From contig NZ_JABKCA010000003.1 in the NCBI RefSeq assembly GCF_013166655.1, positions 1 through 64,000 of the forward strand: a DNA stretch of 64,000 bases. Direction: 5' to 3'. This document shows, piece after piece, positions 1 to 64,000 of the stretch. The DNA comes from Lentimicrobium sp. L6. Its GTDB lineage: Bacteria > Bacteroidota > Bacteroidia > Bacteroidales > UBA12170. How positions within the stretch are numbered: the first letter of the stretch is position 1; every line of letters starts with the position of its first letter. The notes below the pieces were generated by a model that did not search any database, had not been told where the DNA came from, and saw only the letters and a program-made list of their open reading frames with translations. The position numbers and the translations under genes are program-made.

Positions 1-669
1 ATACTCACCTTACTCGTTGGCAAGCTCACTATGCTCATATCAGTTGCTTTGATAGCGGTGCTTTTATTTTTATTGATGAAAAAAGTACGTAAAAATATCC
101 TCAGCCTTTTAGCTATTTTGGTTTTGGTGGGTGGATTTATCTTCTCTATAGATTATGCCTTCGAAAACATCCTCCAAGAGCACCAAAAGACAAGGATCGA
201 AGTTCTATTGGGAATGAAAACGGATTATCGGGGAGCTGGGTATAATGTTCATCAATCATTGATCGCTATAGGTTCTGGAGGACCAACTGGAAAAGGATTT
301 CTTCAAGGAACCCAAACCAAATATAATTTTGTTCCTGAGCAAAGCACCGATTTTATCTTTTGTACAGTTGGCGAAGAGTGGGGGTTTTTGGGGACCGCAA
401 CGGTAGTGATTCTGTTTTTATTTTTGCTTATTCGGATTATCATTGTCGCAGAACGACAACGTTCCTCCTTTAGCCGGATTTATGGATATGGGGTAGCATC
501 AATACTATTCTTTCACTTCTCCATTAATATCGCCATGACCATTGGCTTGGCGCCAGTGATTGGTATTCCTCTTCCTTTCTTTAGCTATGGGGGATCTTCC
601 CTTTGGTCTTTTACTGTGCTACTATTTATTTTTATTAAAATGGATTCTTATAGATTGGAGTTATTGTAA
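1..669 (+). CDS. rodA: Rod shape-determining protein RodA (SEDS glycosyltransferase), 3' part
   Basis: This is the C-terminal part of a SEDS-family peptidoglycan glycosyltransferase that polymerises lipid II during cell elongation in the inner membrane. The reading frame is open from base 1, so the gene starts left of the window; the ATG at 31 is internal. The family signatures are clear: a YNVHQSLIAIGSGG stretch, then GKGFLQGTQT, then the FVPEQSTDFIF loop, and finally the PLPFFSYGGSS loop near the end. At least four transmembrane helices are visible. The GTQT and EQSTDF loops fit RodA better than FtsW or SpoVE. RodA normally partners a class B PBP (PBP2/MrdA), which would lie upstream, outside the window. 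The gene faces the peptidase gene convergently. Confidence 0.93.
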   Translation: MLTLLVGKLTMLISVALIAVLLFLLMKKVRKNILSLLAILVLVGGFIFSIDYAFENILQEHQKTRIEVLLGMKTDYRGAGYNVHQSLIAIGSGGPTGKGFLQGTQTKYNFVPEQSTDFIFCTVGEEWGFLGTATVVILFLFLLIRIIIVAERQRSSFSRIYGYGVASILFFHFSINIAMTIGLAPVIGIPLPFFSYGGSSLWSFTVLLFIFIKMDSYRLELL

Positions 670-743
670 AAGATAGTGCTTAAAATACTTAGAGTTTAAA
701 GTAAATAAAGTTTAAAGTGTTTTAAGTGAGTAGTTTCCCGACT

Positions 744-763
744 AATAAGAGCGCCTTTAGGGC
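744..763 (+). repeat. Possible solitary REP-like unit
   Basis: The stretch AATAAGAGC followed by GCCTTTAGGGC resembles the AATAAGAGCCCTGTAAGGGC unit at 17081-17099 beside the Y1 transposase. It shares the AATAAGAGC lead-in and a short GCC/GGC palindrome. This is a single degenerate copy lying between rodA and the convergent peptidase gene, so confidence is low. Confidence 0.3.
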
Positions 764-885
764 ATGGAAATAAGGAGTGGCATTTCCCAATTTCTTTGCT
801 GGCCTTTGTGAGAAATTCTTAGTGTCATTCATTTGCGTGGAATACTATCAATTATGTAACATTTACTACTTGAATTTATTTGATC

Positions 886-919
886 AAAAAATGCCCAAGG
901 AAATATATTCCTCAGGCAT
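886..919 (-). terminator. Rho-independent terminator of the S9 peptidase gene
   Basis: Read on the minus strand this is a 12-bp stem (arms 908-919 and 891-902, two G-U pairs, 5-nt loop) followed by six T residues (positions 891-886). It lies about 25 bases after the stop codon of the peptidase gene. Confidence 0.8.
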
Positions 920-942
920 TATGGAGATATTTAAAAGAAGTA

Positions 943-3102
943 TTATTTCTTCAAATGTCCATCAATATAAAGATACATTTTCTCTAAAAGGTGAGCTCTA
1001 TCAATACCTCTTACATTATGTTCTGATCTAGGATATACAAAATAGTCGACTTGCTTTTTCTCTTTAATGGCTTTCTGAACAAATGCTAAACTATGCTGCC
1101 AAACCACTGTTGGGTCAATGGCTCCATGAATAATTAGTAAATGGTCTTCCAGTTGATTTGCTTTCTCTAACAGATTAGCGTTTTTATAACCTTCAGGGTT
1201 TTGTTCTGGAGTATCCATATATCTTTCGCCATACATAATTTCGTAATACTGCCAATCGATTACCGGTCCGCCAGCCACTCCAGCTTTAAATAGGCCAGGG
1301 TTTGAGAGCATCAAATTAGTGGTCATAAACCCACCATAACTCCAACCTTGAATTCCCATTCTGTCACCATCAACAAAGTCTTGCTCCAATAAAAAATCAA
1401 CACCCGCAAGTTGATCCTCCATCTCATATTTTCCTAGTTTCCTGTGGATGGCAGTTTCAAAAGCAAAGCCACGATTTGGTGTTCCCCTATTGTCTAAAGT
1501 GAAAACCACATAGCCTTTTTGTGCCATTAGTTGCATAAATATATTGGATCCACCCATCCAGCTATCTGTAACTAGTTGAGCGTGTGGACCACCATATACA
1601 TAATAGAAAACAGGATATTCTACAGCGGTGTCAAAATTTGCAGGTTTAATCATTCTATAATGAAGCTCAATGCCCTCCTCATTTTCAATAATACCTAAAG
1701 TGGTTTCACCTAAGCTATAATCTTTCAGAGGATTCTCATCTCTTAATAACTCGTAAACTTCTTTGCCTTTGGTATTTCTTAAGGTATATACTTTGGCTAC
1801 ATCAGTTGATGAGTAGCTGTCAATAAAGAATTGCATGTTTGGACTAAAAACAGCATTGTGAGTACCGTGCTCTTTGGTAAGTTTTTTAACTTTCTTCGAT
1901 TTAATGTTTACGCTATAAATATGCTTTTGAATTGGGCTTTCTTTAGTACTAGAGAAGAATACATTCTTTCCCGATTCATCGAAACCCAAAAATTCATTCA
2001 CCATCCATTCGCCTTGGGTTAAAGCTACTTCTTCCAGTGGTTGTCCGTTGGTTTTATAGATATACATATGCATCCAGCCGTTACGCTCCGAGAACCAAAT
2101 AAACTCGTCCTTCTTGTCTTTCAAAAAATACATAGGGAATTCTGGTTCTACCCAAGTGGTAGCTTCCTCCTCCAAAATAGTATGAACAAAACTACCATCC
2201 TCGGCATTATACTTATTCAACCAAATATGATTCTGGTCTCTATTCAAAACGGTGATATAGATATATTTTTCTTCAGGCCCCCAAGTGATACTAGTCAAAT
2301 AATGGTCAACAGAATCGCCAGTTTGTACAAATAGTGTTTCTTGAGTATTTAAATTGAAGATGCCCAGCTTTACAACTTCATTTTTCATTCCAGCCATAGG
2401 GTACTTGATATTATTAACTTCGGCTTCACGAGCGGTAATATCAACCAAAGGATAATCTTTCACCATAGTTTGGTCGTTTCTATAAAATGCCAATGCATTT
2501 CCTTTTGGTGACCAGAATATACCATTAGTTATTCCGAATTCGCTTCTGTGAACACTTTGACCATTAACTATACCATTAACACTATCATTGGTAACGGTAA
2601 TTTTTTCACTTTGTTTAGCAATGAAAAGGTTGTTTCCTAAAGTATAGGCCAAATCATTATTTACAGAAAATTGTGAGTTTTCAGCACCTTCTTCCCATGT
2701 ATTAAGCTTTTCTAAAACTTTAGTTTTGGTATTAAATTTCAATAACATGTTTTCGTGATTGAAAGTTATCTCATTTTTCTCAGTCCATGAAAACCCTGGA
2801 ATTCTACTTAGCTTTAATGAATCTTCTCCAAGCGCTAAGTCTGCAAAATCGGCAAGACTTAATATGGTATCAGCTTTTGCTTGATCACTAATGGAGCGGA
2901 GAACTATTTTCCCATTTTCTTTATAGCTAAAATTCTGGCTATTGCTTTGCCAAGATAAGCTAGAAAGCCTTTTGGGTAAAATGTTTCTGTTCTGATATAT
3001 GGCGTCTTCAAAGGTGAGTACCTTGTCTTGAGCCCATAAAGAGGAGGCCATCAATATTAATATACCTAAAAGTATAAAACTTAATCTTTTCATTTTATTC
3101 AT
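943..3102 (-). CDS. S9 family peptidase, dipeptidyl-peptidase IV-like
   Basis: This is a secreted serine exopeptidase of the prolyl oligopeptidase clan, 719 aa. It has an N-terminal signal peptide (MNKMKRLSFILLG... ending at SLWAQ), a DPP IV-type beta-propeller through about residue 470, and a C-terminal alpha/beta-hydrolase domain. The catalytic triad is intact: Ser588 in GWSYGG, Asp663 in GAIDPTV and His695 in RSEHNV. DPP IV enzymes cut X-Pro or X-Ala dipeptides from peptide N-termini in the periplasm. The ATG at 3102 was chosen; 3093 (MKRL) is equally plausible, and the in-frame TTG at 3120 is less likely. The gene is monocistronic with its own terminator. Substrate preference cannot be read from the sequence. 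Confidence 0.92.
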   Translation of the reverse strand: MNKMKRLSFILLGILILMASSLWAQDKVLTFEDAIYQNRNILPKRLSSLSWQSNSQNFSYKENGKIVLRSISDQAKADTILSLADFADLALGEDSLKLSRIPGFSWTEKNEITFNHENMLLKFNTKTKVLEKLNTWEEGAENSQFSVNNDLAYTLGNNLFIAKQSEKITVTNDSVNGIVNGQSVHRSEFGITNGIFWSPKGNALAFYRNDQTMVKDYPLVDITAREAEVNNIKYPMAGMKNEVVKLGIFNLNTQETLFVQTGDSVDHYLTSITWGPEEKYIYITVLNRDQNHIWLNKYNAEDGSFVHTILEEEATTWVEPEFPMYFLKDKKDEFIWFSERNGWMHMYIYKTNGQPLEEVALTQGEWMVNEFLGFDESGKNVFFSSTKESPIQKHIYSVNIKSKKVKKLTKEHGTHNAVFSPNMQFFIDSYSSTDVAKVYTLRNTKGKEVYELLRDENPLKDYSLGETTLGIIENEEGIELHYRMIKPANFDTAVEYPVFYYVYGGPHAQLVTDSWMGGSNIFMQLMAQKGYVVFTLDNRGTPNRGFAFETAIHRKLGKYEMEDQLAGVDFLLEQDFVDGDRMGIQGWSYGGFMTTNLMLSNPGLFKAGVAGGPVIDWQYYEIMYGERYMDTPEQNPEGYKNANLLEKANQLEDHLLIIHGAIDPTVVWQHSLAFVQKAIKEKKQVDYFVYPRSEHNVRGIDRAHLLEKMYLYIDGHLKK

Positions 3103-3298
3103 TTTATTATTGAGATGCAATTTTACAAAACCTTTTCTTAAGTTTTTATCGAAATATTCGATTTCATCTATTATTTGGAAATGGTGTAAAATGGGTATGT
3201 TAACTATACTTACTCATTTTTATTTTTGTAATGAGTTAAAGAAACTTAAACAATTCTATTTTTTATGGAAAGCCATTCGGATATTTAAATTATTTGAA

Positions 3299-3306
3299 TA
3301 AATTTG
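3299..3306 (+). promoter_or_regulatory. Candidate -7 box (TAAATTTG) for the OmpH-like gene
   Basis: This matches the Bacteroidota -7 consensus TAnnTTTG 54 bases upstream of the ATG at 3361. No clear TTG sits at the -33 position, so confidence is modest. Confidence 0.35.
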
Positions 3307-3360
3307 CGCCTCGCAATATGGTATTCCATTTGCTATAAATTTGAAACTAATTATATTACA

Positions 3361-3867
3361 ATGAAAAACATATTTAAATTATTTGTCGTTTTATTAATTG
3401 CTGGGTCATCTTTAACAGCTCATGCTCAGACAGCTAAGATTGGTCATGTCAATTTCCAAGAATTATTAGGAATCATGCCTGGTCAAGAAGCAATAAATCA
3501 AGAATTGGAAACTTTTGTAGCTGGTTTAGAAACTCAATTACAAGCTATGCAAAGTGAATTAGAAGCTAAGTATGCAGATTATCAAAATAATCAAGCTACA
3601 ATGTCAGAAATCATCAGACAAACTAAAGAAAAAGAAATTATGGATTTGCAACAGAGAATGGAAGCATTCAATCAGCAAGCTCAGTACGAAATTCAAAATA
3701 AGCAAGTGGAATTATCAGAGCCTTTAATCAAAAAAGCTCAAGATGCCATTACAGCTGTTGCTTCGGAAAATGGATTCACTTACATCATTAATGCAAACGA
3801 CCAAGTTTTACTTTACAAGAATGGTACGGATATTTTACCAATGGTGAAAGCTAAGCTAGGTTTATAG
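3361..3867 (+). CDS. OmpH/Skp family periplasmic chaperone
   Basis: A 168-aa protein of the Skp/OmpH family, which holds unfolded outer-membrane proteins in the periplasm. It has a signal peptide (MKNIFKLFVVLLIAG..., cleavage near AHAQ), then the family's AKIGHVNFQELLGIMPG start. A long coiled coil rich in Gln, Glu and Lys spans about residues 40-125, and the C-terminal beta segment contains FTYIINAND. Length is normal for the family. The ATG at 3361 was chosen because the signal peptide begins there; the frame extends upstream but that part has no signal-like character. Bacteroidota often carry two OmpH copies next to bamA; here the gene stands alone with its own terminator. Confidence 0.88.
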   Translation: MKNIFKLFVVLLIAGSSLTAHAQTAKIGHVNFQELLGIMPGQEAINQELETFVAGLETQLQAMQSELEAKYADYQNNQATMSEIIRQTKEKEIMDLQQRMEAFNQQAQYEIQNKQVELSEPLIKKAQDAITAVASENGFTYIINANDQVLLYKNGTDILPMVKAKLGL

Positions 3868-3889
3868 TTTAATGTTTAAAAATATTTAA

Positions 3890-3921
3890 AGCCATATCAA
3901 GCCAATTGATATGGCTTTTTT
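3890..3921 (+). terminator. Rho-independent terminator after the OmpH-like gene
   Basis: A perfect 11-bp stem (3890-3900 with 3906-3916) with a 5-nt loop, followed by a run of T residues, 22 bases after the stop codon. Confidence 0.85.
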
Positions 3922-3922
3922 G

Positions 3923-3930
3923 TATCTTTG
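3923..3930 (+). promoter_or_regulatory. Candidate -7 box (TATCTTTG) for the aminotransferase/amidase operon
   Basis: A TAnnTTTG match immediately after the upstream terminator and 21 bases before the ATG at 3952. A TTG at 3906-3908 is closer than the usual 19-20 base spacing, so the -33 element is uncertain. Confidence 0.5.
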
Positions 3931-3951
3931 TTTTCTAGAAATAATCTTTTT

Positions 3952-5109
3952 ATGGAAGCTTTTAAAGGTTCAATTATATCAAAATCTCCAGGGGTAAAAA
4001 CCTCTATTTTCGCAGTGATGTCGCAAATGGCTAATGAACACAACGCCATTAATTTAGCTCAGGGTTTTCCTGACTTTGATGTGGATGCTGAGCTCATTAA
4101 TCTCATTGCAAAGAATATGAGGAAAGGGCATAATCAATATGCTCCTATGCCTGGTTTACCAGAACTTCGACAGCAGATTGTTGCCAAAATCAAAAATACT
4201 TTTGGTGCTGAATATAATGCTGATACAGAAGTTACCGTAACATCAGGTGCTACTCAAGCATTATTTACCGCTATTTCTGCATTTGTTAGAGACGAAGACG
4301 AGGTCATTGTTTTTGAGCCAGCTTATGATTCCTATTCCCCTACCATAAAACTCAATAGAGGAATTGTTAAATATGCCAAGCTTCGCCTTCCCGATTATCA
4401 TATCGATTGGACAGAAGTGAGTCGTATGATTTCTCACCGTACGAGAATGATTATTCTGAATACTCCTCATAACCCTACTGGAGCTGTGCTTTCAAAGAAG
4501 GATTTGGATGCTTTGCATAAGCTTACTAAAAATACGGATATCATTATTTTAAGTGATGAAGTATATGAGCACATTATCTTTGACAAGAAGAAGCACCACA
4601 GCCTTTCTGCTTATCCAGGATTAGCCGAAAGAAGCATTGTGGTGGCTAGTTTTGGGAAAACATTTCATGCTACAGGTTGGAAAATGGGTTATGCAGTGGC
4701 CCCAGAAAATTTGATGAATGAGTTTAGAAAAACGCATCAGTTTATTGTGTTTACTGTGAATACTCCAATACAACATGCTATAGCAGAGCATTTAAAAGAT
4801 GAAGGTAATTATTTAGGATTAGGTTCTTTTTATCAAAAGAAAAGAGATTATTTCTTGAAACTGATTAAGAATTCAAGGTTTAAGCCTGTTCCCTCATTTG
4901 GGACTTATTTTCAGGTATTAGATTATTCAGAAATTAGTGACTTACCAGAGATGGAATTTGCAGAATGGTTGATAAAAGAGCATGGTGTTGCTAGTGTTCC
5001 AGTGTCGGCGTTCTATCATAAAAACGATGACCATAAAATGCTTCGATTCTGCTTTGCCAAGAAAGAAGAAACCTTAGAGAAAGCAGCCGAAATACTATGC
5101 AAGATTTAA
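3952..5109 (+). CDS. PLP-dependent aminotransferase (methionine/glutamine aminotransferase, YbdL/KAT type)
   Basis: A 385-aa class I/II aminotransferase. It shows INLAQGFPDFDVD near the N-terminus, NPTG at about 174-177, SDEVYEH at about 201-207 and the PLP-binding lysine in SFGKTFHATGWKMGY (Lys236). This pattern is that of the methionine aminotransferase YbdL and the kynurenine/glutamine transaminase K group, which transaminate Met, Gln or aromatic amino acids with a 2-oxo acid. The next gene overlaps its stop by 13 bases and encodes an omega-amidase-like enzyme. Together they would convert the 2-oxoglutaramate or 2-oxosuccinamate made by Gln/Asn transamination, drawing Met salvage forward. 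The ATG at 3952 was preferred over the upstream in-frame start at 3928. Exact substrate is inferred. Confidence 0.87.
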   Translation: MEAFKGSIISKSPGVKTSIFAVMSQMANEHNAINLAQGFPDFDVDAELINLIAKNMRKGHNQYAPMPGLPELRQQIVAKIKNTFGAEYNADTEVTVTSGATQALFTAISAFVRDEDEVIVFEPAYDSYSPTIKLNRGIVKYAKLRLPDYHIDWTEVSRMISHRTRMIILNTPHNPTGAVLSKKDLDALHKLTKNTDIIILSDEVYEHIIFDKKKHHSLSAYPGLAERSIVVASFGKTFHATGWKMGYAVAPENLMNEFRKTHQFIVFTVNTPIQHAIAEHLKDEGNYLGLGSFYQKKRDYFLKLIKNSRFKPVPSFGTYFQVLDYSEISDLPEMEFAEWLIKEHGVASVPVSAFYHKNDDHKMLRFCFAKKEETLEKAAEILCKI

Positions 5110-5903
5110 CAGTAACTTTCATTCAGTCCAATTTAGTTTGGAATGATTTTCGTGCCAACCTATTAACTTTCAGTGAAAAATTAAATGCTGTGTCAGAAAA
5201 AACAGACTTGGTTGTATTACCAGAAATGTTTAATACTGCATTTGTAGTTGAGCCAGAAACTGTAGATAAAGAAGCGGCTCATATTTCTTTAGATTGGATG
5301 ATAAGGAATGCTCAAAAGTATGATACCGCCATTTGTGGAAGTATGATAGTTAATGAGGAGGGCAATTATTACAATCGTTTCTATTGGGTGGAACCAAATG
5401 GAAATATTCAAAAGTACGACAAAAGGCATTTGTTTACATTAGGCAACGAGCATTTGAAAATAACTGCTGGTCAAGAAAACATAATAATCGAGTACAAGGG
5501 TTGGAAAATAAAACCTTTAGTATGTTATGATCTTCGTTTTCCTGTATGGGCTAAAAACACTTATGCGAACGGTCAATATGAATACGACCTTCTTATTTAT
5601 GTAGCCAATTGGCCAGCAGCAAGAAATTATGCATGGAAATCATTATTGGTAGCTAGGGCTATCGAAAATCAGGCTTATGTAGTTGGAGTCAACAGAATAG
5701 GACCCGATGCTAATGGAACTAAGCATACCGGATTCTCTAGCATTATTGAGCCGAAAGGTGAATTGATTTCTGAGGAGGTTGAAAATATAGAATCCTCTCA
5801 AACTATATCTTTATCAGCTGTCGATATGAATACCTATAGAGAGAAGTTTACAATTGGAATAGACTGGGATGAGTTTTCTGTAAAAAAAAATAAGCCCGAT
5901 TAA
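5097..5903 (+). CDS. Carbon-nitrogen hydrolase, omega-amidase-like (YafV/Nit2 type)
   Basis: A 268-aa cytoplasmic nitrilase-superfamily amidohydrolase. The Glu-Lys-Cys triad is intact: Glu43 in LPEMFNT, Lys109 in YDKRHLF and Cys143 in VCYDLRFP. The YDKRHLF and CYDLRFPVW forms match omega-amidases (E. coli YafV, eukaryotic Nit2), which hydrolyse 2-oxoglutaramate or 2-oxosuccinamate to the 2-oxo acid plus ammonia. Its start overlaps the aminotransferase by 13 bases, implying translational coupling and a shared pathway. Confidence 0.88.
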   Translation: MQDLTVTFIQSNLVWNDFRANLLTFSEKLNAVSEKTDLVVLPEMFNTAFVVEPETVDKEAAHISLDWMIRNAQKYDTAICGSMIVNEEGNYYNRFYWVEPNGNIQKYDKRHLFTLGNEHLKITAGQENIIIEYKGWKIKPLVCYDLRFPVWAKNTYANGQYEYDLLIYVANWPAARNYAWKSLLVARAIENQAYVVGVNRIGPDANGTKHTGFSSIIEPKGELISEEVENIESSQTISLSAVDMNTYREKFTIGIDWDEFSVKKNKPD

Positions 5904-5918
5904 AAGGATTAACCGAGC
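5882..5918 (-). terminator. Possible terminator between convergent genes
   Basis: An imperfect 10-bp stem (5894-5903 with 5909-5918, two mismatches). On the minus strand it is followed by a T-rich run (complement of 5882-5890). It overlaps the amidase stop codon and lies about 80 bases after the end of the minus-strand propeller gene. Confidence 0.35.
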
Positions 5919-5999
5919 CTATTGTTTTCTATTAAAATCTTTTGGAATTGGCTCCTAAGAATTATTCTTAAGAACAGCTAGATTTTATTGTAAGATGTT

Positions 6000-7559
6000 T
6001 TATAGCTTTTGAAATTTAATATGTTGGTTCTTACCTTCAGAAATGGTCTCAAGAATATATGAGCCAACTGGTAGATTTGAAATGTCAAGAGTGTTAGTGT
6101 AGGTTATATTGTTCATAATATAAACGCTCTGCCCAGTGGCATTCAGAATTCTAATACGCTCTGGTAAACTTTTAAAGTTAACATTCAAAATATCATTGGC
6201 TGGGTTTGGATAAGCAATAAAGTCTAATCCTTTTATGTTTTTATTACCAGTAATATCGCTAACATCCATTATAGCTTTTATATACATTTTCCCTCCATTT
6301 GATTCCACATCAAAAGTTGTTTCATAAGTACCTGGAGTATTATAGTTTGAAGCGTCAAAGGTAAATTCATGTTGATTTGAACCATATCCCGTAGTGGTTC
6401 CTCCGTTATCGTTTGTGCTCAACCAAGATGCAGTATTACTAGTATTAACAATATAAGAAAGGTTTCCGCCTCCTTTGTTGTTGATGTTAAACGGAATAGT
6501 TTGAGTATCACCCATCTGTATGTCTACCCAAAATACGCTGGTGTCTGCGCTTATCATGGCAGAGTTTGTATAATCTAACTTCATAACTCCATGATTGTAG
6601 GTCCCCATCCAGGCTTCATTTTCACGAAAAAAGAAAGCTTGAATATAATTATTAATAAGGCCAGTAGTCTCATCAAAGTGAACAAATAAATTTTTATCAT
6701 CTTCATAAATGCCCACACCTTTATAATTATAGAATCCTTGTTCACCGGCAAACCAAATAGACTGATAATCTGCTTGGAAGTTATACATCATAAAACGAAT
6801 CCAGTCAAAAGGGATTAAAGAGTTACTAGTTTTAAACTCTGCTAATTGATTAATTTCATTATCATAATAATATAGTCCTTGAACAGGGGAGTAACCACCT
6901 GACCAAAGGTTATCTTTTTCATCATAGTCAAAATCAAAAGTAGTGATAGCCTCATGTGTAGTAAAAGATATTCCATCAAATTCAAGAAAACCCACATCAT
7001 CCGAAGCAAGTATCTTTTTCCCTTCACTATTTATGTCAATTTTCCAACAATCGTTATTTAACTCAGGATAATTGATGTAATCAAACACGGTAAAAGTCAT
7101 TGTTGAAGGAACTAAAGAGTATAACCAAGATTCTACTGTGTTTCCACCCAGAATCCAAAGTACACCTTCTTCATCCATTACCATATCCATAAACATAAAT
7201 CCAGCACTTAATTCAGGAGTTCCTTCTCCAAAGTAGGCCCAGTTTGTACCATCAAACTTCCATAGTCCTGCCTCACCGCAGGCCCAAATGTTTCCATCAA
7301 GATCCTCAATAATCTTATGAATCCAAATCCAGTCCCAAGGGGCATTCATCACACTCCAGGGGTAATTAGTCCAGGTGGTTCCGTCGAATCTTGAGATTCC
7401 TTTTCCTTCACCAATCCATATATCTCCATTGATTTCGGTAATACTTGAAACTCTATCTACAGAAATACCTGCATTATCTGTATTATAAGTTGTTACAGTT
7501 TGTGAAAATATTCCTATAGTAATAATTGCAAAAAGGATAATTAGTAATTGTTTTCTCAT
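6000..7559 (-). CDS. Secreted two-component-regulator-propeller repeat protein with T9SS type A sorting domain
   Basis: A 519-aa exported protein of unknown specific function. It has a signal peptide (MRKQLLIILFAIITIGIFSQ). Several Reg_prop-like beta-propeller repeats follow, of the form DIWIGEGKGISRFDGTTW and NIWACGEAGLWKFDGTNW, over about residues 25-320. A BACON-like or Ig-like segment comes next, with TQTIPFNINNKGGG. The protein ends in a T9SS type A sorting domain (FIAYPNPANDILNV...LPVGSYILE...IKFQKL). Such propellers are best known as the sensor half of hybrid two-component systems, but here they are on a secreted or surface-attached protein with no histidine kinase part. The ATG at 7559 was chosen over 7568 because the signal peptide begins there. 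Phased repeats lie upstream (7646-7697). Confidence 0.85.
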   Translation of the reverse strand: MRKQLLIILFAIITIGIFSQTVTTYNTDNAGISVDRVSSITEINGDIWIGEGKGISRFDGTTWTNYPWSVMNAPWDWIWIHKIIEDLDGNIWACGEAGLWKFDGTNWAYFGEGTPELSAGFMFMDMVMDEEGVLWILGGNTVESWLYSLVPSTMTFTVFDYINYPELNNDCWKIDINSEGKKILASDDVGFLEFDGISFTTHEAITTFDFDYDEKDNLWSGGYSPVQGLYYYDNEINQLAEFKTSNSLIPFDWIRFMMYNFQADYQSIWFAGEQGFYNYKGVGIYEDDKNLFVHFDETTGLINNYIQAFFFRENEAWMGTYNHGVMKLDYTNSAMISADTSVFWVDIQMGDTQTIPFNINNKGGGNLSYIVNTSNTASWLSTNDNGGTTTGYGSNQHEFTFDASNYNTPGTYETTFDVESNGGKMYIKAIMDVSDITGNKNIKGLDFIAYPNPANDILNVNFKSLPERIRILNATGQSVYIMNNITYTNTLDISNLPVGSYILETISEGKNQHIKFQKL

Positions 7560-7645
7560 AATAAACATGTTAATTAATCATTTGTTTGTGTCATTATTTT
7601 ATCAGTGCAAACATTAGAAATTTCTTATTGAAAAGTGATTCCCAC

Positions 7646-7697
7646 CACCTATACTAATACTATACTTGGCGTTTTGTCACCTATACAAAAACCATAC
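7646..7697. promoter_or_regulatory. Tandem CTATAC hexamers with 11-bp phasing
   Basis: CTATAC occurs at 7649-7654 and 7660-7665. CTATAC and CCATAC occur at 7681-7686 and 7692-7697. Each pair has an 11-bp period, and the two pairs are 32 bp apart. The 20-base units 7646-7665 and 7678-7697 match at 17 of 20 positions. They sit in the 357-bp gap 7560-7916, about 87-138 bases before the start of the minus-strand propeller gene. Direct hexamer repeats one helical turn apart are the usual form of OmpR/PhoB-type response-regulator sites; that assignment is inference. Apart from these repeats and the trkH terminator I see nothing else in the gap. Confidence 0.45.
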
Positions 7698-7888
7698 AGT
7701 AAGATGTAATATATTGATATGCATAAGGATGAGATTTGTGAAAAACTTTACTAGGAAACGAGTATTTGTGGATTCTATTAGACTTAGTTTATTGCAAAAC
7801 GGAAGGTATTCTGTAGAGAGTTCTATGATGGGATGGTTATAGATACTTCTATTCATGGAGAAAGATTGATTATATTCCTACTATTATT

Positions 7889-7918
7889 AAAAAAGATCTT
7901 CTTATTATTTGGAAGATC
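7889..7918 (-). terminator. Terminator overlapping the trkH stop codon
   Basis: On the minus strand GATCTTC (7918-7912) pairs with GAAGATC (7901-7895) across a 10-nt loop and is followed by six T residues (7894-7889). The first arm includes two bases of the trkH stop codon. Confidence 0.75.
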
Positions 7919-9410
7919 ATTTTTTCCAGAAAGTAGGAGAGAAGATAATTAATACTGTGAATAATTCCAATCTTCCAAGCAGCATCAAGAAACTTAGTAC
8001 CCATTTTCCAAAATCGGGGATATGTGCATAATTGTCAACAGGACCTAGTGAGCCTAAGGCAGGACCAATATTACCTAGTGCGGATGCTGATGCTCCAACT
8101 GCCGATATAAAATCAAGCCCAATAGCAGTCATGAAAACAACTCCTACTACAAAAGTAGTGATATAGAAAAGGAAAAAAGAGGAGACTAAGAATACAATAT
8201 TTTGAGAAACAGGTCGATGATTGAGTCTTACAGGTAAAATGGCATGTGGGTGAAGTAATCTTCTGAATTCTAACAAACTATTTTTAATAAGAATGAGAAT
8301 CCTTACTACTTTCACTCCTCCACCTGTGCTTCCTGCACTTCCTCCTACAAAAAAGAGAATAAAGAGAAGGAACCATAAACCTGATGGCCATAATAGGTAA
8401 TCGGCTGTTACAAAACCGGTTGTTGTTATTATGGAGACTACTTGGAATAGACTATCCCTGAAGGCTTGTTCCCAACCCATATTCATTTTTAATATCAATC
8501 CTCCAGTAATAATCAAGGTAACTACAATAATAATTCCAATATATAATTGATATTCCTCATTAGCTTTTACTTTGGAGAACTTTCGTTTCAACATGAAATA
8601 ATGTAGAGAGAAATTGGTTCCAGCCAATATCATAAAGAGGATGATGATATATTGGATATATGGCGAAAAGCCTGCTACACTGTCGTTCTGGGTTGAGAAT
8701 CCTCCAGTGGCCATAGTGGCAAAAGCATGACAAACCGCATCGAAGAAACTCATATGTCCAATCATTAGAAGGATAATTTCTGCTACAGTTAATATGACAT
8801 AAAGTCCCCAGAGTCTTTTGGCCATTTCTTTTACCTTGGGATGTATTTTATCCGCGGTTGGACCTGGTGATTCGGCTGTAAATAATTGCATCCCACCAAT
8901 CCCTAGTAATGGTAAGATAGCTAAGGACAATACAATAATCCCCATCCCACCAATCCAATGTGTCATACTCCTCCAAAAAAGTAAGCCATGCGGAATAGAC
9001 TCTATATCATTTAATATGGATGCTCCTGTTGTGGTGAATCCTGACATGGTTTCGAAAAAAGAATCGGTGAAGGATTCAAAATAGCCGCTTAAATAAAAAG
9101 GAAGACTACCAAATAATGAGATGGCCATCCAACTAAAGCTAACTATCAAGTATGCTTCTTTTTTTGAGATGTGCTTAGTAGCTTTTCGTGTGTAAACAAC
9201 AGAGAATAAGCCAATAAAAATAGTAAACAATCCTGCTATTAATATAGGGAAGAATTCTGATGTTCCTTTCATGATATGGAAATCATAAAGTCCTTCAGGG
9301 TGGTAAAACCAAGAAAATGGCAATGCTGAAAAAATGGTTAAGCCTTCCAATATTAGTAAGAATCCAATTACTCGGAAAACCATTTTAAAATTTATAGATT
9401 GCCTTCGCAT
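7917..9410 (-). CDS. trkH: TrkH family potassium uptake protein
   Basis: A 497-aa polytopic inner-membrane subunit of the Trk/Ktr potassium uptake system. It has the four pseudo-repeated pore loops of the superfamily: GFTTTGAS, ATGGFSTQND, TTTGFVTADY and ALGNIGPALG. A glycine-rich GGSAGSTGGG stretch precedes the third transmembrane unit's end. The upstream gene trkA ends two bases before the ATG of trkH, so the two are co-transcribed and encode the regulatory and channel subunits of one transporter. Length is normal for TrkH. Confidence 0.95.
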   Translation of the reverse strand: MRRQSINFKMVFRVIGFLLILEGLTIFSALPFSWFYHPEGLYDFHIMKGTSEFFPILIAGLFTIFIGLFSVVYTRKATKHISKKEAYLIVSFSWMAISLFGSLPFYLSGYFESFTDSFFETMSGFTTTGASILNDIESIPHGLLFWRSMTHWIGGMGIIVLSLAILPLLGIGGMQLFTAESPGPTADKIHPKVKEMAKRLWGLYVILTVAEIILLMIGHMSFFDAVCHAFATMATGGFSTQNDSVAGFSPYIQYIIILFMILAGTNFSLHYFMLKRKFSKVKANEEYQLYIGIIIVVTLIITGGLILKMNMGWEQAFRDSLFQVVSIITTTGFVTADYLLWPSGLWFLLFILFFVGGSAGSTGGGVKVVRILILIKNSLLEFRRLLHPHAILPVRLNHRPVSQNIVFLVSSFFLFYITTFVVGVVFMTAIGLDFISAVGASASALGNIGPALGSLGPVDNYAHIPDFGKWVLSFLMLLGRLELFTVLIIFSPTFWKK

Positions 9411-9412
9411 GT

Positions 9413-10756
9413 CTAGTGTTTAAATAGTTTGTTGATTTTATGAATCGCCTCAGGTAATGCAAAAACTACCGCTTTATCACCCTCTTGCAATTGGAAATCA
9501 CCAACCGCAATAAAACTTTCATCATCTCTAATGATACCACCAATAATACTGCCTTTTGGCATTGATAATTTTTTTAATGGCTTTTTAGTAACGGCAGATT
9601 TAGGCATAGCTACTAATTCAATCACATCAGCATTTATTCCACTCAAACATTTAACGGTTGTTACTTTTGCCTCCATGGTATATAGGTTAATCACACTTGC
9701 AGTAGTTAATTTTTTGTTGATGATGGTATCAATACCTATGTTTTGGGCAATATCTATATATTCAATGTTTTCAACTAGGGCTATGGTTTTCTTTACACCA
9801 AGACTTTTTGCATGAAGACAAGTGAGGATATTTGTTTCAGTATGATTGGTCACCGCAATAAAGGCGTCCATTTCTCTAATACCTTCATCTTCTAATAGTT
9901 CCATATCTCTGGCATCTCCGTTAATGATAAGGGTATTCTCCAAATCGTTGGTTAGAGAATTGGCTCTTTTATTGTCATTTTCAAAGAGCTTGATGTTCAT
10001 TTTGTCTTGAAGTTTGGAAGCGGTCATCCTACCAATTCTACCTCCTCCAATTAACATAATGTCTTTGATGTCAAAGTTTTGTTTACCACCCAATTCCAAT
10101 AGTAACTTTACGCCATCAGGTTTCGTAATGACATAGGCCAAATCATTTTCACGAAAAGAATCATTGCCTGTTGGGATTATGGTTTTACCATTTCTATGAA
10201 TTGCAACAGCTCTAAAATCAAGGTTAGGGTAATCAGTAGCCAATTGAGTTAGTGTTTTATTTACGACCAAAGCGTATTTGTCTAACTTTATTAGAAAAAG
10301 CTGCAATTTCCCCCCTGAGAATTCGAAAATTTCGGTAGCTGCAGTTTGATTCAATAGTTGAATAACCTCATTTGATACTACTTGTTCAGGATTGATTAAA
10401 ATATCTACGCCTTTTTCTTCAAATATGGCGCGGTTTTTTTCGCTCATAAATTCCACATTGGAAATACGAGCTACGGTTCTTTTTACTCCAAGTTTTTTTC
10501 CGAGGATGGCTGTTAAAAGATTAATGGCTTCGTCATGCAAAACTGCAATTAGCAAATCAGCGCCTTTGATTCCTGCCTCTTCTAATACATCTACTGAAAT
10601 AGAGCTTCCCACAACTGGCATAATATCAGTATGATTACCGATCATAGTTAAGATCTCTTCATTGGGATCGATAAATATGATATTATGATGCTCATCTGCT
10701 AATAGTTGAGCAAGGTGTAAACCCACTTCTCCGTCTCCTGCAATAATAATATTCAT
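9413..10756 (-). CDS. trkA: Trk system potassium transporter TrkA (RCK regulatory subunit)
   Basis: A 447-aa cytoplasmic, membrane-associated gating subunit of the Trk potassium transporter. It contains two RCK units, each a Rossmann TrkA-N fold followed by TrkA-C. The first begins MNIIIAGDGEVGLHLA and the second IMLIGGGRIGRMTA at about residue 232. The ATG at 10756 was chosen because it starts the first Rossmann strand directly; the in-frame extension to 10834 begins with TTG and has no domain match. It is followed by trkH two bases later. A consensus -7 box ends only about 7 bases before this ATG, implying a very short leader. Confidence 0.94.
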   Translation of the reverse strand: MNIIIAGDGEVGLHLAQLLADEHHNIIFIDPNEEILTMIGNHTDIMPVVGSSISVDVLEEAGIKGADLLIAVLHDEAINLLTAILGKKLGVKRTVARISNVEFMSEKNRAIFEEKGVDILINPEQVVSNEVIQLLNQTAATEIFEFSGGKLQLFLIKLDKYALVVNKTLTQLATDYPNLDFRAVAIHRNGKTIIPTGNDSFRENDLAYVITKPDGVKLLLELGGKQNFDIKDIMLIGGGRIGRMTASKLQDKMNIKLFENDNKRANSLTNDLENTLIINGDARDMELLEDEGIREMDAFIAVTNHTETNILTCLHAKSLGVKKTIALVENIEYIDIAQNIGIDTIINKKLTTASVINLYTMEAKVTTVKCLSGINADVIELVAMPKSAVTKKPLKKLSMPKGSIIGGIIRDDESFIAVGDFQLQEGDKAVVFALPEAIHKINKLFKH

Positions 10757-10762
10757 AGCCGC

Positions 10763-10770
10763 CAAAGTTA
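10763..10770 (-). promoter_or_regulatory. Candidate -7 box (TAACTTTG) for trkA-trkH
   Basis: A TAnnTTTG match on the minus strand, ending 7 bases before the trkA ATG. If used, transcription would begin at or within a few bases of the start codon. Confidence 0.4.
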
Positions 10771-10917
10771 ATAGAATCTGTAAAACTTTAAAATATTCTT
10801 TTCTTAAAAAGTATTTTTTGTAATTAAAAATCAATCAGGTAATTAGAGGCTTTTGTCTTAGCCTTTTCCAATTATAATGGCCATAAAAGAGTAGTGTTTT
10901 TGAAAAAATACAGGTGA

Positions 10918-12639
10918 TTATAAACTTTTCTCAATGATTTCGAGAAGAGCATCAGCGGCTTCATCTTCGGGTACATTTTTCTGTATTAAATCATGCTTTT
11001 TGTAGATGTTTACTTTCCCGCGACCAGCTCCCACATAACCAAAATCGGCATCAGCCATTTCTCCTAAACCATTTACAATACATCCCATCACTGCAATTTT
11101 TAATCCTTTAAAAGCCGTTGTTTTCTTTTTAATGTCTTGAAGCTTCTCTTGAATATTGAATAGAGTTCTGCCACAAGAAGGACAAGCGATGTATTCTGTT
11201 TTACTCACCCGCTGCCTGCTGGCTTGTAGAATACCTAAACTGATTTCATTGGTATTGAAATTTGGTGAATCAATCCATAAGCCGTCCAGTTGACCTTTTA
11301 GAAAAAACGGTCCAGCTATTACTGCAGACTGTATCATTAATTTGTTTTCCGATTTTTCATGATTTCGAAGCTTCAATATGATAGGAAGGTTAATACGCAA
11401 CTCATTAATACTATGTATAGCTTTATGTGTATCCGCAATATCACATTCGTCTGTTTTTTCTAATACTAATATTAAATGATTAATAGGGGAGACTAGTTTT
11501 GCAAATTCGGTGTTCCATTCTGATGCTTTTAGATTCAGAAAGTAGTTTTGGTCTTTGGAGAAATGATCGTTTTTGAGTTGTTCGAGGGAAAGTTGTTGGA
11601 TGTGAGTGTTATAATCTTTGGAAACCCAGATGTCATCTTCAAAATAATAATCAGCTTCTAGTATGGTATCCGATTTAAGATCTGAATTTCCGATAACCGC
11701 AGGAACCTGTTGAGCTCCAAAGTTCAAGACTTTTACACTCTTTCTTCGGGCATAACTTGTTTGCTCGTCCTGATGTTTCCAAGGATTTTCTTTTGAAGCT
11801 TTTGCGATTTCAATGGCTACTGGAATTTCATATTCAGGCTCTTCTGTTAAAGAAACTCTTATGGTTTCTCCAATACCTTGACTCAATAAACACCCAATAC
11901 CCACAGCAGACTTTATCCTGCCATCCTCAGCATCACCAGCCTCAGTTACACCCAAATGTAATGGGAAAGAAAGATTTTCTTCCTCCATCTTTTGTTTGAA
12001 TAGTTCATTGGCCTTTACCATAACCAATACATTGCTAGCCTTTAGTGAAATAACCAATTGATTGAAATCTAGCGCCTTAAAAATTCGGATAAATTCCATA
12101 GCAGATTCAGCCATACCCTCTGCTGTGTTACCATATTTGTTTATTATTCTTTCGGAAAGAGAACCGTGGTTCACTCCAACTCTGATAGCTGTTTTATGGG
12201 TTTTGCAGATTTCAACTAATCCGCTTAATCTTTCCTTTATTTTATCAAGCTCTAAATGGTATTCTTCTTTGGACCAGCTTGTTCTTCCGCTCTTTTTATC
12301 AATATAATTTCCGGGGTTTATTCTTACTTTTTCTACTAGTTGTGCAGCTACATCTGCTGCTTTGGGATTAAAATGAATATCAGCTGAAAGAGGAATATTA
12401 TATCCTCTTTTTTTTAATTCGTTTTTGATTTGGCCTAATGCTTGGGCTTCGCGAGTATCACGAGCCGTTATTCTGACCAAATGAGCTCCAGCATCCGCTA
12501 TTCTGATGCATTGTTCAACAGTTGCATCAATATCCATGGTAGAAGTTGAGGTCATGGATTGTAAAATTAACGGTTCTAGGAGGCCCATTTTAATAGAGCC
12601 AATATTTACTATGTTTTTTTTGGGTTCAGATGAATTCAT
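10918..12639 (-). CDS. ispG: 4-hydroxy-3-methylbut-2-en-1-yl diphosphate synthase (IspG/GcpE), long form
   Basis: A 573-aa [4Fe-4S] enzyme of the methylerythritol phosphate pathway, converting MEcPP to HMBPP for isoprenoid synthesis. An N-terminal TIM barrel starts at about residue 8 (VNIGSIKMG, QSMTST, LVRITA, RVGVNHGSLS). A large central insertion spans roughly residues 290-480. The C-terminal iron-sulfur domain carries ligands Cys486, Cys489 (CPSC) and Cys520, plus Glu527 (GCIVNGLGE). E. coli IspG is about 370 aa; this three-domain form with an insert is typical of Bacteroidota, Chlamydia and plants. The gene is monocistronic and divergent from dnaK. Confidence 0.95.
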   Translation of the reverse strand: MNSSEPKKNIVNIGSIKMGLLEPLILQSMTSTSTMDIDATVEQCIRIADAGAHLVRITARDTREAQALGQIKNELKKRGYNIPLSADIHFNPKAADVAAQLVEKVRINPGNYIDKKSGRTSWSKEEYHLELDKIKERLSGLVEICKTHKTAIRVGVNHGSLSERIINKYGNTAEGMAESAMEFIRIFKALDFNQLVISLKASNVLVMVKANELFKQKMEEENLSFPLHLGVTEAGDAEDGRIKSAVGIGCLLSQGIGETIRVSLTEEPEYEIPVAIEIAKASKENPWKHQDEQTSYARRKSVKVLNFGAQQVPAVIGNSDLKSDTILEADYYFEDDIWVSKDYNTHIQQLSLEQLKNDHFSKDQNYFLNLKASEWNTEFAKLVSPINHLILVLEKTDECDIADTHKAIHSINELRINLPIILKLRNHEKSENKLMIQSAVIAGPFFLKGQLDGLWIDSPNFNTNEISLGILQASRQRVSKTEYIACPSCGRTLFNIQEKLQDIKKKTTAFKGLKIAVMGCIVNGLGEMADADFGYVGAGRGKVNIYKKHDLIQKNVPEDEAADALLEIIEKSL

Positions 12640-12700
12640 CTTTTTGAGTATTTAGATTGCAAAGATGCAAACAATATATTTACACTTTGTCATTAAACCG

Positions 12701-12784
12701 CATGAAAAAGTGTAGAAATGTGCCGAAAGACGTAGCTTGAATTTTCATTTCTGTCGTTTTGTCATGAAAAATGTCGTGAAAAAG
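12701..12784 (+). promoter_or_regulatory. Three CATGAAAAA-type direct repeats upstream of dnaK
   Basis: CATGAAAAAG occurs at 12701-12710, CATGAAAAAT at 12763-12772 and CGTGAAAAAG at 12775-12784; the last two are 12 bp apart. They lie in the 245-bp divergent gap between ispG and dnaK. No CIRCE element or TAnnTTTG box was found there. A regulatory role is inference. Confidence 0.3.
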
Positions 12785-12871
12785 AGGGTGTTTGCTTTGG
12801 CATAGGAATTGAGAAAGGTTGTTTACTTGAAGACAAAAAAACAAGAAATAAATAAAATAAAAATATATAAA

Positions 12872-12877
12872 AAGGAG
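12872..12877 (+). promoter_or_regulatory. Strong Shine-Dalgarno of dnaK
   Basis: AAGGAG lies 7 bases before the dnaK ATG at 12885. Most genes in this window have no visible Shine-Dalgarno, so this one stands out and fixes the start codon. The ATG at 44748 has another. Confidence 0.7.
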
Positions 12878-12884
12878 ATTTAAA

Positions 12885-14804
12885 ATGGGAAAAATAATTG
12901 GAATTGACTTAGGTACTACCAACTCCTGTGTTGCGGTAATGGAAGGAAATGAGCCTGTTGTTATTCAAAACAGCGAAGGACGTAGAACAACACCATCAAT
13001 TGTTGCTTTTACTGAGAATGGTGAGCGTAAAGTGGGGGATCCTGCAAAGCGACAGGCCATCACAAACCCTGAAAAAACAATTTTCTCTATCAAGAGATTT
13101 ATGGGAGAAACATTCGACAGAGTTCAATTAGAAACAGGTCGTGTTCCTTACAAAGTTGTTAAAGGTGAAAATAATACACCAAGAGTACAGATTGATGATA
13201 GAAAATATACTCCACAAGAAATTTCAGCTATCACACTTCAGAAAATGAAGAAAACTGCTGAGGATTTCTTAGGACAAGAAGTAACAGAAGCTGTTATTAC
13301 AGTTCCTGCTTATTTCTCTGATAGCCAACGTCAAGCCACGAAAGAAGCTGGTGAGATTGCTGGTTTAACAGTAAAAAGAATTATCAATGAACCAACAGCT
13401 GCGGCTTTAGCTTATGGGTTAGACAAAAAAGATGTAGACCAAAAAATAGCTGTATATGATTTAGGTGGTGGTACATTCGATATCTCTATCCTAGAATTAG
13501 GTGATGGTGTATTCGAAGTATTATCTACTAATGGTGATACCCACTTAGGTGGTGATGATTTTGACCAAGTTATTATTGACTGGTTGGCTCAAGAATTCAA
13601 GAACGACGAAGGTGTTGACTTGAAGAAAGACCCAATGGCATTACAGCGTTTAAAAGAAGCTGCTGAAAAAGCTAAAATTGAATTGTCTTCTTCTTTAGAA
13701 ACAGAAATCAACTTGCCTTATATTATGCCTGTTGATGGTGTGCCAAAGCACTTAGTGAAGAAATTATCTTTAGCTAAATTTGACCAATTAACTCACGATT
13801 TAGTTCAAAGAACTATAGAGCCTTGTAAATTAGCACTAAAAGATGCTGGAATGTCAGCTTCAGATGTTGATGAAATTATTTTAGTGGGAGGTTCAACTCG
13901 TATTCCTGCTATTCAAAAAGTAGTAAAAGAATTCTTTGGAAAAGAGCCTTCAAAAGGTGTTAATCCAGATGAGGTTGTTGCAATTGGTGCTGCTATTCAA
14001 GGTGGTGTTCTTTCAGGAGATGTTAAGGATGTATTATTATTAGATGTGACTCCACTTTCAATGGGTATTGAAACTTTAGGTGGTGTTTTAACTAAGATGA
14101 TTGAAGCCAACACAACTATTCCAGTGAAGAAAAGTGAGACTTTCTCTACTGCTGCTGATAACCAGCCTTCAGTTGAGATTCATATCCTTCAAGGAGAGCG
14201 TCCAATGGCTGCTCAAAATAAGAGCTTAGGTCGTTTCCACCTAGATGGTGTGCCTCCAGCTCCACGTGGTGTTCCACAAATTGAAGTTACTTTCGATATC
14301 GATGCCAATGGTATTCTTAACGTAAGTGCTAAAGACAAAGGAACAGGTAAAGAGCAGAACATTAGAATTGAAGCTTCTTCAGGACTATCTGATGAAGAAA
14401 TCCAAAAGATGAAGCAAGAAGCTGAAGCCAATGCAGATGCTGATAAGAAAATAAAAGAAGAAGCTGATAAGCTAAACCAAGCGGATAATTTAGTATTCCA
14501 AACTGAAAAGCAGTTGAAAGAATATGGTGATAAATTACCTGAAGACAAAAAAGCAGCTATTGAAAAAGCAGCCGCTGATTTGAAAGAAGCGCATCAGAAA
14601 AAAGACTTCGCTGGAATTGATACTCACATGGAAGCTTTGAATGCAATGTGGCAAGAAGCTAGTCAAGAGATGTATAAAGGACAAGAAGGTCAGCCAGGTG
14701 CAGATCCAAATGCAGCACAAGGACAACCTAACCCAGGTGCCCAAGCTGATGGTGGCGACGAAGTAACCGACGTTGATTTCGAAGAAGTGAAGGAAGATAA
14801 ATAA
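12885..14804 (+). CDS. dnaK: Molecular chaperone DnaK (Hsp70)
   Basis: A full-length 639-aa Hsp70. The ATPase domain begins [17 protein letters not shown] and contains phosphate-binding motifs [14 protein letters not shown] and [11 protein letters not shown]. The linker region [16 protein letters not shown] is at about residue 385. The substrate-binding domain and a helical lid follow, with a Gln/Gly/Pro-rich tail ending in [14 protein letters not shown]. It folds proteins with DnaJ and GrpE, neither of which is adjacent here. A strong Shine-Dalgarno precedes the ATG and a strong terminator follows, so it appears monocistronic. Confidence 0.99.
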
Positions 14805-14825
14805 TATCGAATAGATATAAATTCA

Positions 14826-14857
14826 CCCTCCAGACCAATGGTTTGGAGGGTTTTTTT
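14826..14857 (+). terminator. Strong rho-independent terminator of dnaK
   Basis: An 11-bp stem (14826-14836 with 14840-14850, one G-U pair) with a 3-nt loop, followed by seven T residues. Confidence 0.9.
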
Positions 14858-14889
14858 GTATCTTTAAAAATCCTTATTTTTACATCTTA

Positions 14890-15465
14890 ATGAAAGAAAT
14901 ACAAATCATAAAAACTAAAATAGAAATTCATACGGAGCGAATCGTTTTGCTCTCCGGAAATGGGCAAAACGTAGGCAAAACTACATTTGCTTGTCAGCTC
15001 ATCAAACATCTGAAAAATCTCAATCAGAAGGTTTATGCACTAAAGATTACTCCGCATTTTCATACGGAGACTCCTCCTTATTGTATTTTTAAAGATGATA
15101 GGTTTATTCTGTCATTGGAAAAGGAAATAAATACAGGTAAAGACAGCAGCCGATTTTTGGAAGCCGGCGCTGATGAGTCTTTTGTTCTTCAAGTGAAGGA
15201 TGCTTTTTTAGCTGAAGCTATTAATTTTACTTTTTCTATGATTTCTGAGGATGTTAAGGTTGTGATTGAATCTGGAGCTTTTCGAAGATTATATATGCCT
15301 GCTCTGTTTTTATTTTTAATGAATGATAGAAAAGATACCATTAAAGAATCTGCCATTGGCCTAGCTTCATTGGCCAATAAGATCATTCTTTTTGATGGAA
15401 TTGGGTTTAGTGAGAATGTTGAAAAAATTCAGCTTAAAAATGAGCAGCTTTACTGGAAAGATTAA
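14890..15465 (+). CDS. MobB-like P-loop NTPase, orphan
   Basis: A 191-aa P-loop protein. The Walker A motif SGNGQNVGKTTF lies at about residues 22-33. It is followed by a conserved-looking KITPHFH segment and by GKDSSRFLEAGAD at about 88-100, which resembles the GKDS-R-AGA signature of MobB. MobB proteins bind GTP and assist molybdopterin guanine dinucleotide synthesis. No other molybdenum-cofactor gene is in the window, and the middle of the protein differs from typical MobB, so the cofactor role is doubtful. It lies just after the dnaK terminator and 165 bases before guaD. Confidence 0.6.
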   Translation: MKEIQIIKTKIEIHTERIVLLSGNGQNVGKTTFACQLIKHLKNLNQKVYALKITPHFHTETPPYCIFKDDRFILSLEKEINTGKDSSRFLEAGADESFVLQVKDAFLAEAINFTFSMISEDVKVVIESGAFRRLYMPALFLFLMNDRKDTIKESAIGLASLANKIILFDGIGFSENVEKIQLKNEQLYWKD

Positions 15466-15518
15466 TTTTGCATTTAGCTTATAATGATGTGTTGGGATAT
15501 TATATCGTAATAAATATC

Positions 15519-15581
15519 CACAAAGACACGAAAGTAGATATTATATTGTTGTTATCTTAGCTTTGTGTCTTAGTGCTTTCG
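15519..15581. repeat. Imperfect inverted repeat (CACAAAGACACGAAAG type)
   Basis: CACAAAGACACGAAAG at 15519-15534 has a near-complementary partner at 15561-15581, whose reverse complement reads CGAAAGCACTAAGACACAAAG. The two arms carry the same AAGACAC and CGAAAG words in different order. They lie in the gap between the MobB-like gene and guaD. No open reading frame is associated. Confidence 0.5.
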
Positions 15582-15630
15582 AGGCTAGACAATTCTACCC
15601 TAAGATTCAGAGCATAAAGAATGAGTATAT

Positions 15631-16914
15631 ATGAAGACAAACCAAATAAAAGGCATTAGAGCCCAGATTTTCCACTTTATTTCTAAAGACCAATATGAGT
15701 TTTTTGAGGATGGTTTATTGATTATGGATCATGGATTAGTAAAAGCTCTTGGGTCTTATAAAGATTTAAAATCGCAATGGAGTTCACAAGTAGTCATAGA
15801 GCATTATAGAGATAGGATTTTGATGCCTGGTTTTATTGATGCACATATTCATGGAGTACAAACGGCTGTAATGGCATCCTATGGAGCCGATTTATTACAA
15901 TGGCTCAAAGAATATACCTTTCCATTAGAAAACCAATTTTCTGATGCCGACTTTGCTAAAAAAGCTACTCATTTTTTCTTTAGGCAAATGCTGAAAAACG
16001 GAACCACAACAGCTGCTATCTATTCTTCAGTTCATCAGGAATCTATTGTAGCTATAATGGAAGAAGCGCTTCGGTTGAATATGAGGATTCAAGCAGGGAA
16101 AACCAATATGGATAGGAATGCTCCAGCAAATCTTTGTGAAGCTACAAATGAGACTTTCAAAATTGGAGAGGAACTCATTCAAAAATATGAAGGCAAAGGC
16201 CGATTGAACTATTTATTGACTCCTCGTTTTGCTATTACTAGTACTCCAGAGCAACTCCAACAACTTCAATTACTCAAAGAAAAATATCCTCATATAGGAG
16301 TACAAACTCATATTTCAGAAAATCATGAAGAAATAGAATCCACTAAAAACTTGTTTCCAGATAGAAAAGACTATTTAGATGTTTATGAACATTATGATTT
16401 AGTGGAGAAAAATACCCTTTTAGGTCATGCCATCCATTTCTCCGTAGACGAGTGGAAAAGAGTGAAAGAATCTAATGCTAGCTTAGTTCACTGTCCAACT
16501 TCTAATCTATTTTTAGGATCTGGATTATTCAACTTGCAAAAAGCTTGGGAAGAGGATATTCCCTTAGCTTTAGCCAGTGATGTGGGAGGAGGAATGAGTT
16601 TTTCCATGCTCAAAACTGCAGCAGCAGCCTATCAAGTGGCCGCTCTCAGAGGATATAAGGCCACCGCTTTGCAACTCTTCTATTTGCTAACCTTAGGAGG
16701 AGCGAGAGCAATGGGCTTAGATGATAAGATTGGCAATTTCGAAATTGGTAAAGAAGCCGACTTTATTCTTCTAGACTCCTCAAATATTGAGCTTGTAGAC
16801 GAGCGTTTGAAAACCGCCAAAACCTTAGAAGAGAAACTTTTTGCTATTTTGATTCTTGGTGATGATAGGTTGATGGATAGTGTTTGGTTGATGGGGGAGA
16901 GTGTTGAGTTTTAA
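15631..16914 (+). CDS. guaD: Guanine deaminase
   Basis: A 427-aa amidohydrolase-superfamily enzyme converting guanine to xanthine and ammonia in purine catabolism or salvage. Zinc ligands and catalytic residues are present: His72 and His74 in PGFIDAHIHG, His227 and Glu230 in QTHISEN, His266 in LGHAIHF, and Asp317 in LASDVGGG. The family-typical HCPTSNLFLGSG lies at about 288-298. This combination is specific for guanine deaminase within the superfamily. Length is normal. It stands alone upstream of the REP cluster. Confidence 0.92.
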   Translation: MKTNQIKGIRAQIFHFISKDQYEFFEDGLLIMDHGLVKALGSYKDLKSQWSSQVVIEHYRDRILMPGFIDAHIHGVQTAVMASYGADLLQWLKEYTFPLENQFSDADFAKKATHFFFRQMLKNGTTTAAIYSSVHQESIVAIMEEALRLNMRIQAGKTNMDRNAPANLCEATNETFKIGEELIQKYEGKGRLNYLLTPRFAITSTPEQLQQLQLLKEKYPHIGVQTHISENHEEIESTKNLFPDRKDYLDVYEHYDLVEKNTLLGHAIHFSVDEWKRVKESNASLVHCPTSNLFLGSGLFNLQKAWEEDIPLALASDVGGGMSFSMLKTAAAAYQVAALRGYKATALQLFYLLTLGGARAMGLDDKIGNFEIGKEADFILLDSSNIELVDERLKTAKTLEEKLFAILILGDDRLMDSVWLMGESVEF

Positions 16915-16920
16915 GGTACT

Positions 16921-16970
16921 CTTTCAGGGCTACTTATTAGATGTACCTGATGCGATGCAACAGGTTAACT
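16921..16970. repeat. REP-like unit 1 with hairpin, left flank of Y1 transposase
   Basis: TTTCAGGGCTACTTATT is a degenerate, inverted version of the AATAAG-GCCCTGAAAGGGC unit. It is followed by an ACCTG/CAGGT hairpin (16945-16965). The segment 16947-16970 matches 17686-17709 on the far side of the transposase at 18 of 24 positions, in direct orientation. Confidence 0.5.
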
Positions 16971-16976
16971 TAAAAT

Positions 16977-16989
16977 GCCCTTACAGGGC
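16977..16989 (-). repeat. REP-like palindrome 2
   Basis: GCCCTTACAGGGC reads GCCCTGTAAGGGC on the minus strand, identical to the unit at 17087-17099 but inverted. Confidence 0.65.
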
Positions 16990-17017
16990 TTTGGTATCGT
17001 ATTCCAGATTCTTTTGA

Positions 17018-17030
17018 GCCCTGAAAGGGC
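17018..17030 (+). repeat. REP-like palindrome 3
   Basis: GCCCTGAAAGGGC followed by GACTTATCTT. It differs by one base in the palindrome core from the unit at 17087-17099, which has the related tail GGCTTAATCTT. Confidence 0.65.
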
Positions 17031-17038
17031 GACTTATC

Positions 17039-17065
17039 TTAAGCCAAGGTAAGGCCTTGGCTTAA
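17039..17065. repeat. Perfect 11-bp palindrome between REP units
   Basis: TTAAGCCAAGG (17039-17049) pairs perfectly with CCTTGGCTTAA (17055-17065) across a 5-nt loop. There is no T-tract, so it is more likely part of a composite repeat than a terminator. Confidence 0.7.
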
Positions 17066-17086
17066 AAAGATACCTGCTGAATAAGA

Positions 17087-17099
17087 GCCCTGTAAGGGC
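17087..17099 (+). repeat. REP-like palindrome 4, beside the transposase stop
   Basis: GCCCTGTAAGGGC preceded by AATAAGA. It ends three bases before the stop codon of the Y1 transposase, the arrangement expected for a REP-associated transposase. Confidence 0.65.
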
Positions 17100-17102
17100 G
17101 GC

Positions 17103-17558
17103 TTAATCTTCCCATAGAAATTGTTCGTCATAACCTATTTCATACTCGTCAAGTAGCTCAAGATACTCTGTTTTAAAATCAACCTTTTTATGATGTTCTT
17201 TTTGGTTTAAGATATAGTTTTTGGTGTTATTAATTGCTGATGGACTTACGGAAAAAGCACCATGCCCACCTTGCCATTTGAAGTTTTTATAGTGTTCATG
17301 TTTGGTTTTTATCCATCTACTGCTGTGTATCTTTACTTCTTCAAATAGTTTTGCTAATGCCATGTTTTTCGATAAGATGCAAAGGATATGCACATGGTCT
17401 GGAACCCCATTTATGATGATTGGGATTGATATGTTGTCTTTTATTATCGAACCCATATACGCATATAGCTCTTCATCTTCTTCAGGTGTGATTTTTATGA
17501 AGTTGTTTTTTACATGGAATACCATATGAACAAAAATACAAGAGAGTGATTGCGACAT
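17103..17558 (-). CDS. IS200/RAYT-type Y1 transposase
   Basis: A 151-aa HUH single-strand transposase of the Y1_Tnp (IS200/IS605 TnpA-like) family. The HUH motif is intact: His55-Val-His57 in GVPDHVHILC. The catalytic tyrosine is Tyr115 in NTKNYILNQKEHH. The gene has no TnpB partner. REP-like palindromes cluster at its 3' side and a degenerate copy lies beyond its 5' side, which fits the REP-associated tyrosine transposases that mobilise or maintain REP sequences. The frame is undisturbed, so it may be functional. Confidence 0.85.
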   Translation of the reverse strand: MSQSLSCIFVHMVFHVKNNFIKITPEEDEELYAYMGSIIKDNISIPIIINGVPDHVHILCILSKNMALAKLFEEVKIHSSRWIKTKHEHYKNFKWQGGHGAFSVSPSAINNTKNYILNQKEHHKKVDFKTEYLELLDEYEIGYDEQFLWED

Positions 17559-17685
17559 TTTATTGTGTTTTTAGCGAGGTGATAAAGTTAAGAAGATTTT
17601 TTTAAGTCGATATTTCATGGGTTTGTGTTATGTTTTTACCTTAAACGATGTTATGTTCTTTTCAAAAGGGGCTTGCCAGATATAA

Positions 17686-17709
17686 CTGATGCTATGTAGC
17701 ATGTTGATT
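17686..17709 (+). repeat. Degenerate right-flank copy of the left repeat
   Basis: This stretch (CTGATGCTATG...) matches 16947-16970 at 18 of 24 bases in the same orientation. The preceding GGGGCT and AGATATA also recall GGGCT and AGATGTA of the left flank. The two copies bracket the Y1 transposase. The rest of the 297-bp gap before meaB shows only a candidate promoter. Confidence 0.4.
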
Positions 17710-17779
17710 GGATTAAAGCACTCGGAATTTTTATCAATTAAATTCATCAAAAAATAACACCACAAATCCTCCATAATCG

Positions 17780-17787
17780 TATCTTTG
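17780..17787 (+). promoter_or_regulatory. Candidate -7 box (TATCTTTG) for the meaB operon
   Basis: A TAnnTTTG match 68 bases upstream of the meaB ATG. No clear -33 TTG at the usual spacing. Confidence 0.45.
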
Positions 17788-17855
17788 CAGAGCCCTATTT
17801 TTGGGTGAACATTAGAGGATATTGATAACATACTCTAATACATTTAGATTAAATT

Positions 17856-18956
17856 ATGGATTCACAAGTACACAATAAATCAGCACTCCATGTGCAAGCT
17901 GGTATTGAGAAACCAGCAACAGTAAATCCTCGTTTTGCCAGAGGAAAAAGAAAGAAACTTACTGAGCAGCCTGCCTCTTGGTTTTTAGAAGGAATCAGGA
18001 AAGGTGATAGAAGTATTTTAAGCCGTGCTATTACCTTGATAGAAAGTAATTTGCCAGCGCATCGTAAATTGGCTCAGGAGATTATAGAATTATGTTTGCC
18101 TTACTCTGGGAAGTCTTTCCGAATAGGAATTACCGGAGTTCCAGGCGTTGGAAAGTCTACATTTATTGAGGCTTTCGGTATGCATGTTACACAGGATCTG
18201 GATAAAAAGTTAGCCGTTTTGGCCATCGACCCCAGTAGTCAAAGAACTAAAGGTTCTATTTTGGGTGATAAAACCAGAATGGAAAAGCTCACCAATGATA
18301 TTAATGCTTTTATTAGGCCATCCCCATCAGCAGGTTCGCTTGGAGGAGTCGCTCAAAAAACACGCGAGAGTATTATTTTATGTGAAGCCGCTGGATATGA
18401 AATTATTTTGGTGGAAACAGTGGGAGTGGGTCAAAGTGAGACAGCCGTTCATGGTATGGTCGACTTTTTTCTATTGCTGATGTTGTCAGGCGCTGGCGAT
18501 GAGTTACAAGGGATTAAAAGAGGAATCATGGAAATGGCCGATGCCATCCTCATCAATAAGGCAGATGGTGATAATAAAAATAGAGCCGAACTCGCTCGTC
18601 GTCAATACGCCAATGCCCTTCATCTTTTCCCACCTACAGAATCGGGTTGGATACCTAAAACTCAGACTTGTTCCGCATATACCGGCGATGGTATTAGCGA
18701 TGTTTGGACCATCATGGATAGCTATATTAATGAGACCAGAATAAATGGATATTTTGATCATAAGCGTAAAGAGCAAAAAAATTATATCTTGCAGGCTAGT
18801 ATTGAGAATAACTTAAAACAAAATTTCTATAATAATGAAGAAGTGAAAAAGCTCTTTAAATCTATAGAAGAACGTATTTTAAGTGATGAAATTTCTGCCT
18901 ATAAAGGAGCAGATAAATTATTGGAAACCTATTTTAAAAACATAGATTTTGGCTAA
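17856..18956 (+). CDS. meaB: Methylmalonyl-CoA mutase-associated GTPase MeaB
   Basis: A 366-aa G3E-type GTPase chaperone that protects and reloads B12-dependent methylmalonyl-CoA mutase. Features are the P-loop GVPGVGKST at about 94-102, switch motifs AIDPSSQRTKGSILGDKTRM and VETVGVGQSE, and the base-recognition NKADGDN. A basic N-terminal extension of about 40 residues precedes the domain. No mutase gene lies in this window; the related scpB is 43 kb away. The stop codon overlaps the start of the exosortase gene, so the three genes to 20003 probably form one transcript. Confidence 0.95.
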   Translation: MDSQVHNKSALHVQAGIEKPATVNPRFARGKRKKLTEQPASWFLEGIRKGDRSILSRAITLIESNLPAHRKLAQEIIELCLPYSGKSFRIGITGVPGVGKSTFIEAFGMHVTQDLDKKLAVLAIDPSSQRTKGSILGDKTRMEKLTNDINAFIRPSPSAGSLGGVAQKTRESIILCEAAGYEIILVETVGVGQSETAVHGMVDFFLLLMLSGAGDELQGIKRGIMEMADAILINKADGDNKNRAELARRQYANALHLFPPTESGWIPKTQTCSAYTGDGISDVWTIMDSYINETRINGYFDHKRKEQKNYILQASIENNLKQNFYNNEEVKKLFKSIEERILSDEISAYKGADKLLETYFKNIDFG

Positions 18957-19518
18957 AGATAAGATTGAACTAAAAAAGGAAGAGAAGAAAATAAAAGCTC
19001 AAGAGAAGGCTGAAAAGCAAAAAAGAAGCGAAGCCTTTGAGCGATTAAAACCACTATTGTATTCCTTTGCTTTGTGGGGTGCTTTAATGGGAATAGTCTA
19101 TATTCCTTTTGTTTACGATTTTATAATGAGTTTTTTAGTTGATTTTGTGGTTGATTCTACTGTAGCTTTAGGCAGCGTTTTGTTTATTCCCATTGAAACT
19201 TCCGGTAGTCCTTTAATAACAGTGGCAGGTTATACCATGAAAGTGATTTTTGAATGTACGGCCTATAATTTTTATCTCTTTGCCATAGCGTTAGTGGTTT
19301 TCGGAAAATGGTCACTTAAAGATAAGTTTCTGAATCTTATCATCTTTGTGGTCAGTATTTTCTTTTTAAATGCAGCCCGATTCATCATCATGGGCTATGT
19401 TGGAAAAGCTTGGCCTCATTTGTTTCACCAAATACATGATTATGTTTGGACCATCGTTTTTGGATTGGTGGTCTTCATTCTTTATATTTGGCGTAACGAT
19501 AGAAGTATAGAATCATGA
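18949..19518 (+). CDS. Exosortase/archaeosortase family membrane transpeptidase
   Basis: A 189-aa polytopic membrane protein with the exosortase catalytic set: Cys103 in FECTAYNFY, Arg144 in NAARFIIMGY, and His160/His163 in LFHQIHDYVW. Exosortases cut C-terminal PEP-CTERM-like anchors and pass proteins on to surface or polysaccharide attachment. A charged cytoplasmic N-terminus of about 35 residues precedes the first helix. The start is a TTG at 18949: an in-frame TAG sits at 18943, and the first downstream ATG (codon 48) would delete the first membrane helix. It overlaps meaB by 8 bases. The gene after it overlaps by 4 bases and encodes a membrane partner. I saw no protein with a PEP-CTERM-like tail in the window, so its substrate is elsewhere. 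The subfamily (for example XrtX or XrtF type) is not certain. Confidence 0.82.
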   Translation: MAKDKIELKKEEKKIKAQEKAEKQKRSEAFERLKPLLYSFALWGALMGIVYIPFVYDFIMSFLVDFVVDSTVALGSVLFIPIETSGSPLITVAGYTMKVIFECTAYNFYLFAIALVVFGKWSLKDKFLNLIIFVVSIFFLNAARFIIMGYVGKAWPHLFHQIHDYVWTIVFGLVVFILYIWRNDRSIES

Positions 19519-20003
19519 TCAAGAAGATATCCATATTAATAAGTAGTACCATAGGACTGTATGCGCTTTGGTTATTAGGGTTGGAGAAGATTTATGCTCA
19601 AATATTAAAGTTTGGTGCTTCTTTCATCTTATCCCCTTTTTCTAATGTGACTCCTGTCTTAAAGCTCGATCAGGCCCATCCTGACTTTTGCGTGGCTGTG
19701 GGGCAAGATGGATATTGTATGGAGTTAGAGTTGTTTGGTTTATCCATCATTGTGATGTTGAGTTGGTATATCATGTTGGTGGCTTTGAATACTTCCAAGA
19801 AAATGCTTGTTACAGCCCTTAAACATATTGGAATCTTCTATTTGCTTCAAATTTTAACCATGGCCACATTGGCTTTATACGATTTTGGAACTTTCTTTCA
19901 ACAAGTCAATAGTGCCATGCGTCAGAGTTTTATCATTATCGCTTTGATATTTATTATTTGGGATAATTACTTGTATGGGGTATTTAGGTTTGGAAAAGAG
20001 TAG
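19515..20003 (+). CDS. Exosortase-associated membrane protein, function unknown
   Basis: A 162-aa protein with about four predicted transmembrane helices (roughly 6-24, 72-92, 101-122 and 138-157). A periplasmic-looking loop between helices 1 and 2 carries two cysteines (Cys59, Cys68) in PDFCVAVGQDGYCME, possibly a disulfide. Its ATG overlaps the exosortase stop by 4 bases, which implies coupled translation. Bacteroidota exosortases are commonly paired with a small family-specific membrane protein, and this fits that role. I do not recognise a further domain. Confidence 0.7.
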   Translation: MIKKISILISSTIGLYALWLLGLEKIYAQILKFGASFILSPFSNVTPVLKLDQAHPDFCVAVGQDGYCMELELFGLSIIVMLSWYIMLVALNTSKKMLVTALKHIGIFYLLQILTMATLALYDFGTFFQQVNSAMRQSFIIIALIFIIWDNYLYGVFRFGKE

Positions 20004-20055
20004 GGTAACAAAGTCACCTTACTAGGCATCCCAAATGTTCTTGTAAATCCGGCAC

Positions 20056-20086
20056 TTGATTTTTTATTGATAAATGCTTATATTTG
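20056..20086 (+). promoter_or_regulatory. Promoter TTG-N20-TATATTTG
   Basis: TTG at 20056-20058 and TATATTTG at 20079-20086 are 20 bases apart, close to the Bacteroidota -33/-7 arrangement. The ATG of the next gene is at 20115. Confidence 0.6.
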
Positions 20087-20114
20087 ATGTGCTTAAAAAT
20101 TAACACCTCTCAAA

Positions 20115-20633
20115 ATGAAAACGTTTCACACAATAATCAAGCAGATCTTGCTTCTGCAGATTTTGCTATGGGCCCCAGTTTTATCTGCCCAGCTTCCCTC
20201 AGTCAATATTTATTCCTTAGAAGGCCGCATGGTTAATGCGAGTAGTCTCAATAATGATAGCATGCCCATGGTTGTGGTATTCTTTAAAACCTATGAACAA
20301 AAATGTTGTCAACAGCTGGTTTCTATTTGTGAAAAGAAAGAGCAAGCCTTTTCTGATAAAGGCATCAAAGTGATTGGAATCTGTCTAGATTGCAATGGTG
20401 ATATGGCTCGAATAAAGCCTTTTGTTTATGGTCATGATCTGCAAATAGATGTGTATGTAGATAAAAATGGTGATTTAAGGCGTGATATGGGAATTAATGC
20501 ATTTCCCTACACCATTATTTACGATCACAATAAGGAACTGATATGTAAATATGCTGGTTACTGTGCCAATAGTGATGATTTGATTGGTGATAAACTCACG
20601 GAATGCCTAAAAAAAATCCATTCAAATAAATGA
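20115..20633 (+). CDS. Exported cysteine-rich thioredoxin-fold protein
   Basis: A 172-aa protein with a signal peptide (cleavage near VLSAQ) and a TlpA/AhpC-like thioredoxin fold. VVVFFKTYEQKCCQQL stands where the redox motif is expected, and INAFPYTII carries the cis-proline. The usual WCxxC is missing: adjacent Cys64-Cys65 occupy that place, and a CxxC occurs at Cys90-Cys93 (GICLDCNG). Eight cysteines are visible in all. It may be a periplasmic thiol protein or a divergent member with a structural role. It has its own promoter and follows the exosortase pair; a functional link is not shown. Confidence 0.65.
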   Translation: MKTFHTIIKQILLLQILLWAPVLSAQLPSVNIYSLEGRMVNASSLNNDSMPMVVVFFKTYEQKCCQQLVSICEKKEQAFSDKGIKVIGICLDCNGDMARIKPFVYGHDLQIDVYVDKNGDLRRDMGINAFPYTIIYDHNKELICKYAGYCANSDDLIGDKLTECLKKIHSNK

Positions 20634-20807
20634 TTCCCAGATTATAGCTGAATTATTTGATTGATTATTGGTAAAAGTCAATTGGATTCAATAGTATTAG
20701 TCGAGTAATATGGGATTTCTATTGGATTTTAACCAAAAGGCACTACTGTGGGCTTTTTAATTTATGTGTATTTTGTAAATTGCCCACTCAAATCCAAAAT
20801 CCTTTTT

Positions 20808-21305
20808 ATGAAAAAAACAATCAAGACTTTGCTAATATTATCCATTACTACCTTATTTACTGCATGTCAGCCTAATGTGGAGATCAATACGAATACATTG
20901 GACAAAGTAGATTTGACTTTTGATTCTATTAAAGCCATAGAATATGGGGCCGATGATTATGGAATGAAAAAATATGTGATGGCATTTTTAAAAAGAGGAA
21001 CAAACCAAAGTCTTTCTAAAGATAGTTCCAATGCTTTACAGATGGCGCATATGCAAAATATAGATTTAATGGCGGAACAAGGAAGATTAGTTTTAGCTGG
21101 ACCGTTTTTTGGTGATCAAGATTTAAGAGGAATCTATATTTTTAATGTGGAAAGTATAGAGGAAGCCAAAGAACTCACCAATACCGACCCTGCCATTGAG
21201 GCTGGAGTATTACAAATGGAATTGATGGAATGGTATGGTTCTGCTGCATTAATGGGTGTTAATGATGTGCACAATTCCTTGACAAAGAAATCTTTTACTG
21301 ACTAG
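20808..21305 (+). CDS. Lipoprotein with YCII-like domain
   Basis: A 165-aa predicted lipoprotein: signal MKKTIKTLLILSITTLFTAC with the lipobox cysteine at residue 20. The rest resembles the YciI fold: MKKYVMAFLKRG, then HMQNIDLMAEQGRLVLAGPFFGDQDLRGIYIF and ESIEEAKELTNTDPAIEAG. YciI-like domains are small dimeric alpha/beta domains of mostly unknown activity. The ATG at 20808 starts the signal peptide; the frame is open to 20748 without support. A GTGGGC/GCCCAC hairpin precedes it. Confidence 0.78.
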   Translation: MKKTIKTLLILSITTLFTACQPNVEINTNTLDKVDLTFDSIKAIEYGADDYGMKKYVMAFLKRGTNQSLSKDSSNALQMAHMQNIDLMAEQGRLVLAGPFFGDQDLRGIYIFNVESIEEAKELTNTDPAIEAGVLQMELMEWYGSAALMGVNDVHNSLTKKSFTD

Positions 21306-21382
21306 TTTCAAATAGTCAATGGGTTAAACTTGGCATATTTCTATAAAAGTCCTAATTTAGCAATCAATCTAATTAGCTAATT

Positions 21383-22372
21383 ATGAAAAAAGCATTAATT
21401 GTAATTGTGGCTTTAGCTTTGTTGTTTTTTATGGGACCCAAAGTTGAACAACCAAGTGTAGATGGCAAAGTTCCTGAAGAGTTTGAGGAAGTTGATCTTG
21501 GATTATTAAATGAACAGATATCTAATTCTGAAAAAAATACTGATTTTATAAAACCTGATAATGAAAGTCGAATCATTTTTGCAGATTCTATTCCTGAAAA
21601 AACAGAATTTGTTCTTTTATATATCCATGGTTTTTCGGCTAGTCCCCATGAAGGTTATCCCTTAAATGAAGATTTTGCTCAGCGATATCATATGAATGCT
21701 TATTTCCCTCGTCTGCATGAGCATGGACTAGAAACTCCTCATAATTTATTGGATATGACACCAGATAAGCTTATTGAATCTTCAAAAGATGCACTCAAAG
21801 TAGCTCGTCAACTGGGTGATAAGGTGATATTAATGAGTACCTCAACTGGAGGGACCTTGTCTCTAATTTTGGCAGCTGATAATCCAGATATTGCGGGAGT
21901 TATTCTCTATTCACCGAATATTGAAATGGCGGAGGACATGACTAAAATGCTCACTTTCCCCTGGGGATTACAAATTGGGAAACTGGCTCAAGGTGAAATG
22001 ATTGAATATCCTGATGATCCTCCTCTTGTTAGTAAATATTGGCAGTCGACTTATAGAGTGGAAGCAGTGGCCTATCTTCAAAGTTTGGTTGAAAATACAA
22101 TGACTATTCGAACTTTTGAAAAGGTAACACAGCCCATATTTTTGGGATATTATTTTAAAGATGCAGAACATCAAGATGGTACTGTAAAAGTGAGTGCTAT
22201 GCTCGATATGTATGAGCATTTGGGGACCCCTGAAAATCAGAAAATAAAGTATGCTTTTACAGAAGTAGGAGTACATCCTTTGGCAAGTGATATAAAATCA
22301 AAAGATATTGCCTCGGTGAAGCGTGAAACTTTTAAATTTGCAGAAGAGATATTACAGATCAACCCAAATTAA
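21383..22372 (+). CDS. Alpha/beta hydrolase (esterase/carboxylesterase-like)
   Basis: A 329-aa protein with an N-terminal hydrophobic anchor or signal ([18 protein letters not shown]). The alpha/beta-hydrolase domain has [16 protein letters not shown] as the oxyanion region and [11 protein letters not shown] as the nucleophile elbow, so the first Gly of GxSxG is Ser here. The C-terminal VGVHPLASD supplies the likely histidine. It resembles small monoacylglycerol-lipase/carboxylesterase members. The substrate is unknown. It ends 11 bases before deoD and may be co-transcribed with it. Confidence 0.78.
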
Positions 22373-22383
22373 AAAATAAGAAT

Positions 22384-23088
22384 ATGAGTATACATATAAA
22401 CGCCAAACCTGGCGATATTGCTGAATCTATTTTATTACCGGGCGATCCTTTGAGGGCAAAGTTTATTGCTGAGAATTTTTTAGAGGATGCCGTTCTTTAT
22501 AATGAAGTGAGAGGAATGTTAGGTTATACAGGTTATTATAAAGGTAAACGAGTTTCTGTTCAGGGAACCGGAATGGGTTTACCTTCTATTTCCATTTATC
22601 TTAACGAGCTGATGCAGGAATATGGTGTTCAGAAGTTAATGCGTATTGGTACTTGTGGTGCCATTCACCCAGATATCAAACTTAAAGATGTGGTTTTAGG
22701 CCAAGCTTCTTCAACCGATAATGGTATGAATACCCATCGTTTTGGGGGAATGCATTTTGCACCAATAGCTGATTTTGGTTTACTCAACCAAGCTTATAAT
22801 TATGCTAAAAGTAAAGGTATAGATGTGAAAGTGGGTAATATTTTGGCTTCAGATACTTTTTATAATGACGATTATGGAGTAGATCCCTATCAAAAATGGA
22901 GAGATTTTGGAGTAATGGTGGTAGAAATGGAATCTGCTGCCCTTTATACTTTAGCAGCAAAGTATGGCAGAAAAGCCTTAACCTTGCTAACGGTGAGTGA
23001 TAGCTTGGTGACAGGAGAAAAATGTTCAGCTGAAGAACGACAATTGACTTTCACAGAAATGATGGAAATTGCATTAGAAATCGCATAA
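22384..23088 (+). CDS. deoD: Purine-nucleoside phosphorylase, DeoD type
   Basis: A 234-aa hexameric-type phosphorylase splitting purine (deoxy)nucleosides into base and (deoxy)ribose-1-phosphate. It starts [25 protein letters not shown]. Other family motifs are [31 protein letters not shown] and [13 protein letters not shown], with the catalytic Asp in [11 protein letters not shown]. It links to guaD, the AMP nucleosidase and deoC in the same window. Confidence 0.96.
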
Positions 23089-23101
23089 ATAATAAATCGC
23101 C

Positions 23102-23860
23102 ATGAATAAAACTGCATTAATTAGTGGAGCTACCGCCGGAATCGGAGAAGCTTGCGCTATAGAATTCGCTAAAAACTGTTATAACCTAATTCTTACGGGA
23201 AGAAGGATAGAAAGACTGGACGCCATCAAATCTAAGCTTGAAAAAGAGTATCATATTTCTGTATTAACTCTTAATTTTGACATTCGTGACCAAAAACAAG
23301 TGGAAAAAGCAATTGCCAGTATTCCAAATGATTTTAGAGAAATTGATGTGTTAGTAAATAATGCAGGATTAGCAGCGGGTATTAATCCAATTGATAAAGG
23401 AGTACTTTCCGATTGGGAGCAAATGATTGATACCAATATTAAAGGATTGCTCTATTTAAGTAAAGAAATTATTCCATTGTTTAAAGCCAGAGGAAAAGGC
23501 CATATCATTAACATTGGCTCCATAGCTGGAAAAATGGCTTACCCCAATGGGAATGTATATTGTGCCACCAAATCAGCAGTGAATGCTCTAACTGAAGGCA
23601 TGAGGATCGATTTGTTACCCTATGGTATAAAGGTTACTCAAGTAGCTCCAGGGGCTGTAGAAACGGAATTTAGCATGGTGAGGTTGAAAACTGATGCTGA
23701 AACCGCTAGCAAAGTTTATAGTGGCTATCAACCCTTAGCGGCAGAGGATATAGCTAATGTTGTTTATTATACTGCGAGTTTACCCCCTCATGTGAATATA
23801 AATGATGTGCTAGTGATGCCATCAGCACAAGCTAATGCCTATATGTATCACAAAAAATAA
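23102..23860 (+). CDS. SDR family NAD(P)-dependent oxidoreductase (YdfG-like)
   Basis: A 252-aa classical short-chain dehydrogenase. The cofactor motif is GATAGIGEA at residues 9-17, NNAG at about 86-89, and the catalytic Ser140, Tyr153 and Lys157 (YCATK). LTGRR after the second strand suggests NADP(H). The sequence resembles YdfG, which oxidises 3-hydroxy acids such as L-allo-threonine and 3-hydroxypropionate. It starts 13 bases after deoD, so it is probably in the same transcript. Substrate is inferred. Confidence 0.88.
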   Translation: MNKTALISGATAGIGEACAIEFAKNCYNLILTGRRIERLDAIKSKLEKEYHISVLTLNFDIRDQKQVEKAIASIPNDFREIDVLVNNAGLAAGINPIDKGVLSDWEQMIDTNIKGLLYLSKEIIPLFKARGKGHIINIGSIAGKMAYPNGNVYCATKSAVNALTEGMRIDLLPYGIKVTQVAPGAVETEFSMVRLKTDAETASKVYSGYQPLAAEDIANVVYYTASLPPHVNINDVLVMPSAQANAYMYHKK

Positions 23861-23880
23861 AATATTCAATATTATTTCCT

Positions 23881-23910
23881 TTGAAATGTCTGATAAAGTT
23901 CTTACTTTTG
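23881..23910 (+). promoter_or_regulatory. Promoter TTG-N19-TACTTTTG
   Basis: TTG at 23881-23883 and TACTTTTG at 23903-23910 are separated by exactly 19 bases, the best Bacteroidota promoter match seen in the window. It serves the response regulator starting at 23927. Confidence 0.65.
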
Positions 23911-23926
23911 AAAAGGAATCATTAAG

Positions 23927-24331
23927 ATGAGCAAAATGGAAAACCAAAGAGAAACCTATGATTGGTCAGATAAAACAGTTTTAATAGCTGAGGATGTTGA
24001 CGATAATTTTTTATTTTTAAAAACGTTTTTGCGTAAGACAAAAATTAATGTGCTTTGGGCAAAGGATGGCAAGGAGGCTATTGAGTTTTGTCAGAAGGAT
24101 GATAATATAGATATAGTACTGATGGATATTCGAATGCCATTTATTGATGGCTATGAAGCCACTCGGAAAATTAAAGAATTCAAACCCGACCTGCCAATTA
24201 TAGCACAAACGGCTTATGCTTTAAATTCAGACTACCAGAAGGTTTTTGATGCGGGTTGCGATGAATATATCACAAAACCCATTTTAGGAAAGATTTTGTT
24301 TCAGAAGATGGAGAAGTTTATTAAAAAATAG
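23927..24331 (+). CDS. Single-domain response regulator (CheY-like receiver)
   Basis: A 134-aa stand-alone receiver domain with no output domain. The acidic pocket is in LIAEDVDDN, the phosphoacceptor is Asp67 in VLMDIRMPF, and the switch residues are Thr95 (AQTAYA) and Lys117 (ITKPI). The IAQTAYA and GCDEYITKPI forms are typical of receivers attached to hybrid histidine kinases, so it probably relays phosphate from such a kinase elsewhere. The ATG at 23936 is an alternative start. Confidence 0.93.
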   Translation: MSKMENQRETYDWSDKTVLIAEDVDDNFLFLKTFLRKTKINVLWAKDGKEAIEFCQKDDNIDIVLMDIRMPFIDGYEATRKIKEFKPDLPIIAQTAYALNSDYQKVFDAGCDEYITKPILGKILFQKMEKFIKK

Positions 24332-24347
24332 AGGATAGATATAAAGT

Positions 24348-24377
24348 AAAAAAAACGCTTCTTGAAGCGTTTTTTTT
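24348..24377. terminator. Bidirectional terminator between response regulator and holA
   Basis: Eight A residues, CGCTTC, a TT loop, GAAGCG and eight T residues. The hairpin is symmetrical and serves both convergent genes. Confidence 0.92.
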
Positions 24378-24389
24378 ATGTCTTAAATT

Positions 24390-25403
24390 TTAATGTAAAA
24401 TCTTAAATATCAACTCACGCAATATTTCACCACTGCTTAGATTTCCAGTGGCTCCCACACCCTTTGCCTTTAAATCGGCATCTTTTAAATAACCAATGAT
24501 GGCAAAAAGTTTCATGGGTTGGTAGTTCCTAGCACATTGCTGATAGCGAAAAACTAATCCTGGGTGAATACCTAACCTTGAAGCGACACCTTTTGAGTCA
24601 CTTTTGTTGGGAAGTTGGAATAAAACAAGCGACTTATAAAAGAAACTATGAAGTACAGGAATAACTCCATGAATGGAATGGTTTTTCTCATCACCTATGA
24701 AATACTGTACTATTTTATTACATTGGAGAATATCCTTTTCTGCAATAGCATTCTGCAATGCAAATACATTATACTCTTTACTGATTCCGGTGTTTTCTTC
24801 AATCACATCAGGAGTAATCAAATCACCTTTTTTAAGGCTTATGGTCAGTTTTTTGAGTTCATTGGTTATTTTGCTCAAATCATTACCAAGGTATTCTGCC
24901 AGTAAAGCACTTTCAGCCGGTTTAATTTTAAATGAATTTTTTTCAATATAACTTTGAATCCAGCTTGGGATTTTGTTCTCCCAAAGCTTTTTGGAATGGT
25001 AAGTGACTCCTTGTTTCTTAATGGCTTTGTACACTGTGGTTCTCTTGTCGAAATCCTTATGTTTATATGCTAAAACTAAAATTGTTGAGTCTGAAGGGTT
25101 TTTAAAGTAAGCTTCCAGCTCGTTTAATCCTTTTAAGTTTTGAGCTTCTTTCACTATCACTACTTGATGATTCGCTGACATGGGATAGCTTCTTACCAAA
25201 TTAATCAAAGAGCTCACATTGGTATCTAGTCCATAAACCACTGTTTGATTGAACTCCCGCTCCATGGCATCCAACACATTCTCTTCAATAAAGCTCGTGA
25301 TGGAATCTATAAAAAAGGCCTCCTCTCCTGATAATAAATACACAGGATAGTAAATCTTGTTTTGTAGATCTCTGAGGATGTCGTCGTATTGGAGTTCTGG
25401 CAT
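24390..25403 (-). CDS. holA: DNA polymerase III subunit delta
   Basis: A 337-aa clamp-loader subunit that opens the beta sliding clamp. It begins YDDILRDLQNKIYYPVYLLSGEEAFFID, the usual HolA start. ILVLAYKHKDFDKRTTVYK and AEYLGNDLSKITNELKKL follow in the normal positions. Length is typical. The upstream AMP nucleosidase gene ends 5 bases before it, so the two are co-transcribed. Confidence 0.93.
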   Translation of the reverse strand: MPELQYDDILRDLQNKIYYPVYLLSGEEAFFIDSITSFIEENVLDAMEREFNQTVVYGLDTNVSSLINLVRSYPMSANHQVVIVKEAQNLKGLNELEAYFKNPSDSTILVLAYKHKDFDKRTTVYKAIKKQGVTYHSKKLWENKIPSWIQSYIEKNSFKIKPAESALLAEYLGNDLSKITNELKKLTISLKKGDLITPDVIEENTGISKEYNVFALQNAIAEKDILQCNKIVQYFIGDEKNHSIHGVIPVLHSFFYKSLVLFQLPNKSDSKGVASRLGIHPGLVFRYQQCARNYQPMKLFAIIGYLKDADLKAKGVGATGNLSSGEILRELIFKILH

Positions 25404-25408
25404 ATCTT

Positions 25409-26185
25409 TTAAATATCGAATCTAAGGTGTTTCACTGCTGTTCTATTATGTTTGATTTCCATCAAAGCTGCGATACCTATTTCTAAATGTTTCTCTGCGA
25501 AGTTTTCTGTTATTAATTTGTCACTTTTCGAGGTTTTAACCCCATCAGCAATCATGGGTTGATCGGAGATGAGTAAAAGAGCTCCCGTTGGTATTTCATT
25601 ATGGAATCCAACAGTGAAGATGGTTGCAGTTTCCATTTCAATGGCCATGGCCCTAGTTTCTCTCAAATAATCTTTAAACTCGTTGTCATGCTCCCAGACT
25701 CTTCTATTGGTGGTATATACTGTGCCTGTCCAGTAGTCGAAACCTCGACTTCTAATGATACTCGAAATAGCTCTTTGTAAGCTAAATGCTGGTAAGGCAG
25801 GAACTTCAGGAGGCATATAATCATTACTAGTACCGTCTCCTCTAATAGCGGCAATAGGTAAAATGAAATCCCCTAATTTATTTTTCTTCTTTAGGCCCCC
25901 ACATTTACCTAAAAACAAACAAGCTTTAGGTTCCACTGCACTAATTAAATCCATAATGGTAGCTGCATTTGGACTTCCCATACTAAAGTTAATGATGGTG
26001 ATGTCCTCAGCGGTGGCCGAGGGCATGGCTAAATCTCTACTTGTAGGCTCAACTCCGTGTCTTTCAGCAAATAAATCTACATAATTTTGAAAATTAGTGA
26101 GCAGGATATACTTACCAAAGTCTTTCAGCTGTATTCCGGTATATCTTACCAACCAGTTACTGACAATTTGTTTTTTGGTTTTCAT
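25409..26185 (-). CDS. amn: AMP nucleosidase, short Bacteroidota form
   Basis: A 258-aa enzyme of the nucleoside phosphorylase superfamily that hydrolyses AMP to adenine and ribose-5-phosphate. Motifs include NFSMGSPNAATIMDL, LFLGKCGGLKKK, the purine/ribose-binding AIEMETATIFTVGF and the catalytic Asp region LLLISDQPM. It lacks the long N-terminal domain of E. coli Amn (about 480 aa), as usual in this phylum. The ATG at 26185 was chosen over an in-frame TTG at 26203. Confidence 0.9.
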   Translation of the reverse strand: MKTKKQIVSNWLVRYTGIQLKDFGKYILLTNFQNYVDLFAERHGVEPTSRDLAMPSATAEDITIINFSMGSPNAATIMDLISAVEPKACLFLGKCGGLKKKNKLGDFILPIAAIRGDGTSNDYMPPEVPALPAFSLQRAISSIIRSRGFDYWTGTVYTTNRRVWEHDNEFKDYLRETRAMAIEMETATIFTVGFHNEIPTGALLLISDQPMIADGVKTSKSDKLITENFAEKHLEIGIAALMEIKHNRTAVKHLRFDI

Positions 26186-26200
26186 AGATGAAATTTCGCA

Positions 26201-26208
26201 CAAATATA
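26201..26208 (-). promoter_or_regulatory. Candidate -7 box (TATATTTG) for AMP nucleosidase-holA
   Basis: A TAnnTTTG match on the minus strand, 15 bases before the ATG at 26185. No clear -33 TTG. Confidence 0.5.
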
Positions 26209-26318
26209 GGTAATTCTAGCTATTCTAGACTCCTCTTTTTAGCATATATTATTAACATTAGATTCAATTTTTTCAATTTAGAAACGCTATATTTTCTACT
26301 TTTACCAAAATTATAGTC

Positions 26319-26777
26319 ATGAGTTTAAATCGCTTTAACCTTCCATCTAAAAAACTAAGACTTCGTCAGAACGAAGGAAAAGTGGAAGTGTTTGACGTAC
26401 TTAGAAAAAAGTGGTTGATACTGACTCCTGAGGAAGAGGTTAGACAACTTTTTGTTCATTATATGATGGAAGAAAAGAAATATCCAGCTGGATTATTGGC
26501 TCTAGAATATAGTTTGAAAGTAAATTCCTTAAAACGACGTGCCGATGTGGTTGCTTTTAATCACTTTGGTCATCCATTGTTATTGGTAGAATGCAAGGCC
26601 CCATCAGTAAAAATAGATCAAAAGGTTTTTGATCAAATTGCACGGTATAATCTAAGTATGAAGGTGGACTACCTTATTGTTACTAATGGCTTAGAGCATT
26701 TCTGTTGCCAACTCGATTTTCAAAATCAGAAGTATTATTTTCTCCAGGATATTCCTTCTTATGACGAGATTGTTTAA
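26319..26777 (+). CDS. Stand-alone HsdR N-terminal-type PD-(D/E)xK nuclease domain protein
   Basis: A 152-aa protein matching the N-terminal nuclease domain of type I restriction subunit HsdR (HSDR_N family). The nuclease core is intact: Glu63 in LALEYSL, Asp76 in RRADVVAF, Glu91-x-Lys93 in LLLVECKAP, and a QIARYN motif at 106-111. There is no helicase part and no HsdM or HsdS nearby. Divergence from the holA operon is a recurrent arrangement in Bacteroidota as far as I recall, which suggests a housekeeping role in DNA metabolism rather than restriction. The actual function is unknown. Confidence 0.8.
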   Translation: MSLNRFNLPSKKLRLRQNEGKVEVFDVLRKKWLILTPEEEVRQLFVHYMMEEKKYPAGLLALEYSLKVNSLKRRADVVAFNHFGHPLLLVECKAPSVKIDQKVFDQIARYNLSMKVDYLIVTNGLEHFCCQLDFQNQKYYFLQDIPSYDEIV

Positions 26778-26895
26778 ATTCTGTTTACCAATGAGTGCTC
26801 TTAGTTTTCTATGACGGATATCAATGCGATAAAGTTCACTAATGTTAGAAATTTGCAAACATTTTATTCCGTTTTTTCCTTCGGAATATTCTACT

Positions 26896-26903
26896 TATTT
26901 TTG
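26896..26903 (+). promoter_or_regulatory. Candidate -7 box (TATTTTTG) for the ppx operon
   Basis: A TAnnTTTG match 18 bases before the ATG at 26922. A TATTCCG/CGGAATA hairpin lies at 26865-26888 just before it. Confidence 0.4.
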
Positions 26904-26921
26904 AAGTTTAAATTGAGATAA

Positions 26922-27803
26922 ATGCTTTTTGCTGCTATAGATATAGGTTCCAATGCTGCCCGATTATTGTTTGCCAATGCTTACGATAAAGATGGAATAG
27001 TGAAATTAGATAAAGCTTCTCTTATCCGCATTCCAACACGATTAGGAGAGGATGTTTATAATGATGGTATTATTAGTAAAGAAAAGGCTAAATCTTTTAT
27101 TAAAACAATGAAAGCTTTTAAGTTATTGATAGATGTATACCAGCCTATCGGATATATTGCTTGCGCCACAGCGGCCATGAGAGAATCTAAAAATAGTGAA
27201 GAGATTTTATCAAAGATTAAAAAAGAAACAGGTCTGAAAATCCAAATTATTGAAGGAAGACAAGAAGCAGAAATTTTAAGAAATACAAACCGAATCATTT
27301 TTCCAACACCTAAGCATTATGCTTTGTTTATGGATGTTGGAGGCGGAAGTGTAGAGTTGAGTATTGAAAGAGAAGGTAAGCTGTTGAAACAAAAATCTTT
27401 TAAGGTTGGAACATTGAGAATGCTCAACAACAAGGTGAAGAACAAAGTTTGGAGTGATATGAAAATGTGGTTGGAGGAGTACGATTCAAAATTCCATGAT
27501 TTTCATATCGTAGGAACTGGTGGCAATATTAACCGGCTTTGTAAGTTGTATGGAAATAACGACAGACAAGAGTTGAATATTGGGAATTTAGAATTTGGTT
27601 ATCAGCAGCTCAAAAATATGAGCATTGAAGACAGAATCTCTCATTATGGCTTTCGTCCTGATAGAGCCGATGTGATTGTACCTGCGGCATATATCTATCG
27701 ATTTGTGATGAATACAGTTAAAGCCTCTTCTATTTTTGTACCTCGCAAAGGATTGGCTGATGGATTGATTCTGAAACAATATAAAGAGTATAAACGATTG
27801 TAA
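26922..27803 (+). CDS. Ppx/GppA family exopolyphosphatase
   Basis: A 293-aa protein of the ASKHA phosphatase superfamily. It shows FAAIDIGSNAARLLF at the N-terminus, ACATAAMRES, GRQEAEIL, MDVGGGSVELSI, VGTGGNINRLCK and ADVIVPAAYIY. It probably removes phosphate from polyphosphate or pppGpp. It has only the two-domain catalytic core and no C-terminal HD domain. The dipeptidase gene follows after 16 bases, so both are likely in one transcript. Confidence 0.9.
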   Translation: MLFAAIDIGSNAARLLFANAYDKDGIVKLDKASLIRIPTRLGEDVYNDGIISKEKAKSFIKTMKAFKLLIDVYQPIGYIACATAAMRESKNSEEILSKIKKETGLKIQIIEGRQEAEILRNTNRIIFPTPKHYALFMDVGGGSVELSIEREGKLLKQKSFKVGTLRMLNNKVKNKVWSDMKMWLEEYDSKFHDFHIVGTGGNINRLCKLYGNNDRQELNIGNLEFGYQQLKNMSIEDRISHYGFRPDRADVIVPAAYIYRFVMNTVKASSIFVPRKGLADGLILKQYKEYKRL

Positions 27804-27819
27804 ATAAAAAGTATATAAA

Positions 27820-29190
27820 ATGTCAGAAGTTAAAAATTATATTCAAGAGAATAAGGAAAGGTTTCTTGAAGAACTATTTGGATTAATTAGAATTCCATCT
27901 ATCAGTTCCATAGCAGAAAACAAGCCAGAAATGTATAGAGCAGCTGAATATTGGAAAAAACTGCTTTTAGAAGCTGGTGTTGATAAAGCAGGAATCTTTG
28001 AGACAGATGGTAATCCTGTAACTTATGGAGAAAAGATTGTAGATCCTGCATTGCCTACAGTTATGGTTTATGGTCATATGGATGTCATGCCAGTTGATCC
28101 TCTAGAATTATGGGATTCTCCTCCTTTTGAGCCAGAAGTAAGAGATGGTCGAATCTGGGCTCGTGGAGCTAATGATGATAAAGGACAAGGATTCATGCAT
28201 GCCAAAGCGTTTGAATATGTTCTAAAAAATGATCTTTTAAAAGTGAATGTAAAATTCATGATTGAAGGAGAAGAAGAAATAGGTTCTCCAAATTTACCAA
28301 AATGGTGTGAAGCGCATAAAGACATGTTGAAAGCCGACGTGATTTTGGTTTCTGATACCAGCATGATTAATCCACAAACCCCAACTATTACAACTGGTTT
28401 GCGTGGCTTAGCATATTGGGAAGTGGAGGTTACTGGACCAAATCAAGATCTACACTCAGGATTATTTGGTGGTGCTGTGGCTAATCCAATCAATGTATTG
28501 GCTAAAATGATTACTCATTTACAAGATGAAAATGGTAAAGTAACTGTTCCAGGTTTCTATGATGATGTAGAAGAGGTTTCTGCTGAAGAACGTGAATTAT
28601 TAGGAAGAGCGCCATTTAATGCTGAAGAATACAAGAAAGCATTGGATGTTGACGAGTTAGCCGGTGAAGATGGTTTTACTACTTTAGAAAGAACAGGAAT
28701 TCGCCCAAGCTTTGATGTTTGTGGAATCTGGGGTGGATATACAGGAGAAGGTGCTAAAACAGTACTTCCTTCTAAGGCCCATGCCAAAATTTCAACTCGT
28801 TTGGTTCCTAACCAAGATCATCAGAAAATCTCTAAATTATTTGGAGCGTATTTCGAAAGCATCGCTCCTAAGAGTGTGAAGGTAAAGGTGAATTACCTAC
28901 ATGGTGGTTATGGTTATGTTTGTCCAATCGACTTTGTAGCTTATCAAGCTGCTGAGAAAGCACTAATTGATGTATTTGGTCAGCGTCCTGTACCAGTTCG
29001 CTCAGGAGGATCTATTCCTATTATTTCTGATTTCGAAAAGATTTTAGGAATTAAATCTGTATTGATGGGCTTTGGTTTAGAATCAGATGCCATTCACTCA
29101 CCAAACGAAAACTACGCTTTAGAGCAATTCTATAATGGTATTGAGTCTATTATCGGATTCTATAAGCACTATGCTGAAATGACAAAATAA
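27820..29190 (+). CDS. M20 family dipeptidase
   Basis: A 456-aa zinc metallopeptidase. Metal ligands and catalytic residues are recognisable: His86 and Asp88 in VYGHMDVMP, Asp119/Asp120 in GANDDKGQG, Glu151-Glu153 in IEGEEEIGS, and the late DAIHSPNE histidine. The dimerisation domain lies between about residues 185 and 350. It resembles the carnosinase/CNDP-like group, which cleaves dipeptides in the cytoplasm; no signal peptide is present. A terminator follows. Confidence 0.92.
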   Translation: MSEVKNYIQENKERFLEELFGLIRIPSISSIAENKPEMYRAAEYWKKLLLEAGVDKAGIFETDGNPVTYGEKIVDPALPTVMVYGHMDVMPVDPLELWDSPPFEPEVRDGRIWARGANDDKGQGFMHAKAFEYVLKNDLLKVNVKFMIEGEEEIGSPNLPKWCEAHKDMLKADVILVSDTSMINPQTPTITTGLRGLAYWEVEVTGPNQDLHSGLFGGAVANPINVLAKMITHLQDENGKVTVPGFYDDVEEVSAEERELLGRAPFNAEEYKKALDVDELAGEDGFTTLERTGIRPSFDVCGIWGGYTGEGAKTVLPSKAHAKISTRLVPNQDHQKISKLFGAYFESIAPKSVKVKVNYLHGGYGYVCPIDFVAYQAAEKALIDVFGQRPVPVRSGGSIPIISDFEKILGIKSVLMGFGLESDAIHSPNENYALEQFYNGIESIIGFYKHYAEMTK

Positions 29191-29213
29191 GAATTGTCAT
29201 TTTAAAGATACAG

Positions 29214-29244
29214 CACTCTTCAATAACTGGGGAGTGTTTTTTTT
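29214..29244 (+). terminator. Terminator after the M20 dipeptidase
   Basis: CACTCTTC (29214-29221) pairs with GGGGAGTG (29229-29236), two G-U pairs, followed by eight T residues. Confidence 0.8.
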
Positions 29245-29269
29245 ATGCCATCCCCTAAAGAATTTATTT

Positions 29270-29277
29270 TATTTTTG
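29270..29277 (+). promoter_or_regulatory. Candidate -7 box (TATTTTTG) for the acetylesterase gene
   Basis: A TAnnTTTG match 32 bases before the ATG at 29310. No clear -33 element. Confidence 0.35.
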
Positions 29278-29309
29278 TAGGACTATCAAATATCACAACT
29301 AAAACGACT

Positions 29310-30149
29310 ATGAAAACCAAGCCAATAGCTGGAAACCTAATTCTTTCCTTATTTTTACTAATCAGCACCACTATGTTCTCACAAAATCAAAACTTTCATA
29401 TCTATTTATGCTTTGGTCAATCTAATATGGAAGGGTCAGCAGCTATAGAGGAGCAGGATAGGGTCGTCGACCCTCGGTTCAAAATGATGGCATCAATGGA
29501 TTGTCCAAACTTAGAAAGAGGAAAAGGGAAATGGTATACGGCTAATCCTCCTCTGTCTCAATGTTATTCGGGGCTTTCTCCTGCTGATTATTTTGGTAGA
29601 ACCATGGTTGAAGAGCTTCCTCAAGATATTTCTATTGGCATTATAAACGTAGCCATAGGAGGATGTGATATACGTTTGTTTGATAAGGATTTATATCAAA
29701 ATTATACCCGAACATATCCTGAAGATTGGTTTATTGATAAGGTAAATGGGTATGAAGGGAATCCATATCAATGTTTGATTTCTTTGGCTAAAAAAGCGCA
29801 GAAAGATGGAGTGATAAAGGGGATTATTCTTCATCAAGGAGAAACCAATACTGGAGATGAGCAATGGCCGAATTATGTAAAAACTATTTATGAAAATATA
29901 TTGTCTGATTTATCATTGAATGCCAAAGAAGTCCCATTATTGGCAGGAGAAGTGGTACATGAAGAACAGGGTGGGATTTGTGCTAGCATGAATCCTATCA
30001 TCAATCAACTGCCTGATTTAATTCCTACAGCACATGTAATTTCCTCCAGAGGATGCTTAGTTCGTGAGGATAGTGTTCATTTTAATTCGGAGGGTGTGAG
30101 AGAACTAGGTAAACGATATGCTCAGGAAATGTTATCACTAGTTAAATAG
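29310..30149 (+). CDS. Secreted sialate O-acetylesterase-type carbohydrate acetylesterase
   Basis: A 279-aa exported SGNH-like esterase of the SASA family (CE6-like acetylesterases). It has a signal peptide (cleavage near TMFSQ) and the nucleophile Ser38 in YLCFGQSNMEG. Further motifs are NVAIGGCDI, the HQGETNTGD block with the structural His-Gln-Gly-Glu, and Asp254/His257 in EDSVHFNSEG completing the triad. It would remove acetyl groups from plant or algal polysaccharides or sialic acids; which one is not determinable. No polysaccharide utilisation locus surrounds it. Confidence 0.9.
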   Translation: MKTKPIAGNLILSLFLLISTTMFSQNQNFHIYLCFGQSNMEGSAAIEEQDRVVDPRFKMMASMDCPNLERGKGKWYTANPPLSQCYSGLSPADYFGRTMVEELPQDISIGIINVAIGGCDIRLFDKDLYQNYTRTYPEDWFIDKVNGYEGNPYQCLISLAKKAQKDGVIKGIILHQGETNTGDEQWPNYVKTIYENILSDLSLNAKEVPLLAGEVVHEEQGGICASMNPIINQLPDLIPTAHVISSRGCLVREDSVHFNSEGVRELGKRYAQEMLSLVK

Positions 30150-30217
30150 TGGGAGTGTATAATCCAGTCAAAAGAATAGTGCTATATTTACTCACTTAAA
30201 ACGTACAAAAATCATTT

Positions 30218-31099
30218 ATGGAATTCATTGTCCTTATTATTCTACTAATCGCATTGATAATTTTCTTTAGACTCAGAAATAGCAAAAAATCAGAATGGAA
30301 GATTCCTCAAAAACCTTTTCCAACTCCTTGGAAGGTGATTTTAATGGAAAATGTAGCCTTTTATAATTCATTAAATAGCGAAGAAGAGAAGCTTTTTGAG
30401 TTTAAGATTCAAGAGTTTTTATTGAATGTGAGAATCACTGGTATTGAAACTAATGTTGATCAAAAAGATGAGATATTGATTGCGGCCAGTGCCATTATTC
30501 CAATTTTTCAATTCCCTGAATGGAAATATACCCGTCTATATGAGGTGCTGGTATATCCATCCTCTTTTAATGAAAAATTTGAAACCCAAAGAGAAGGAAG
30601 GAGTATTTTGGGGATGGTAGGAAGTGGATATATGGCGGGCAAAATGATTCTCTCTAAAAAAGCATTGCATCATGGGTTTAGTAATGCAAGTGATAAGAAA
30701 AATACTGCGGTCCATGAGTTTGTTCATCTGATAGATAAAACAGATGGAGTTATAGATGGTGTTCCGGAATTATTGCTCGATAAGCAATATGTTATCCCTT
30801 GGATTGATTTAATCAATAAAAAGATAGATGAGATATATGCCAATAAATCAGATATTAACCCCTATGGAGCCACCAATAGAAGTGAATTCTTTTCAGTGAT
30901 TAGCGAATATTTCTTTGAACGACCCCAGCTATTAAAACGAAAACACCCTGAATTATATCAACTATTAGAGGAGGTTTTTAATCAAGATATGAGTGCGAGA
31001 GCCTTGGAAAAGGAGAAATTGAGTATTGGTAGAAACAGTCCTTGCCCTTGTAATAGTGGCAAGAAATTTAAAAAGTGCTGTGGTAGAAATCATTATTAA
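30218..31099 (+). CDS. Membrane-anchored MtfA-like zinc peptidase with C-terminal SEC-C motif
   Basis: A 293-aa protein. It starts with one transmembrane helix (residues 3-18). An MtfA/DUF980-like gluzincin domain follows, with the zinc motif His166-Glu-x-x-His170 (AVHEFVHLIDK) and a later acidic helix RSEFFSVISEYFFERP. It ends with a SEC-C zinc finger, GRNSPCPCNSGKKFKKCC. E. coli MtfA is a soluble aminopeptidase that binds the regulator Mlc and has neither the anchor nor SEC-C. The added SEC-C suggests partner binding like that of SecA or YchJ. The peptidase assignment is firm; the target is unknown. Confidence 0.88.
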   Translation: MEFIVLIILLIALIIFFRLRNSKKSEWKIPQKPFPTPWKVILMENVAFYNSLNSEEEKLFEFKIQEFLLNVRITGIETNVDQKDEILIAASAIIPIFQFPEWKYTRLYEVLVYPSSFNEKFETQREGRSILGMVGSGYMAGKMILSKKALHHGFSNASDKKNTAVHEFVHLIDKTDGVIDGVPELLLDKQYVIPWIDLINKKIDEIYANKSDINPYGATNRSEFFSVISEYFFERPQLLKRKHPELYQLLEEVFNQDMSARALEKEKLSIGRNSPCPCNSGKKFKKCCGRNHY

Positions 31100-31156
31100 G
31101 TACAGATCAATAATTATTGCTTAATTTTGAATTTATAAACATATCCTCATTTCAAT

Positions 31157-31966
31157 ATGGAAATCAAAGAAGCCATCATCAGTCGAAAGTCGATAAGAAA
31201 ATATACTGGAGAATCTCTTACCATTAAAGATAAGGAATTGCTTCTGTCTTATTTATCTCAGCCCAAAAATTTAATTGGACCTTTCGGAAATGTCATCAAA
31301 ATCATATTCAAAGATTTAGATTTAAAAGATGAAAAGATAGCAACATATGGATTTGTGAAGAAAGCACCTTCTTTTTTAGTGACTATATGTAAGAGAAATC
31401 AAGAGAATCTATTGGATTTGGGTTTTGTAGTAGAAAATTTAATTCTCTTTCTACAGCAAAATAAGATCAGCACTTGTTGGTTAGGAGGTACTTTTCAAAG
31501 AAAAAAATTACAAGTTGAAGAAGAATTAGAGGAGGGTGATTTTATTCCCATTATCTCTCCAATAGGATACGCAGCTGAACAAGCTCATTTGTTTGGGAAA
31601 ATCATTCGCAAAATGGCTAAAGCCGATAGCCGTTTAGATTTCGATTCTCTCTTTTTTCAAAATGATTTTCAAAGTCCTATAATATCTGAAAAGTGGAAGG
31701 AGTTATTAGAGTATGTGAGATTGGCACCTAGTGCATCTAACAAACAGCCATGGAGAATTGTAATTACTAAGGATGAAAAAGCTCATTTTTTCATAGCCAG
31801 AACTCCAAAATATGGCAGCTCATTAGGCTATGATATACAAATGGTGGATATGGGAATTGCACTCGCTCATTATGTTATTGTCAGTGGAAAAACTGAAATC
31901 ATCATCCAAAATCCTAAAATTACTTTACCAAATAACAACTATTCTTATTTGTTTAGTGTGAAATAA
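31157..31966 (+). CDS. Nitroreductase family protein (TM1586-like)
   Basis: A 269-aa flavin-dependent nitroreductase-fold protein of the 'putative TM nitroreductase' group. It begins MEIKEAIISRKSIRKYTGE, the usual SRRS-R motif. It repeats a nitroreductase-like half in the C-terminal part (LLEYVRLAPSASNKQPWRIVI, then GSSLGYDIQMVDMGIALAHYV). STCWLGGTFQR in the middle corresponds to the flavin-contact loop. The physiological substrate is unknown. Confidence 0.85.
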   Translation: MEIKEAIISRKSIRKYTGESLTIKDKELLLSYLSQPKNLIGPFGNVIKIIFKDLDLKDEKIATYGFVKKAPSFLVTICKRNQENLLDLGFVVENLILFLQQNKISTCWLGGTFQRKKLQVEEELEEGDFIPIISPIGYAAEQAHLFGKIIRKMAKADSRLDFDSLFFQNDFQSPIISEKWKELLEYVRLAPSASNKQPWRIVITKDEKAHFFIARTPKYGSSLGYDIQMVDMGIALAHYVIVSGKTEIIIQNPKITLPNNNYSYLFSVK

Positions 31967-31977
31967 ATAGACCCTCA

Positions 31978-32067
31978 TTAATATTTAGTGATTTCTAAGT
32001 CCTGAATATTCGTTACAAAGCCTTTCTGAACCAATGTAATGAAGAATTTTCTTTTAAAATGAAGCAT
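31978..32067 (-). other. Short open frame, possible gene remnant
   Basis: A minus-strand frame of 29 codons from an ATG at 32067 to the stop at 31978 reads plausibly protein-like (FFITLVQKGFVTNIQDLEIT). It has no recognised family. It lies in the 240-bp gap after the nitroreductase gene. It may be a coincidence or the tail of a lost gene. Confidence 0.2.
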
Positions 32068-32181
32068 GCATTGGACATTGTTGTCGAAAAATAATAAATT
32101 CTACACTTAGCTTACTATTTGAAAGGATATATTTAGTTTGAATTTTTAGTTTAAACACTATAACGTTTAAAAATCATTTCT

Positions 32182-32189
32182 TATCTTTG
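32182..32189 (+). promoter_or_regulatory. Candidate -7 box (TATCTTTG) for the DUF2007 gene
   Basis: A TAnnTTTG match 17 bases before the ATG at 32207. Confidence 0.45.
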
Positions 32190-32206
32190 GTTCTCAAAAC
32201 AAAATT

Positions 32207-32455
32207 ATGGCAAACGACACTCAAGCGCTTCTCAAAACAGATGACCGTATAATGGCTGAAGATATTAAAAGTCTTTTAGAGGAATCTGAAATATATTCAT
32301 TACTCCGATCTGATAATCCAGCCTCCTCCGTTATGACTGCATATGTTGGCAGTACCTACGAAGGAATTACCATTATCGTAAATACGGATGAATACGTGAA
32401 GGCCAAAGAAATTATTCAAAACAGTCCATATGTTGATGTTGTTTCATTATTTTAA
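32207..32455 (+). CDS. DUF2007 family small protein
   Basis: An 82-aa protein matching the DUF2007 'putative signal transducing' fold. LLKTDDRIMAEDIKSLLEESEIYSLLRSDNP is followed by YEGITIIVNTDEYVKAKEII, a ferredoxin-like beta-alpha-beta pattern. It ends 12 bases before the small membrane protein gene. The role of the family is unknown. Confidence 0.8.
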   Translation: MANDTQALLKTDDRIMAEDIKSLLEESEIYSLLRSDNPASSVMTAYVGSTYEGITIIVNTDEYVKAKEIIQNSPYVDVVSLF

Positions 32456-32467
32456 TATTTATCAAAC

Positions 32468-32872
32468 ATGAATTCAGCAATTCATCAAGAAGTCCCAGTA
32501 ACTGAAGCACCAATTAAAATTTACTCTGAAAAAGTAATTTGGATGTTTTCCGTACTCTTTGCAACTATTTTCGGTGCTGTTTTACTTCTGCAAAATTTAA
32601 TTAGTATTGGTAAAAAGAGGCTGGCATATTCTATTTTAGGAGCTTCTATTTTATATACCATCCTCACCATTTTTTTAGTGAATATACCAAAGGAACCAAA
32701 AGCTTCTTATGTTTTGATATTGAACATGGTTGGAGGGTTCATACTTGTGCATGTATTCCAAAAAAGGAACTTTATGGATGAAAGTATTTACCCAAAGAAG
32801 AAGTTTTGGCAGCCATTGATTATTTCTATCATGATCACCATTCCTTTTATTTTAGCTATGATTTATGCTTAA
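32468..32872 (+). CDS. Four-helix membrane protein, unknown function
   Basis: A 134-aa protein with about four transmembrane helices (roughly 25-47, 53-76, 83-100 and 113-133). A short cytoplasmic N-terminus contains HQEVPVTEAPIKIYSEKVI. No family recognised. It is likely co-transcribed with the DUF2007 gene and lies 111 bases upstream of the membrane MutS-like gene. Confidence 0.65.
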   Translation: MNSAIHQEVPVTEAPIKIYSEKVIWMFSVLFATIFGAVLLLQNLISIGKKRLAYSILGASILYTILTIFLVNIPKEPKASYVLILNMVGGFILVHVFQKRNFMDESIYPKKKFWQPLIISIMITIPFILAMIYA

Positions 32873-32983
32873 TTGAAAAGGTATTTCAGTTTTAACTTTT
32901 TTCTCACAAACAATTTCATGATTTAAGCTTTTTTAATCTCTATTATTTTAGATTAAAATTAATTTTGCTGTTAAATCAAGAAC

Positions 32984-34792
32984 ATGTCAGAAATTACCAA
33001 TTTTTACGAGAATCAACTCCGCAAATATACTGCACTAGCAGAAGAATATACCCAGAAAAACAGAAGGCTTTCTTTATTTCGAGTCCTCTGGTTCTTGCTT
33101 TGGGTTTTAGCTATTTTTATTTCTACTTCTTTTGATCTGGCTATTGTTTTTGCTACTATTATTATTGGATTGGCCACCTTTGTCATTTTAGTGACTTGGC
33201 ATAATCGGATTCTGAAGCTAAAGAAAGCCTATGAATTATATAGAGATATCAATGACTATGAACTTAAGGCATTAAATAATGATTATTCAAATTTTGAGGA
33301 TGGTGAAGAATATATAGACGAGAAACACTATTTCAGTTACGATTTAGATGTATTTGGCCCTTTCTCTTTGTTTCAGTATTTAAACAGAACTTATAGTCCT
33401 CAAGGGAAAACTGATTTAGCCAACAGATTAGGGGAGGGTTTTATTGAAAAACCAAAAATATTAGCACAACAAGTCGCTATAGGCGAATTGGCAAAGAGGC
33501 ACGAGTGGATGCAAGAATTCCGAGTTTTAGGAGCTCAAACCACCGCAAGCCAAAAAAAGAAAGCCAGCCCGATTTCAAGTTTAAATGAATGGGCGGTACG
33601 AAAAGGAATATTTAGTCATTGGGCTTTTAAAATAGTTGTTCCATTTATATCCCTTCTCAGCTTTTTTATGTTATACCTTTTGATAAATGGGCAATTGGGA
33701 TTCAATACATTCATGTTGTATATGGTGGTTCCTCTTGGGTTTTCTGGTTATTTCGCCAAGCGAATCAATGCCAATCATATAGAGCTGGGAAAGCAATCCT
33801 CTGCTTTACAACAATGGAAGTCAGTTTTTGAATCTTTTGAAAAACAATTATTTGACTCTGACACATTAAAAGAACTTCAAGAAAATTTAAAACTTGAAAA
33901 TGAAAGCGCTTCAATAGCTATTAAGAAATTGTCGAAATTATCACAAGCTTTCGATACCCGTTTGAATTTGTTTGGCTGGTTCATCCTCAACTTTTTTTCT
34001 GTTTGGGATGTATTGCAGAGTATCCGATTGGAAAATTGGCGACAAAAATATGGAACTTCAGTAGGGAAATGGTTTGCTGTTTTGGCAGAAATGGAAACTT
34101 TAGTATCTCTAGGAACATTTAACTATAATCATCCAGAATCTATTTTCCCAGAAATTATTGAGGAGGGTTTTGTTTTTGAAGCTGAAGAAGCAGCGCATCC
34201 ATTACTTCCAAAAGATACTGGAGTTGCCAATGATATTAGTTTTCCGGGTTTAGGTCAGTTTAATATAGTTACCGGAGCAAATATGGCAGGAAAGAGTACC
34301 TATTTAAGAACGGTAGGCGCACAATTAATACTCTCTATGGCTGGTTCAGCAGTATGTGCGAAAAGGCTGAGAATCACTCCGATTCAAATGTTTACCAGCA
34401 TCAGAACCAAAGATAGTTTAGCTCGTAATGAATCCTATTTCTATGCAGAATTACTTCGCTTGCAAGGGATTATAGAGGAGCTTAAATCAGGAATGCCATT
34501 ATTTATCATCCTTGATGAGATATTAAAAGGCACCAATAGCAAAGACAAGGAAATGGGGAGTAAGGCTCTAGTGGCTCAGTTGATTGGCTTAAAAGCAGTT
34601 GGTTTGATTGCTACTCACGATCTTCAGCTAGGAACTTTAATTGATAGTTTCCCGGATTCCGTTCAAAACAAATGCTTCGAAGTAGACTTAGTAGATGGGA
34701 AATTGCATTTTGATTATAAATTAAGAGATGGGATTTCGCAAAACCTGAATGCCACTTTCTTGATGAAACAGATGGGAATAACTGGGATTTGA
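32984..34792 (+). CDS. Membrane-anchored MutS-family ATPase
   Basis: A 602-aa protein. The N-terminal half has two pairs of transmembrane helices (about 28-72 and 212-258) and a lever-like helical region. The C-terminal part, from about residue 425, is a MutS domain V ATPase: Walker A TGANMAGKSTYLRT, FTSIRTKDSLARNESYFYAEL, Walker B LFIILDEILKGTNSKD and ATHDLQLG. The mismatch-binding domain I and connector domain of true MutS are absent, so it is unlikely to act in mismatch repair as MutS does. Such membrane MutS homologues occur in Bacteroidota; their job is unknown. Confidence 0.85.
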   Translation: MSEITNFYENQLRKYTALAEEYTQKNRRLSLFRVLWFLLWVLAIFISTSFDLAIVFATIIIGLATFVILVTWHNRILKLKKAYELYRDINDYELKALNNDYSNFEDGEEYIDEKHYFSYDLDVFGPFSLFQYLNRTYSPQGKTDLANRLGEGFIEKPKILAQQVAIGELAKRHEWMQEFRVLGAQTTASQKKKASPISSLNEWAVRKGIFSHWAFKIVVPFISLLSFFMLYLLINGQLGFNTFMLYMVVPLGFSGYFAKRINANHIELGKQSSALQQWKSVFESFEKQLFDSDTLKELQENLKLENESASIAIKKLSKLSQAFDTRLNLFGWFILNFFSVWDVLQSIRLENWRQKYGTSVGKWFAVLAEMETLVSLGTFNYNHPESIFPEIIEEGFVFEAEEAAHPLLPKDTGVANDISFPGLGQFNIVTGANMAGKSTYLRTVGAQLILSMAGSAVCAKRLRITPIQMFTSIRTKDSLARNESYFYAELLRLQGIIEELKSGMPLFIILDEILKGTNSKDKEMGSKALVAQLIGLKAVGLIATHDLQLGTLIDSFPDSVQNKCFEVDLVDGKLHFDYKLRDGISQNLNATFLMKQMGITGI

Positions 34793-34795
34793 GGC

Positions 34796-34812
34796 TTAGG
34801 GCTTAGGGCAAA
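34796..34812. repeat. Short tandem GGCTTAG repeat
   Basis: Two 7-base units GGCTTAG followed by GGC, in the 30-base gap between the convergent MutS-like and mazG genes. Confidence 0.4.
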
Positions 34813-34822
34813 AAGCAAAGGG

Positions 34823-35590
34823 CTATAATGTTTTAGCTTTATTCCAATACACATCCATTTCGGTAAGACTCATATCTGAAATGTCTTTTCCATCTTTCTT
34901 GCTTTCACTTTCTAGGTATTTAAACCGCTTGATGAATTTTTTATTTGTACGTTCTAATGCATCTTCAGGATTGATATCCAAGAACCGAGCGTAGTTTATT
35001 AATGAAAACATCAAATCGCCAAATTCAGCTTCCATCTTGTCCTTCTCGTTTTCTTTTTCTGCTTCTGCTTTAAATTCTTGTAATTCCTCCTCTACTTTCT
35101 CCCAAACCTGCTCTGGTTTTTCCCAATCGAAGCCAACTCCTTTTACTTTCTCTTGAATGCGGTAGGCTTTAACTACTGCCGGTAAAGACTGAGGTACGCC
35201 ATCAAGAACCGATTCACGACCTTCTTTTAATTTTAGTTTTTCCCAGTTCTGTTTTACAGTTTCGGCATCATTAGCTTTCACATCGCCATAAATATGAGGA
35301 TGGCGAAATATTAACTTCTCACTAATTCCATTTAAAACATCGGCCATATCAAAAGAATGAGTCTCGCTTCCTATTTTGGCATAAAAAACCATATGCAGCA
35401 TTAAATCGCCTAATTCTTTTTTTATTTCGGTCATGTCTTTATCCAAAATGGCATCTGATAATTCATATACTTCTTCAATGGTTAGATATCGGAGGCTTTC
35501 TAAAGTTTGTTTTTGGTCCCAAGGACAACCCGCTCTAAGCTCATCCATGATGGTTAATAGTCTTTCGAAGGCTTTTAATTTCTCCTGCAT
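34823..35590 (-). CDS. mazG: Nucleoside triphosphate pyrophosphohydrolase MazG
   Basis: A 255-aa cytoplasmic enzyme hydrolysing NTPs to NMP and pyrophosphate, housecleaning non-canonical nucleotides and affecting ppGpp level. It has two MazG domains. The first has GCPWDQKQTLESLRYLTIEEVYEL and ELGDLMLHMVFYAKI; the second has EEELQEFKAEAE and EFGDLMFSLINYARFL, with metal-binding Glu and Asp residues. Length is normal. Confidence 0.95.
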   Translation of the reverse strand: MQEKLKAFERLLTIMDELRAGCPWDQKQTLESLRYLTIEEVYELSDAILDKDMTEIKKELGDLMLHMVFYAKIGSETHSFDMADVLNGISEKLIFRHPHIYGDVKANDAETVKQNWEKLKLKEGRESVLDGVPQSLPAVVKAYRIQEKVKGVGFDWEKPEQVWEKVEEELQEFKAEAEKENEKDKMEAEFGDLMFSLINYARFLDINPEDALERTNKKFIKRFKYLESESKKDGKDISDMSLTEMDVYWNKAKTL

Positions 35591-35603
35591 TATAGTTTTT
35601 TTG

Positions 35604-35611
35604 CAAAAGTA
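35604..35611 (-). promoter_or_regulatory. Candidate -7 box (TACTTTTG) for mazG
   Basis: A TAnnTTTG match on the minus strand, 13 bases before the mazG ATG. A TTG complement lies at 35628-35630, slightly close. Confidence 0.45.
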
Positions 35612-35719
35612 GTTTTTTAATTCGTTACAATAGAGTGCTTTTTATTACGTTGTCTTATTTTACAGAAAAAAGAGGAGGAGACATCTAATTTTCTTTTCTT
35701 TGCAAACTGAAAATACATC

Positions 35720-36895
35720 ATGGGGATTCTTAAAAATAGTTGGATTTTATTTATATTGTTGTTGGTCGTTATAGTGCCAGTGCGAAGTCAATCCGCCTAT
35801 TCTAAATTTAAAGTGAAATCCTTCAAACACAAAAAGTATAATAGCAATCTTCAGATTGAGCCCCGTATCTATTATGGATTTCTTATCAATCATCACACCG
35901 AATTAGAACCTTTTAATTCTCATATTCCAGGTTTTGAAATCAGTTTGGTAAAAGATACCTATGGAAAGAAGGAATGGGAAAAGATTCATAATTATCCTAT
36001 TATAGGAGTGAGCTTGTTTTATAGTACCTTATCTGACCATCCTGCAGTAGGCCAGGTTGTTGCGGTTTGTCCTTTTGTTTCCTTTCCTATTATCAGGCAT
36101 AAAAATGATTATTTCGGATTTCGATTGGGAGTAGGTTTAGGCTATCTAACCAAAAAATTCGATCCGCTAACAAATTATAAGAATATTGCCATTGGTTCTC
36201 ATGTAAATGTGGCTATTAATTTAATGTTAGAATATAGGAAGCAATTGAGTAAGTCAACTGCATTAACAGCTGGTTTTAGTTTGATTCACTTTAGTAATGG
36301 AAGTACCGCTACACCAAATTATGGTTTGAATCTTCCAATGCTTTCTGCAGGTGTAAGTCAGCGATTGAGTGAGCCAAATAGTAAGATTGCACAAAGAAAA
36401 CCTAGCATACCTCCTTGGAGTTATAAGCCTAATAAAATATTTATATTTAATGTTTTAGCAGGGTATGCCACAAAAAATATGGGGGATGTTTTTGGAGAGC
36501 GTTTTGATGTTTATATGGCTTCAGTGAGTACTCTAAAATATTTTAATGAAATTAGTGCTTTAGGTTTTTCATTTGATTTTAGTTATGACGGTAGTCATGA
36601 AGCCAAGCAAGAACAAGTAGGGATAATTAATCCTAGTTTCATCACCATTATGCGACCTGGAATTGCACCAACTTATGAATTTAGAATGTCAAGATTGATT
36701 ATTGGAGTAGGTGTTGGATTTTATTGGGGCGGAAGAGAAAAATCGGAGGGTGATATTTATGAATCTATGACATTAAAAGTTTTGGCCTATAAAAATACTT
36801 TTGTAACTGTTAATTTAAGAGCTCATGGGGCTCGTGCTGCATTTGTTTCTTATGGTCTAGGTTACCGTTTACAATACGATTGGGGGAAGAGATAA
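35720..36895 (+). CDS. PagL-like acyloxyacyl hydrolase (lipid A deacylase family)
   Basis: A 391-aa outer-membrane protein with a signal peptide (cleavage near VRSQ) and many amphipathic beta-strands. The PagL-type active-site region LIHFSNGSTATPNYGLN has His190 and Ser192. PagL removes the 3-O acyl chain of lipid A. It is about twice the length of Pseudomonas PagL; a second set of strands (residues 235-391) follows the catalytic barrel. Bacteroidota proteins of this type are annotated acyloxyacyl hydrolases. The stop overlaps the ATG of the next gene by one base (TAATG). Confidence 0.78.
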   Translation: MGILKNSWILFILLLVVIVPVRSQSAYSKFKVKSFKHKKYNSNLQIEPRIYYGFLINHHTELEPFNSHIPGFEISLVKDTYGKKEWEKIHNYPIIGVSLFYSTLSDHPAVGQVVAVCPFVSFPIIRHKNDYFGFRLGVGLGYLTKKFDPLTNYKNIAIGSHVNVAINLMLEYRKQLSKSTALTAGFSLIHFSNGSTATPNYGLNLPMLSAGVSQRLSEPNSKIAQRKPSIPPWSYKPNKIFIFNVLAGYATKNMGDVFGERFDVYMASVSTLKYFNEISALGFSFDFSYDGSHEAKQEQVGIINPSFITIMRPGIAPTYEFRMSRLIIGVGVGFYWGGREKSEGDIYESMTLKVLAYKNTFVTVNLRAHGARAAFVSYGLGYRLQYDWGKR

Positions 36896-37659
36896 TGGAA
36901 AAGAGAAACGCATTAAGATTTCTGAAATGGATTAATATTTTTACCTTTTTTATATTATTGTTAGGGTTGAATTCTTGTAAGAAAGGAGACCCCACTGATT
37001 GTTTTAAAAGTACAGGTTCAGATATTACTCAGGAGCGTCCAGCTACCACTTTTGATAAAATTGTTTTAAGTGATAATGTGAATTTGGTTCTTACCCAAGG
37101 AAACGACTATTCTATCTCTGTACACGGCGGGAAAAATGTGCTAAAGAAAGTTAGGACAGATATAGATGATAGGGTGTTGAAAATTGAAAACAGAAACTCT
37201 TGCAATTGGATGAGGAATTTCGATAGAGAGATTACTGTTTATGCCAATTTTGAAACCATTAATGAAATAGAATATCGAGGAAGTGGAGATATTAGTTGTA
37301 CCAATACTATTGTTCAAGATTCTTTAACTTTAAATATTTGGGAAGGTGCAGGAAAAGTGGAAATGGATGTTGAAATGTATAGGAACTTCATCTATTTTCA
37401 TATAGGAACTGCAGATGTGTATTATAAAGGTAATACACATTTAAGTTATGTTACTGGCTCTAGTTTTGGACCTATCTATGCACAGAATCTAAGATCTACT
37501 TTTACCTATATTGCCAATCATGGTTCTAATAACTGTTATGTTCAAGCAAATCTACGTATTGAAGCTACTATTTCTAGTCTTGGGAATATTTATTATTGGG
37601 GAGATGCTGAAGAATTGGTTGATAAAACTGGTAGTGGCATTTTAATCAAGATGGATTAA
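36895..37659 (+). CDS. DUF2807 (head GIN) domain lipoprotein
   Basis: A 254-aa predicted lipoprotein. The signal ends at LLGLNSC, giving the lipidated cysteine at about residue 28. The rest is a DUF2807-type right-handed beta-structure: FDKIVLSDNVNLVLTQGNDYSISVHGGKNVLKKV, then EIEYRGSGDISCTN and later repeats with conserved G-S-G-D turns. The ATG at 36895 overlaps the stop of the PagL-like gene. Function of the family is unknown. Confidence 0.85.
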   Translation: MEKRNALRFLKWINIFTFFILLLGLNSCKKGDPTDCFKSTGSDITQERPATTFDKIVLSDNVNLVLTQGNDYSISVHGGKNVLKKVRTDIDDRVLKIENRNSCNWMRNFDREITVYANFETINEIEYRGSGDISCTNTIVQDSLTLNIWEGAGKVEMDVEMYRNFIYFHIGTADVYYKGNTHLSYVTGSSFGPIYAQNLRSTFTYIANHGSNNCYVQANLRIEATISSLGNIYYWGDAEELVDKTGSGILIKMD

Positions 37660-37679
37660 AGAATTTTCTATTTTTACAT

Positions 37680-38996
37680 ATGGGTTTGGTCAAAAAACAT
37701 AGCACTTCATTTCTATTATTCATCATCAGTATTATTCTGGTCTTTTCTGCCGCTAATGTAAAGTGGGGAGGCGAAAGATGGCATTCTATTATTCGCGACG
37801 ATGGAAAGGGATATTATGCATATTTACCTGCTATATTCATCTATCAGGATTTATCTTTTGGATTCTACGATAAAATTGAAAACGAGAAGTATTTTATTCC
37901 GCAATTGGTCTTCGATTATAGAAATGAATACCAAGGTAGTATAGTAAATAAATATTATGTAGGTACTGCCATAGCCGAACTGCCCTTTTTTTTGATGGCT
38001 CATGCTCTAAGTGAACCCATGGGATATGATAGCGATGGATATTCAAAGATTTATTATGTATTTGTCAATATCGCAGGATTGTTTTATATGGTGCTTGGTT
38101 TGTATTTATTATGGAAGATCCTCCTTTTGTATCAGATTAAAAAATCAAATATCAATATTGTTCTGCTCTCTATTGGATTAGGAACACATCTGTTTTATTA
38201 CGCCGCTTTCGAGCCTTGTATGTCGCATGTGTATTCCTTTGCTGCTGTAAATGCTTTTGTATTATGGAGCAAGAAATGTTTTATTGAAGCTAAGAGCAAA
38301 TATCTCATTATAGCTGCTCTTATGTTCGGGATGATAGTTCTGATTCGGCCTGTAAATGGTTTGGTTATATTGGCTTTACCATTTGTTTCTGGCTCTTTCC
38401 CTGTTTTTAAACAAAGACTTCAAGAACTATTCACAAAAAAATATCTTGCAACTATTGGAGCTCTTTTGAGTGTTTTTGGAGTGTTGTTTATTCAAGGCAT
38501 AATATATTATCTACAAACTGGCCACTTTATTATTTATTCATATGGAACTGACCATTTTGATTTTCTTGATTCTCATATGATAGATATTTTATTCAGTTAT
38601 AAAAAAGGACTATTTCTTTATACTCCGATATGCCTTTTGGCTTGCTTTGGAAGCTATTATTTATTTCTAAAGAATAAGTTTCATTTTTTTAGTTTACTCG
38701 CATTTTTTCTAGTTTTGACATACGTGCTAGCCAGTTGGTGGAGTTGGTGGTATGGTGGAAGTTTCTCATCAAGAGTCTATGTGGAGTATCTTTTTGTCTT
38801 TGCCATCCTCTTGGCTTTTGCTTTGGAACATATTACCATTAAAAAGTGGCGCAACTTATTTATGGCGAGTTTGTTCTTTTTAATATTATTTAATCAGAAA
38901 CAGACCTATCTTTATCGTATTGGTCATATTCATTTTGTAGATATGGATAAGGAATGGTATTGGAACTCTATTATTGATCCTCTAAAGCTTAAATAG
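37680..38996 (+). CDS. Polytopic membrane protein, GT-C glycosyltransferase-like
   Basis: A 438-aa protein with about ten transmembrane helices. The first extracytoplasmic loop contains IIRDDGKGYYAYLPAIFIYQDLSF with an Asp pair, and HLFYYAAFEPCMSHVYSF comes later. Asp-rich first loops plus many helices suggest a GT-C mannosyltransferase-like protein, but no diagnostic family motif is certain. It starts 20 bases after the DUF2807 gene and may end that operon. Confidence 0.6.
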   Translation: MGLVKKHSTSFLLFIISIILVFSAANVKWGGERWHSIIRDDGKGYYAYLPAIFIYQDLSFGFYDKIENEKYFIPQLVFDYRNEYQGSIVNKYYVGTAIAELPFFLMAHALSEPMGYDSDGYSKIYYVFVNIAGLFYMVLGLYLLWKILLLYQIKKSNINIVLLSIGLGTHLFYYAAFEPCMSHVYSFAAVNAFVLWSKKCFIEAKSKYLIIAALMFGMIVLIRPVNGLVILALPFVSGSFPVFKQRLQELFTKKYLATIGALLSVFGVLFIQGIIYYLQTGHFIIYSYGTDHFDFLDSHMIDILFSYKKGLFLYTPICLLACFGSYYLFLKNKFHFFSLLAFFLVLTYVLASWWSWWYGGSFSSRVYVEYLFVFAILLAFALEHITIKKWRNLFMASLFFLILFNQKQTYLYRIGHIHFVDMDKEWYWNSIIDPLKLK

Positions 38997-39104
38997 TACT
39001 CCCCAAAGTGCATAAGGTTTTTTATATCTTCATCATCGCTTGTTAATTAACTCATAAATACCCTGCATATATATCATTTGCTAATAATAAGATCGATTTT
39101 ACAG

Positions 39105-39112
39105 TACTTTTG
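39105..39112 (+). promoter_or_regulatory. Candidate -7 box (TACTTTTG) for the CARDB/GEVED gene
   Basis: A TAnnTTTG match 154 bases upstream of the ATG at 39267. The nearest TTG upstream (39078-39080) is 24 bases away, longer than usual. The rest of the 270-bp gap holds only a small CCTTG/CAAGG hairpin near 39205. Confidence 0.35.
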
Positions 39113-39266
39113 TATAGTGCAATAAAACAGGGTCGTAGCTATAGAGTCGGCAGATTTGAATCAAATACTTTTTTAAATGGTAGACAACTTAGTTTTTGAC
39201 ATCCTTGTCTTTTGCAAGGAAATGAAATCGTTTACGTCAAATAAGAAGAATAATAAAAAACAAAAT

Positions 39267-42203
39267 ATGAAACACTTATCATCAATGATGTTGTTTATTT
39301 TGGCAATAGCTATATCAGGCTTTGCACAAGAAAAGCAATCAGTAAAAGCTACCGAATTTGGAATGCTACCAACGCCAACAGTAGTTCCAAGTATTGCAAA
39401 ACAAATTGCAAATGGAACCATTCAATTAGCGGATCCTAATATGGACCCATTACCAGGGCATCCTAAGAGAAGAGGAGTAAATAATGTGGTACCAGGAAAA
39501 GGATTACCAGTTAATGGTGATGCATTAGTTGCTAATCAGGAAAGAGCGGTTAAGAAACAAGGTAGAGAAGCTTTATTGGTTTTCGATGCCAATACTTCTC
39601 CATATACTCCTTCGGATCCAACTGGAGCAGTAGGTCCAAACCACTTTGTTGGTGCTTGGAATACTGGATTTAGAGTTTTTGATAAGGAAGGAAATCCATT
39701 GACTTCTGCAATGAGTTTATCTACACTATTTCCAGGGAATAATGCCGGAGACCCTATTGTTTTATACGATGTAGAAGCTGATAGGTTTGTAATCACAGAA
39801 TTTGATCACAGCCCTAATGGTTTAAATATTGCTATTTGTCAAGGACCAGATCCTGTAAATGACGACTGGCATGTTTATACTTCAGGATTAGGAACAGGAG
39901 CATTCCCAGATTACCCTAAGTTCTCTATTTGGTCTGATGGTTACTATATCACTGCCAATATCAATAGTTCCAATAGAATCTTCATTATGGAAAGAGATAA
40001 GATGCTAGTTGGTGATGATGCGCAGTTCGTATTACTTCCAATGCCAGGTCTTGCAAAAAATGGATTCTATAGTCCACAGTTTTTCAATACCACCGATGGC
40101 AATTTACCTCCAGTTGGAGAACCTGCTTATGTGGTATATATGCAAGATGATGCTTGGTCTGGAGTTTCTGAAGATCATTTAAAAATATGGAGTGTTACAG
40201 CCGATTGGGAAGATATTTCAAATAGTGAAATCTCTACCGCCGTTCAAATTCCAACAACTCCATTTGTATCTGTTTTTGATGGCGGGTCATTCTCAAATAG
40301 ACCACAACCATCAGGGCCACAACAAGATGTATTGCAGGCAACAGTAATGAACCAAGCACAATACCGTAGATTCGCTGACCACAATTCAGCTATCTTTAAT
40401 TTTGTTGTAGATGTCGAATCCTCAGGAGAAAAAGCTGGTATTCGTTGGTACGAGATGCGCCAAACTGCTGATGGAGAACCATGGGAGATTTATCAAGAAG
40501 GTACTTTCGTAAGTCCTAATAATAATAAAGATGCTTTCTCGGGGAGTATGGCTATGGATGGTCAAGGTAATATTGGAATGGGATATACAACAGTGAGTTC
40601 TACTGAAAAGATTGCCATTTATTTTACAGGACGTTATGCTTCTGATCCAGTTGGACAAATGACCATTGATGAAAGCTTAATTGCACAAAGTACAGCAAAT
40701 AATCCTTCCAATAGATTAGCGGATTATGTACACTTAACTTTAGATCCTAGTGATGATAAGACTTTCTGGCATATTGCAGAGTATTTTAATGGTGGTAGAA
40801 AAGATGTGGTAGGAGCTTTCAAAATCGCCCCTGATTTTCAGAATGATATAGGAGTGGCTTCAGTCGATCAACCTGAGGATGGTTTGTTAACAGATTCTGA
40901 GTTGATTACCATAACTGTTTTTAATGCAGGAGAGGCAGAGCAAGCGAATTTTGAAGTGAATTATCAAATAGATGGTGGCGATATTATAACAGAAATATTT
41001 ACTGCTACTATTGCGCCTCAGGGATACGAGAGTTTTACTTTTGCTCAAACAACAGATATGAGTACAATTGGTCAAACCTATGAAATCATGGCTTTTACAA
41101 GCCTAGCAGACGATGAGGATCCTAGTAATGATGCTGTAATTAAAGAGGTAACGCATTATGGTCCTACCGATTTAGGAGTTACAATGATAAATACACCAAT
41201 GACTGGTGAGAACTTAAGCTCAGACGAACAAGTAAGTATCTCTATTAAAAACTTTGGTACTGAAGAACAAAGTGATTTTGATGTGTCTTATGATGCCGAT
41301 GGTATGGTAGTATCGGAAGTGGTTAGTGGTCCTTTGGCTTTTGGTGAAACCCTAGATTATACTTTTACCTCCCCTGCTGATTTATCAGATTTAGGGATGC
41401 ATTATATGAAAGCTTATACCTCATTAAGTGGTGATACAGATATGAATAATGATACTACACATAAATTAGTTGTGAATAGTAATTGTATTCCAATGGCCAA
41501 TTGTGCCAATGATCATGAAATTGCTAGAATTCAATTGGGAACCATTGATAACGAAAGTGGTTGCTCTGAGAATGGATATGGTGACTTTGTAAATCAAATG
41601 ACTGATTTGGTAAGAAACACAAGTCATGAACTCATTATGTCTGCCTCTTATGGAGATCAGTTCGTAAAAGTTTGGATAGATTTTAATGATGATTTTGTTT
41701 ATGATGCTGATGAAGTAGTTGCTGCTTTTGAAATGGCAGATGGACAAGGTTCTGGTGACTATACACAAACTGAAGAATTAATTATTCCACAAAATGCTAA
41801 CTTAGGTGAGCATTTAATGAGAGTTAAGTTAAGTTGGATTGTTCCCATTGGTGATGACCAAGCTTGTAATGATATTCCTGAAGGTGGTGAAACTGAAGAT
41901 TATATGGTTAATGTTTTGTCTTATGTTGGAATTGAATCCATGCCTCTTCAAGAAGCGGAGATGATTGTGGCCAATATGGGTAATAATCAGTTTAGAGTTT
42001 CTATGAACTCTGCTGAAACTACTGAGCCGTTGAGAATCGATGTTCATAATACTATGGGTCAATGTTTATTGCATAATAGAGTCATTAAGACTAACGATCG
42101 CTATACTTACGATATTGATATGTCTTATGCAAAGCCTGGATTATATATCATTAGATTTGGAACTGATGAATATGGTAAGGTGAGAAAGATTTTGGTAAAA
42201 TAA
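39267..42203 (+). CDS. Large secreted CARDB/GEVED protein with T9SS type A sorting domain
   Basis: A 978-aa surface protein. It has a signal peptide (MKHLSSMMLFILAIAISGFAQ) and a large N-terminal domain (about 30-530) containing PYTPSDPTGAVGPNHFVGAWN, possibly a propeller. Two CARDB-like Ig repeats follow (DIGVASVDQPEDG at about 540 and DLGVTMINTPMTG at about 650). A GEVED domain at about 770-885 has DDFVYDADEVVAAFE and EGGETEDYMVNV. The T9SS tail ends YAKPGLYIIRFGTDEYGKVRKILVK. It is probably an adhesin or a coat protein. The in-frame start at 39177 was rejected because the signal peptide begins at 39267. Confidence 0.88.
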   Translation: MKHLSSMMLFILAIAISGFAQEKQSVKATEFGMLPTPTVVPSIAKQIANGTIQLADPNMDPLPGHPKRRGVNNVVPGKGLPVNGDALVANQERAVKKQGREALLVFDANTSPYTPSDPTGAVGPNHFVGAWNTGFRVFDKEGNPLTSAMSLSTLFPGNNAGDPIVLYDVEADRFVITEFDHSPNGLNIAICQGPDPVNDDWHVYTSGLGTGAFPDYPKFSIWSDGYYITANINSSNRIFIMERDKMLVGDDAQFVLLPMPGLAKNGFYSPQFFNTTDGNLPPVGEPAYVVYMQDDAWSGVSEDHLKIWSVTADWEDISNSEISTAVQIPTTPFVSVFDGGSFSNRPQPSGPQQDVLQATVMNQAQYRRFADHNSAIFNFVVDVESSGEKAGIRWYEMRQTADGEPWEIYQEGTFVSPNNNKDAFSGSMAMDGQGNIGMGYTTVSSTEKIAIYFTGRYASDPVGQMTIDESLIAQSTANNPSNRLADYVHLTLDPSDDKTFWHIAEYFNGGRKDVVGAFKIAPDFQNDIGVASVDQPEDGLLTDSELITITVFNAGEAEQANFEVNYQIDGGDIITEIFTATIAPQGYESFTFAQTTDMSTIGQTYEIMAFTSLADDEDPSNDAVIKEVTHYGPTDLGVTMINTPMTGENLSSDEQVSISIKNFGTEEQSDFDVSYDADGMVVSEVVSGPLAFGETLDYTFTSPADLSDLGMHYMKAYTSLSGDTDMNNDTTHKLVVNSNCIPMANCANDHEIARIQLGTIDNESGCSENGYGDFVNQMTDLVRNTSHELIMSASYGDQFVKVWIDFNDDFVYDADEVVAAFEMADGQGSGDYTQTEELIIPQNANLGEHLMRVKLSWIVPIGDDQACNDIPEGGETEDYMVNVLSYVGIESMPLQEAEMIVANMGNNQFRVSMNSAETTEPLRIDVHNTMGQCLLHNRVIKTNDRYTYDIDMSYAKPGLYIIRFGTDEYGKVRKILVK

Positions 42204-42220
42204 ACCCAATACCATGAAAC

Positions 42221-42253
42221 AAAAAAAGCGGAACCAATAGTTCCGCTTTTTTT
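42221..42253. terminator. Bidirectional terminator between T9SS gene and the recF operon
   Basis: Seven A residues, GCGGAAC, a CAATA loop, GTTCCGC and seven T residues. It serves both convergent transcripts. Confidence 0.92.
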
Positions 42254-42267
42254 GTTTTCAGAGCTTT

Positions 42268-42561
42268 TTATGCAAAAACAATATCTTTAATCACTTCTTT
42301 TCCAACGGCATAATTGAGGGCTTTCTTTAACTCGTCGCGGCGATAGCTTAGCTCGTGGCGTAACGCTGCAGAATCTAAATGAACGTAGAGAATCGACTGA
42401 GAAACTCGTTTACTTATAGTATGGTTGCAGATATGCTTTCCCATGATGTTTTCCCACTCTTGAAGGAGTCTGGTTTCGTCAACACCCTCCTCTAAATCAT
42501 TTTCTTGGAGTACTTTTTTTAAAACATCTCCGATACTCATTTCTTTTCTTCCACTAAACAT
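42268..42561 (-). CDS. DUF721 (DciA-like) protein
   Basis: A 97-aa protein of the DUF721 family: SIGDVLKKVLQENDLEEGVDETRLLQEWENIMGKHI, then LYVHLDSAALRHELSYRRDEL. Family members include DciA, which loads replicative helicase in bacteria lacking DnaC. It is 3 bases downstream of recF in the same transcript, a pairing common in this phylum and fitting a DNA-replication role. Confidence 0.85.
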   Translation of the reverse strand: MFSGRKEMSIGDVLKKVLQENDLEEGVDETRLLQEWENIMGKHICNHTISKRVSQSILYVHLDSAALRHELSYRRDELKKALNYAVGKEVIKDIVFA

Positions 42562-42564
42562 ATC

Positions 42565-43677
42565 TTATGAATTTAAAGGGCTAATAACTTGATTTTCGAT
42601 ACTAAAGATTTTATGATCCATAGAATTATGTTCGAAAATATGCTCGATTCTTTCTTTCTGGGTATCAGTAATAAATACTTGCCCAAACTCTTCCTCATTA
42701 ACTAATTTAATGATTTGCTCTACTCTTTGGCTGTCTAATTTATCGAAGATATCATCGAGTAAAAGAATGGGTTTTTGCTTTTTAATTTGGCGCATATATT
42801 CAAACTGAGCCAATTTGATGGCTATCACATATGACTTTTGTTGGCCTTGTGAACCATATTTTTTAATAGGGTAGGAGGAAATGGTAAATTCTAAATCATC
42901 TTTATGAATTCCAACAGATGTATATCGAATGGCTTGGTCTTTTCTCAAATTTTCTTTGAGTAAGAGGGAGAGTTCATTTTGATGAAGCTGTGAATTATAT
43001 TTAATGCCCACCTCTTCCTTTCCATCGCTTATAAAACTAAAATATTTCTGAAATATAGGGCGAAAATCTTCAATAAATTGAGCTCTGACTTCAAAAATTT
43101 GACTCCCCAAATCGTTTAATTTATGATCCCACATTTCTAATAGATCGGCATCAAAACTTCTGTTCTCGGCAAAGCTTTTGAGCAATGCATTTCTTTGTTG
43201 TAAGGCCTTATTATAATTGAGGAGGTTGGTGAGGTAGAGTCCGTTAAATTGTGATATCACACCATCTAAATACTTTCTTCTCACATCGCTATGGTTGTTG
43301 ATGAGGTCTCTATCGTAAGGTGAGATCATGACGAGTGGTAAGAGTCCGATATGGTCGGCCAAGCGATCATATTCTTTGTCATTGAGTTTGAACTGCTTTT
43401 TCTTATTGGGTTTAAGTACGCATTGTACCTTATCGTTAGAGCCATTTTGCTGTTCATAATATCCATGTATGGCAAAGAAATCCTGAGTATGACGTATGTT
43501 TTGAGAATCTATAGGATTAAAATAGCTCTTGCAAAATGATAAATAATAGATAGCATCCAAAATATTGGTTTTGCCCACGCCATTATTCCCAATAAAGCAA
43601 TTTATCTTAGGAGAAAAGGAGATATCTCCCTCCGTATAGTTTTTGAAGTTTGTGAATTTCAGTTGTTTAAGGTGCAT
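42565..43677 (-). CDS. recF: DNA replication/repair protein RecF
   Basis: A 370-aa SMC-like ATPase that loads RecA at gaps with RecO and RecR. It begins MHLKQLKFTNFKNYTEGDISFSP. Walker A is GNNGVGKTN at about residues 30-38, the ABC-type signature is in KKYGSQGQQKSYVIAIKLAQ, and Walker B is PILLLDDIFDKLD. Length is normal. It heads an operon with the DUF721 gene. Confidence 0.96.
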   Translation of the reverse strand: MHLKQLKFTNFKNYTEGDISFSPKINCFIGNNGVGKTNILDAIYYLSFCKSYFNPIDSQNIRHTQDFFAIHGYYEQQNGSNDKVQCVLKPNKKKQFKLNDKEYDRLADHIGLLPLVMISPYDRDLINNHSDVRRKYLDGVISQFNGLYLTNLLNYNKALQQRNALLKSFAENRSFDADLLEMWDHKLNDLGSQIFEVRAQFIEDFRPIFQKYFSFISDGKEEVGIKYNSQLHQNELSLLLKENLRKDQAIRYTSVGIHKDDLEFTISSYPIKKYGSQGQQKSYVIAIKLAQFEYMRQIKKQKPILLLDDIFDKLDSQRVEQIIKLVNEEEFGQVFITDTQKERIEHIFEHNSMDHKIFSIENQVISPLNS

Positions 43678-43700
43678 GGTTAGGTTTCTTCTTTACCATT

Positions 43701-43708
43701 CAAAGATA
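43701..43708 (-). promoter_or_regulatory. Candidate -7 box (TATCTTTG) for recF
   Basis: A TAnnTTTG match on the minus strand, 23 bases before the recF ATG, with a TTG complement at 43726-43728, 17 bases further upstream. Confidence 0.5.
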
Positions 43709-43751
43709 GAGAAAAATAGCAGCCTCAAGCAATAAAAATATGAAATCAGAA

Positions 43752-43826
43752 TTAGCTGATAATCAATTTATGAGTTTCTTGAAGACCTTCACTATTGCTA
43801 ATTTGAATAAAGTATAATCCAGCAGG
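43752..43826 (-). pseudogene. Remnant of a T9SS type A sorting domain C-terminus
   Basis: Minus-strand codons from 43826 down to a TAA at 43754-43752 read PAGLYFIQISNSE, then THKLIIS and stop. This is the canonical end of a T9SS type A sorting domain (compare SEGLYFIQI...KLVKI in the redoxin at 59288-60097). Nothing before it in frame looks like the rest of the domain; the NlpC/P60 gene ends at 43840 in another frame. It appears to be the last 24 codons of a deleted surface-protein gene. Confidence 0.7.
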
Positions 43827-43839
43827 GTAGAAGAGGAAT

Positions 43840-44598
43840 CTATAAAAAGGTTTTTACCAAGCGCAATTGATGTGAATACTCTCCAATTTCCTTATTAAAT
43901 ATCCCTTGATGATCAAGAGTATCTATTCTTACTTGTCCACTCGCATGAATAATCTCGTTTGGCGAAATAATAATACCCACATGAATAATATTACCCTCCT
44001 CATTATCGAAGAAAGCCAAATCTCCAATTTTAGCCTCCTCTAAAAAATTGAGTACTTCTCCTTGGGTGGCTTGTTGAGCGGCATCTCTAAAGAGTTTAAT
44101 CCCCGCCATTTTGTAAACCATTTGTGTTAAACCTGAGCAATCAATTCCGAATGGCGTTTTTCCGCCCCATAAATATGGAGCATTCAAATAAGTCATGGCC
44201 AGCTTTAAGATTTCTTCAGAATTGGGTTTTGTAATCTCTACTATATCTTCGGGGGCTTCAAAAACCATTGTATTAAGCTTCATTTCTTTTCCAGAAAAGC
44301 TACAAGCTGGAGGAATAATCTGTTGGCCAAAGGGACTAGTGATGTTTGTAATCTCTTTGTTTACAAAATTGTTTTCTTGAGAAGCTAAAAAATCTTCGCT
44401 ATTCATTTCTAATTGCTGTTTAGGATCTATATATCCTTCGTAATTATCGTATGAATTGCGAATAAGAATCCAATTTTTGGTCGTTTTTTCAAGGACTTCA
44501 AAAACATCGCCAAATAATAATTGGGAAATCATTTCACTGGTATCTGATGGATCTTTCCTCATGGGAACTATCGAAAGGTGGCAAAAACCAAAGCTCAT
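43840..44598 (-). CDS. C40 (NlpC/P60) family peptidase with SH3-like domains
   Basis: A 252-aa cell-wall peptidase. N-terminal SH3-like bacterial domains (about 5-125; SIVPMRKDPSDTSEMISQLLFGDVFEVLE) precede an NlpC/P60 catalytic domain from about 130. Cys154 in GIDCSGLTQMVY, His206 in IIHVGI and His218 in EIIHASG form the active site. It resembles the YkfC-type gamma-D-glutamyl-amino acid dipeptidyl-peptidases used in murein peptide recycling. The ATG at 44598 was chosen: the upstream extension to 44787 is low-complexity and overlaps the divergent gene. No signal peptide is evident. Confidence 0.87.
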   Translation of the reverse strand: MSFGFCHLSIVPMRKDPSDTSEMISQLLFGDVFEVLEKTTKNWILIRNSYDNYEGYIDPKQQLEMNSEDFLASQENNFVNKEITNITSPFGQQIIPPACSFSGKEMKLNTMVFEAPEDIVEITKPNSEEILKLAMTYLNAPYLWGGKTPFGIDCSGLTQMVYKMAGIKLFRDAAQQATQGEVLNFLEEAKIGDLAFFDNEEGNIIHVGIIISPNEIIHASGQVRIDTLDHQGIFNKEIGEYSHQLRLVKTFL

Positions 44599-44619
44599 AA
44601 GTTTGTATTTATTGGAATA

Positions 44620-44627
44620 CAAAAATA
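44620..44627 (-). promoter_or_regulatory. Candidate -7 box (TATTTTTG) for the NlpC/P60 gene
   Basis: A TAnnTTTG match on the minus strand, 21 bases before the ATG at 44598; it supports that start over the upstream one. Confidence 0.45.
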
Positions 44628-44747
44628 TACATTTTTCGACCTTCGGCATTCTTTTTTTAAGCATAAGTTTCCAAGTTTTATTGCCTAGCATCTGTTTAGT
44701 GAAATTATTATCTTTACTTTGCACAAATAAGTTATTTGAAAAGGAGA

Positions 44748-46808
44748 ATGAAGAAATTAATATATTTTCTAAGATACAGATATACAATTATCTATAAAGT
44801 AATTTTGTTTTTGGCAGCCATGATAATCATGGTTTATTTCTTTCCAAAAACAGCCCGCTTTAGTTATGATTATAGTCAGGGATACCCTTGGACTTCTCAA
44901 AGCTTGATAGCTCCTTTTGATTTTGCGGTATTGAAAACGCCTCAAGAAGTTGAAAAAGAAAAGGAATTGCTACTGATGGAGGTAATCCCCTATTACAGAT
45001 ATGATGAAAAGATTGGAGACTCTCTAAAGCCAATAATACAAAAGGAATTTGAAATGAAATGGGCAGAGCATTATGGCGCTGCCGAAAAACTAGCCAAGAA
45101 GAAAAGAACCTGGGAATTTATCCATCAGAAATTTTCTTTGCTTGTACAAAAAGGGGTAAGAAGTTCGGTTATTAATAGGAACTCCAATGGTCATGTGAGT
45201 CTTTTAAAAGGAAATCAAGCTACAGTTATTCCTTTGAGTTCGATTTATACACTCTCCACTGCTCAGTATATGCTGGAGCAGGAATTAATAAATGGAGGGA
45301 ATATAGATCAAACCATTGCCAAAGAAATTATTGCGGCTCATTTATTCCAAAATGTTTCCTATGATGAATTAATGACCACCAAAGAGGAAGAGGCCTTATT
45401 ATCCAACTTATCATTATCCTATGGTTTGATACAAAAAGGAGAATTAATAATTGCAGAAGGGGAGTTGGTGACTACGGAAAAGTATCAGATTCTGGAGTCC
45501 CTAAGAGCCGAGTTTGTGAAACAAGTGGGAGGATCTAAAGAGTATATATGGACCACTATTGGTTTGGGGATTCTTATCATCATTGTGTTTTTATCATTGG
45601 CCATCTACTTAAACTTATTCAGACCTTCTATTTTACGTCATTCGAGCCAAATACTCTTGATTTTGGTGAGTATGATGCTTTTTGTGATTCCAGAAAGCCT
45701 TCTCATACAAAATTACCCCGATTATATACTTCTGTTGCCACTCCCACTATTGGCTATTATTATTAGAAGTTTTTTCGATGTGAGAACAGCTATGTTTGTA
45801 TATCTGCTCACAGTAATCATTATTTCATCTTTCATCCCAGATGGATATAATTTTATTTTCCTTCAATTAATTACAGGTATTATCACCATAGTTTCTATTC
45901 ATCGATTAAATAAACGGCGACAGTTTTATCTAACAAGCTTATGGATTTTCCTCTCCTATTCTTTTATATATGTGGCCTTGCTCTTGGTAAGAGATGGGAG
46001 TTTAAATCACATTGAAATTGATACTTTTTACCTTTTAGCCATTAGTGCAGCTTTGTCCTTATTTAGTTATCCCATTATCTATTTATTTGAAAAACTGTTT
46101 GGGCAAATTACGGCACTTACCTTATTGGAGTTATCTGACACTAATAATAAGTTGCTTCGAGATTTGGCTCATAAAGCACCAGGTACTTTTCAGCACAGTC
46201 TTCAGGTAGGAAACCTTTGTGAGGCTGCTTTAATAGAAGTAGGAGGGAATGCACTATTAGTAAGGGCTGGAGCTCTTTATCATGATATTGGGAAAATGTA
46301 TAATCCCATGTATTTTATCGAAAACCAAACCACTCAAGTAAATCCTCACGACGAGTTGAGCTATGAGGAGTCTGCAGAAATTATTATTAGTCATGTGAAA
46401 TATGGGGTTAAGCTGGCAAAAAAGCATCGCCTTCCTGAAATGATTATAGATTTTATAAGAACGCATCATGGAAATAGAAAGGCAGAGTATTTTTATAGAA
46501 TGGCAGTGAAAGAGGAGGGAGTGGAAGAAGTAGACGAGAGTATTTATACTTATCCTGGCCCTATTCCATTCAGTAAAGAAACAGCAGTTTTGATGATGGC
46601 TGATAGTATAGAAGCGGCAAGTAGGAGTATTCCTAAGCCAGATGAGAATATCTTGAGTAATCTAGTTGATCAAATTATCACCGGACAAATGCAATCAGGC
46701 CAATTTGATAATGCTGACATCACCTTAAAAGAAATCAATCAAATCAAGAAAATTTTCAAGAAAATGTTACTTACCATCTATCATATTCGTATTGAATACC
46801 CAGATTAG
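44748..46808 (+). CDS. 7TM-HD phosphohydrolase, PgpH-type c-di-AMP phosphodiesterase
   Basis: A 686-aa membrane protein. An N-terminal helix is followed by a large extracytoplasmic 7TMR-HDED domain (about 45-265; LIAPFDFAVLKTPQEVEKEKELL). About seven transmembrane helices follow (about 270-450), then a cytoplasmic HD domain with TFQHSLQVGNLCEAAL, the metal-binding YHDIGKM (about 511-517) and RTHHGN. PgpH proteins degrade cyclic di-AMP. An AAGGAG sequence 4 bases before the ATG at 44748 fixes the start; an in-frame TTG at 44736 is the alternative. It is divergent from the NlpC/P60 gene. Confidence 0.93.
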   Translation: MKKLIYFLRYRYTIIYKVILFLAAMIIMVYFFPKTARFSYDYSQGYPWTSQSLIAPFDFAVLKTPQEVEKEKELLLMEVIPYYRYDEKIGDSLKPIIQKEFEMKWAEHYGAAEKLAKKKRTWEFIHQKFSLLVQKGVRSSVINRNSNGHVSLLKGNQATVIPLSSIYTLSTAQYMLEQELINGGNIDQTIAKEIIAAHLFQNVSYDELMTTKEEEALLSNLSLSYGLIQKGELIIAEGELVTTEKYQILESLRAEFVKQVGGSKEYIWTTIGLGILIIIVFLSLAIYLNLFRPSILRHSSQILLILVSMMLFVIPESLLIQNYPDYILLLPLPLLAIIIRSFFDVRTAMFVYLLTVIIISSFIPDGYNFIFLQLITGIITIVSIHRLNKRRQFYLTSLWIFLSYSFIYVALLLVRDGSLNHIEIDTFYLLAISAALSLFSYPIIYLFEKLFGQITALTLLELSDTNNKLLRDLAHKAPGTFQHSLQVGNLCEAALIEVGGNALLVRAGALYHDIGKMYNPMYFIENQTTQVNPHDELSYEESAEIIISHVKYGVKLAKKHRLPEMIIDFIRTHHGNRKAEYFYRMAVKEEGVEEVDESIYTYPGPIPFSKETAVLMMADSIEAASRSIPKPDENILSNLVDQIITGQMQSGQFDNADITLKEINQIKKIFKKMLLTIYHIRIEYPD

Positions 46809-46966
46809 ATTCTTTTTTATCATCATTTCCTTATGTTTTATTTTGGTAAGTAAGTGATACTGTTAGCCAGAAACCTTCTTCTCGCTTCTGTTTTCTAAGG
46901 CCACCTTGTTTTTCTTTTTAACATATTGATGTCTATAGGTATAGAAGTAATAATTTCTTTGTTTTT

Positions 46967-46994
46967 CTACCTATGGTCTACCTTAAATCTACCT
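46967..46994 (+). promoter_or_regulatory. Three CTACCT hexamers with 11-bp phasing
   Basis: CTACCT occurs at 46967-46972, 46978-46983 and 46989-46994, an exact 11-bp period, about 67-94 bases before the ATG at 47061. A CTATAGGTATAG stretch precedes it near 46933. Same-face tandem hexamers are typical of OmpR/PhoB-family regulator sites; that is inference. Nothing else was seen in the 252-bp gap 46809-47060. Confidence 0.45.
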
Positions 46995-47060
46995 GTTTAT
47001 TTTGGCCATTGAAGTAATTGAGAGTTTATTTGTGACCTGAAAACAAATAAAATGATTGTC

Positions 47061-49550
47061 ATGAAAAAATGGATTCTATTATTATTGATTACCCAGATGC
47101 TTTTTGGTGTTATTTCCTGTAAGAAAGAAGAAGAACAAGTAAAACCTGAAGTGGAAATTCCACAGGGAGAATCTCCGTTTGTTGCACCAAATGTTATGGA
47201 TGAAAACACACGTGCTATCATTTCTGAGATTGATACCAGCGATTTTACTTTTGTATTTAAAGGAGAATCTGAAATAACAAAAACACTGGAAGTGGGAAGT
47301 ATTTTAGTAGATAGTGCTTCTGAGATGGCTCCATATGGTTATCTAAGAAAAGTAAAAAGCATCAATAGTAAAGATGGAGAGTTAACTATTCAAACTGAGC
47401 AAGCCGTATTAACTGATATTGCAGAAGAAGCCAGCATCAGGTTTAGTACAGGTCAATTGAATAGGAGTCATATTCAAAAAGTAGTCTTTGCTGAAGGTGT
47501 TAACTGGTCTGAGCATAAGGACCCAAATTTTTCAGTTTTTTCATTTGATTACAGAAAATCCATTAGTGGAAGCAATGGTGAATTTGTAATGGAAGGACAT
47601 ACTTCTTTAGATATGGAATTCTTCTTTAATTTCGATTGGGAATGGGTATGGGAATTGGACTGGTCACTGGGCCATCCAGTGGTTAAATTATTTGAAAGTG
47701 GAGTTATTATTGACCAAGCAGCCTCTATTCAAACTCAAGCCACAGGAATTATGGAAATTGATAAGAAAAGGTATTCCCTTGCTAGTTTTTATTTCACACC
47801 ATGGACTTTTATGGTAGGTCCTGTTCCTGTTGTCTTTTATCCTCGCATTGAATTGTTTTTGGAATTAGATGGCAGTGTAACTGCTGAATTTACAGCAGGG
47901 GCTAGCGAAGATTTTCATGCTGAGTTAGGGGTGAGATATACTTTGGAAGATGATTGGAGAGAAATTTCGAATTATACCTATACAACTGACTTCTCAGCGC
48001 CTAATATGAGTATGGATGTTAATTATACTGCTGATATAGGTCCAGAGATATCATTATTGCTTTACGGTGTAGCTGGACCATTTGCTAATGTTACAGCTTT
48101 TGGGCAATTGTCCTCTCATCTTGAAGGAGTGCATGGGTATTGGGATTTGGATTTTATAGTTGGTTCCAGGGCTGAGGTTGGTGTATTAATAGATGTATTG
48201 GGGTTTAGGGAGGATAAAGCTTTTCTTATTGATCTTTTTAGAGATACCTTATTACATTATGATAATGAACCATTTGGGAATGCTATTTATTTAGATAATC
48301 CAATTAATGGTAGTAATTATGCTTTAGGAAATAATATCATGCTAACGGCAAGCTATACAGGTTCTGTGCCCGATCAAGTGGTGTTTAATATCAATGATGA
48401 TGTGGTTTTTCAAGATGATGATGCCCCGTTTGAGTACTTATGGGAGACAGAAGGATTGGAAGCTGGGGCTTATGAAATAAAAGTAAAAGAAATGCTTGGA
48501 GGCGTGAAAATATCTGAGGATGATGCAATGATTAGTCTGCAGCAGGTATTTTGGAGCGAGATTGATTTAAATGATTTGGGAATTGGTGATAACACACGGT
48601 GTACTGATTTTGTTTTCTTTGGGTCAAATGATGCTTGGATGACTACATCAGAACCAGGTGCCGGTAAGCTTTTAAAGACTGTGGATGGCGGTGATACTTG
48701 GCAAGTAATTACAGCGAGTAATTTGGGCATCGAAAAAATGAATATGTTTAATAGCAGTGGTCAAGGATTTTATCTAACCTCTAACCAAAAAGTATATCAT
48801 ACTGCGGATAATGGTTTAGGTTTTGAAGAGTTGGAATATGGAAATGAATTCTATACCCAGCCTACCTTTCAATGGAAAGATATATTTGGAATTGGAACTA
48901 ATTTGGATGGAGAAATAATAGCTGTTGGAAAAGACACTGGTATACCCTATCAATTTGAAATATATCGTGCCAACTCGGCAAGTCATGAGCCCATAAGTGA
49001 TTATGGAATTCCACATCCTAATGAATATGGTTACCCTCCTCAAATTTATACCAGAGGAAATACAGCTATAGTTTACGGTATACAAGATGAAAATGTAGCA
49101 GATAAGAGTTATTATTTAACCTCTAATGATGGTGGACTAAGTTGGATCGATCATGAATTTGGAGGAGTGACTCTTCAGGATATTTTAGAGGATGCCGCTA
49201 TATTAAATGAAGACCAATGGTGGATTGTGGGACAGAATGAAAATGGAGCAGCTTTAGTTCTAATTACAGAAAATGCTGGGCAATCTTGGGAAGTATTAGA
49301 ATTTGATGATATCGATGGTTTCCATTCGGTACATTTTGTAGATGCAAATGAGGGTTATGCAACCATAAATAAGTTGACTAGCAATAAAATGCCTAAGCTT
49401 TATCAAACTCTTGATGGAGGTCATTCTTGGGATCCTGTTTTTGGAGTAGAAAGCATTTATGGAATGGAAAAGGTAAGCTTTATCGGAAATGAACTTGGAG
49501 TTGTAATTGGTCAAGGTCCTATTATTTATAAATTTGGAATTGGCGATTAA
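47061..49550 (+). CDS. Lipoprotein with C-terminal Ycf48/sialidase-like propeller
   Basis: An 829-aa predicted lipoprotein. The signal MKKWILLLLITQMLFGVISC gives a lipidated cysteine at residue 20. The middle (about 50-420) is a beta-rich region of unknown family with IEFLFELD-type strands. A Big/Ig-like segment at about 425-490 has NPINGSNYALGNNIMLTASYTG. The C-terminal third is a Ycf48/BNR-like propeller with repeats such as LLKTVDGGDTWQVI, SNDGGLSWIDHEF, TENAGQSWEVLEF and TLDGGHSWDPVF. It probably sits on the outer membrane. An ATG at 47052 is an alternative start. A phased repeat lies upstream. Confidence 0.82.
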   Translation: MKKWILLLLITQMLFGVISCKKEEEQVKPEVEIPQGESPFVAPNVMDENTRAIISEIDTSDFTFVFKGESEITKTLEVGSILVDSASEMAPYGYLRKVKSINSKDGELTIQTEQAVLTDIAEEASIRFSTGQLNRSHIQKVVFAEGVNWSEHKDPNFSVFSFDYRKSISGSNGEFVMEGHTSLDMEFFFNFDWEWVWELDWSLGHPVVKLFESGVIIDQAASIQTQATGIMEIDKKRYSLASFYFTPWTFMVGPVPVVFYPRIELFLELDGSVTAEFTAGASEDFHAELGVRYTLEDDWREISNYTYTTDFSAPNMSMDVNYTADIGPEISLLLYGVAGPFANVTAFGQLSSHLEGVHGYWDLDFIVGSRAEVGVLIDVLGFREDKAFLIDLFRDTLLHYDNEPFGNAIYLDNPINGSNYALGNNIMLTASYTGSVPDQVVFNINDDVVFQDDDAPFEYLWETEGLEAGAYEIKVKEMLGGVKISEDDAMISLQQVFWSEIDLNDLGIGDNTRCTDFVFFGSNDAWMTTSEPGAGKLLKTVDGGDTWQVITASNLGIEKMNMFNSSGQGFYLTSNQKVYHTADNGLGFEELEYGNEFYTQPTFQWKDIFGIGTNLDGEIIAVGKDTGIPYQFEIYRANSASHEPISDYGIPHPNEYGYPPQIYTRGNTAIVYGIQDENVADKSYYLTSNDGGLSWIDHEFGGVTLQDILEDAAILNEDQWWIVGQNENGAALVLITENAGQSWEVLEFDDIDGFHSVHFVDANEGYATINKLTSNKMPKLYQTLDGGHSWDPVFGVESIYGMEKVSFIGNELGVVIGQGPIIYKFGIGD

Positions 49551-49571
49551 AATTCATAGATAACAGAAAGT

Positions 49572-49606
49572 AAAGGCATTCTTCTGATGGAGGGTGCCTT
49601 TTTAGT
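49572..49606 (+). terminator. Terminator after the Ycf48-like gene
   Basis: An 11-bp stem (49572-49582 with 49591-49601, two G-U pairs) followed by T residues. It overlaps the stop codon of the convergent DUF2851 gene. Confidence 0.75.
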
Positions 49607-50870
49607 TTTTCAGAATCAGCATTCCAACTTTACAATCTAGACATTTCTTAAAATCGCAATAATGGGTTTTAAGCTGTATCATGGCTTGTGATTCCAATGC
49701 GTTCTTTGGCTTTTTTCCAAGCTCAGCAAATTTCTTTGTGATTTGGTTCTTTTCTGCAATAATTTCACTTAAAAACCCTATGGCTCTATCTTCATATTTG
49801 CTTTCGCCTTTGTTTCTTCCATAAACAAATAGAAATGGAATTACAGCATTTATCATTAGGCCCATCCTACTTGCAGCTCCCAGCTTTTTAATTCTTGAGG
49901 AGGATGGGACATCAAATCTATAGTGGGTATCCCAAAAGGCTGAAGCATGAGATTCAAATAATTGGTGGAGTTGCTTGAGTTCCGAAGTTTCCAATATTTT
50001 ACTAAATAAAAAGTCACTTCGGCTCATTAAAAAGGCTAATTGTGCAATTCTAATATCTGGAAAGGCTGCTGGTCGCAACCTCATATATTTCCACAAGTGC
50101 TTTGGCATGGGGACCAACTTGTACTTCTTGCTTAAAAACGCGTATTCTTGTTTTAACTTTTGGTGATATTCACCTTCTTTGACCTCCTCCAATAATCCTG
50201 CTTGCCCAAACAATAGGGCTTCAATTTGAAATAGTTGATCTTTATGTTTTGCCAGAATATTTGGTTGAGTAGAACGTGCTAATATTTGAAAAGGAAGTTG
50301 ATTTATCTTTTGTCCAAAATATCCCGAAATGCTAATGAAAAAGGCCATTTCCCAATCCATTAAGGCGCTTTCTAATAATTCTGAAACCGATGCTGATTTG
50401 TTTTCTAATCGTTCTATCGCCAAGCGTTCCAGCCAGTTGCTCCATTCAAAATCGTTAATACCTTCCAATTGTTGAGCGCATGGAATCCAGTTTTTATTAT
50501 GAAGTAGGTATTCATACTTTTCTAATGAATATGAATCAAATTTACCTTTAAGTTCCAAACATTTTAATTGCTGTTCATCTTGGGTTTTTACTATCTTATC
50601 ACACTCATAAACCACATGAAGGATGGTGTTGTTATATGCTGGGTCTTTTTGATGTTGGTGTCTGTTCCAATCGGAAGATCGGACATGAATTTCTACATTT
50701 CCAACCCAAGTAGTTTCTCCAATATGGATTTTTGCATTAAAAAAATCAGGGCCAGAGTCAGTATTTAGAATACCAGGTTTTATGATATTTATATCTTCTC
50801 CATCGGTTGTAAATAAAGGAGTATGGAATAGTTGATACCTCCATAAATAGTAAAAAAAGGCTTCGGTCAT
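49602..50870 (-). CDS. DUF2851 family protein
   Basis: A 422-aa cytoplasmic protein of the DUF2851 family, which is characteristic of Bacteroidota. It starts MTEAFFYYLWRYQLFHTPLFTTDG. GPDFFNAKIHIGETTWVGNVEIHVRSSDW comes next, a block with a nuclease-like look (Asp, Glu-x-His). Near the C-terminus is a cysteine cluster HYCDFKKCLDCKVG. Function is unknown. The ATG at 50870 was chosen over an in-frame TTG at 50897. Confidence 0.82.
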   Translation of the reverse strand: MTEAFFYYLWRYQLFHTPLFTTDGEDINIIKPGILNTDSGPDFFNAKIHIGETTWVGNVEIHVRSSDWNRHQHQKDPAYNNTILHVVYECDKIVKTQDEQQLKCLELKGKFDSYSLEKYEYLLHNKNWIPCAQQLEGINDFEWSNWLERLAIERLENKSASVSELLESALMDWEMAFFISISGYFGQKINQLPFQILARSTQPNILAKHKDQLFQIEALLFGQAGLLEEVKEGEYHQKLKQEYAFLSKKYKLVPMPKHLWKYMRLRPAAFPDIRIAQLAFLMSRSDFLFSKILETSELKQLHQLFESHASAFWDTHYRFDVPSSSRIKKLGAASRMGLMINAVIPFLFVYGRNKGESKYEDRAIGFLSEIIAEKNQITKKFAELGKKPKNALESQAMIQLKTHYCDFKKCLDCKVGMLILKN

Positions 50871-51051
50871 GACACGTTTAAGTTTAGGGATGACCAAGGT
50901 ACGAAATATTTTTATTTGATTTTAAGAGTTGAAAACGAATATTAGAGGCTTTTTTTGATAAAATAATAAGAAAAGAGGTTGACCATATTCAGCATTAGAA
51001 TTCTTAATCACCTAATATAACTCTTGAACCTTAAATGATAAACCAGTAGAC

Positions 51052-51103
51052 CCTATCATAAATCTTAAATCAAAAAAACCTATCATAAATCATAAATCAT
51101 AAT
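51052..51103. repeat. AT-rich direct repeats (CCTATCATAAATC)
   Basis: CCTATCATAAATC occurs at 51052-51064 and 51079-51091 (27-bp period), followed by a further CATAAATCATAA. It fills part of the 265-bp gap between ftsE and DUF2851. No terminator or frame is evident. Confidence 0.5.
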
Positions 51104-51135
51104 TCAAGATTCGTTAATCTACAATCCTAAATCTA

Positions 51136-51810
51136 TCAGTCTACCTTAATAAGCTCACCTTCGGCGCATTGGTATTTAGTGGAGTCATATTTACCAAATA
51201 GGGAGTAGTCATGTGTAGCCATAAGAACCGCTCTATCTTCCCTACTGATTTGGAAAAGTAAGTCCATAATTTCCTGAGAGGAGATAGGATCTAGGTTTCC
51301 AGTGGGCTCATCTGCAAGTATAAGTAGTGGATCATTAACTAAGGCACGAGCAATACTTAAGCGTTGTTGCTCTCCACCTGAAAGCTGATAGGGCATATTC
51401 TTTCCTTTGTTTTTCAAACCTGTTTTGCTCAAAAGCTCCGCTACCTTGTCTTTCATATGATCTTTGTCTTTCCAACCTGTGGCCTTCATGACAAAAATCA
51501 GGTTTTCCTCTACATTTCTGTCAAATAACAGCTGGAAGTCTTGGAATACAATCCCCAATTTTCTTCTTAAAAATGGAATTTCTTTGTCTTTTATTTGAGG
51601 AAGATCCACATCTGTAACACTAGCTTTCCCTTTTAGAATTGGAACATCTGCATAAAGCGCACGTAATAAACTACTTTTTCCACTCCCCGTTTCGCCAATT
51701 AAATAATTGAATTCTCCAGTTTTAAGTTCGTAGTTCACATTCTTCATTACCAAGCTGTCACCCTGATAAATATCTACTCCTTCTAATCGAATGACGGTTT
51801 TTTGCTTCAT
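51136..51810 (-). CDS. ftsE: Cell division ATP-binding protein FtsE
   Basis: A 224-aa ABC ATPase. Walker A is GETGSGKSS, the Q-loop is VFQDFQLL, the signature is [15 protein letters not shown], Walker B is [13 protein letters not shown] and the switch histidine is in ATHDYSL. The FtsE-typical spacing and [16 protein letters not shown] match. FtsE with FtsX controls murein hydrolases at the septum. FtsX is not adjacent, which is common in this phylum. Related LolD/MacB ATPases are the main alternative, but the Bacteroidota FtsE pattern fits better. Confidence 0.87.
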
Positions 51811-51928
51811 GCTATTATTTTGCCGCTAAAATAATGTATTTTCATGAGCCAAATAAAAAATGGGTTCACAAATTACAAAGTGGAGCCATTATTATATTCT
51901 TTTAGCATAAAGATAAGTTTGGATAACT

Positions 51929-52144
51929 TCAAGCTCCATGCTTCAAACTCTTAATCCAAATCTTAAATCTTTTGAATTTACTTGCTGTATTTTTATGGCT
52001 TTGAATGATGTCAGGTTTTTTGAAGACATTATCTGCATTTTCTTCACCAGAAATCTCTTCTGCAAATGGTTTTATACCCTTGTTTTTATTTTTAGAGTAT
52101 TTAGATTCTTGATATTTTAAACTGCAAAACAAACTATTCGACAT
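51929..52144 (-). CDS. Possible small basic hypothetical protein
   Basis: A 71-codon frame starting MSNSLFCSLKYQESKYSKNK and ending FKIWIKSLKHGA. Amino-acid composition is protein-like (Lys, Ser and Asn rich, with an acidic EEISGEENAD patch). No family is recognised. The frame is open upstream to 52207 with another possible start. It may be real or chance. Confidence 0.35.
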   Translation of the reverse strand: MSNSLFCSLKYQESKYSKNKNKGIKPFAEEISGEENADNVFKKPDIIQSHKNTASKFKRFKIWIKSLKHGA

Positions 52145-52341
52145 ATTTTTCTCAATATTGTATGCACAAAAATAAACTTTCGGAATGTTCAAAATGGAGC
52201 ATTTCATTATAGGACCTATTAATTCAGGGATTTACGTAAGGAGTGTTTAAGATAGACAGTACGATAATCATGACAGAAGCTTTGTTATTTAAATCTAAAG
52301 TTAAATGGCTAAATCAATTAAGAACCATTCCGAATAATTAC

Positions 52342-52349
52342 TATATTTG
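52342..52349 (+). promoter_or_regulatory. Candidate -7 box (TATATTTG) for the channel/RND operon
   Basis: A TAnnTTTG match 17 bases before the ATG at 52367. No clear -33 TTG. Confidence 0.45.
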
Positions 52350-52366
52350 ATCAAATTTTTTTCTTA

Positions 52367-53008
52367 ATGCAATTATTCCACATCTTAAAAAAAATACCAA
52401 GTCAGATATATCTGTTTTCGGGCATATTATTATTTGTTTTTGTATTCCCTTTAATTGATAGAGTCACTATTTTTGATTTTGTTGGTCCGCTTGCCTATAG
52501 TATTATGACCATATCTATTTTGTCGGTAATAGAAAGAAAAAAGCAGAAGAAATTAAAGTACTTATTTATTCTAGTAGCCATCAGTATCATTTTCATTTGG
52601 GTAATGTATTTTAGTCCTCGAAGTTATTTGAGTTTGGTTTCGTTTGTGTTAAGTCTTTCTGTCTTTTTTACTACCATTGTTTTGCTGATTCAGCAGATTG
52701 TACAAAGCAAAGAGGTAAATACTAAGGTTATTTTAGAAGCAATTAGCGCTTACCTTTTGTTGGGAGTTATGTTTACTTTAACAAATTCATTAATTTGGAC
52801 ATTTGATCATGATAGTATCGGAATTACAAGTCCAGATATTGCAGATTTTGTGTATTATAGCTTCATAACCCTTACTACTATTGGTTATGGGGATATTTCA
52901 CCAGTTAGTGATTTGGCAAAAATGACAAGTATCTTATTTGGATTATCGGGTCAATTATATTTAACCATTATTATGGCATTCATTATCGGAAAATTTTTAA
53001 ATAGATAA
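52367..53008 (+). CDS. Potassium channel family protein
   Basis: A 213-aa membrane protein. Several helices precede the pore module: a helix ISAYLLLGVMFTLTNSLIW, the selectivity filter TTIGYGD at about residues 169-175, and a final helix LYLTIIMAFIIGKFL. The filter and flanking DFVYYSFITLT match the Ion_trans_2 family, so it should conduct potassium. There is no cytoplasmic RCK domain. It lies 18 bases upstream of the RND membrane-fusion gene and probably shares its transcript. Confidence 0.88.
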   Translation: MQLFHILKKIPSQIYLFSGILLFVFVFPLIDRVTIFDFVGPLAYSIMTISILSVIERKKQKKLKYLFILVAISIIFIWVMYFSPRSYLSLVSFVLSLSVFFTTIVLLIQQIVQSKEVNTKVILEAISAYLLLGVMFTLTNSLIWTFDHDSIGITSPDIADFVYYSFITLTTIGYGDISPVSDLAKMTSILFGLSGQLYLTIIMAFIIGKFLNR

Positions 53009-53026
53009 TAAACAAAACTAATTAAT

Positions 53027-54187
53027 ATGAAAACCATCAATTTACTGCGAGCGCTAATTCTGCTTTTAGTGTCCGTTTTTATTTTTAGCTCCTGCACAGA
53101 GCAGAAAAAACAACTACCACCAACCCAGGTTACTGTGGTTCAAGTTTTACAAAAGGATGTTCCCATCACTCATGAGTTTATTGGACAAACCTATGGTTTA
53201 TACGATATTCCTATTCGAGCTCGAGTTCAAGGGTTTCTAGAGGGCATTCATTTTAAAGAAGGAACAGTAGTGAAAAAAGGCGATCATCTTTATTCAATTG
53301 ATGCTCAGTCTTATAAAGCTGATGTAGCAGGCCAATTGAGTGATGTAGCTGGAGCAAAAACCGGTTTGGTGAAAGCGGAAAATGATTTAAACAGATATAA
53401 ACCTCTTGCTGCAGCAAATGCTGTTAGTCAGTCGGATCTTGATAATGCTGTTGCTCAGTATGATGCAAGTGTAGCGCAAGTTGCAGCAGCCCAAGCAAAT
53501 TATGAAATTGCTCAAATTGAATTAGGCTATACCGAAATCTATTCACCAATTGATGGAATTATTGGTAAAACCAACGCCAAAGTTGGTGAGTTTGTTGGGC
53601 AAGATCCAAATCCTGTTATTTTAAATACTGTTTCCGATGTGAGTTCTGTTAATGTAGAATTCTTTTTGCCTGAGGCTCAGTATTTGATGTTGGCCCGTGC
53701 ATTTAAAGGATATCTCGAGAAATCGAAAAGTCCAACAGCTGATGATGATAAATATTTAGAATTGGCATTGTCGGATGGTAGCATATTTGAGCATCATGGT
53801 GATGTGGTATTTATTGATAGAGAAGTAAATCCAAGCACAGGTTCCATATTGGTTCAGGCGCGTTTCCCAAATCCAGAGGGTCTCTTACGTCCAGGTCAGT
53901 ATGCTAAAGTTAGAGCTCATTTAAATGATATAAAGGATGCTTTGCTAGTGCCTCAATCTTGTGTGATTGAATTACAAGGTCAGTATTCAGTTTTTATTGT
54001 TGATGATAGCAGTCATGTTCAGACTGTTCAAGTAGAAATGGGACCTAAGTATAAAGATTACTGGGTAGTATCAAAGGGCTTAAAGTCTACCGATAAAGTG
54101 GTTTTTGATGGTGTTCAAAAAGTAGGAAATGGAATGAAAGTTATTGCCAAAGAGGTCACTTATAAATCCAAGGCCCTTAAACAATAA
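53027..54187 (+). CDS. RND efflux periplasmic adaptor (membrane fusion) lipoprotein
   Basis: A 386-aa AcrA/MexA-type adaptor. The lipoprotein signal has Cys23 in FSSCTEQ. A lipoyl-like half follows (IPIRARVQGFLEGIHFKEGTVVKKGDHLYSID), then a helical hairpin (about 85-150), the second lipoyl half with IYSPIDGIIGKTNAKVGEFVG, a beta-barrel and a membrane-proximal domain. It links the RND pump and the outer-membrane channel encoded just downstream. Confidence 0.95.
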   Translation: MKTINLLRALILLLVSVFIFSSCTEQKKQLPPTQVTVVQVLQKDVPITHEFIGQTYGLYDIPIRARVQGFLEGIHFKEGTVVKKGDHLYSIDAQSYKADVAGQLSDVAGAKTGLVKAENDLNRYKPLAAANAVSQSDLDNAVAQYDASVAQVAAAQANYEIAQIELGYTEIYSPIDGIIGKTNAKVGEFVGQDPNPVILNTVSDVSSVNVEFFLPEAQYLMLARAFKGYLEKSKSPTADDDKYLELALSDGSIFEHHGDVVFIDREVNPSTGSILVQARFPNPEGLLRPGQYAKVRAHLNDIKDALLVPQSCVIELQGQYSVFIVDDSSHVQTVQVEMGPKYKDYWVVSKGLKSTDKVVFDGVQKVGNGMKVIAKEVTYKSKALKQ

Positions 54188-54199
54188 AATTGAGAAAAG

Positions 54200-57100
54200 A
54201 TGGCAGAAGATAAAGGAAATTTTTTTGTGCACCGGCCTATTGTTGCAATGGTAATTGCTATTGTGATTGTGATTGTGGGTGCCGTGATGCTTTTAGGATT
54301 GCCAATTGAGCAATACCCTAATCTAACTCCACCTATTGTTCAGGTGAGAGGAACATACACAGGAGCCAATGCGCTCAACGTTGAAGAATCAATGGCTACG
54401 CCACTAGAGCAGTCGATTAATGGTGTTGACAATATGATTTACATGAAATCTACAAATGCCAATGATGGTAGCATGTCGATAGATATTTCATTTGATGTGG
54501 GGACTGATCCTGATATGAACACCGTATTGGCTCAGAACCGTGTTTCTGCTGCTACGGCAAAATTACCCGAAGCAGTTAAGAAATACGGTGTAACCACTGA
54601 AAAATCACTTCCGAATATTTTAATGCTGGTAACCTTGACTTCTGATGGTAGATATGATCAGGATTTCCTTGGTAATTATGCTTTAATAAATATTAAAGAT
54701 CAGTTGGCCAGAATCAAAGGAGTCGGGCGTGTTAATGTTCTTGGAGCCTCAGATTATTCCATGAGAATTTGGATTAAACCTGATAGATTGACCCAGATGG
54801 GCTTAACTGTTCCCGAGATTCTTAATGCCATAAACGAACAAAACGTGGTAGTTCCTGGTGGTAAGTTTGGCGCCGAACCTGCTCCTGCAGGAACAGAGTT
54901 TACCTACACTGTAAGACTGCCAGAGCGGTTTAATTCACCGGAAGCTTTTGGAGAAATTGTAGTTAGAACCCAATCCGATGGTTCTCAAGTGAAATTGAGA
55001 GATGTAGCCTCCATAGATTTAGGAGTGGAAACTTATAATGCTTTTACTAGATTAAATGGCGAAACCTGTTCTATCATTGCTTTGTATCAAGCTCCGGGTT
55101 CCAATGCAGTTGAGTTAGCACAAAATGTAATTGCAGAAATGGATCTTCTTAAGACGAACTTTCCAGAGTCTGTAAAATATGATGTGTCTTTAGATTCTAC
55201 GGCACCAATTACGGCTGGTATTAAAGATATTATAGTTACACTAATCATTGCTTTAATTTTAGTAATTTTAGTGGTATTCATCTTTATACAGGACTGGCGA
55301 GCAACCTTAATTCCAACTCTTGCTATACCAGTTTCTTTGGTAGGCGCATTTATATTCTTCCCATTATTAGGTTTCACTATTAATGTACTTTCACTATTAG
55401 GACTGGTATTAGCCATTGGTATTGTAGTGGATGATGCTATTGTCGTAGTAGAGGCTGTTCAGGTTAATATTAGCAAAGGCATGAAAGCCAAAGAAGCCAC
55501 TTTAGATGCCATGCGTAAAGTAACTGCTCCTGTTATTGCAACAACCTTAGTATTGGTCGCAGTTTTTATTCCGGTAGCAGGGATGGCAGGTATTACCGGT
55601 TTGCTTTATCAGCAGTTTGCTATTACTATTGTGGTTTCTGTTCTCGTTTCTTCTGTGAACGCACTTACACTTAGTCCGGCTTTATGTTCTCTATTGTTGA
55701 AAGAGCCCAAGCCTTATAAAGGTCCTTTGGGATGGTTCTTTGCTAAGTTTAATAACGGAATGAACAAGACAACAGATGCATATATGAGCTTTACTTCAGT
55801 TGTAACTCGTAAATTGAAGCGTTCGGCTATATTTATTTTATTAATTTCTGTGGCTGCTGGTTTCTTCGGAAAACTAGTTCCTGGTGGATTTATTCCTGAA
55901 GAAGACATGGGATATTTCTTCGTGAATATCCAATTACCAGATGCTTCTTCATTACAAAGAACCGATGTGGTAGCCAAGAAAATTGAGCAGATATTAATGA
56001 AGCACCCAGAGGTTGAGTATATATCTACAGCTACGGGATTCTCCCTGTTAAGTGGTGCGATGTCTTCTAATACTGGTTTCCTTTTTGCCAGTTTGAAAGA
56101 TTGGAGTACCAGAGAGAAAACAGCCAAAGATTTAATTCGTGAAATAAATGGTGAATTACATGTAGGTATAAAAGAGGCTCAGGCTTTTGCTTTTGGTCCT
56201 CCAGCTATTCCTGGTTTAGGCAGTGGTTCTGGATTTAGTATCATGTTGCAAGATAAGGGAGGAAATACCCCTCAATACTTATCTGAGAATATGATGAAGT
56301 TTATCAAAGAAGCCAATGCTAGACCTGAAGTAGGAAGTGCTTTTTCTACCTTTCAGGCGACTGTTCCGCAGCGTTATATGGATGTTGACAAGGAAAAGGC
56401 ATTGAAAATGGGAATCAGCTTAAGCGATTTATACCAAACGGTTGGTGCTTTTATGGGTGGTGCTTATGTAAATGACTTTACTCGTTTTGGTCGTTTATAT
56501 AAAACCTATATTCAAGCAGAACCCCAGTATAGAAACAAAGAATCTGACATCAGTAATTTCTTTATCAGAAATAATATAGGAGAAATGGTGCCATTAGCTA
56601 CGATTGTTACCATTAAACCTATTGCTGGACCTGAATATACCAATCGATTTAACTTATTTAGAGCTGTTGAGGTTACAGGATCTCCAGCTACAGGATTTAC
56701 CTCTGCACAAACAATGTCAGCTCTTGAGGAAGTCGCAGCCGATGTATTACCAAGTGACATGAGTTACGCATGGAACGCGATGTCTTATCAAGAAAAGAAA
56801 GCTTCAGGTTCCTTAGGTATTATCTTAACCTTTTCTTTAATATTTGTATTCCTTATATTATCAGCTCAATACGAAAGTTGGTCATTGCCATTAAGTATTT
56901 TGCTAGGAACTCCATTTGCCATTTTTGGTGCCTTATTTGCACTTTGGGTGGCTCGTTTGGGGAGTGAAACTTTTGAGAATAATATTTTTGCGCAAGTGTC
57001 ATTTGTGATGCTTATAGGTATGGCAGCTAAAAATGCCATTTTGATTGTGGAGTTTGCAAAGGACGAGTTTGATAAGGGTATTTCTCTAGTTGAAGCGGCT

Positions 57101-57370
57101 TTAAGTGCGGCTCGTTCTCGTTTCCGACCAATTTTGATGACTGCCTTTAGTTTTATTTTAGGTGTATTTCCATTGGTTGTAGCAACAGGTTCTGGTGCTG
57201 AATCTAGAAAAGTGATGGGAATGGCTCTGTTAGGAGGTATGGGATTAGCAACACTTCTAGGAGTGTTTATGTATCCAATGCTTTTTGTAGCTATTGGTAA
57301 GTTGTTTGGTTACGAAAAACAACGTGATAGAAAATTAGCATTAGAGCAAGAAGCAATAAAAGCTGAATAG
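54200..57370 (+). CDS. RND efflux pump permease, HAE-1 family (AcrB-like)
   Basis: A 1056-aa proton-driven multidrug exporter of the inner membrane. It begins FFVHRPIVAMVIAIVIVIVGAVMLLGLPIEQYP. The proton-relay Asp pair is in the TM4 motif GIVVDDAIVVVE and the TM10 lysine in GMAAKNAILIVEFAKDEF. Twelve transmembrane helices and two large periplasmic loops are evident, at the family's normal length. Substrates cannot be predicted; HAE-1 pumps export drugs, dyes and detergents. Confidence 0.97.
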   Translation: MAEDKGNFFVHRPIVAMVIAIVIVIVGAVMLLGLPIEQYPNLTPPIVQVRGTYTGANALNVEESMATPLEQSINGVDNMIYMKSTNANDGSMSIDISFDVGTDPDMNTVLAQNRVSAATAKLPEAVKKYGVTTEKSLPNILMLVTLTSDGRYDQDFLGNYALINIKDQLARIKGVGRVNVLGASDYSMRIWIKPDRLTQMGLTVPEILNAINEQNVVVPGGKFGAEPAPAGTEFTYTVRLPERFNSPEAFGEIVVRTQSDGSQVKLRDVASIDLGVETYNAFTRLNGETCSIIALYQAPGSNAVELAQNVIAEMDLLKTNFPESVKYDVSLDSTAPITAGIKDIIVTLIIALILVILVVFIFIQDWRATLIPTLAIPVSLVGAFIFFPLLGFTINVLSLLGLVLAIGIVVDDAIVVVEAVQVNISKGMKAKEATLDAMRKVTAPVIATTLVLVAVFIPVAGMAGITGLLYQQFAITIVVSVLVSSVNALTLSPALCSLLLKEPKPYKGPLGWFFAKFNNGMNKTTDAYMSFTSVVTRKLKRSAIFILLISVAAGFFGKLVPGGFIPEEDMGYFFVNIQLPDASSLQRTDVVAKKIEQILMKHPEVEYISTATGFSLLSGAMSSNTGFLFASLKDWSTREKTAKDLIREINGELHVGIKEAQAFAFGPPAIPGLGSGSGFSIMLQDKGGNTPQYLSENMMKFIKEANARPEVGSAFSTFQATVPQRYMDVDKEKALKMGISLSDLYQTVGAFMGGAYVNDFTRFGRLYKTYIQAEPQYRNKESDISNFFIRNNIGEMVPLATIVTIKPIAGPEYTNRFNLFRAVEVTGSPATGFTSAQTMSALEEVAADVLPSDMSYAWNAMSYQEKKASGSLGIILTFSLIFVFLILSAQYESWSLPLSILLGTPFAIFGALFALWVARLGSETFENNIFAQVSFVMLIGMAAKNAILIVEFAKDEFDKGISLVEAALSAARSRFRPILMTAFSFILGVFPLVVATGSGAESRKVMGMALLGGMGLATLLGVFMYPMLFVAIGKLFGYEKQRDRKLALEQEAIKAE

Positions 57371-57389
57371 TAGATTTAAAATAAGACAA

Positions 57390-58808
57390 ATGAAAATATT
57401 AAAATATATCATAGTTTTTGGTGTCCTTACAGCTTTTTTAAGCTCTTGTATGATGGGACCAAAATTTCAAAAGATAGAGGTGGAATCACCACAAGCCTAC
57501 TTGGGAGCAAATATCACCACTGATTCTATTAATTTAAAATGGTGGGAGATTTTCGACGATCCTGTTCTCGATACTCTTGTCGTACATTCCTTAATTTATA
57601 ATAAGGATGTCTTAATGGCAGCAAAGAGAATTGAACAAGCAAGAGCATATTATGGCATGACAAAAGCCGATATGCTTCCTGTTTTCGATATTTCGGCAGG
57701 TGCTTCCAGAGGAAATTTCTTAGGAGCTGGCAATAAAATGTCAGCTGCCGATAATTCGTTTTATGTGACACCTTCGCTTTCTTGGGAACTCGATTTCTGG
57801 GGGAAGTATAGGCGGTTAAGCGAAGCTGCTCAGGCAGATCTGTTAGCCTCTGAATATGGAATGAGAAGTATGCAGATTTCTTTAATCTCTGATCTAAGTA
57901 CTTTGTATTTTGAGCTATTGGATTATAGAAAACGCCTCGAAATTTCTAAGATTACCGTTGAACTCAGAAAGAATTCCTTAGATATAATTCAAATGAGGTT
58001 TGATGAGGGAATTGTTCCTGAAATCGATGTGAACCAAGCTGAAGCTCAATGGGCTGTGGCCTCTGCAGCGGTTCCTTCCTACGAAAGAGCAGTTATTCAA
58101 ACTCAGTACGCATTAAGTGTTTTGGCTGGTGAAAATCCACGATTATTAGTTCAGTATACTAATTTAGAAGATCAGGCTTTACCTATTGAAATACCAACAG
58201 GGTTGCCTTCAGAACTGCTAAGAAGACGCCCTGATATTGCACAAGCTGAGGCTCAATTTAAATCACAAAATGCTCAAATTGGTGCAGCTATTGCTGCTCG
58301 CTTTCCAAGTATTAGCATTACTGGTTTATTTGGCGCAGCTAGTAACGACTTAGCATCTCTCACTACCGGAGGAATGGCCTGGTCAGCAGGAGCCAGCCTT
58401 TTGAGTCCTCTTTTTAATTTTGGAAAAAATAAAAGGAGAGTAGAGGTAGAGAGATATAAAGCTGAAGAAATGATACTCAACTACGAAAATGTAGTATTGT
58501 ACGCTTTTAAAGAAGTAGAGGACGCATTAATTAATATTTCAAGCTATACTGATGAATTGGAAGCTAGGGAAATTCATTTTAAAGCTACTGCTAACGCTGC
58601 TAAATTGAGTGCACTTCGTTATGACAAAGGTGTGACGAGTTATTTGGAAGTTTTAGAGAATGAAAGATCTGCTTTTGAAGCAGAACTTAAATTAACTGAG
58701 ATTAATCAAGAGCTTTTAAATTCTTATGTTGCGCTGTATAAATCACTTGGTGGAGGTTGGTTAAATAGTGAAGAAGAACAGGCTTATCAAGCTGAACAAG
58801 CAAAATAG
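57390..58808 (+). CDS. Outer-membrane efflux lipoprotein, NodT/OprM family
   Basis: A 472-aa TolC-like channel. It is a lipoprotein with Cys20 in LSSCMMGP, followed by PKFQKIEVESPQAY and WWEIFDDPVLDTLV, both typical of the NodT group. Two outer-membrane-efflux repeats follow, the second with RRRPDIAQAEAQFKSQNAQIGAAIA. It completes the tripartite pump, 19 bases after the RND gene. A bidirectional terminator ends the operon. Confidence 0.95.
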   Translation: MKILKYIIVFGVLTAFLSSCMMGPKFQKIEVESPQAYLGANITTDSINLKWWEIFDDPVLDTLVVHSLIYNKDVLMAAKRIEQARAYYGMTKADMLPVFDISAGASRGNFLGAGNKMSAADNSFYVTPSLSWELDFWGKYRRLSEAAQADLLASEYGMRSMQISLISDLSTLYFELLDYRKRLEISKITVELRKNSLDIIQMRFDEGIVPEIDVNQAEAQWAVASAAVPSYERAVIQTQYALSVLAGENPRLLVQYTNLEDQALPIEIPTGLPSELLRRRPDIAQAEAQFKSQNAQIGAAIAARFPSISITGLFGAASNDLASLTTGGMAWSAGASLLSPLFNFGKNKRRVEVERYKAEEMILNYENVVLYAFKEVEDALINISSYTDELEAREIHFKATANAAKLSALRYDKGVTSYLEVLENERSAFEAELKLTEINQELLNSYVALYKSLGGGWLNSEEEQAYQAEQAK

Positions 58809-58824
58809 TAATAAGACTTAGGTT

Positions 58825-58857
58825 AAAAAAAACCGACATTTTTATGTCGGTTTTTTT
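58825..58857. terminator. Bidirectional terminator after the RND operon
   Basis: Eight A residues, CCGACAT, a TTTT loop, ATGTCGG and seven T residues, between the convergent efflux operon and deoC operon. Confidence 0.92.
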
Positions 58858-58878
58858 ATGATTAAAATCTTTTTTCTT

Positions 58879-59283
58879 TTAGTTTTCTGTGTATGTACAG
58901 ATGCAATCAGCACTGTTACCTTCAGATTCAAATCTATAAGAAGTCCAAGTGATGATTGAGCCTGTAAGTTTTCCATTTCCACTCACAGAATATCCGCCTC
59001 CAATATCTTGGCTTTCAACATAGATAGAGTTTCCAGCTATAACTGCTTCTGCTGAGTATCCTAAATTGGCGAAATTTGAAATGATGACTTGGGTAGAATT
59101 GAATTCGTCAAGTACAATATTCACTCCATAAGTTTGCTTGGAACATTGATCGTTTGCTGTCCAATCTCCAACATATTCTTCTCTCACATCTCCGTCGCCA
59201 AAAAGATCATTTTCTTTGGTGCATGATTGGAAAATCCAGATCGCAGATATTAAAAGGCTTAAAATGATAATCCCTTTTTTCAT
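58879..59283 (-). CDS. Hypothetical lipoprotein
   Basis: A 134-aa predicted lipoprotein with signal MKKGIIILSLLISAIWIFQSC and the lipidated cysteine at residue 21. The mature part has EEYVGDWTANDQCSKQ and is beta-rich, with a Cys-x-Cys near the end (ADCICTYTEN). It resembles small lipocalin-like lipoproteins of Bacteroidota in outline only. It is the last gene of the deoC operon, 4 bases after the redoxin gene. Confidence 0.7.
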   Translation of the reverse strand: MKKGIIILSLLISAIWIFQSCTKENDLFGDGDVREEYVGDWTANDQCSKQTYGVNIVLDEFNSTQVIISNFANLGYSAEAVIAGNSIYVESQDIGGGYSVSGNGKLTGSIITWTSYRFESEGNSADCICTYTEN

Positions 59284-59287
59284 GTAT

Positions 59288-60097
59288 TTAAATTTTTACA
59301 AGCTTTTCGGAAGCAATGATTTGGCTTTTATGCCTTATCTGAATGAAATATAAGCCTTCCGAATAGGCTTCAAGGTTTAATTTAATGATTTGTTGATGCG
59401 AATCAAGATATATGGGGAAGGAATTTAAAATTTGGCCACTAATATTGAGTAATTCTATTTTGAAAGACCCTGAGAATTCTACCTCTAAATATAGATTTGT
59501 ATGCTGATTCACAGGATTTGGGCTTATTTCTATCCTGTTTCTTTGGTTGTTTAATTCTGATGTTCCAACACTGCAGTCATACAATTCAGCTCCTAAGCTA
59601 AGTAAAAGTGAATTGAGAGAATCGCGAGTTGGAAAAGCATTGGGACCGTAAAATTGACCTGCAATTTCTCCATCGGGCATAATCACTAAACAAGTAATAT
59701 GAGAAGCTATCTCATAAAGCTCATTTACTTCATTCCCTGTCCCCTGAGTTCCACTTGCACAAGGGTATCCAACGGCATGAGCTGAAATAAAATCAGTGAC
59801 ACCAATATTATTTGCTCCCCAGTTGATTCCAAGGAAAAAAACATCGCCTTGATTACAACCGAAATCTTGGTGAGATAATACTATTTCAGGAGTATAAATA
59901 TTGCATGAGCCGCAGGTGGTGGTGAAAAATGGAAGAACTACAATTTTCCCTTGTTCCAAATAGGAACTTAGAAAATGCATTTCTCCCGTTACATCTTTCA
60001 CCGAAAAATCTTCAGCTTCACTTAAGCCAGATTGAGCATTTAGCTGAGAAAAGCTAAAAACCAAAAAGAGGATGATATAGTTTTGAAGATTCTTCAT
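59288..60097 (-). CDS. Secreted redoxin-like protein with T9SS type A sorting domain
   Basis: A 269-aa exported protein with a signal peptide (cleavage near QLNAQ). A TlpA/AhpC-like thioredoxin domain spans about residues 25-170, with the redox pair Cys62 and Cys65 (TTTCGSCNIYTP). A C-terminal T9SS type A domain begins at IEISPNPVNQHTNL (about 190) and ends YSEGLYFIQIRHKSQIIASEKLVKI. It would be a surface or extracellular thiol oxidoreductase. It sits 8 bases after deoC, an unexpected pairing. Confidence 0.85.
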   Translation of the reverse strand: MKNLQNYIILFLVFSFSQLNAQSGLSEAEDFSVKDVTGEMHFLSSYLEQGKIVVLPFFTTTCGSCNIYTPEIVLSHQDFGCNQGDVFFLGINWGANNIGVTDFISAHAVGYPCASGTQGTGNEVNELYEIASHITCLVIMPDGEIAGQFYGPNAFPTRDSLNSLLLSLGAELYDCSVGTSELNNQRNRIEISPNPVNQHTNLYLEVEFSGSFKIELLNISGQILNSFPIYLDSHQQIIKLNLEAYSEGLYFIQIRHKSQIIASEKLVKI

Positions 60098-60105
60098 TTG
60101 TTATC

Positions 60106-60942
60106 TTACTTGATTAAATCAAATACTTTATTGGCTAAACGAGAAGCTCCGATTCTGAATAAATGATTGTTTAACCAGTCTTCTCCAAGTATTTCTTTCA
60201 CTAATACGTAATAGTCGATAGCCACTTCTGGTTCTGAAATACCACCAGCAGGTTTTATCCCAATTTTCTTGCCAGTTTTTTCATAATACTCTTTTATAGT
60301 GTCGAGCATTACCAACATAGCTTCTAAAGTGGCAGCTACTGGTATTTTTCCTGTGGAGGTTTTAATGAAGTCACCACCACCTAAAATACTCAATTCGCTC
60401 GCTTTTCTAATATTCTCAACGGACTTTAACTCGCCTGTTTCGAGAATTACTTTTAAATGGGCAGCACCACAAACTTCTTTAATAGACTTTACTTCTTTTT
60501 GGACCTCCTCCAGCTTTCCTTCTAAGAATTTACCTCTTGAAAGCACCATGTCAATATCGTCAGCACCTTCTGTAACGGCATATTTAACCTCGGCTACTTT
60601 TATTTCGATTGGAGACATGCCGGCGGGAAAAGCACCTGCCACACTTGCTACGCCAATATTTTTATCTGTAAGGTTCTCTTTTACCACTTTCACTAAAGTA
60701 GGATATACACAAACTGCAGCCACATTGGGAATGTTCATTTCCGCATTGGCATAATTGCATGCCTGTTTGGCTAAATTGGCCGCCTTTTCGTTGGTGTCGG
60801 CGCCTTCTAAGGTAGTTAGGTCGATAAATGATAATATCTGACGATAGGCTTTTTGTTGATCAAAATCTTGTTTTCCTTTATTCAAGATGTTCTGAATTCT
60901 TTCTTGAATTTCTTCTGAAGTATATGAATAGGTATTGAACAT
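60106..60942 (-). CDS. deoC: Deoxyribose-phosphate aldolase
   Basis: A 278-aa class I aldolase cleaving 2-deoxyribose-5-phosphate to glyceraldehyde-3-phosphate and acetaldehyde. The Schiff-base lysine is Lys194 in GGDFIKTSTGK. Other active-site residues are Asp131 in DDIDMVLSRGKFLEG and Lys230 in GIKPAGGI. It completes deoxynucleoside breakdown started by DeoD, which is encoded 37 kb away. It heads an operon with two exported proteins. Confidence 0.95.
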   Translation of the reverse strand: MFNTYSYTSEEIQERIQNILNKGKQDFDQQKAYRQILSFIDLTTLEGADTNEKAANLAKQACNYANAEMNIPNVAAVCVYPTLVKVVKENLTDKNIGVASVAGAFPAGMSPIEIKVAEVKYAVTEGADDIDMVLSRGKFLEGKLEEVQKEVKSIKEVCGAAHLKVILETGELKSVENIRKASELSILGGGDFIKTSTGKIPVAATLEAMLVMLDTIKEYYEKTGKKIGIKPAGGISEPEVAIDYYVLVKEILGEDWLNNHLFRIGASRLANKVFDLIK

Positions 60943-60959
60943 GTGTTTCTTTTTTTTTG

Positions 60960-60967
60960 CAAAAATA
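60960..60967 (-). promoter_or_regulatory. Candidate -7 box (TATTTTTG) for deoC
   Basis: A TAnnTTTG match on the minus strand, 17 bases before the deoC ATG. Confidence 0.4.
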
Positions 60968-61035
60968 CAATATTTCCTTAATACCGTGTTTTATACACTT
61001 CAGACTGTTCTTATTCAAAATGAATCCGAATCTAG

Positions 61036-61815
61036 CTATTGACCTTTGAACACCGGTTTTCTTTTTTCTAAAAAAGCATTTCTTCCTTCAAGAAAATCTT
61101 CACTACTATAGGCTTGGTTTCTTAAATCGTTAATTTGTTCGAATACAACAGGATTCATAGGGCGAGATTTTCCCAAGGTATTCAATTGTTTTTTAATAAT
61201 AGAGATAGCTAGAGGGGAGTTTAGTGATATTTCTTCGGCCATTTTAAATACAAAAGCTTCAAGGTCTTCCACATCAACTAGATGGTTGAGGATGCCTAAA
61301 TTATAGGCTCTTTTTGCACTAATGGGTTTGGCAGTAAAAAACATTTCTTTGGCTACATTCATTTCCACCAGGTTTAAGAAATGGATAAGTCCGGCTGCAT
61401 TATAGGGTACTCCAATTTTGGCAGGAGTAATAGCAAATGATGATTTTGGAGTCCCAATGAGAATATCAGAACTGAAAGCCAAATCACAGGCTCCTCCCCA
61501 AACTGAACCTTCTATCATGGCTATAACTGGACCAGAAAAGTCTTCAATTTTTCTCATGAGCATCTCTAAGGGATGATTAAAAGGAAGAGGATCTTTTCCG
61601 GGCTCAGGAAGCTCATTTATGGCTAGTCCAGCCGACCAAACTTTAGAGCCTTTATTGCTTCGTATGATAACCACTCTGAGTTGCTTTTCTTCAAATTCAT
61701 CAAAGGCTTTGGTAAATTCTTCAAGTAATTCAACATTCAGTGAATTTCGCTTCGCATCATTATTAAATGTAATGATTCCTATTTGGTTTTGGATTGTTTT
61801 TAGAATATATGCCAT
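61036..61815 (-). CDS. scpB: Methylmalonyl-CoA decarboxylase ScpB (crotonase family)
   Basis: A 259-aa crotonase-fold enzyme. From memory it follows E. coli ScpB/YgfG closely: SGHD-region GSKVWSAGLAINELP, MIEGSVWGGACDLAFSSD, the GVPYN tyrosine loop, FTAKPISAKRAYNLGILNHLV, PLAISIIKKQL and NAFLEKRKPVFKG. That enzyme decarboxylates methylmalonyl-CoA to propionyl-CoA. MeaB, its usual pathway companion, is encoded at 17856-18956. The ATG at 61815 was chosen over an in-frame TTG at 61821. Confidence 0.87.
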   Translation of the reverse strand: MAYILKTIQNQIGIITFNNDAKRNSLNVELLEEFTKAFDEFEEKQLRVVIIRSNKGSKVWSAGLAINELPEPGKDPLPFNHPLEMLMRKIEDFSGPVIAMIEGSVWGGACDLAFSSDILIGTPKSSFAITPAKIGVPYNAAGLIHFLNLVEMNVAKEMFFTAKPISAKRAYNLGILNHLVDVEDLEAFVFKMAEEISLNSPLAISIIKKQLNTLGKSRPMNPVVFEQINDLRNQAYSSEDFLEGRNAFLEKRKPVFKGQ

Positions 61816-61838
61816 CTTCAAGATTCTTTAGTGAATCT

Positions 61839-61846
61839 CAAATTTA
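61839..61846 (-). promoter_or_regulatory. Candidate -7 box (TAAATTTG) for scpB
   Basis: A TAnnTTTG match on the minus strand, 23 bases before the scpB ATG. Confidence 0.4.
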
Positions 61847-61898
61847 GTGAAAACTCTGAATTAATACAATTGAAAAGGAAAATGTCTTTGTTGTCAAT

Positions 61899-62501
61899 CT
61901 ACCTATTCCACTCAAAGCTCTCAATAAGTCTCGCCATATCTTTTTCAATGAATTCGATAACAGGTTTTAATGAGTCGTTATTGGGGGAGAAGTTAAAGTA
62001 TAGCGCTCCTCTAAGAAAATGGGAGGTGCTATCTGTTAAATAGAATTGATAGGGGGAGGCGGCTTCCGAACCTAATATTTGATAGGTGATTCCATAAACA
62101 TCTAATTCCGGGTTCAAATACATTTGTTCATTAATGGCATTGGCTTTAGGAATATGTTTATTCATCATTTTATGAACATCATTTAAAAGAGTATCCAGAT
62201 TATTAATGATGGGTTTGTAACTGATATGTAATTTTGCTTTGAACTTTGGGTAACTGATATTGATCCAATATTTTTCAGGATCAATTCTTGGCGGAATAAT
62301 ATTGGCATAGGTAGAAACATCGAAGCTATAGGGATAGTTAGTAGCCTGAAATCTTTGATATTTATTGGCAGGTAACTCTATTCTGAAATATCCCCTAGGT
62401 TTAGGCTGGTAGTCGTTTTGGCAATTCGAGAATACGAGTATAATAACCAATCCGATAATAATATTTCCAAATGCTTTCAATTTATTCCTCCTTATGCTCA
62501 A
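61899..62501 (-). CDS. gldD: Gliding motility lipoprotein GldD
   Basis: A 200-aa lipoprotein with the lipobox cysteine at about residue 27 (LVFSNC). The family signature QPKPRGYFRIELPANKYQ follows at once, then YPYSFDVSTYANI. GldD is needed for gliding in Flavobacterium and is linked to T9SS-dependent motility and peptidoglycan-associated functions. It overlaps gldE by 20 bases, the usual gldE-gldD order. Confidence 0.93.
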   Translation of the reverse strand: MSIRRNKLKAFGNIIIGLVIILVFSNCQNDYQPKPRGYFRIELPANKYQRFQATNYPYSFDVSTYANIIPPRIDPEKYWINISYPKFKAKLHISYKPIINNLDTLLNDVHKMMNKHIPKANAINEQMYLNPELDVYGITYQILGSEAASPYQFYLTDSTSHFLRGALYFNFSPNNDSLKPVIEFIEKDMARLIESFEWNR

Positions 62502-63828
62502 TGAATACTTTAATCTTTTTTATTCTTTTGTAATCTAGTGTAATAACCTCAAAAGTATATTGATGGTGCATCACTTTCATTCCTTTCTTGGGAATGTTTC
62601 CATATAACTCCAAAACAAGCCCAGCTATTGTGTCGTAGTCACCTTCAACTTCATCAAAAATATCATCGTCAATCTTTAATACTTTACAAAAATCGTTGAT
62701 AGAAGTTTTGGCTTCAAATACATAAGTGTAATCATCAATTTTTTCAAAGTCTACATCTGATTCTAAATCATCAAATTCATCATTGATTTCGCCCACTATT
62801 TCTTCTAGAATATCCTCTAAAGTTACTAAGCCTGAAGTTCCTCCATATTCGTCTACAACAATAGCAAGGTGGATCTTCTTTTGACGGAACTCTTGTAGCA
62901 ATTCGTTTATTTTTTTGTTTTCAGGAACGAAGAATGCTGGTCTTATCAATTCTTGCCATTCAAAATTAGGTTTTTCATTTAAATATGGAAGTAGGTCTTT
63001 AATATAGAGGATGCCTTTAATCTGGTCTAGTGATTCTTTATAAACAGGAATTCTACTATATCCAGATTGTATCAGTAATTTCAATATGTCAGCATATTCA
63101 TCTTCTAGATCTATGGCAGATATGTCAACTCTCGCTTTCATGATTTCAGAGGTTTCCATATCGGAGAATTTTACAATTCCCTTTAGCATGCTTTTTTCTT
63201 CTTCGTAGGTGATGTCACCACTTGTCAACTCAATAGCATCATCCAATTCGCTTTTGCTAATGTCATGACCTTTTTTTGAGATTCTTCGGTCAACTACAGA
63301 AGTGCTAAAAGCCAATATTCTGCTAAGTGGTTTTATGGCATTATGAATGATGTAGATAGGATTTGACACCTGAAGCGCAAATCGTATATTGTATTGATTG
63401 GCGTATACTTTTGGTGTGATTTCTCCCAATAGAAGTAAGAGAAAAGTAACAATGACCACTTCAATAATAAACCCAAGAATTGGAAAGCCAGAAAAATTAA
63501 ATACCATACCAGTGATATAGGCAGATAAGATTACAATGGCCACATTTATAAAGTTATTGGCTATTAAGATGGTGGCTAGTAATTGTTTAGGTTTGTTTAG
63601 AAGTTTGATGATTCTTTGACTTTTGCTGTTGTCCATCACATATATTTCTTCTAATTGGCTACTGCTTAAAGAAAAGAATGCGGTTTCGCTACCCGAAATT
63701 AATGCGGAAATCATTAAAAGAAAAAACAGTCCCAGTAGGGCAAAATATAGGCTAAAGTCCGTGGGAGCGTGAAAAATAGAATTCAGTAGGATAAATAAAC
63801 CCGGTAAAGGATCGTCAATTTGTTCCAA
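62482..63828 (-). CDS. gldE: Gliding motility-associated protein GldE (CNNM/CorC family)
   Basis: A 448-aa membrane protein. A DUF21/CNNM transmembrane domain (about 25-200, including LISGSETAFFSLSSSQLEEI and LLLLGEITPKVYANQ) precedes two CBS domains. The C-terminal CorC_HlyC domain (about 360-445) has EVEGDYDTIAGLVLELYGNIP. The LVTLEDILEEIVGEINDEFDD segment marks the end of the CBS pair. The context with gldD identifies it as GldE rather than a generic CorC. The family may transport magnesium or other ions. Confidence 0.92.
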   Translation of the reverse strand: MEQIDDPLPGLFILLNSIFHAPTDFSLYFALLGLFFLLMISALISGSETAFFSLSSSQLEEIYVMDNSKSQRIIKLLNKPKQLLATILIANNFINVAIVILSAYITGMVFNFSGFPILGFIIEVVIVTFLLLLLGEITPKVYANQYNIRFALQVSNPIYIIHNAIKPLSRILAFSTSVVDRRISKKGHDISKSELDDAIELTSGDITYEEEKSMLKGIVKFSDMETSEIMKARVDISAIDLEDEYADILKLLIQSGYSRIPVYKESLDQIKGILYIKDLLPYLNEKPNFEWQELIRPAFFVPENKKINELLQEFRQKKIHLAIVVDEYGGTSGLVTLEDILEEIVGEINDEFDDLESDVDFEKIDDYTYVFEAKTSINDFCKVLKIDDDIFDEVEGDYDTIAGLVLELYGNIPKKGMKVMHHQYTFEVITLDYKRIKKIKVFIEHKEE

Positions 63829-63853
63829 TGTAATTGAGTGTTGATTATGAATG

Positions 63854-63861
63854 CAAAAATA
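63854..63861 (-). promoter_or_regulatory. Candidate -7 box (TATTTTTG) for gldE-gldD
   Basis: A TAnnTTTG match on the minus strand, 25 bases before the gldE ATG. Confidence 0.4.
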
Positions 63862-63932
63862 AGTGTTTTTATATTAGATTTCTTAATGCAGGAAAAAAAA
63901 TATGAATTCTTTTTTTTTAATGGGAGAAGTAC

Positions 63933-64000
63933 CTATTTGCCTAGTACAAAGTAGGCTGTGGTAGTTAAGAAATCACGTAAATAGGGGATGCCAGATATTA
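63933..64000 (-). CDS. C-terminal end of an unidentified protein, cut by the window edge
   Basis: The minus-strand frame entering at the right edge reads ISGIPYLRDFLTTTAY, then FVLGK and a TAG stop at 63935-63933. The codon pattern and residues look protein-coding. No family can be named from 21 residues. It would be upstream of gldE on the same strand. Confidence 0.45.
   Translation of the reverse strand, partial: ISGIPYLRDFLTTTAYFVLGK

Follow-up and report, generated by a model that had tools for sequence, protein, structure and literature searches.

The repeated element at positions 7646-7697 of the window (the whole stretch of 64,000 nucleotides analysed here) is predicted to serve as operator for a one-component activator that is anchored in the membrane and built of TPR, transmembrane and NarL/LuxR-type HTH parts, with a probability of roughly 0.84. 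It looks like one case of a recurring Bacteroidota activator site that is situated between a gene for a membrane-anchored regulator and a gene for a surface protein, and the regulator probably switches on the adjoining surface-protein gene. TGTA-like half-sites at 0, 11, 32/33 and 43/44 bp recur between such regulators and secreted genes that are mostly T9SS-sorted, and the recurring arrays keep a constant spacing to the sigma-ABfr-like promoter that follows them. No published account of such operators was found in the open-licence literature, a body of work outside which lie bioRxiv and most subscription papers.

The window element consists of two copies, CACCTATACTAATACTATAC at 7646-7665 and CACCTATACAAAAACCATAC at 7678-7697, which are identical at 17 of 20 positions. 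The copies are 32 bp apart from start to start and the hexamers inside each are 11 bp apart, so the phased direct repeat of the preliminary description is true geometry in both its periods. With up to three mismatches, a degenerate pattern derived from both copies matches the window at these two places only; shuffled sequences gave a mean of 0.07 matches, and two matches were found in 0 of 100 shuffles. On the minus strand the element reads as four TGTA-like half-sites at 0, 11, 32 and 43 bp, oriented toward a T9SS gene, the minus-strand ORF 6000-7568, which it precedes by 78-129 bp. The features of the region are as follows.

7678-7699, minus strand: operator copy, promoter-distal, with half-sites TGTA (7695-7698) and TGTA (7684-7687) 11 bp apart; based on the direct repeat and the held-out matrix
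7644-7667, minus strand: operator copy, promoter-proximal, with half-sites AGTA (7663-7666) and AGTA (7652-7655), 32 bp past the first copy
7608-7616, minus strand: candidate -7 box TAATGTTTG, with a spacer one base longer than TAnnTTTG; based on the alignment and on the consensus in the accessible part of PMC7366714
6000-7568, minus strand: candidate target gene, 522 aa, with a signal-like start and the T9SS C-terminal sorting domain PF18962
7569-7916, no strand assigned: intergenic region between ORF 7917-9410 (minus strand) and the target gene

ORF 6000-7568 is probably the target of the window element. Its PF18962 tail scores 42.6 bits against a cut-off of 27 (7.5e-11), which confirms that the neighbouring gene encodes a T9SS protein, as had been proposed; a BACON_2 match is under the cut-off. 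Judged from the sequence, translation may start at the fourth codon, 7559. The gene on the other side, ORF 7917-9410 on the minus strand, is putatively TrkH-like. The intergenic region 7569-7916 displays no match to three regulator proteins (E<=1) and none to the profile of a small ORF described below (E<=5).

The pattern CTATAC-N5-CTATAC is not enriched in the 5.14-Mb genome, where 18 matches with up to one mismatch compare with 48 for the reversed pattern. The bare CTATAC pair thus falls short of the frequency criterion set for it in the preliminary description; the larger four-half-site array is the one that is enriched and tied to a gene class. A genome search with the degenerate 20-mer gave one more strong copy, on contig C84, and a 29-column model of four copies gave a weak additional copy on C14 (E 3.1). 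Each has a second copy at 32 bp, and that of C14 lay outside the search by which C14 was found. Both arrays are preceded by a gene whose product combines a TPR part, a membrane segment and an HTH at the C-terminus, and the gene that follows each array has a signal-like start. Among 46 operators, that of C84 is nearest to the window element, with 0.77 of the variable positions alike. The C84 regulator is present as two overlapping ORFs (L079:6981-8701), which represent a real frameshift or an assembly error.

In G003, a genome of the same genus, a homologue of the window gene with 35% identity is found directly behind a TPR-transmembrane-HTH regulator. The sequence between regulator and gene is different there, and it too is repeated at 32 bp, with 17 of 20 bases identical. 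Two other arrangements were seen. Three tandem units of regulator, gap and cargo gene occupy about 13 kb at L130/L238 (G003:C82), and a longer regulator of 982 aa that shares the HTH (L233:8327-11353 and L120) carries a 16/20 repeat at 32 bp and precedes a SusC-type TonB receptor, not a T9SS protein.

A search for the regulator family gave 17 members in G000 and 22 in G003, with 15 further matches across seven other relatives. Held-out loci are the best 80 of 592 relatives from a GTDB genome scan. By title these are Bacteroidota except for one Chlorobiota (L204); several come from one MAG, and the set may contain members of the window's genus. L202, which has the same repeat as a G003 locus, was dropped. 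Loci without a usable downstream gene (26 of 80) were dropped for tests based on gaps and restored for the 350-bp test; G0_C2, with fewer than 100 bases downstream, was left out, and five G003 orthologues were removed in the collapsed sets.

Behind 30 same-genus regulators the best repeat offset of the gap is 32 in eight cases and 33 in four. At the 54 usable loci from the best 80 of 592, L202 included, 32 and 33 are the top two of 79 offsets. In repeat-offset spectra with windows of 8-12 bases, the same-genus set peaks most strongly at 32 and 11, and the held-out set (L202 out) does so at 11, 32 and 33. Offsets 21/22 are weaker, and in the held-out set they are mixed with 18 and 27. The spectra are close to what half-sites at 0, 11, 32/33 and 43/44 bp predict.

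Arrays were also counted within 350 bp after every regulator, whatever follows, as a repeat of at least 14/20 at 32/33 bp. Such repeats occur at 16 of 38 same-genus loci with orthologues in (13 of 33 without the five orthologues) and at 15 of 79 held-out loci from the best 80 of 592. Across 36 other pairs of offsets the means are 2.7 (2.1 without orthologues) in the same genus and 3.5 in the held-out set, with maxima of 7 (6) and 7. The remaining 22 of 38 and 64 of 79 loci fall below 14/20 at this spacing, and over half thus have no clear array. Control intergenic regions from other loci (70 regions, which are shorter, with a mean of 236 vs 347 bases) gave 3 repeats at 32/33 vs 2.1 elsewhere. 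A first control, made up of 131 intergenic regions of the window, L079, L080 and the regulator loci, had given 16 at 32/33 against a mean elsewhere of 5.4; one of these 16 is the window element and the other 15 are in loci fetched for their regulators. This set was discarded because it was drawn from regulator loci and is hence no clean control.

A single 24-base matrix, used twice at a spacing of 32 or 33 bp and fitted by expectation-maximisation, gave the consensus TGTAG...TTTTGTA..GGT, and 46 of 112 loci exceed the control maximum, an in-sample count. When trained on the held-out loci, the matrix has a log-likelihood of 370 for 32/33 vs 146-212 at seven other spacings. Applied to 33 same-genus loci, the held-out matrix puts 15 above the control 95% point at 32/33 and 10 above the control maximum. 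The 95% point is also exceeded by 14 of these loci at 43/44, 12 at 54/55, 10 at 22/23, 10 at 27/28 and 6 at 37/38; because 6-14 loci pass at other spacings, the matrix alone hardly picks out 32/33 on the same-genus set, where its mean scores are 5.3 at 32/33 vs 2.1-4.0 at five other spacings. Over both strands of the 64-kb window, the window element ranks first with a score of 18.7, and the next is 11.6. On 128-kb Markov sequences the mean maximum is 10.2 and the highest of 40 trials is 14.9.

R2, a model of 26 operators that has the window site among its training rows, matches this training row at 7646-7699 with an E of 7e-4. A site outside the training rows was detected in G000 at C54:163-216 (E 0.026). 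A small ORF and then a secreted gene come after it, and the contig start is too near for any regulator gene. Over 58 further genomes, and with stricter filters, R2 gave 14 matches at E<=0.1, with about six expected by chance. Thirteen of the 14 are not at a regulator, 11 of those are within open frames of at least 131 codons, and the 13 are probably due to chance. In G015, which belongs to another family of the same order, locus L286 displays in turn a regulator end, 137 bases, an array with 33-bp spacing and a secreted gene with a signal-like start. By eye, a TTTG is present at offset 30 of L286; at E<=1 nothing in this locus matches the small-ORF profile.

Downstream proteins collected from the 39 regulators number 23, and PF18962 is found in 18 of the 20 that were scanned (8/10 in G000 and 10/10 in G003); the two without it are a SusC-type receptor and a porin. 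An Omp28 match is present in 10 of the 20 scanned proteins (at L227, L228, L230, L237-L240 and L243), in eight of them above the cut-off.

The 46 operators were aligned by the element alone, and the columns downstream were then read. The alignment displays TTTG from offset 2, an A at 27 and TTTGC at 30-34. In 19 of the 46 a TTTG starts at exactly offset 30, compared with an average of 0.48 per offset; starts within 28-33 are found in 25 of 46, vs 0-4 in control windows. A sigma-ABfr promoter has a TTTG near -33 in addition to its -7 box. The sigma-ABfr -7 consensus, cited in the accessible part of PMC7366714 as TAnnTTTG, occurs in exact form 15 times around 49 elements; six of these cluster, all at offset 26. 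The promoter of the 46-locus alignment is clearly sigma-ABfr-like and in fixed register with the operator, and this register argues for an activator that would act beside the -33 region. The window promoter departs slightly from the pattern: its TTTG is 31 bases past the element, where the modal offset elsewhere is 30, so that the -7 box is one base off, and it has no clear -33 TTTG.

The regulators themselves are predicted to be anchored in the membrane. By a hydropathy rule, 95 of 107 complete regulators have a signal-like N-terminus and 103 have a membrane helix before the HTH, and for these reasons the TPR part is taken to be periplasmic. The last ~60 residues are predicted to fold like a NarL/LuxR (GerE) HTH. 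An AF2 model of the C-terminal 150 residues of the L147 regulator, from a 31-row alignment, has a pLDDT of 79.8. Foldseek relates it to EvgA, RcsB, VraR, DosR and TraR with probabilities of 0.97-1.00 and a TMt of 0.74-0.76 on isolated domains; the E-values are weak, with 0.1 the best and none <=0.001, and the matches listed also include STAT3, designed bundles and further helical proteins, most of which have lower probabilities. In three partial regulators the Pfam GerE match is below the gathering score (14.8-15.4 bits vs 23.5). NarL/FixJ/LuxR domains have the same predicted fold; here, a TPR part and a membrane anchor replace the receiver or autoinducer domain.

The preliminary description had read the hexamer pairs as an OmpR/PhoB-type response regulator site and had suggested that the gene may be under two-component control. 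Head-to-tail half-sites at 11 bp are the OmpR/PhoB geometry, and this part of the proposal, tandem half-sites at about 11 bp, is borne out. The part that concerns a winged-helix response regulator with a receiver is not. It is unsupported because the array elsewhere adjoins TPR-transmembrane regulators with a predicted NarL/LuxR-like HTH. In addition, Pfam detects neither a receiver nor a winged helix at E<=0.1 in the three partial regulators scanned, which speaks against two-component control, and the 32/33-bp pairing recurs. An OmpR/PhoB-type site is therefore very unlikely.

It is just as improbable that the array belongs to these promoters but is read by a co-located LytTR, AraC-type HTCS or ECF sigma factor. 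Weak Sigma70_r4_2 matches of the HTH in the three partial regulators are consistent with such a reader, and a Mantel test does not tell recognition apart from ancestry. In that test the similarity of the HTHs correlates with that of the operators at a rho of 0.13 (p 0.012), and at -0.07 for pairs below 60% HTH identity; the linker gives 0.25. Because the HTH tracks the operator weakly, and less than the linker does, shared ancestry is a possible alternative to recognition. On the other side, the arrays follow the TPR-transmembrane-HTH family in many genomes and the 70 other intergenic regions show no excess. In HTCS a single chain combines kinase, receiver and AraC-type HTH domains, none of which Pfam detects in the three partial regulators. 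The HTCS of Bacteroides resemble the window system in having a membrane-anchored regulator, a direct-repeat operator and targets that often adjoin; they differ in being AraC-like, in their polysaccharide genes and in known operators that average 21 bp, against 32/33 bp here (PMC3878776, accessible part).

SusR-like systems also have a membrane-anchored regulator and tandem sites proposed to be on one face of the DNA, but with 67 or 77 bp between site centres and with a role in sugar utilisation, as described in the same part of PMC3878776. Behind the present regulators, offsets 67 and 77 do not rise above 7/38 or 7/79, and one of the three regulators matches the NCBIfam SusR model, with 17.5 bits against a cut-off of 480. 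A named relative matched by all three is the BT3442 family (NCBIfam NF053779), to which both the TPR and the HTH parts align, though far under the cut-off (43.5, 31.5 and 40.0 bits vs 940). The one paper found to name BT3442 gives no operator in its accessible part (PMC2954219). In PorX/PorY, regulation is likewise tied to T9SS; reportedly, PorX does not bind the promoters of T9SS genes (PMC5005315, accessible part).

A decaying mobile or repetitive element, or a chance duplication, in place of a regulator site would fit the C3 and C84 copies, which are alike at 25 of 29 bases, with transitions as the sole differences, but it is extremely unlikely, as other genomes repeat the geometry and not the sequence, the window 20-mer with up to one mismatch is found in 0 of 59 relatives and the array is in fixed register with the promoter.

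An operator for a membrane-anchored activator thus remains the preferred reading, and it suggests the following mechanism. The periplasmic TPR part would receive a signal. The two half-site pairs are about three helical turns apart, and two HTH dimers, or a tetramer, could occupy both copies on one face of the DNA. The bound HTHs, beside the -33 region, would recruit polymerase. The window gene has no neighbouring regulator gene, so its control is probably in trans, and the C84 regulator is the first candidate because its adjacent operator is the most similar one found in the genome.

A charged ORF of about 45-65 aa is often found between the operator and the cargo gene. It displays a motif like ELxxFIEKKKxQNxVLKKLLxxI, with examples at L073:1652-1834, L257:251-433 and, in L079, between 6565 and 6795 (minus strand). 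Among 291 held-out small ORFs, a profile built from 12 same-genus members detects 31 at E<0.1 (0.2 in shuffles) and 20 at E<0.01 (0.05 in shuffles). Of the 31, 24 end within 40 bases of the cargo start or slightly overlap it. G000 and G003 together have 14 matches, and several of these are rows on which the profile was trained. Eleven are behind listed regulators, one is behind the C54 operator and two are elsewhere. It can be hypothesized, tentatively and with more doubt than confidence, that Bacteroidota have a three-part module consisting of a membrane-anchored, periplasmic-TPR NarL-type regulator, a promoter-locked operator of four half-sites and a conserved small protein encoded before the T9SS cargo.

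The present result bears on the activation of individual T9SS cargo genes. It supplies a class of regulators, an operator whose geometry is exact, the register of the promoter and an initial set of target genes, all of them amenable to direct experiment in cultured Bacteroidota. A small protein family emerges as well, and four scanned members of it match no Pfam or NCBIfam family above the cut-off. If the three-part module is true, every surface protein would be served by a sensor of its own, and the small protein might report on, or gate, the expression or export of the cargo.
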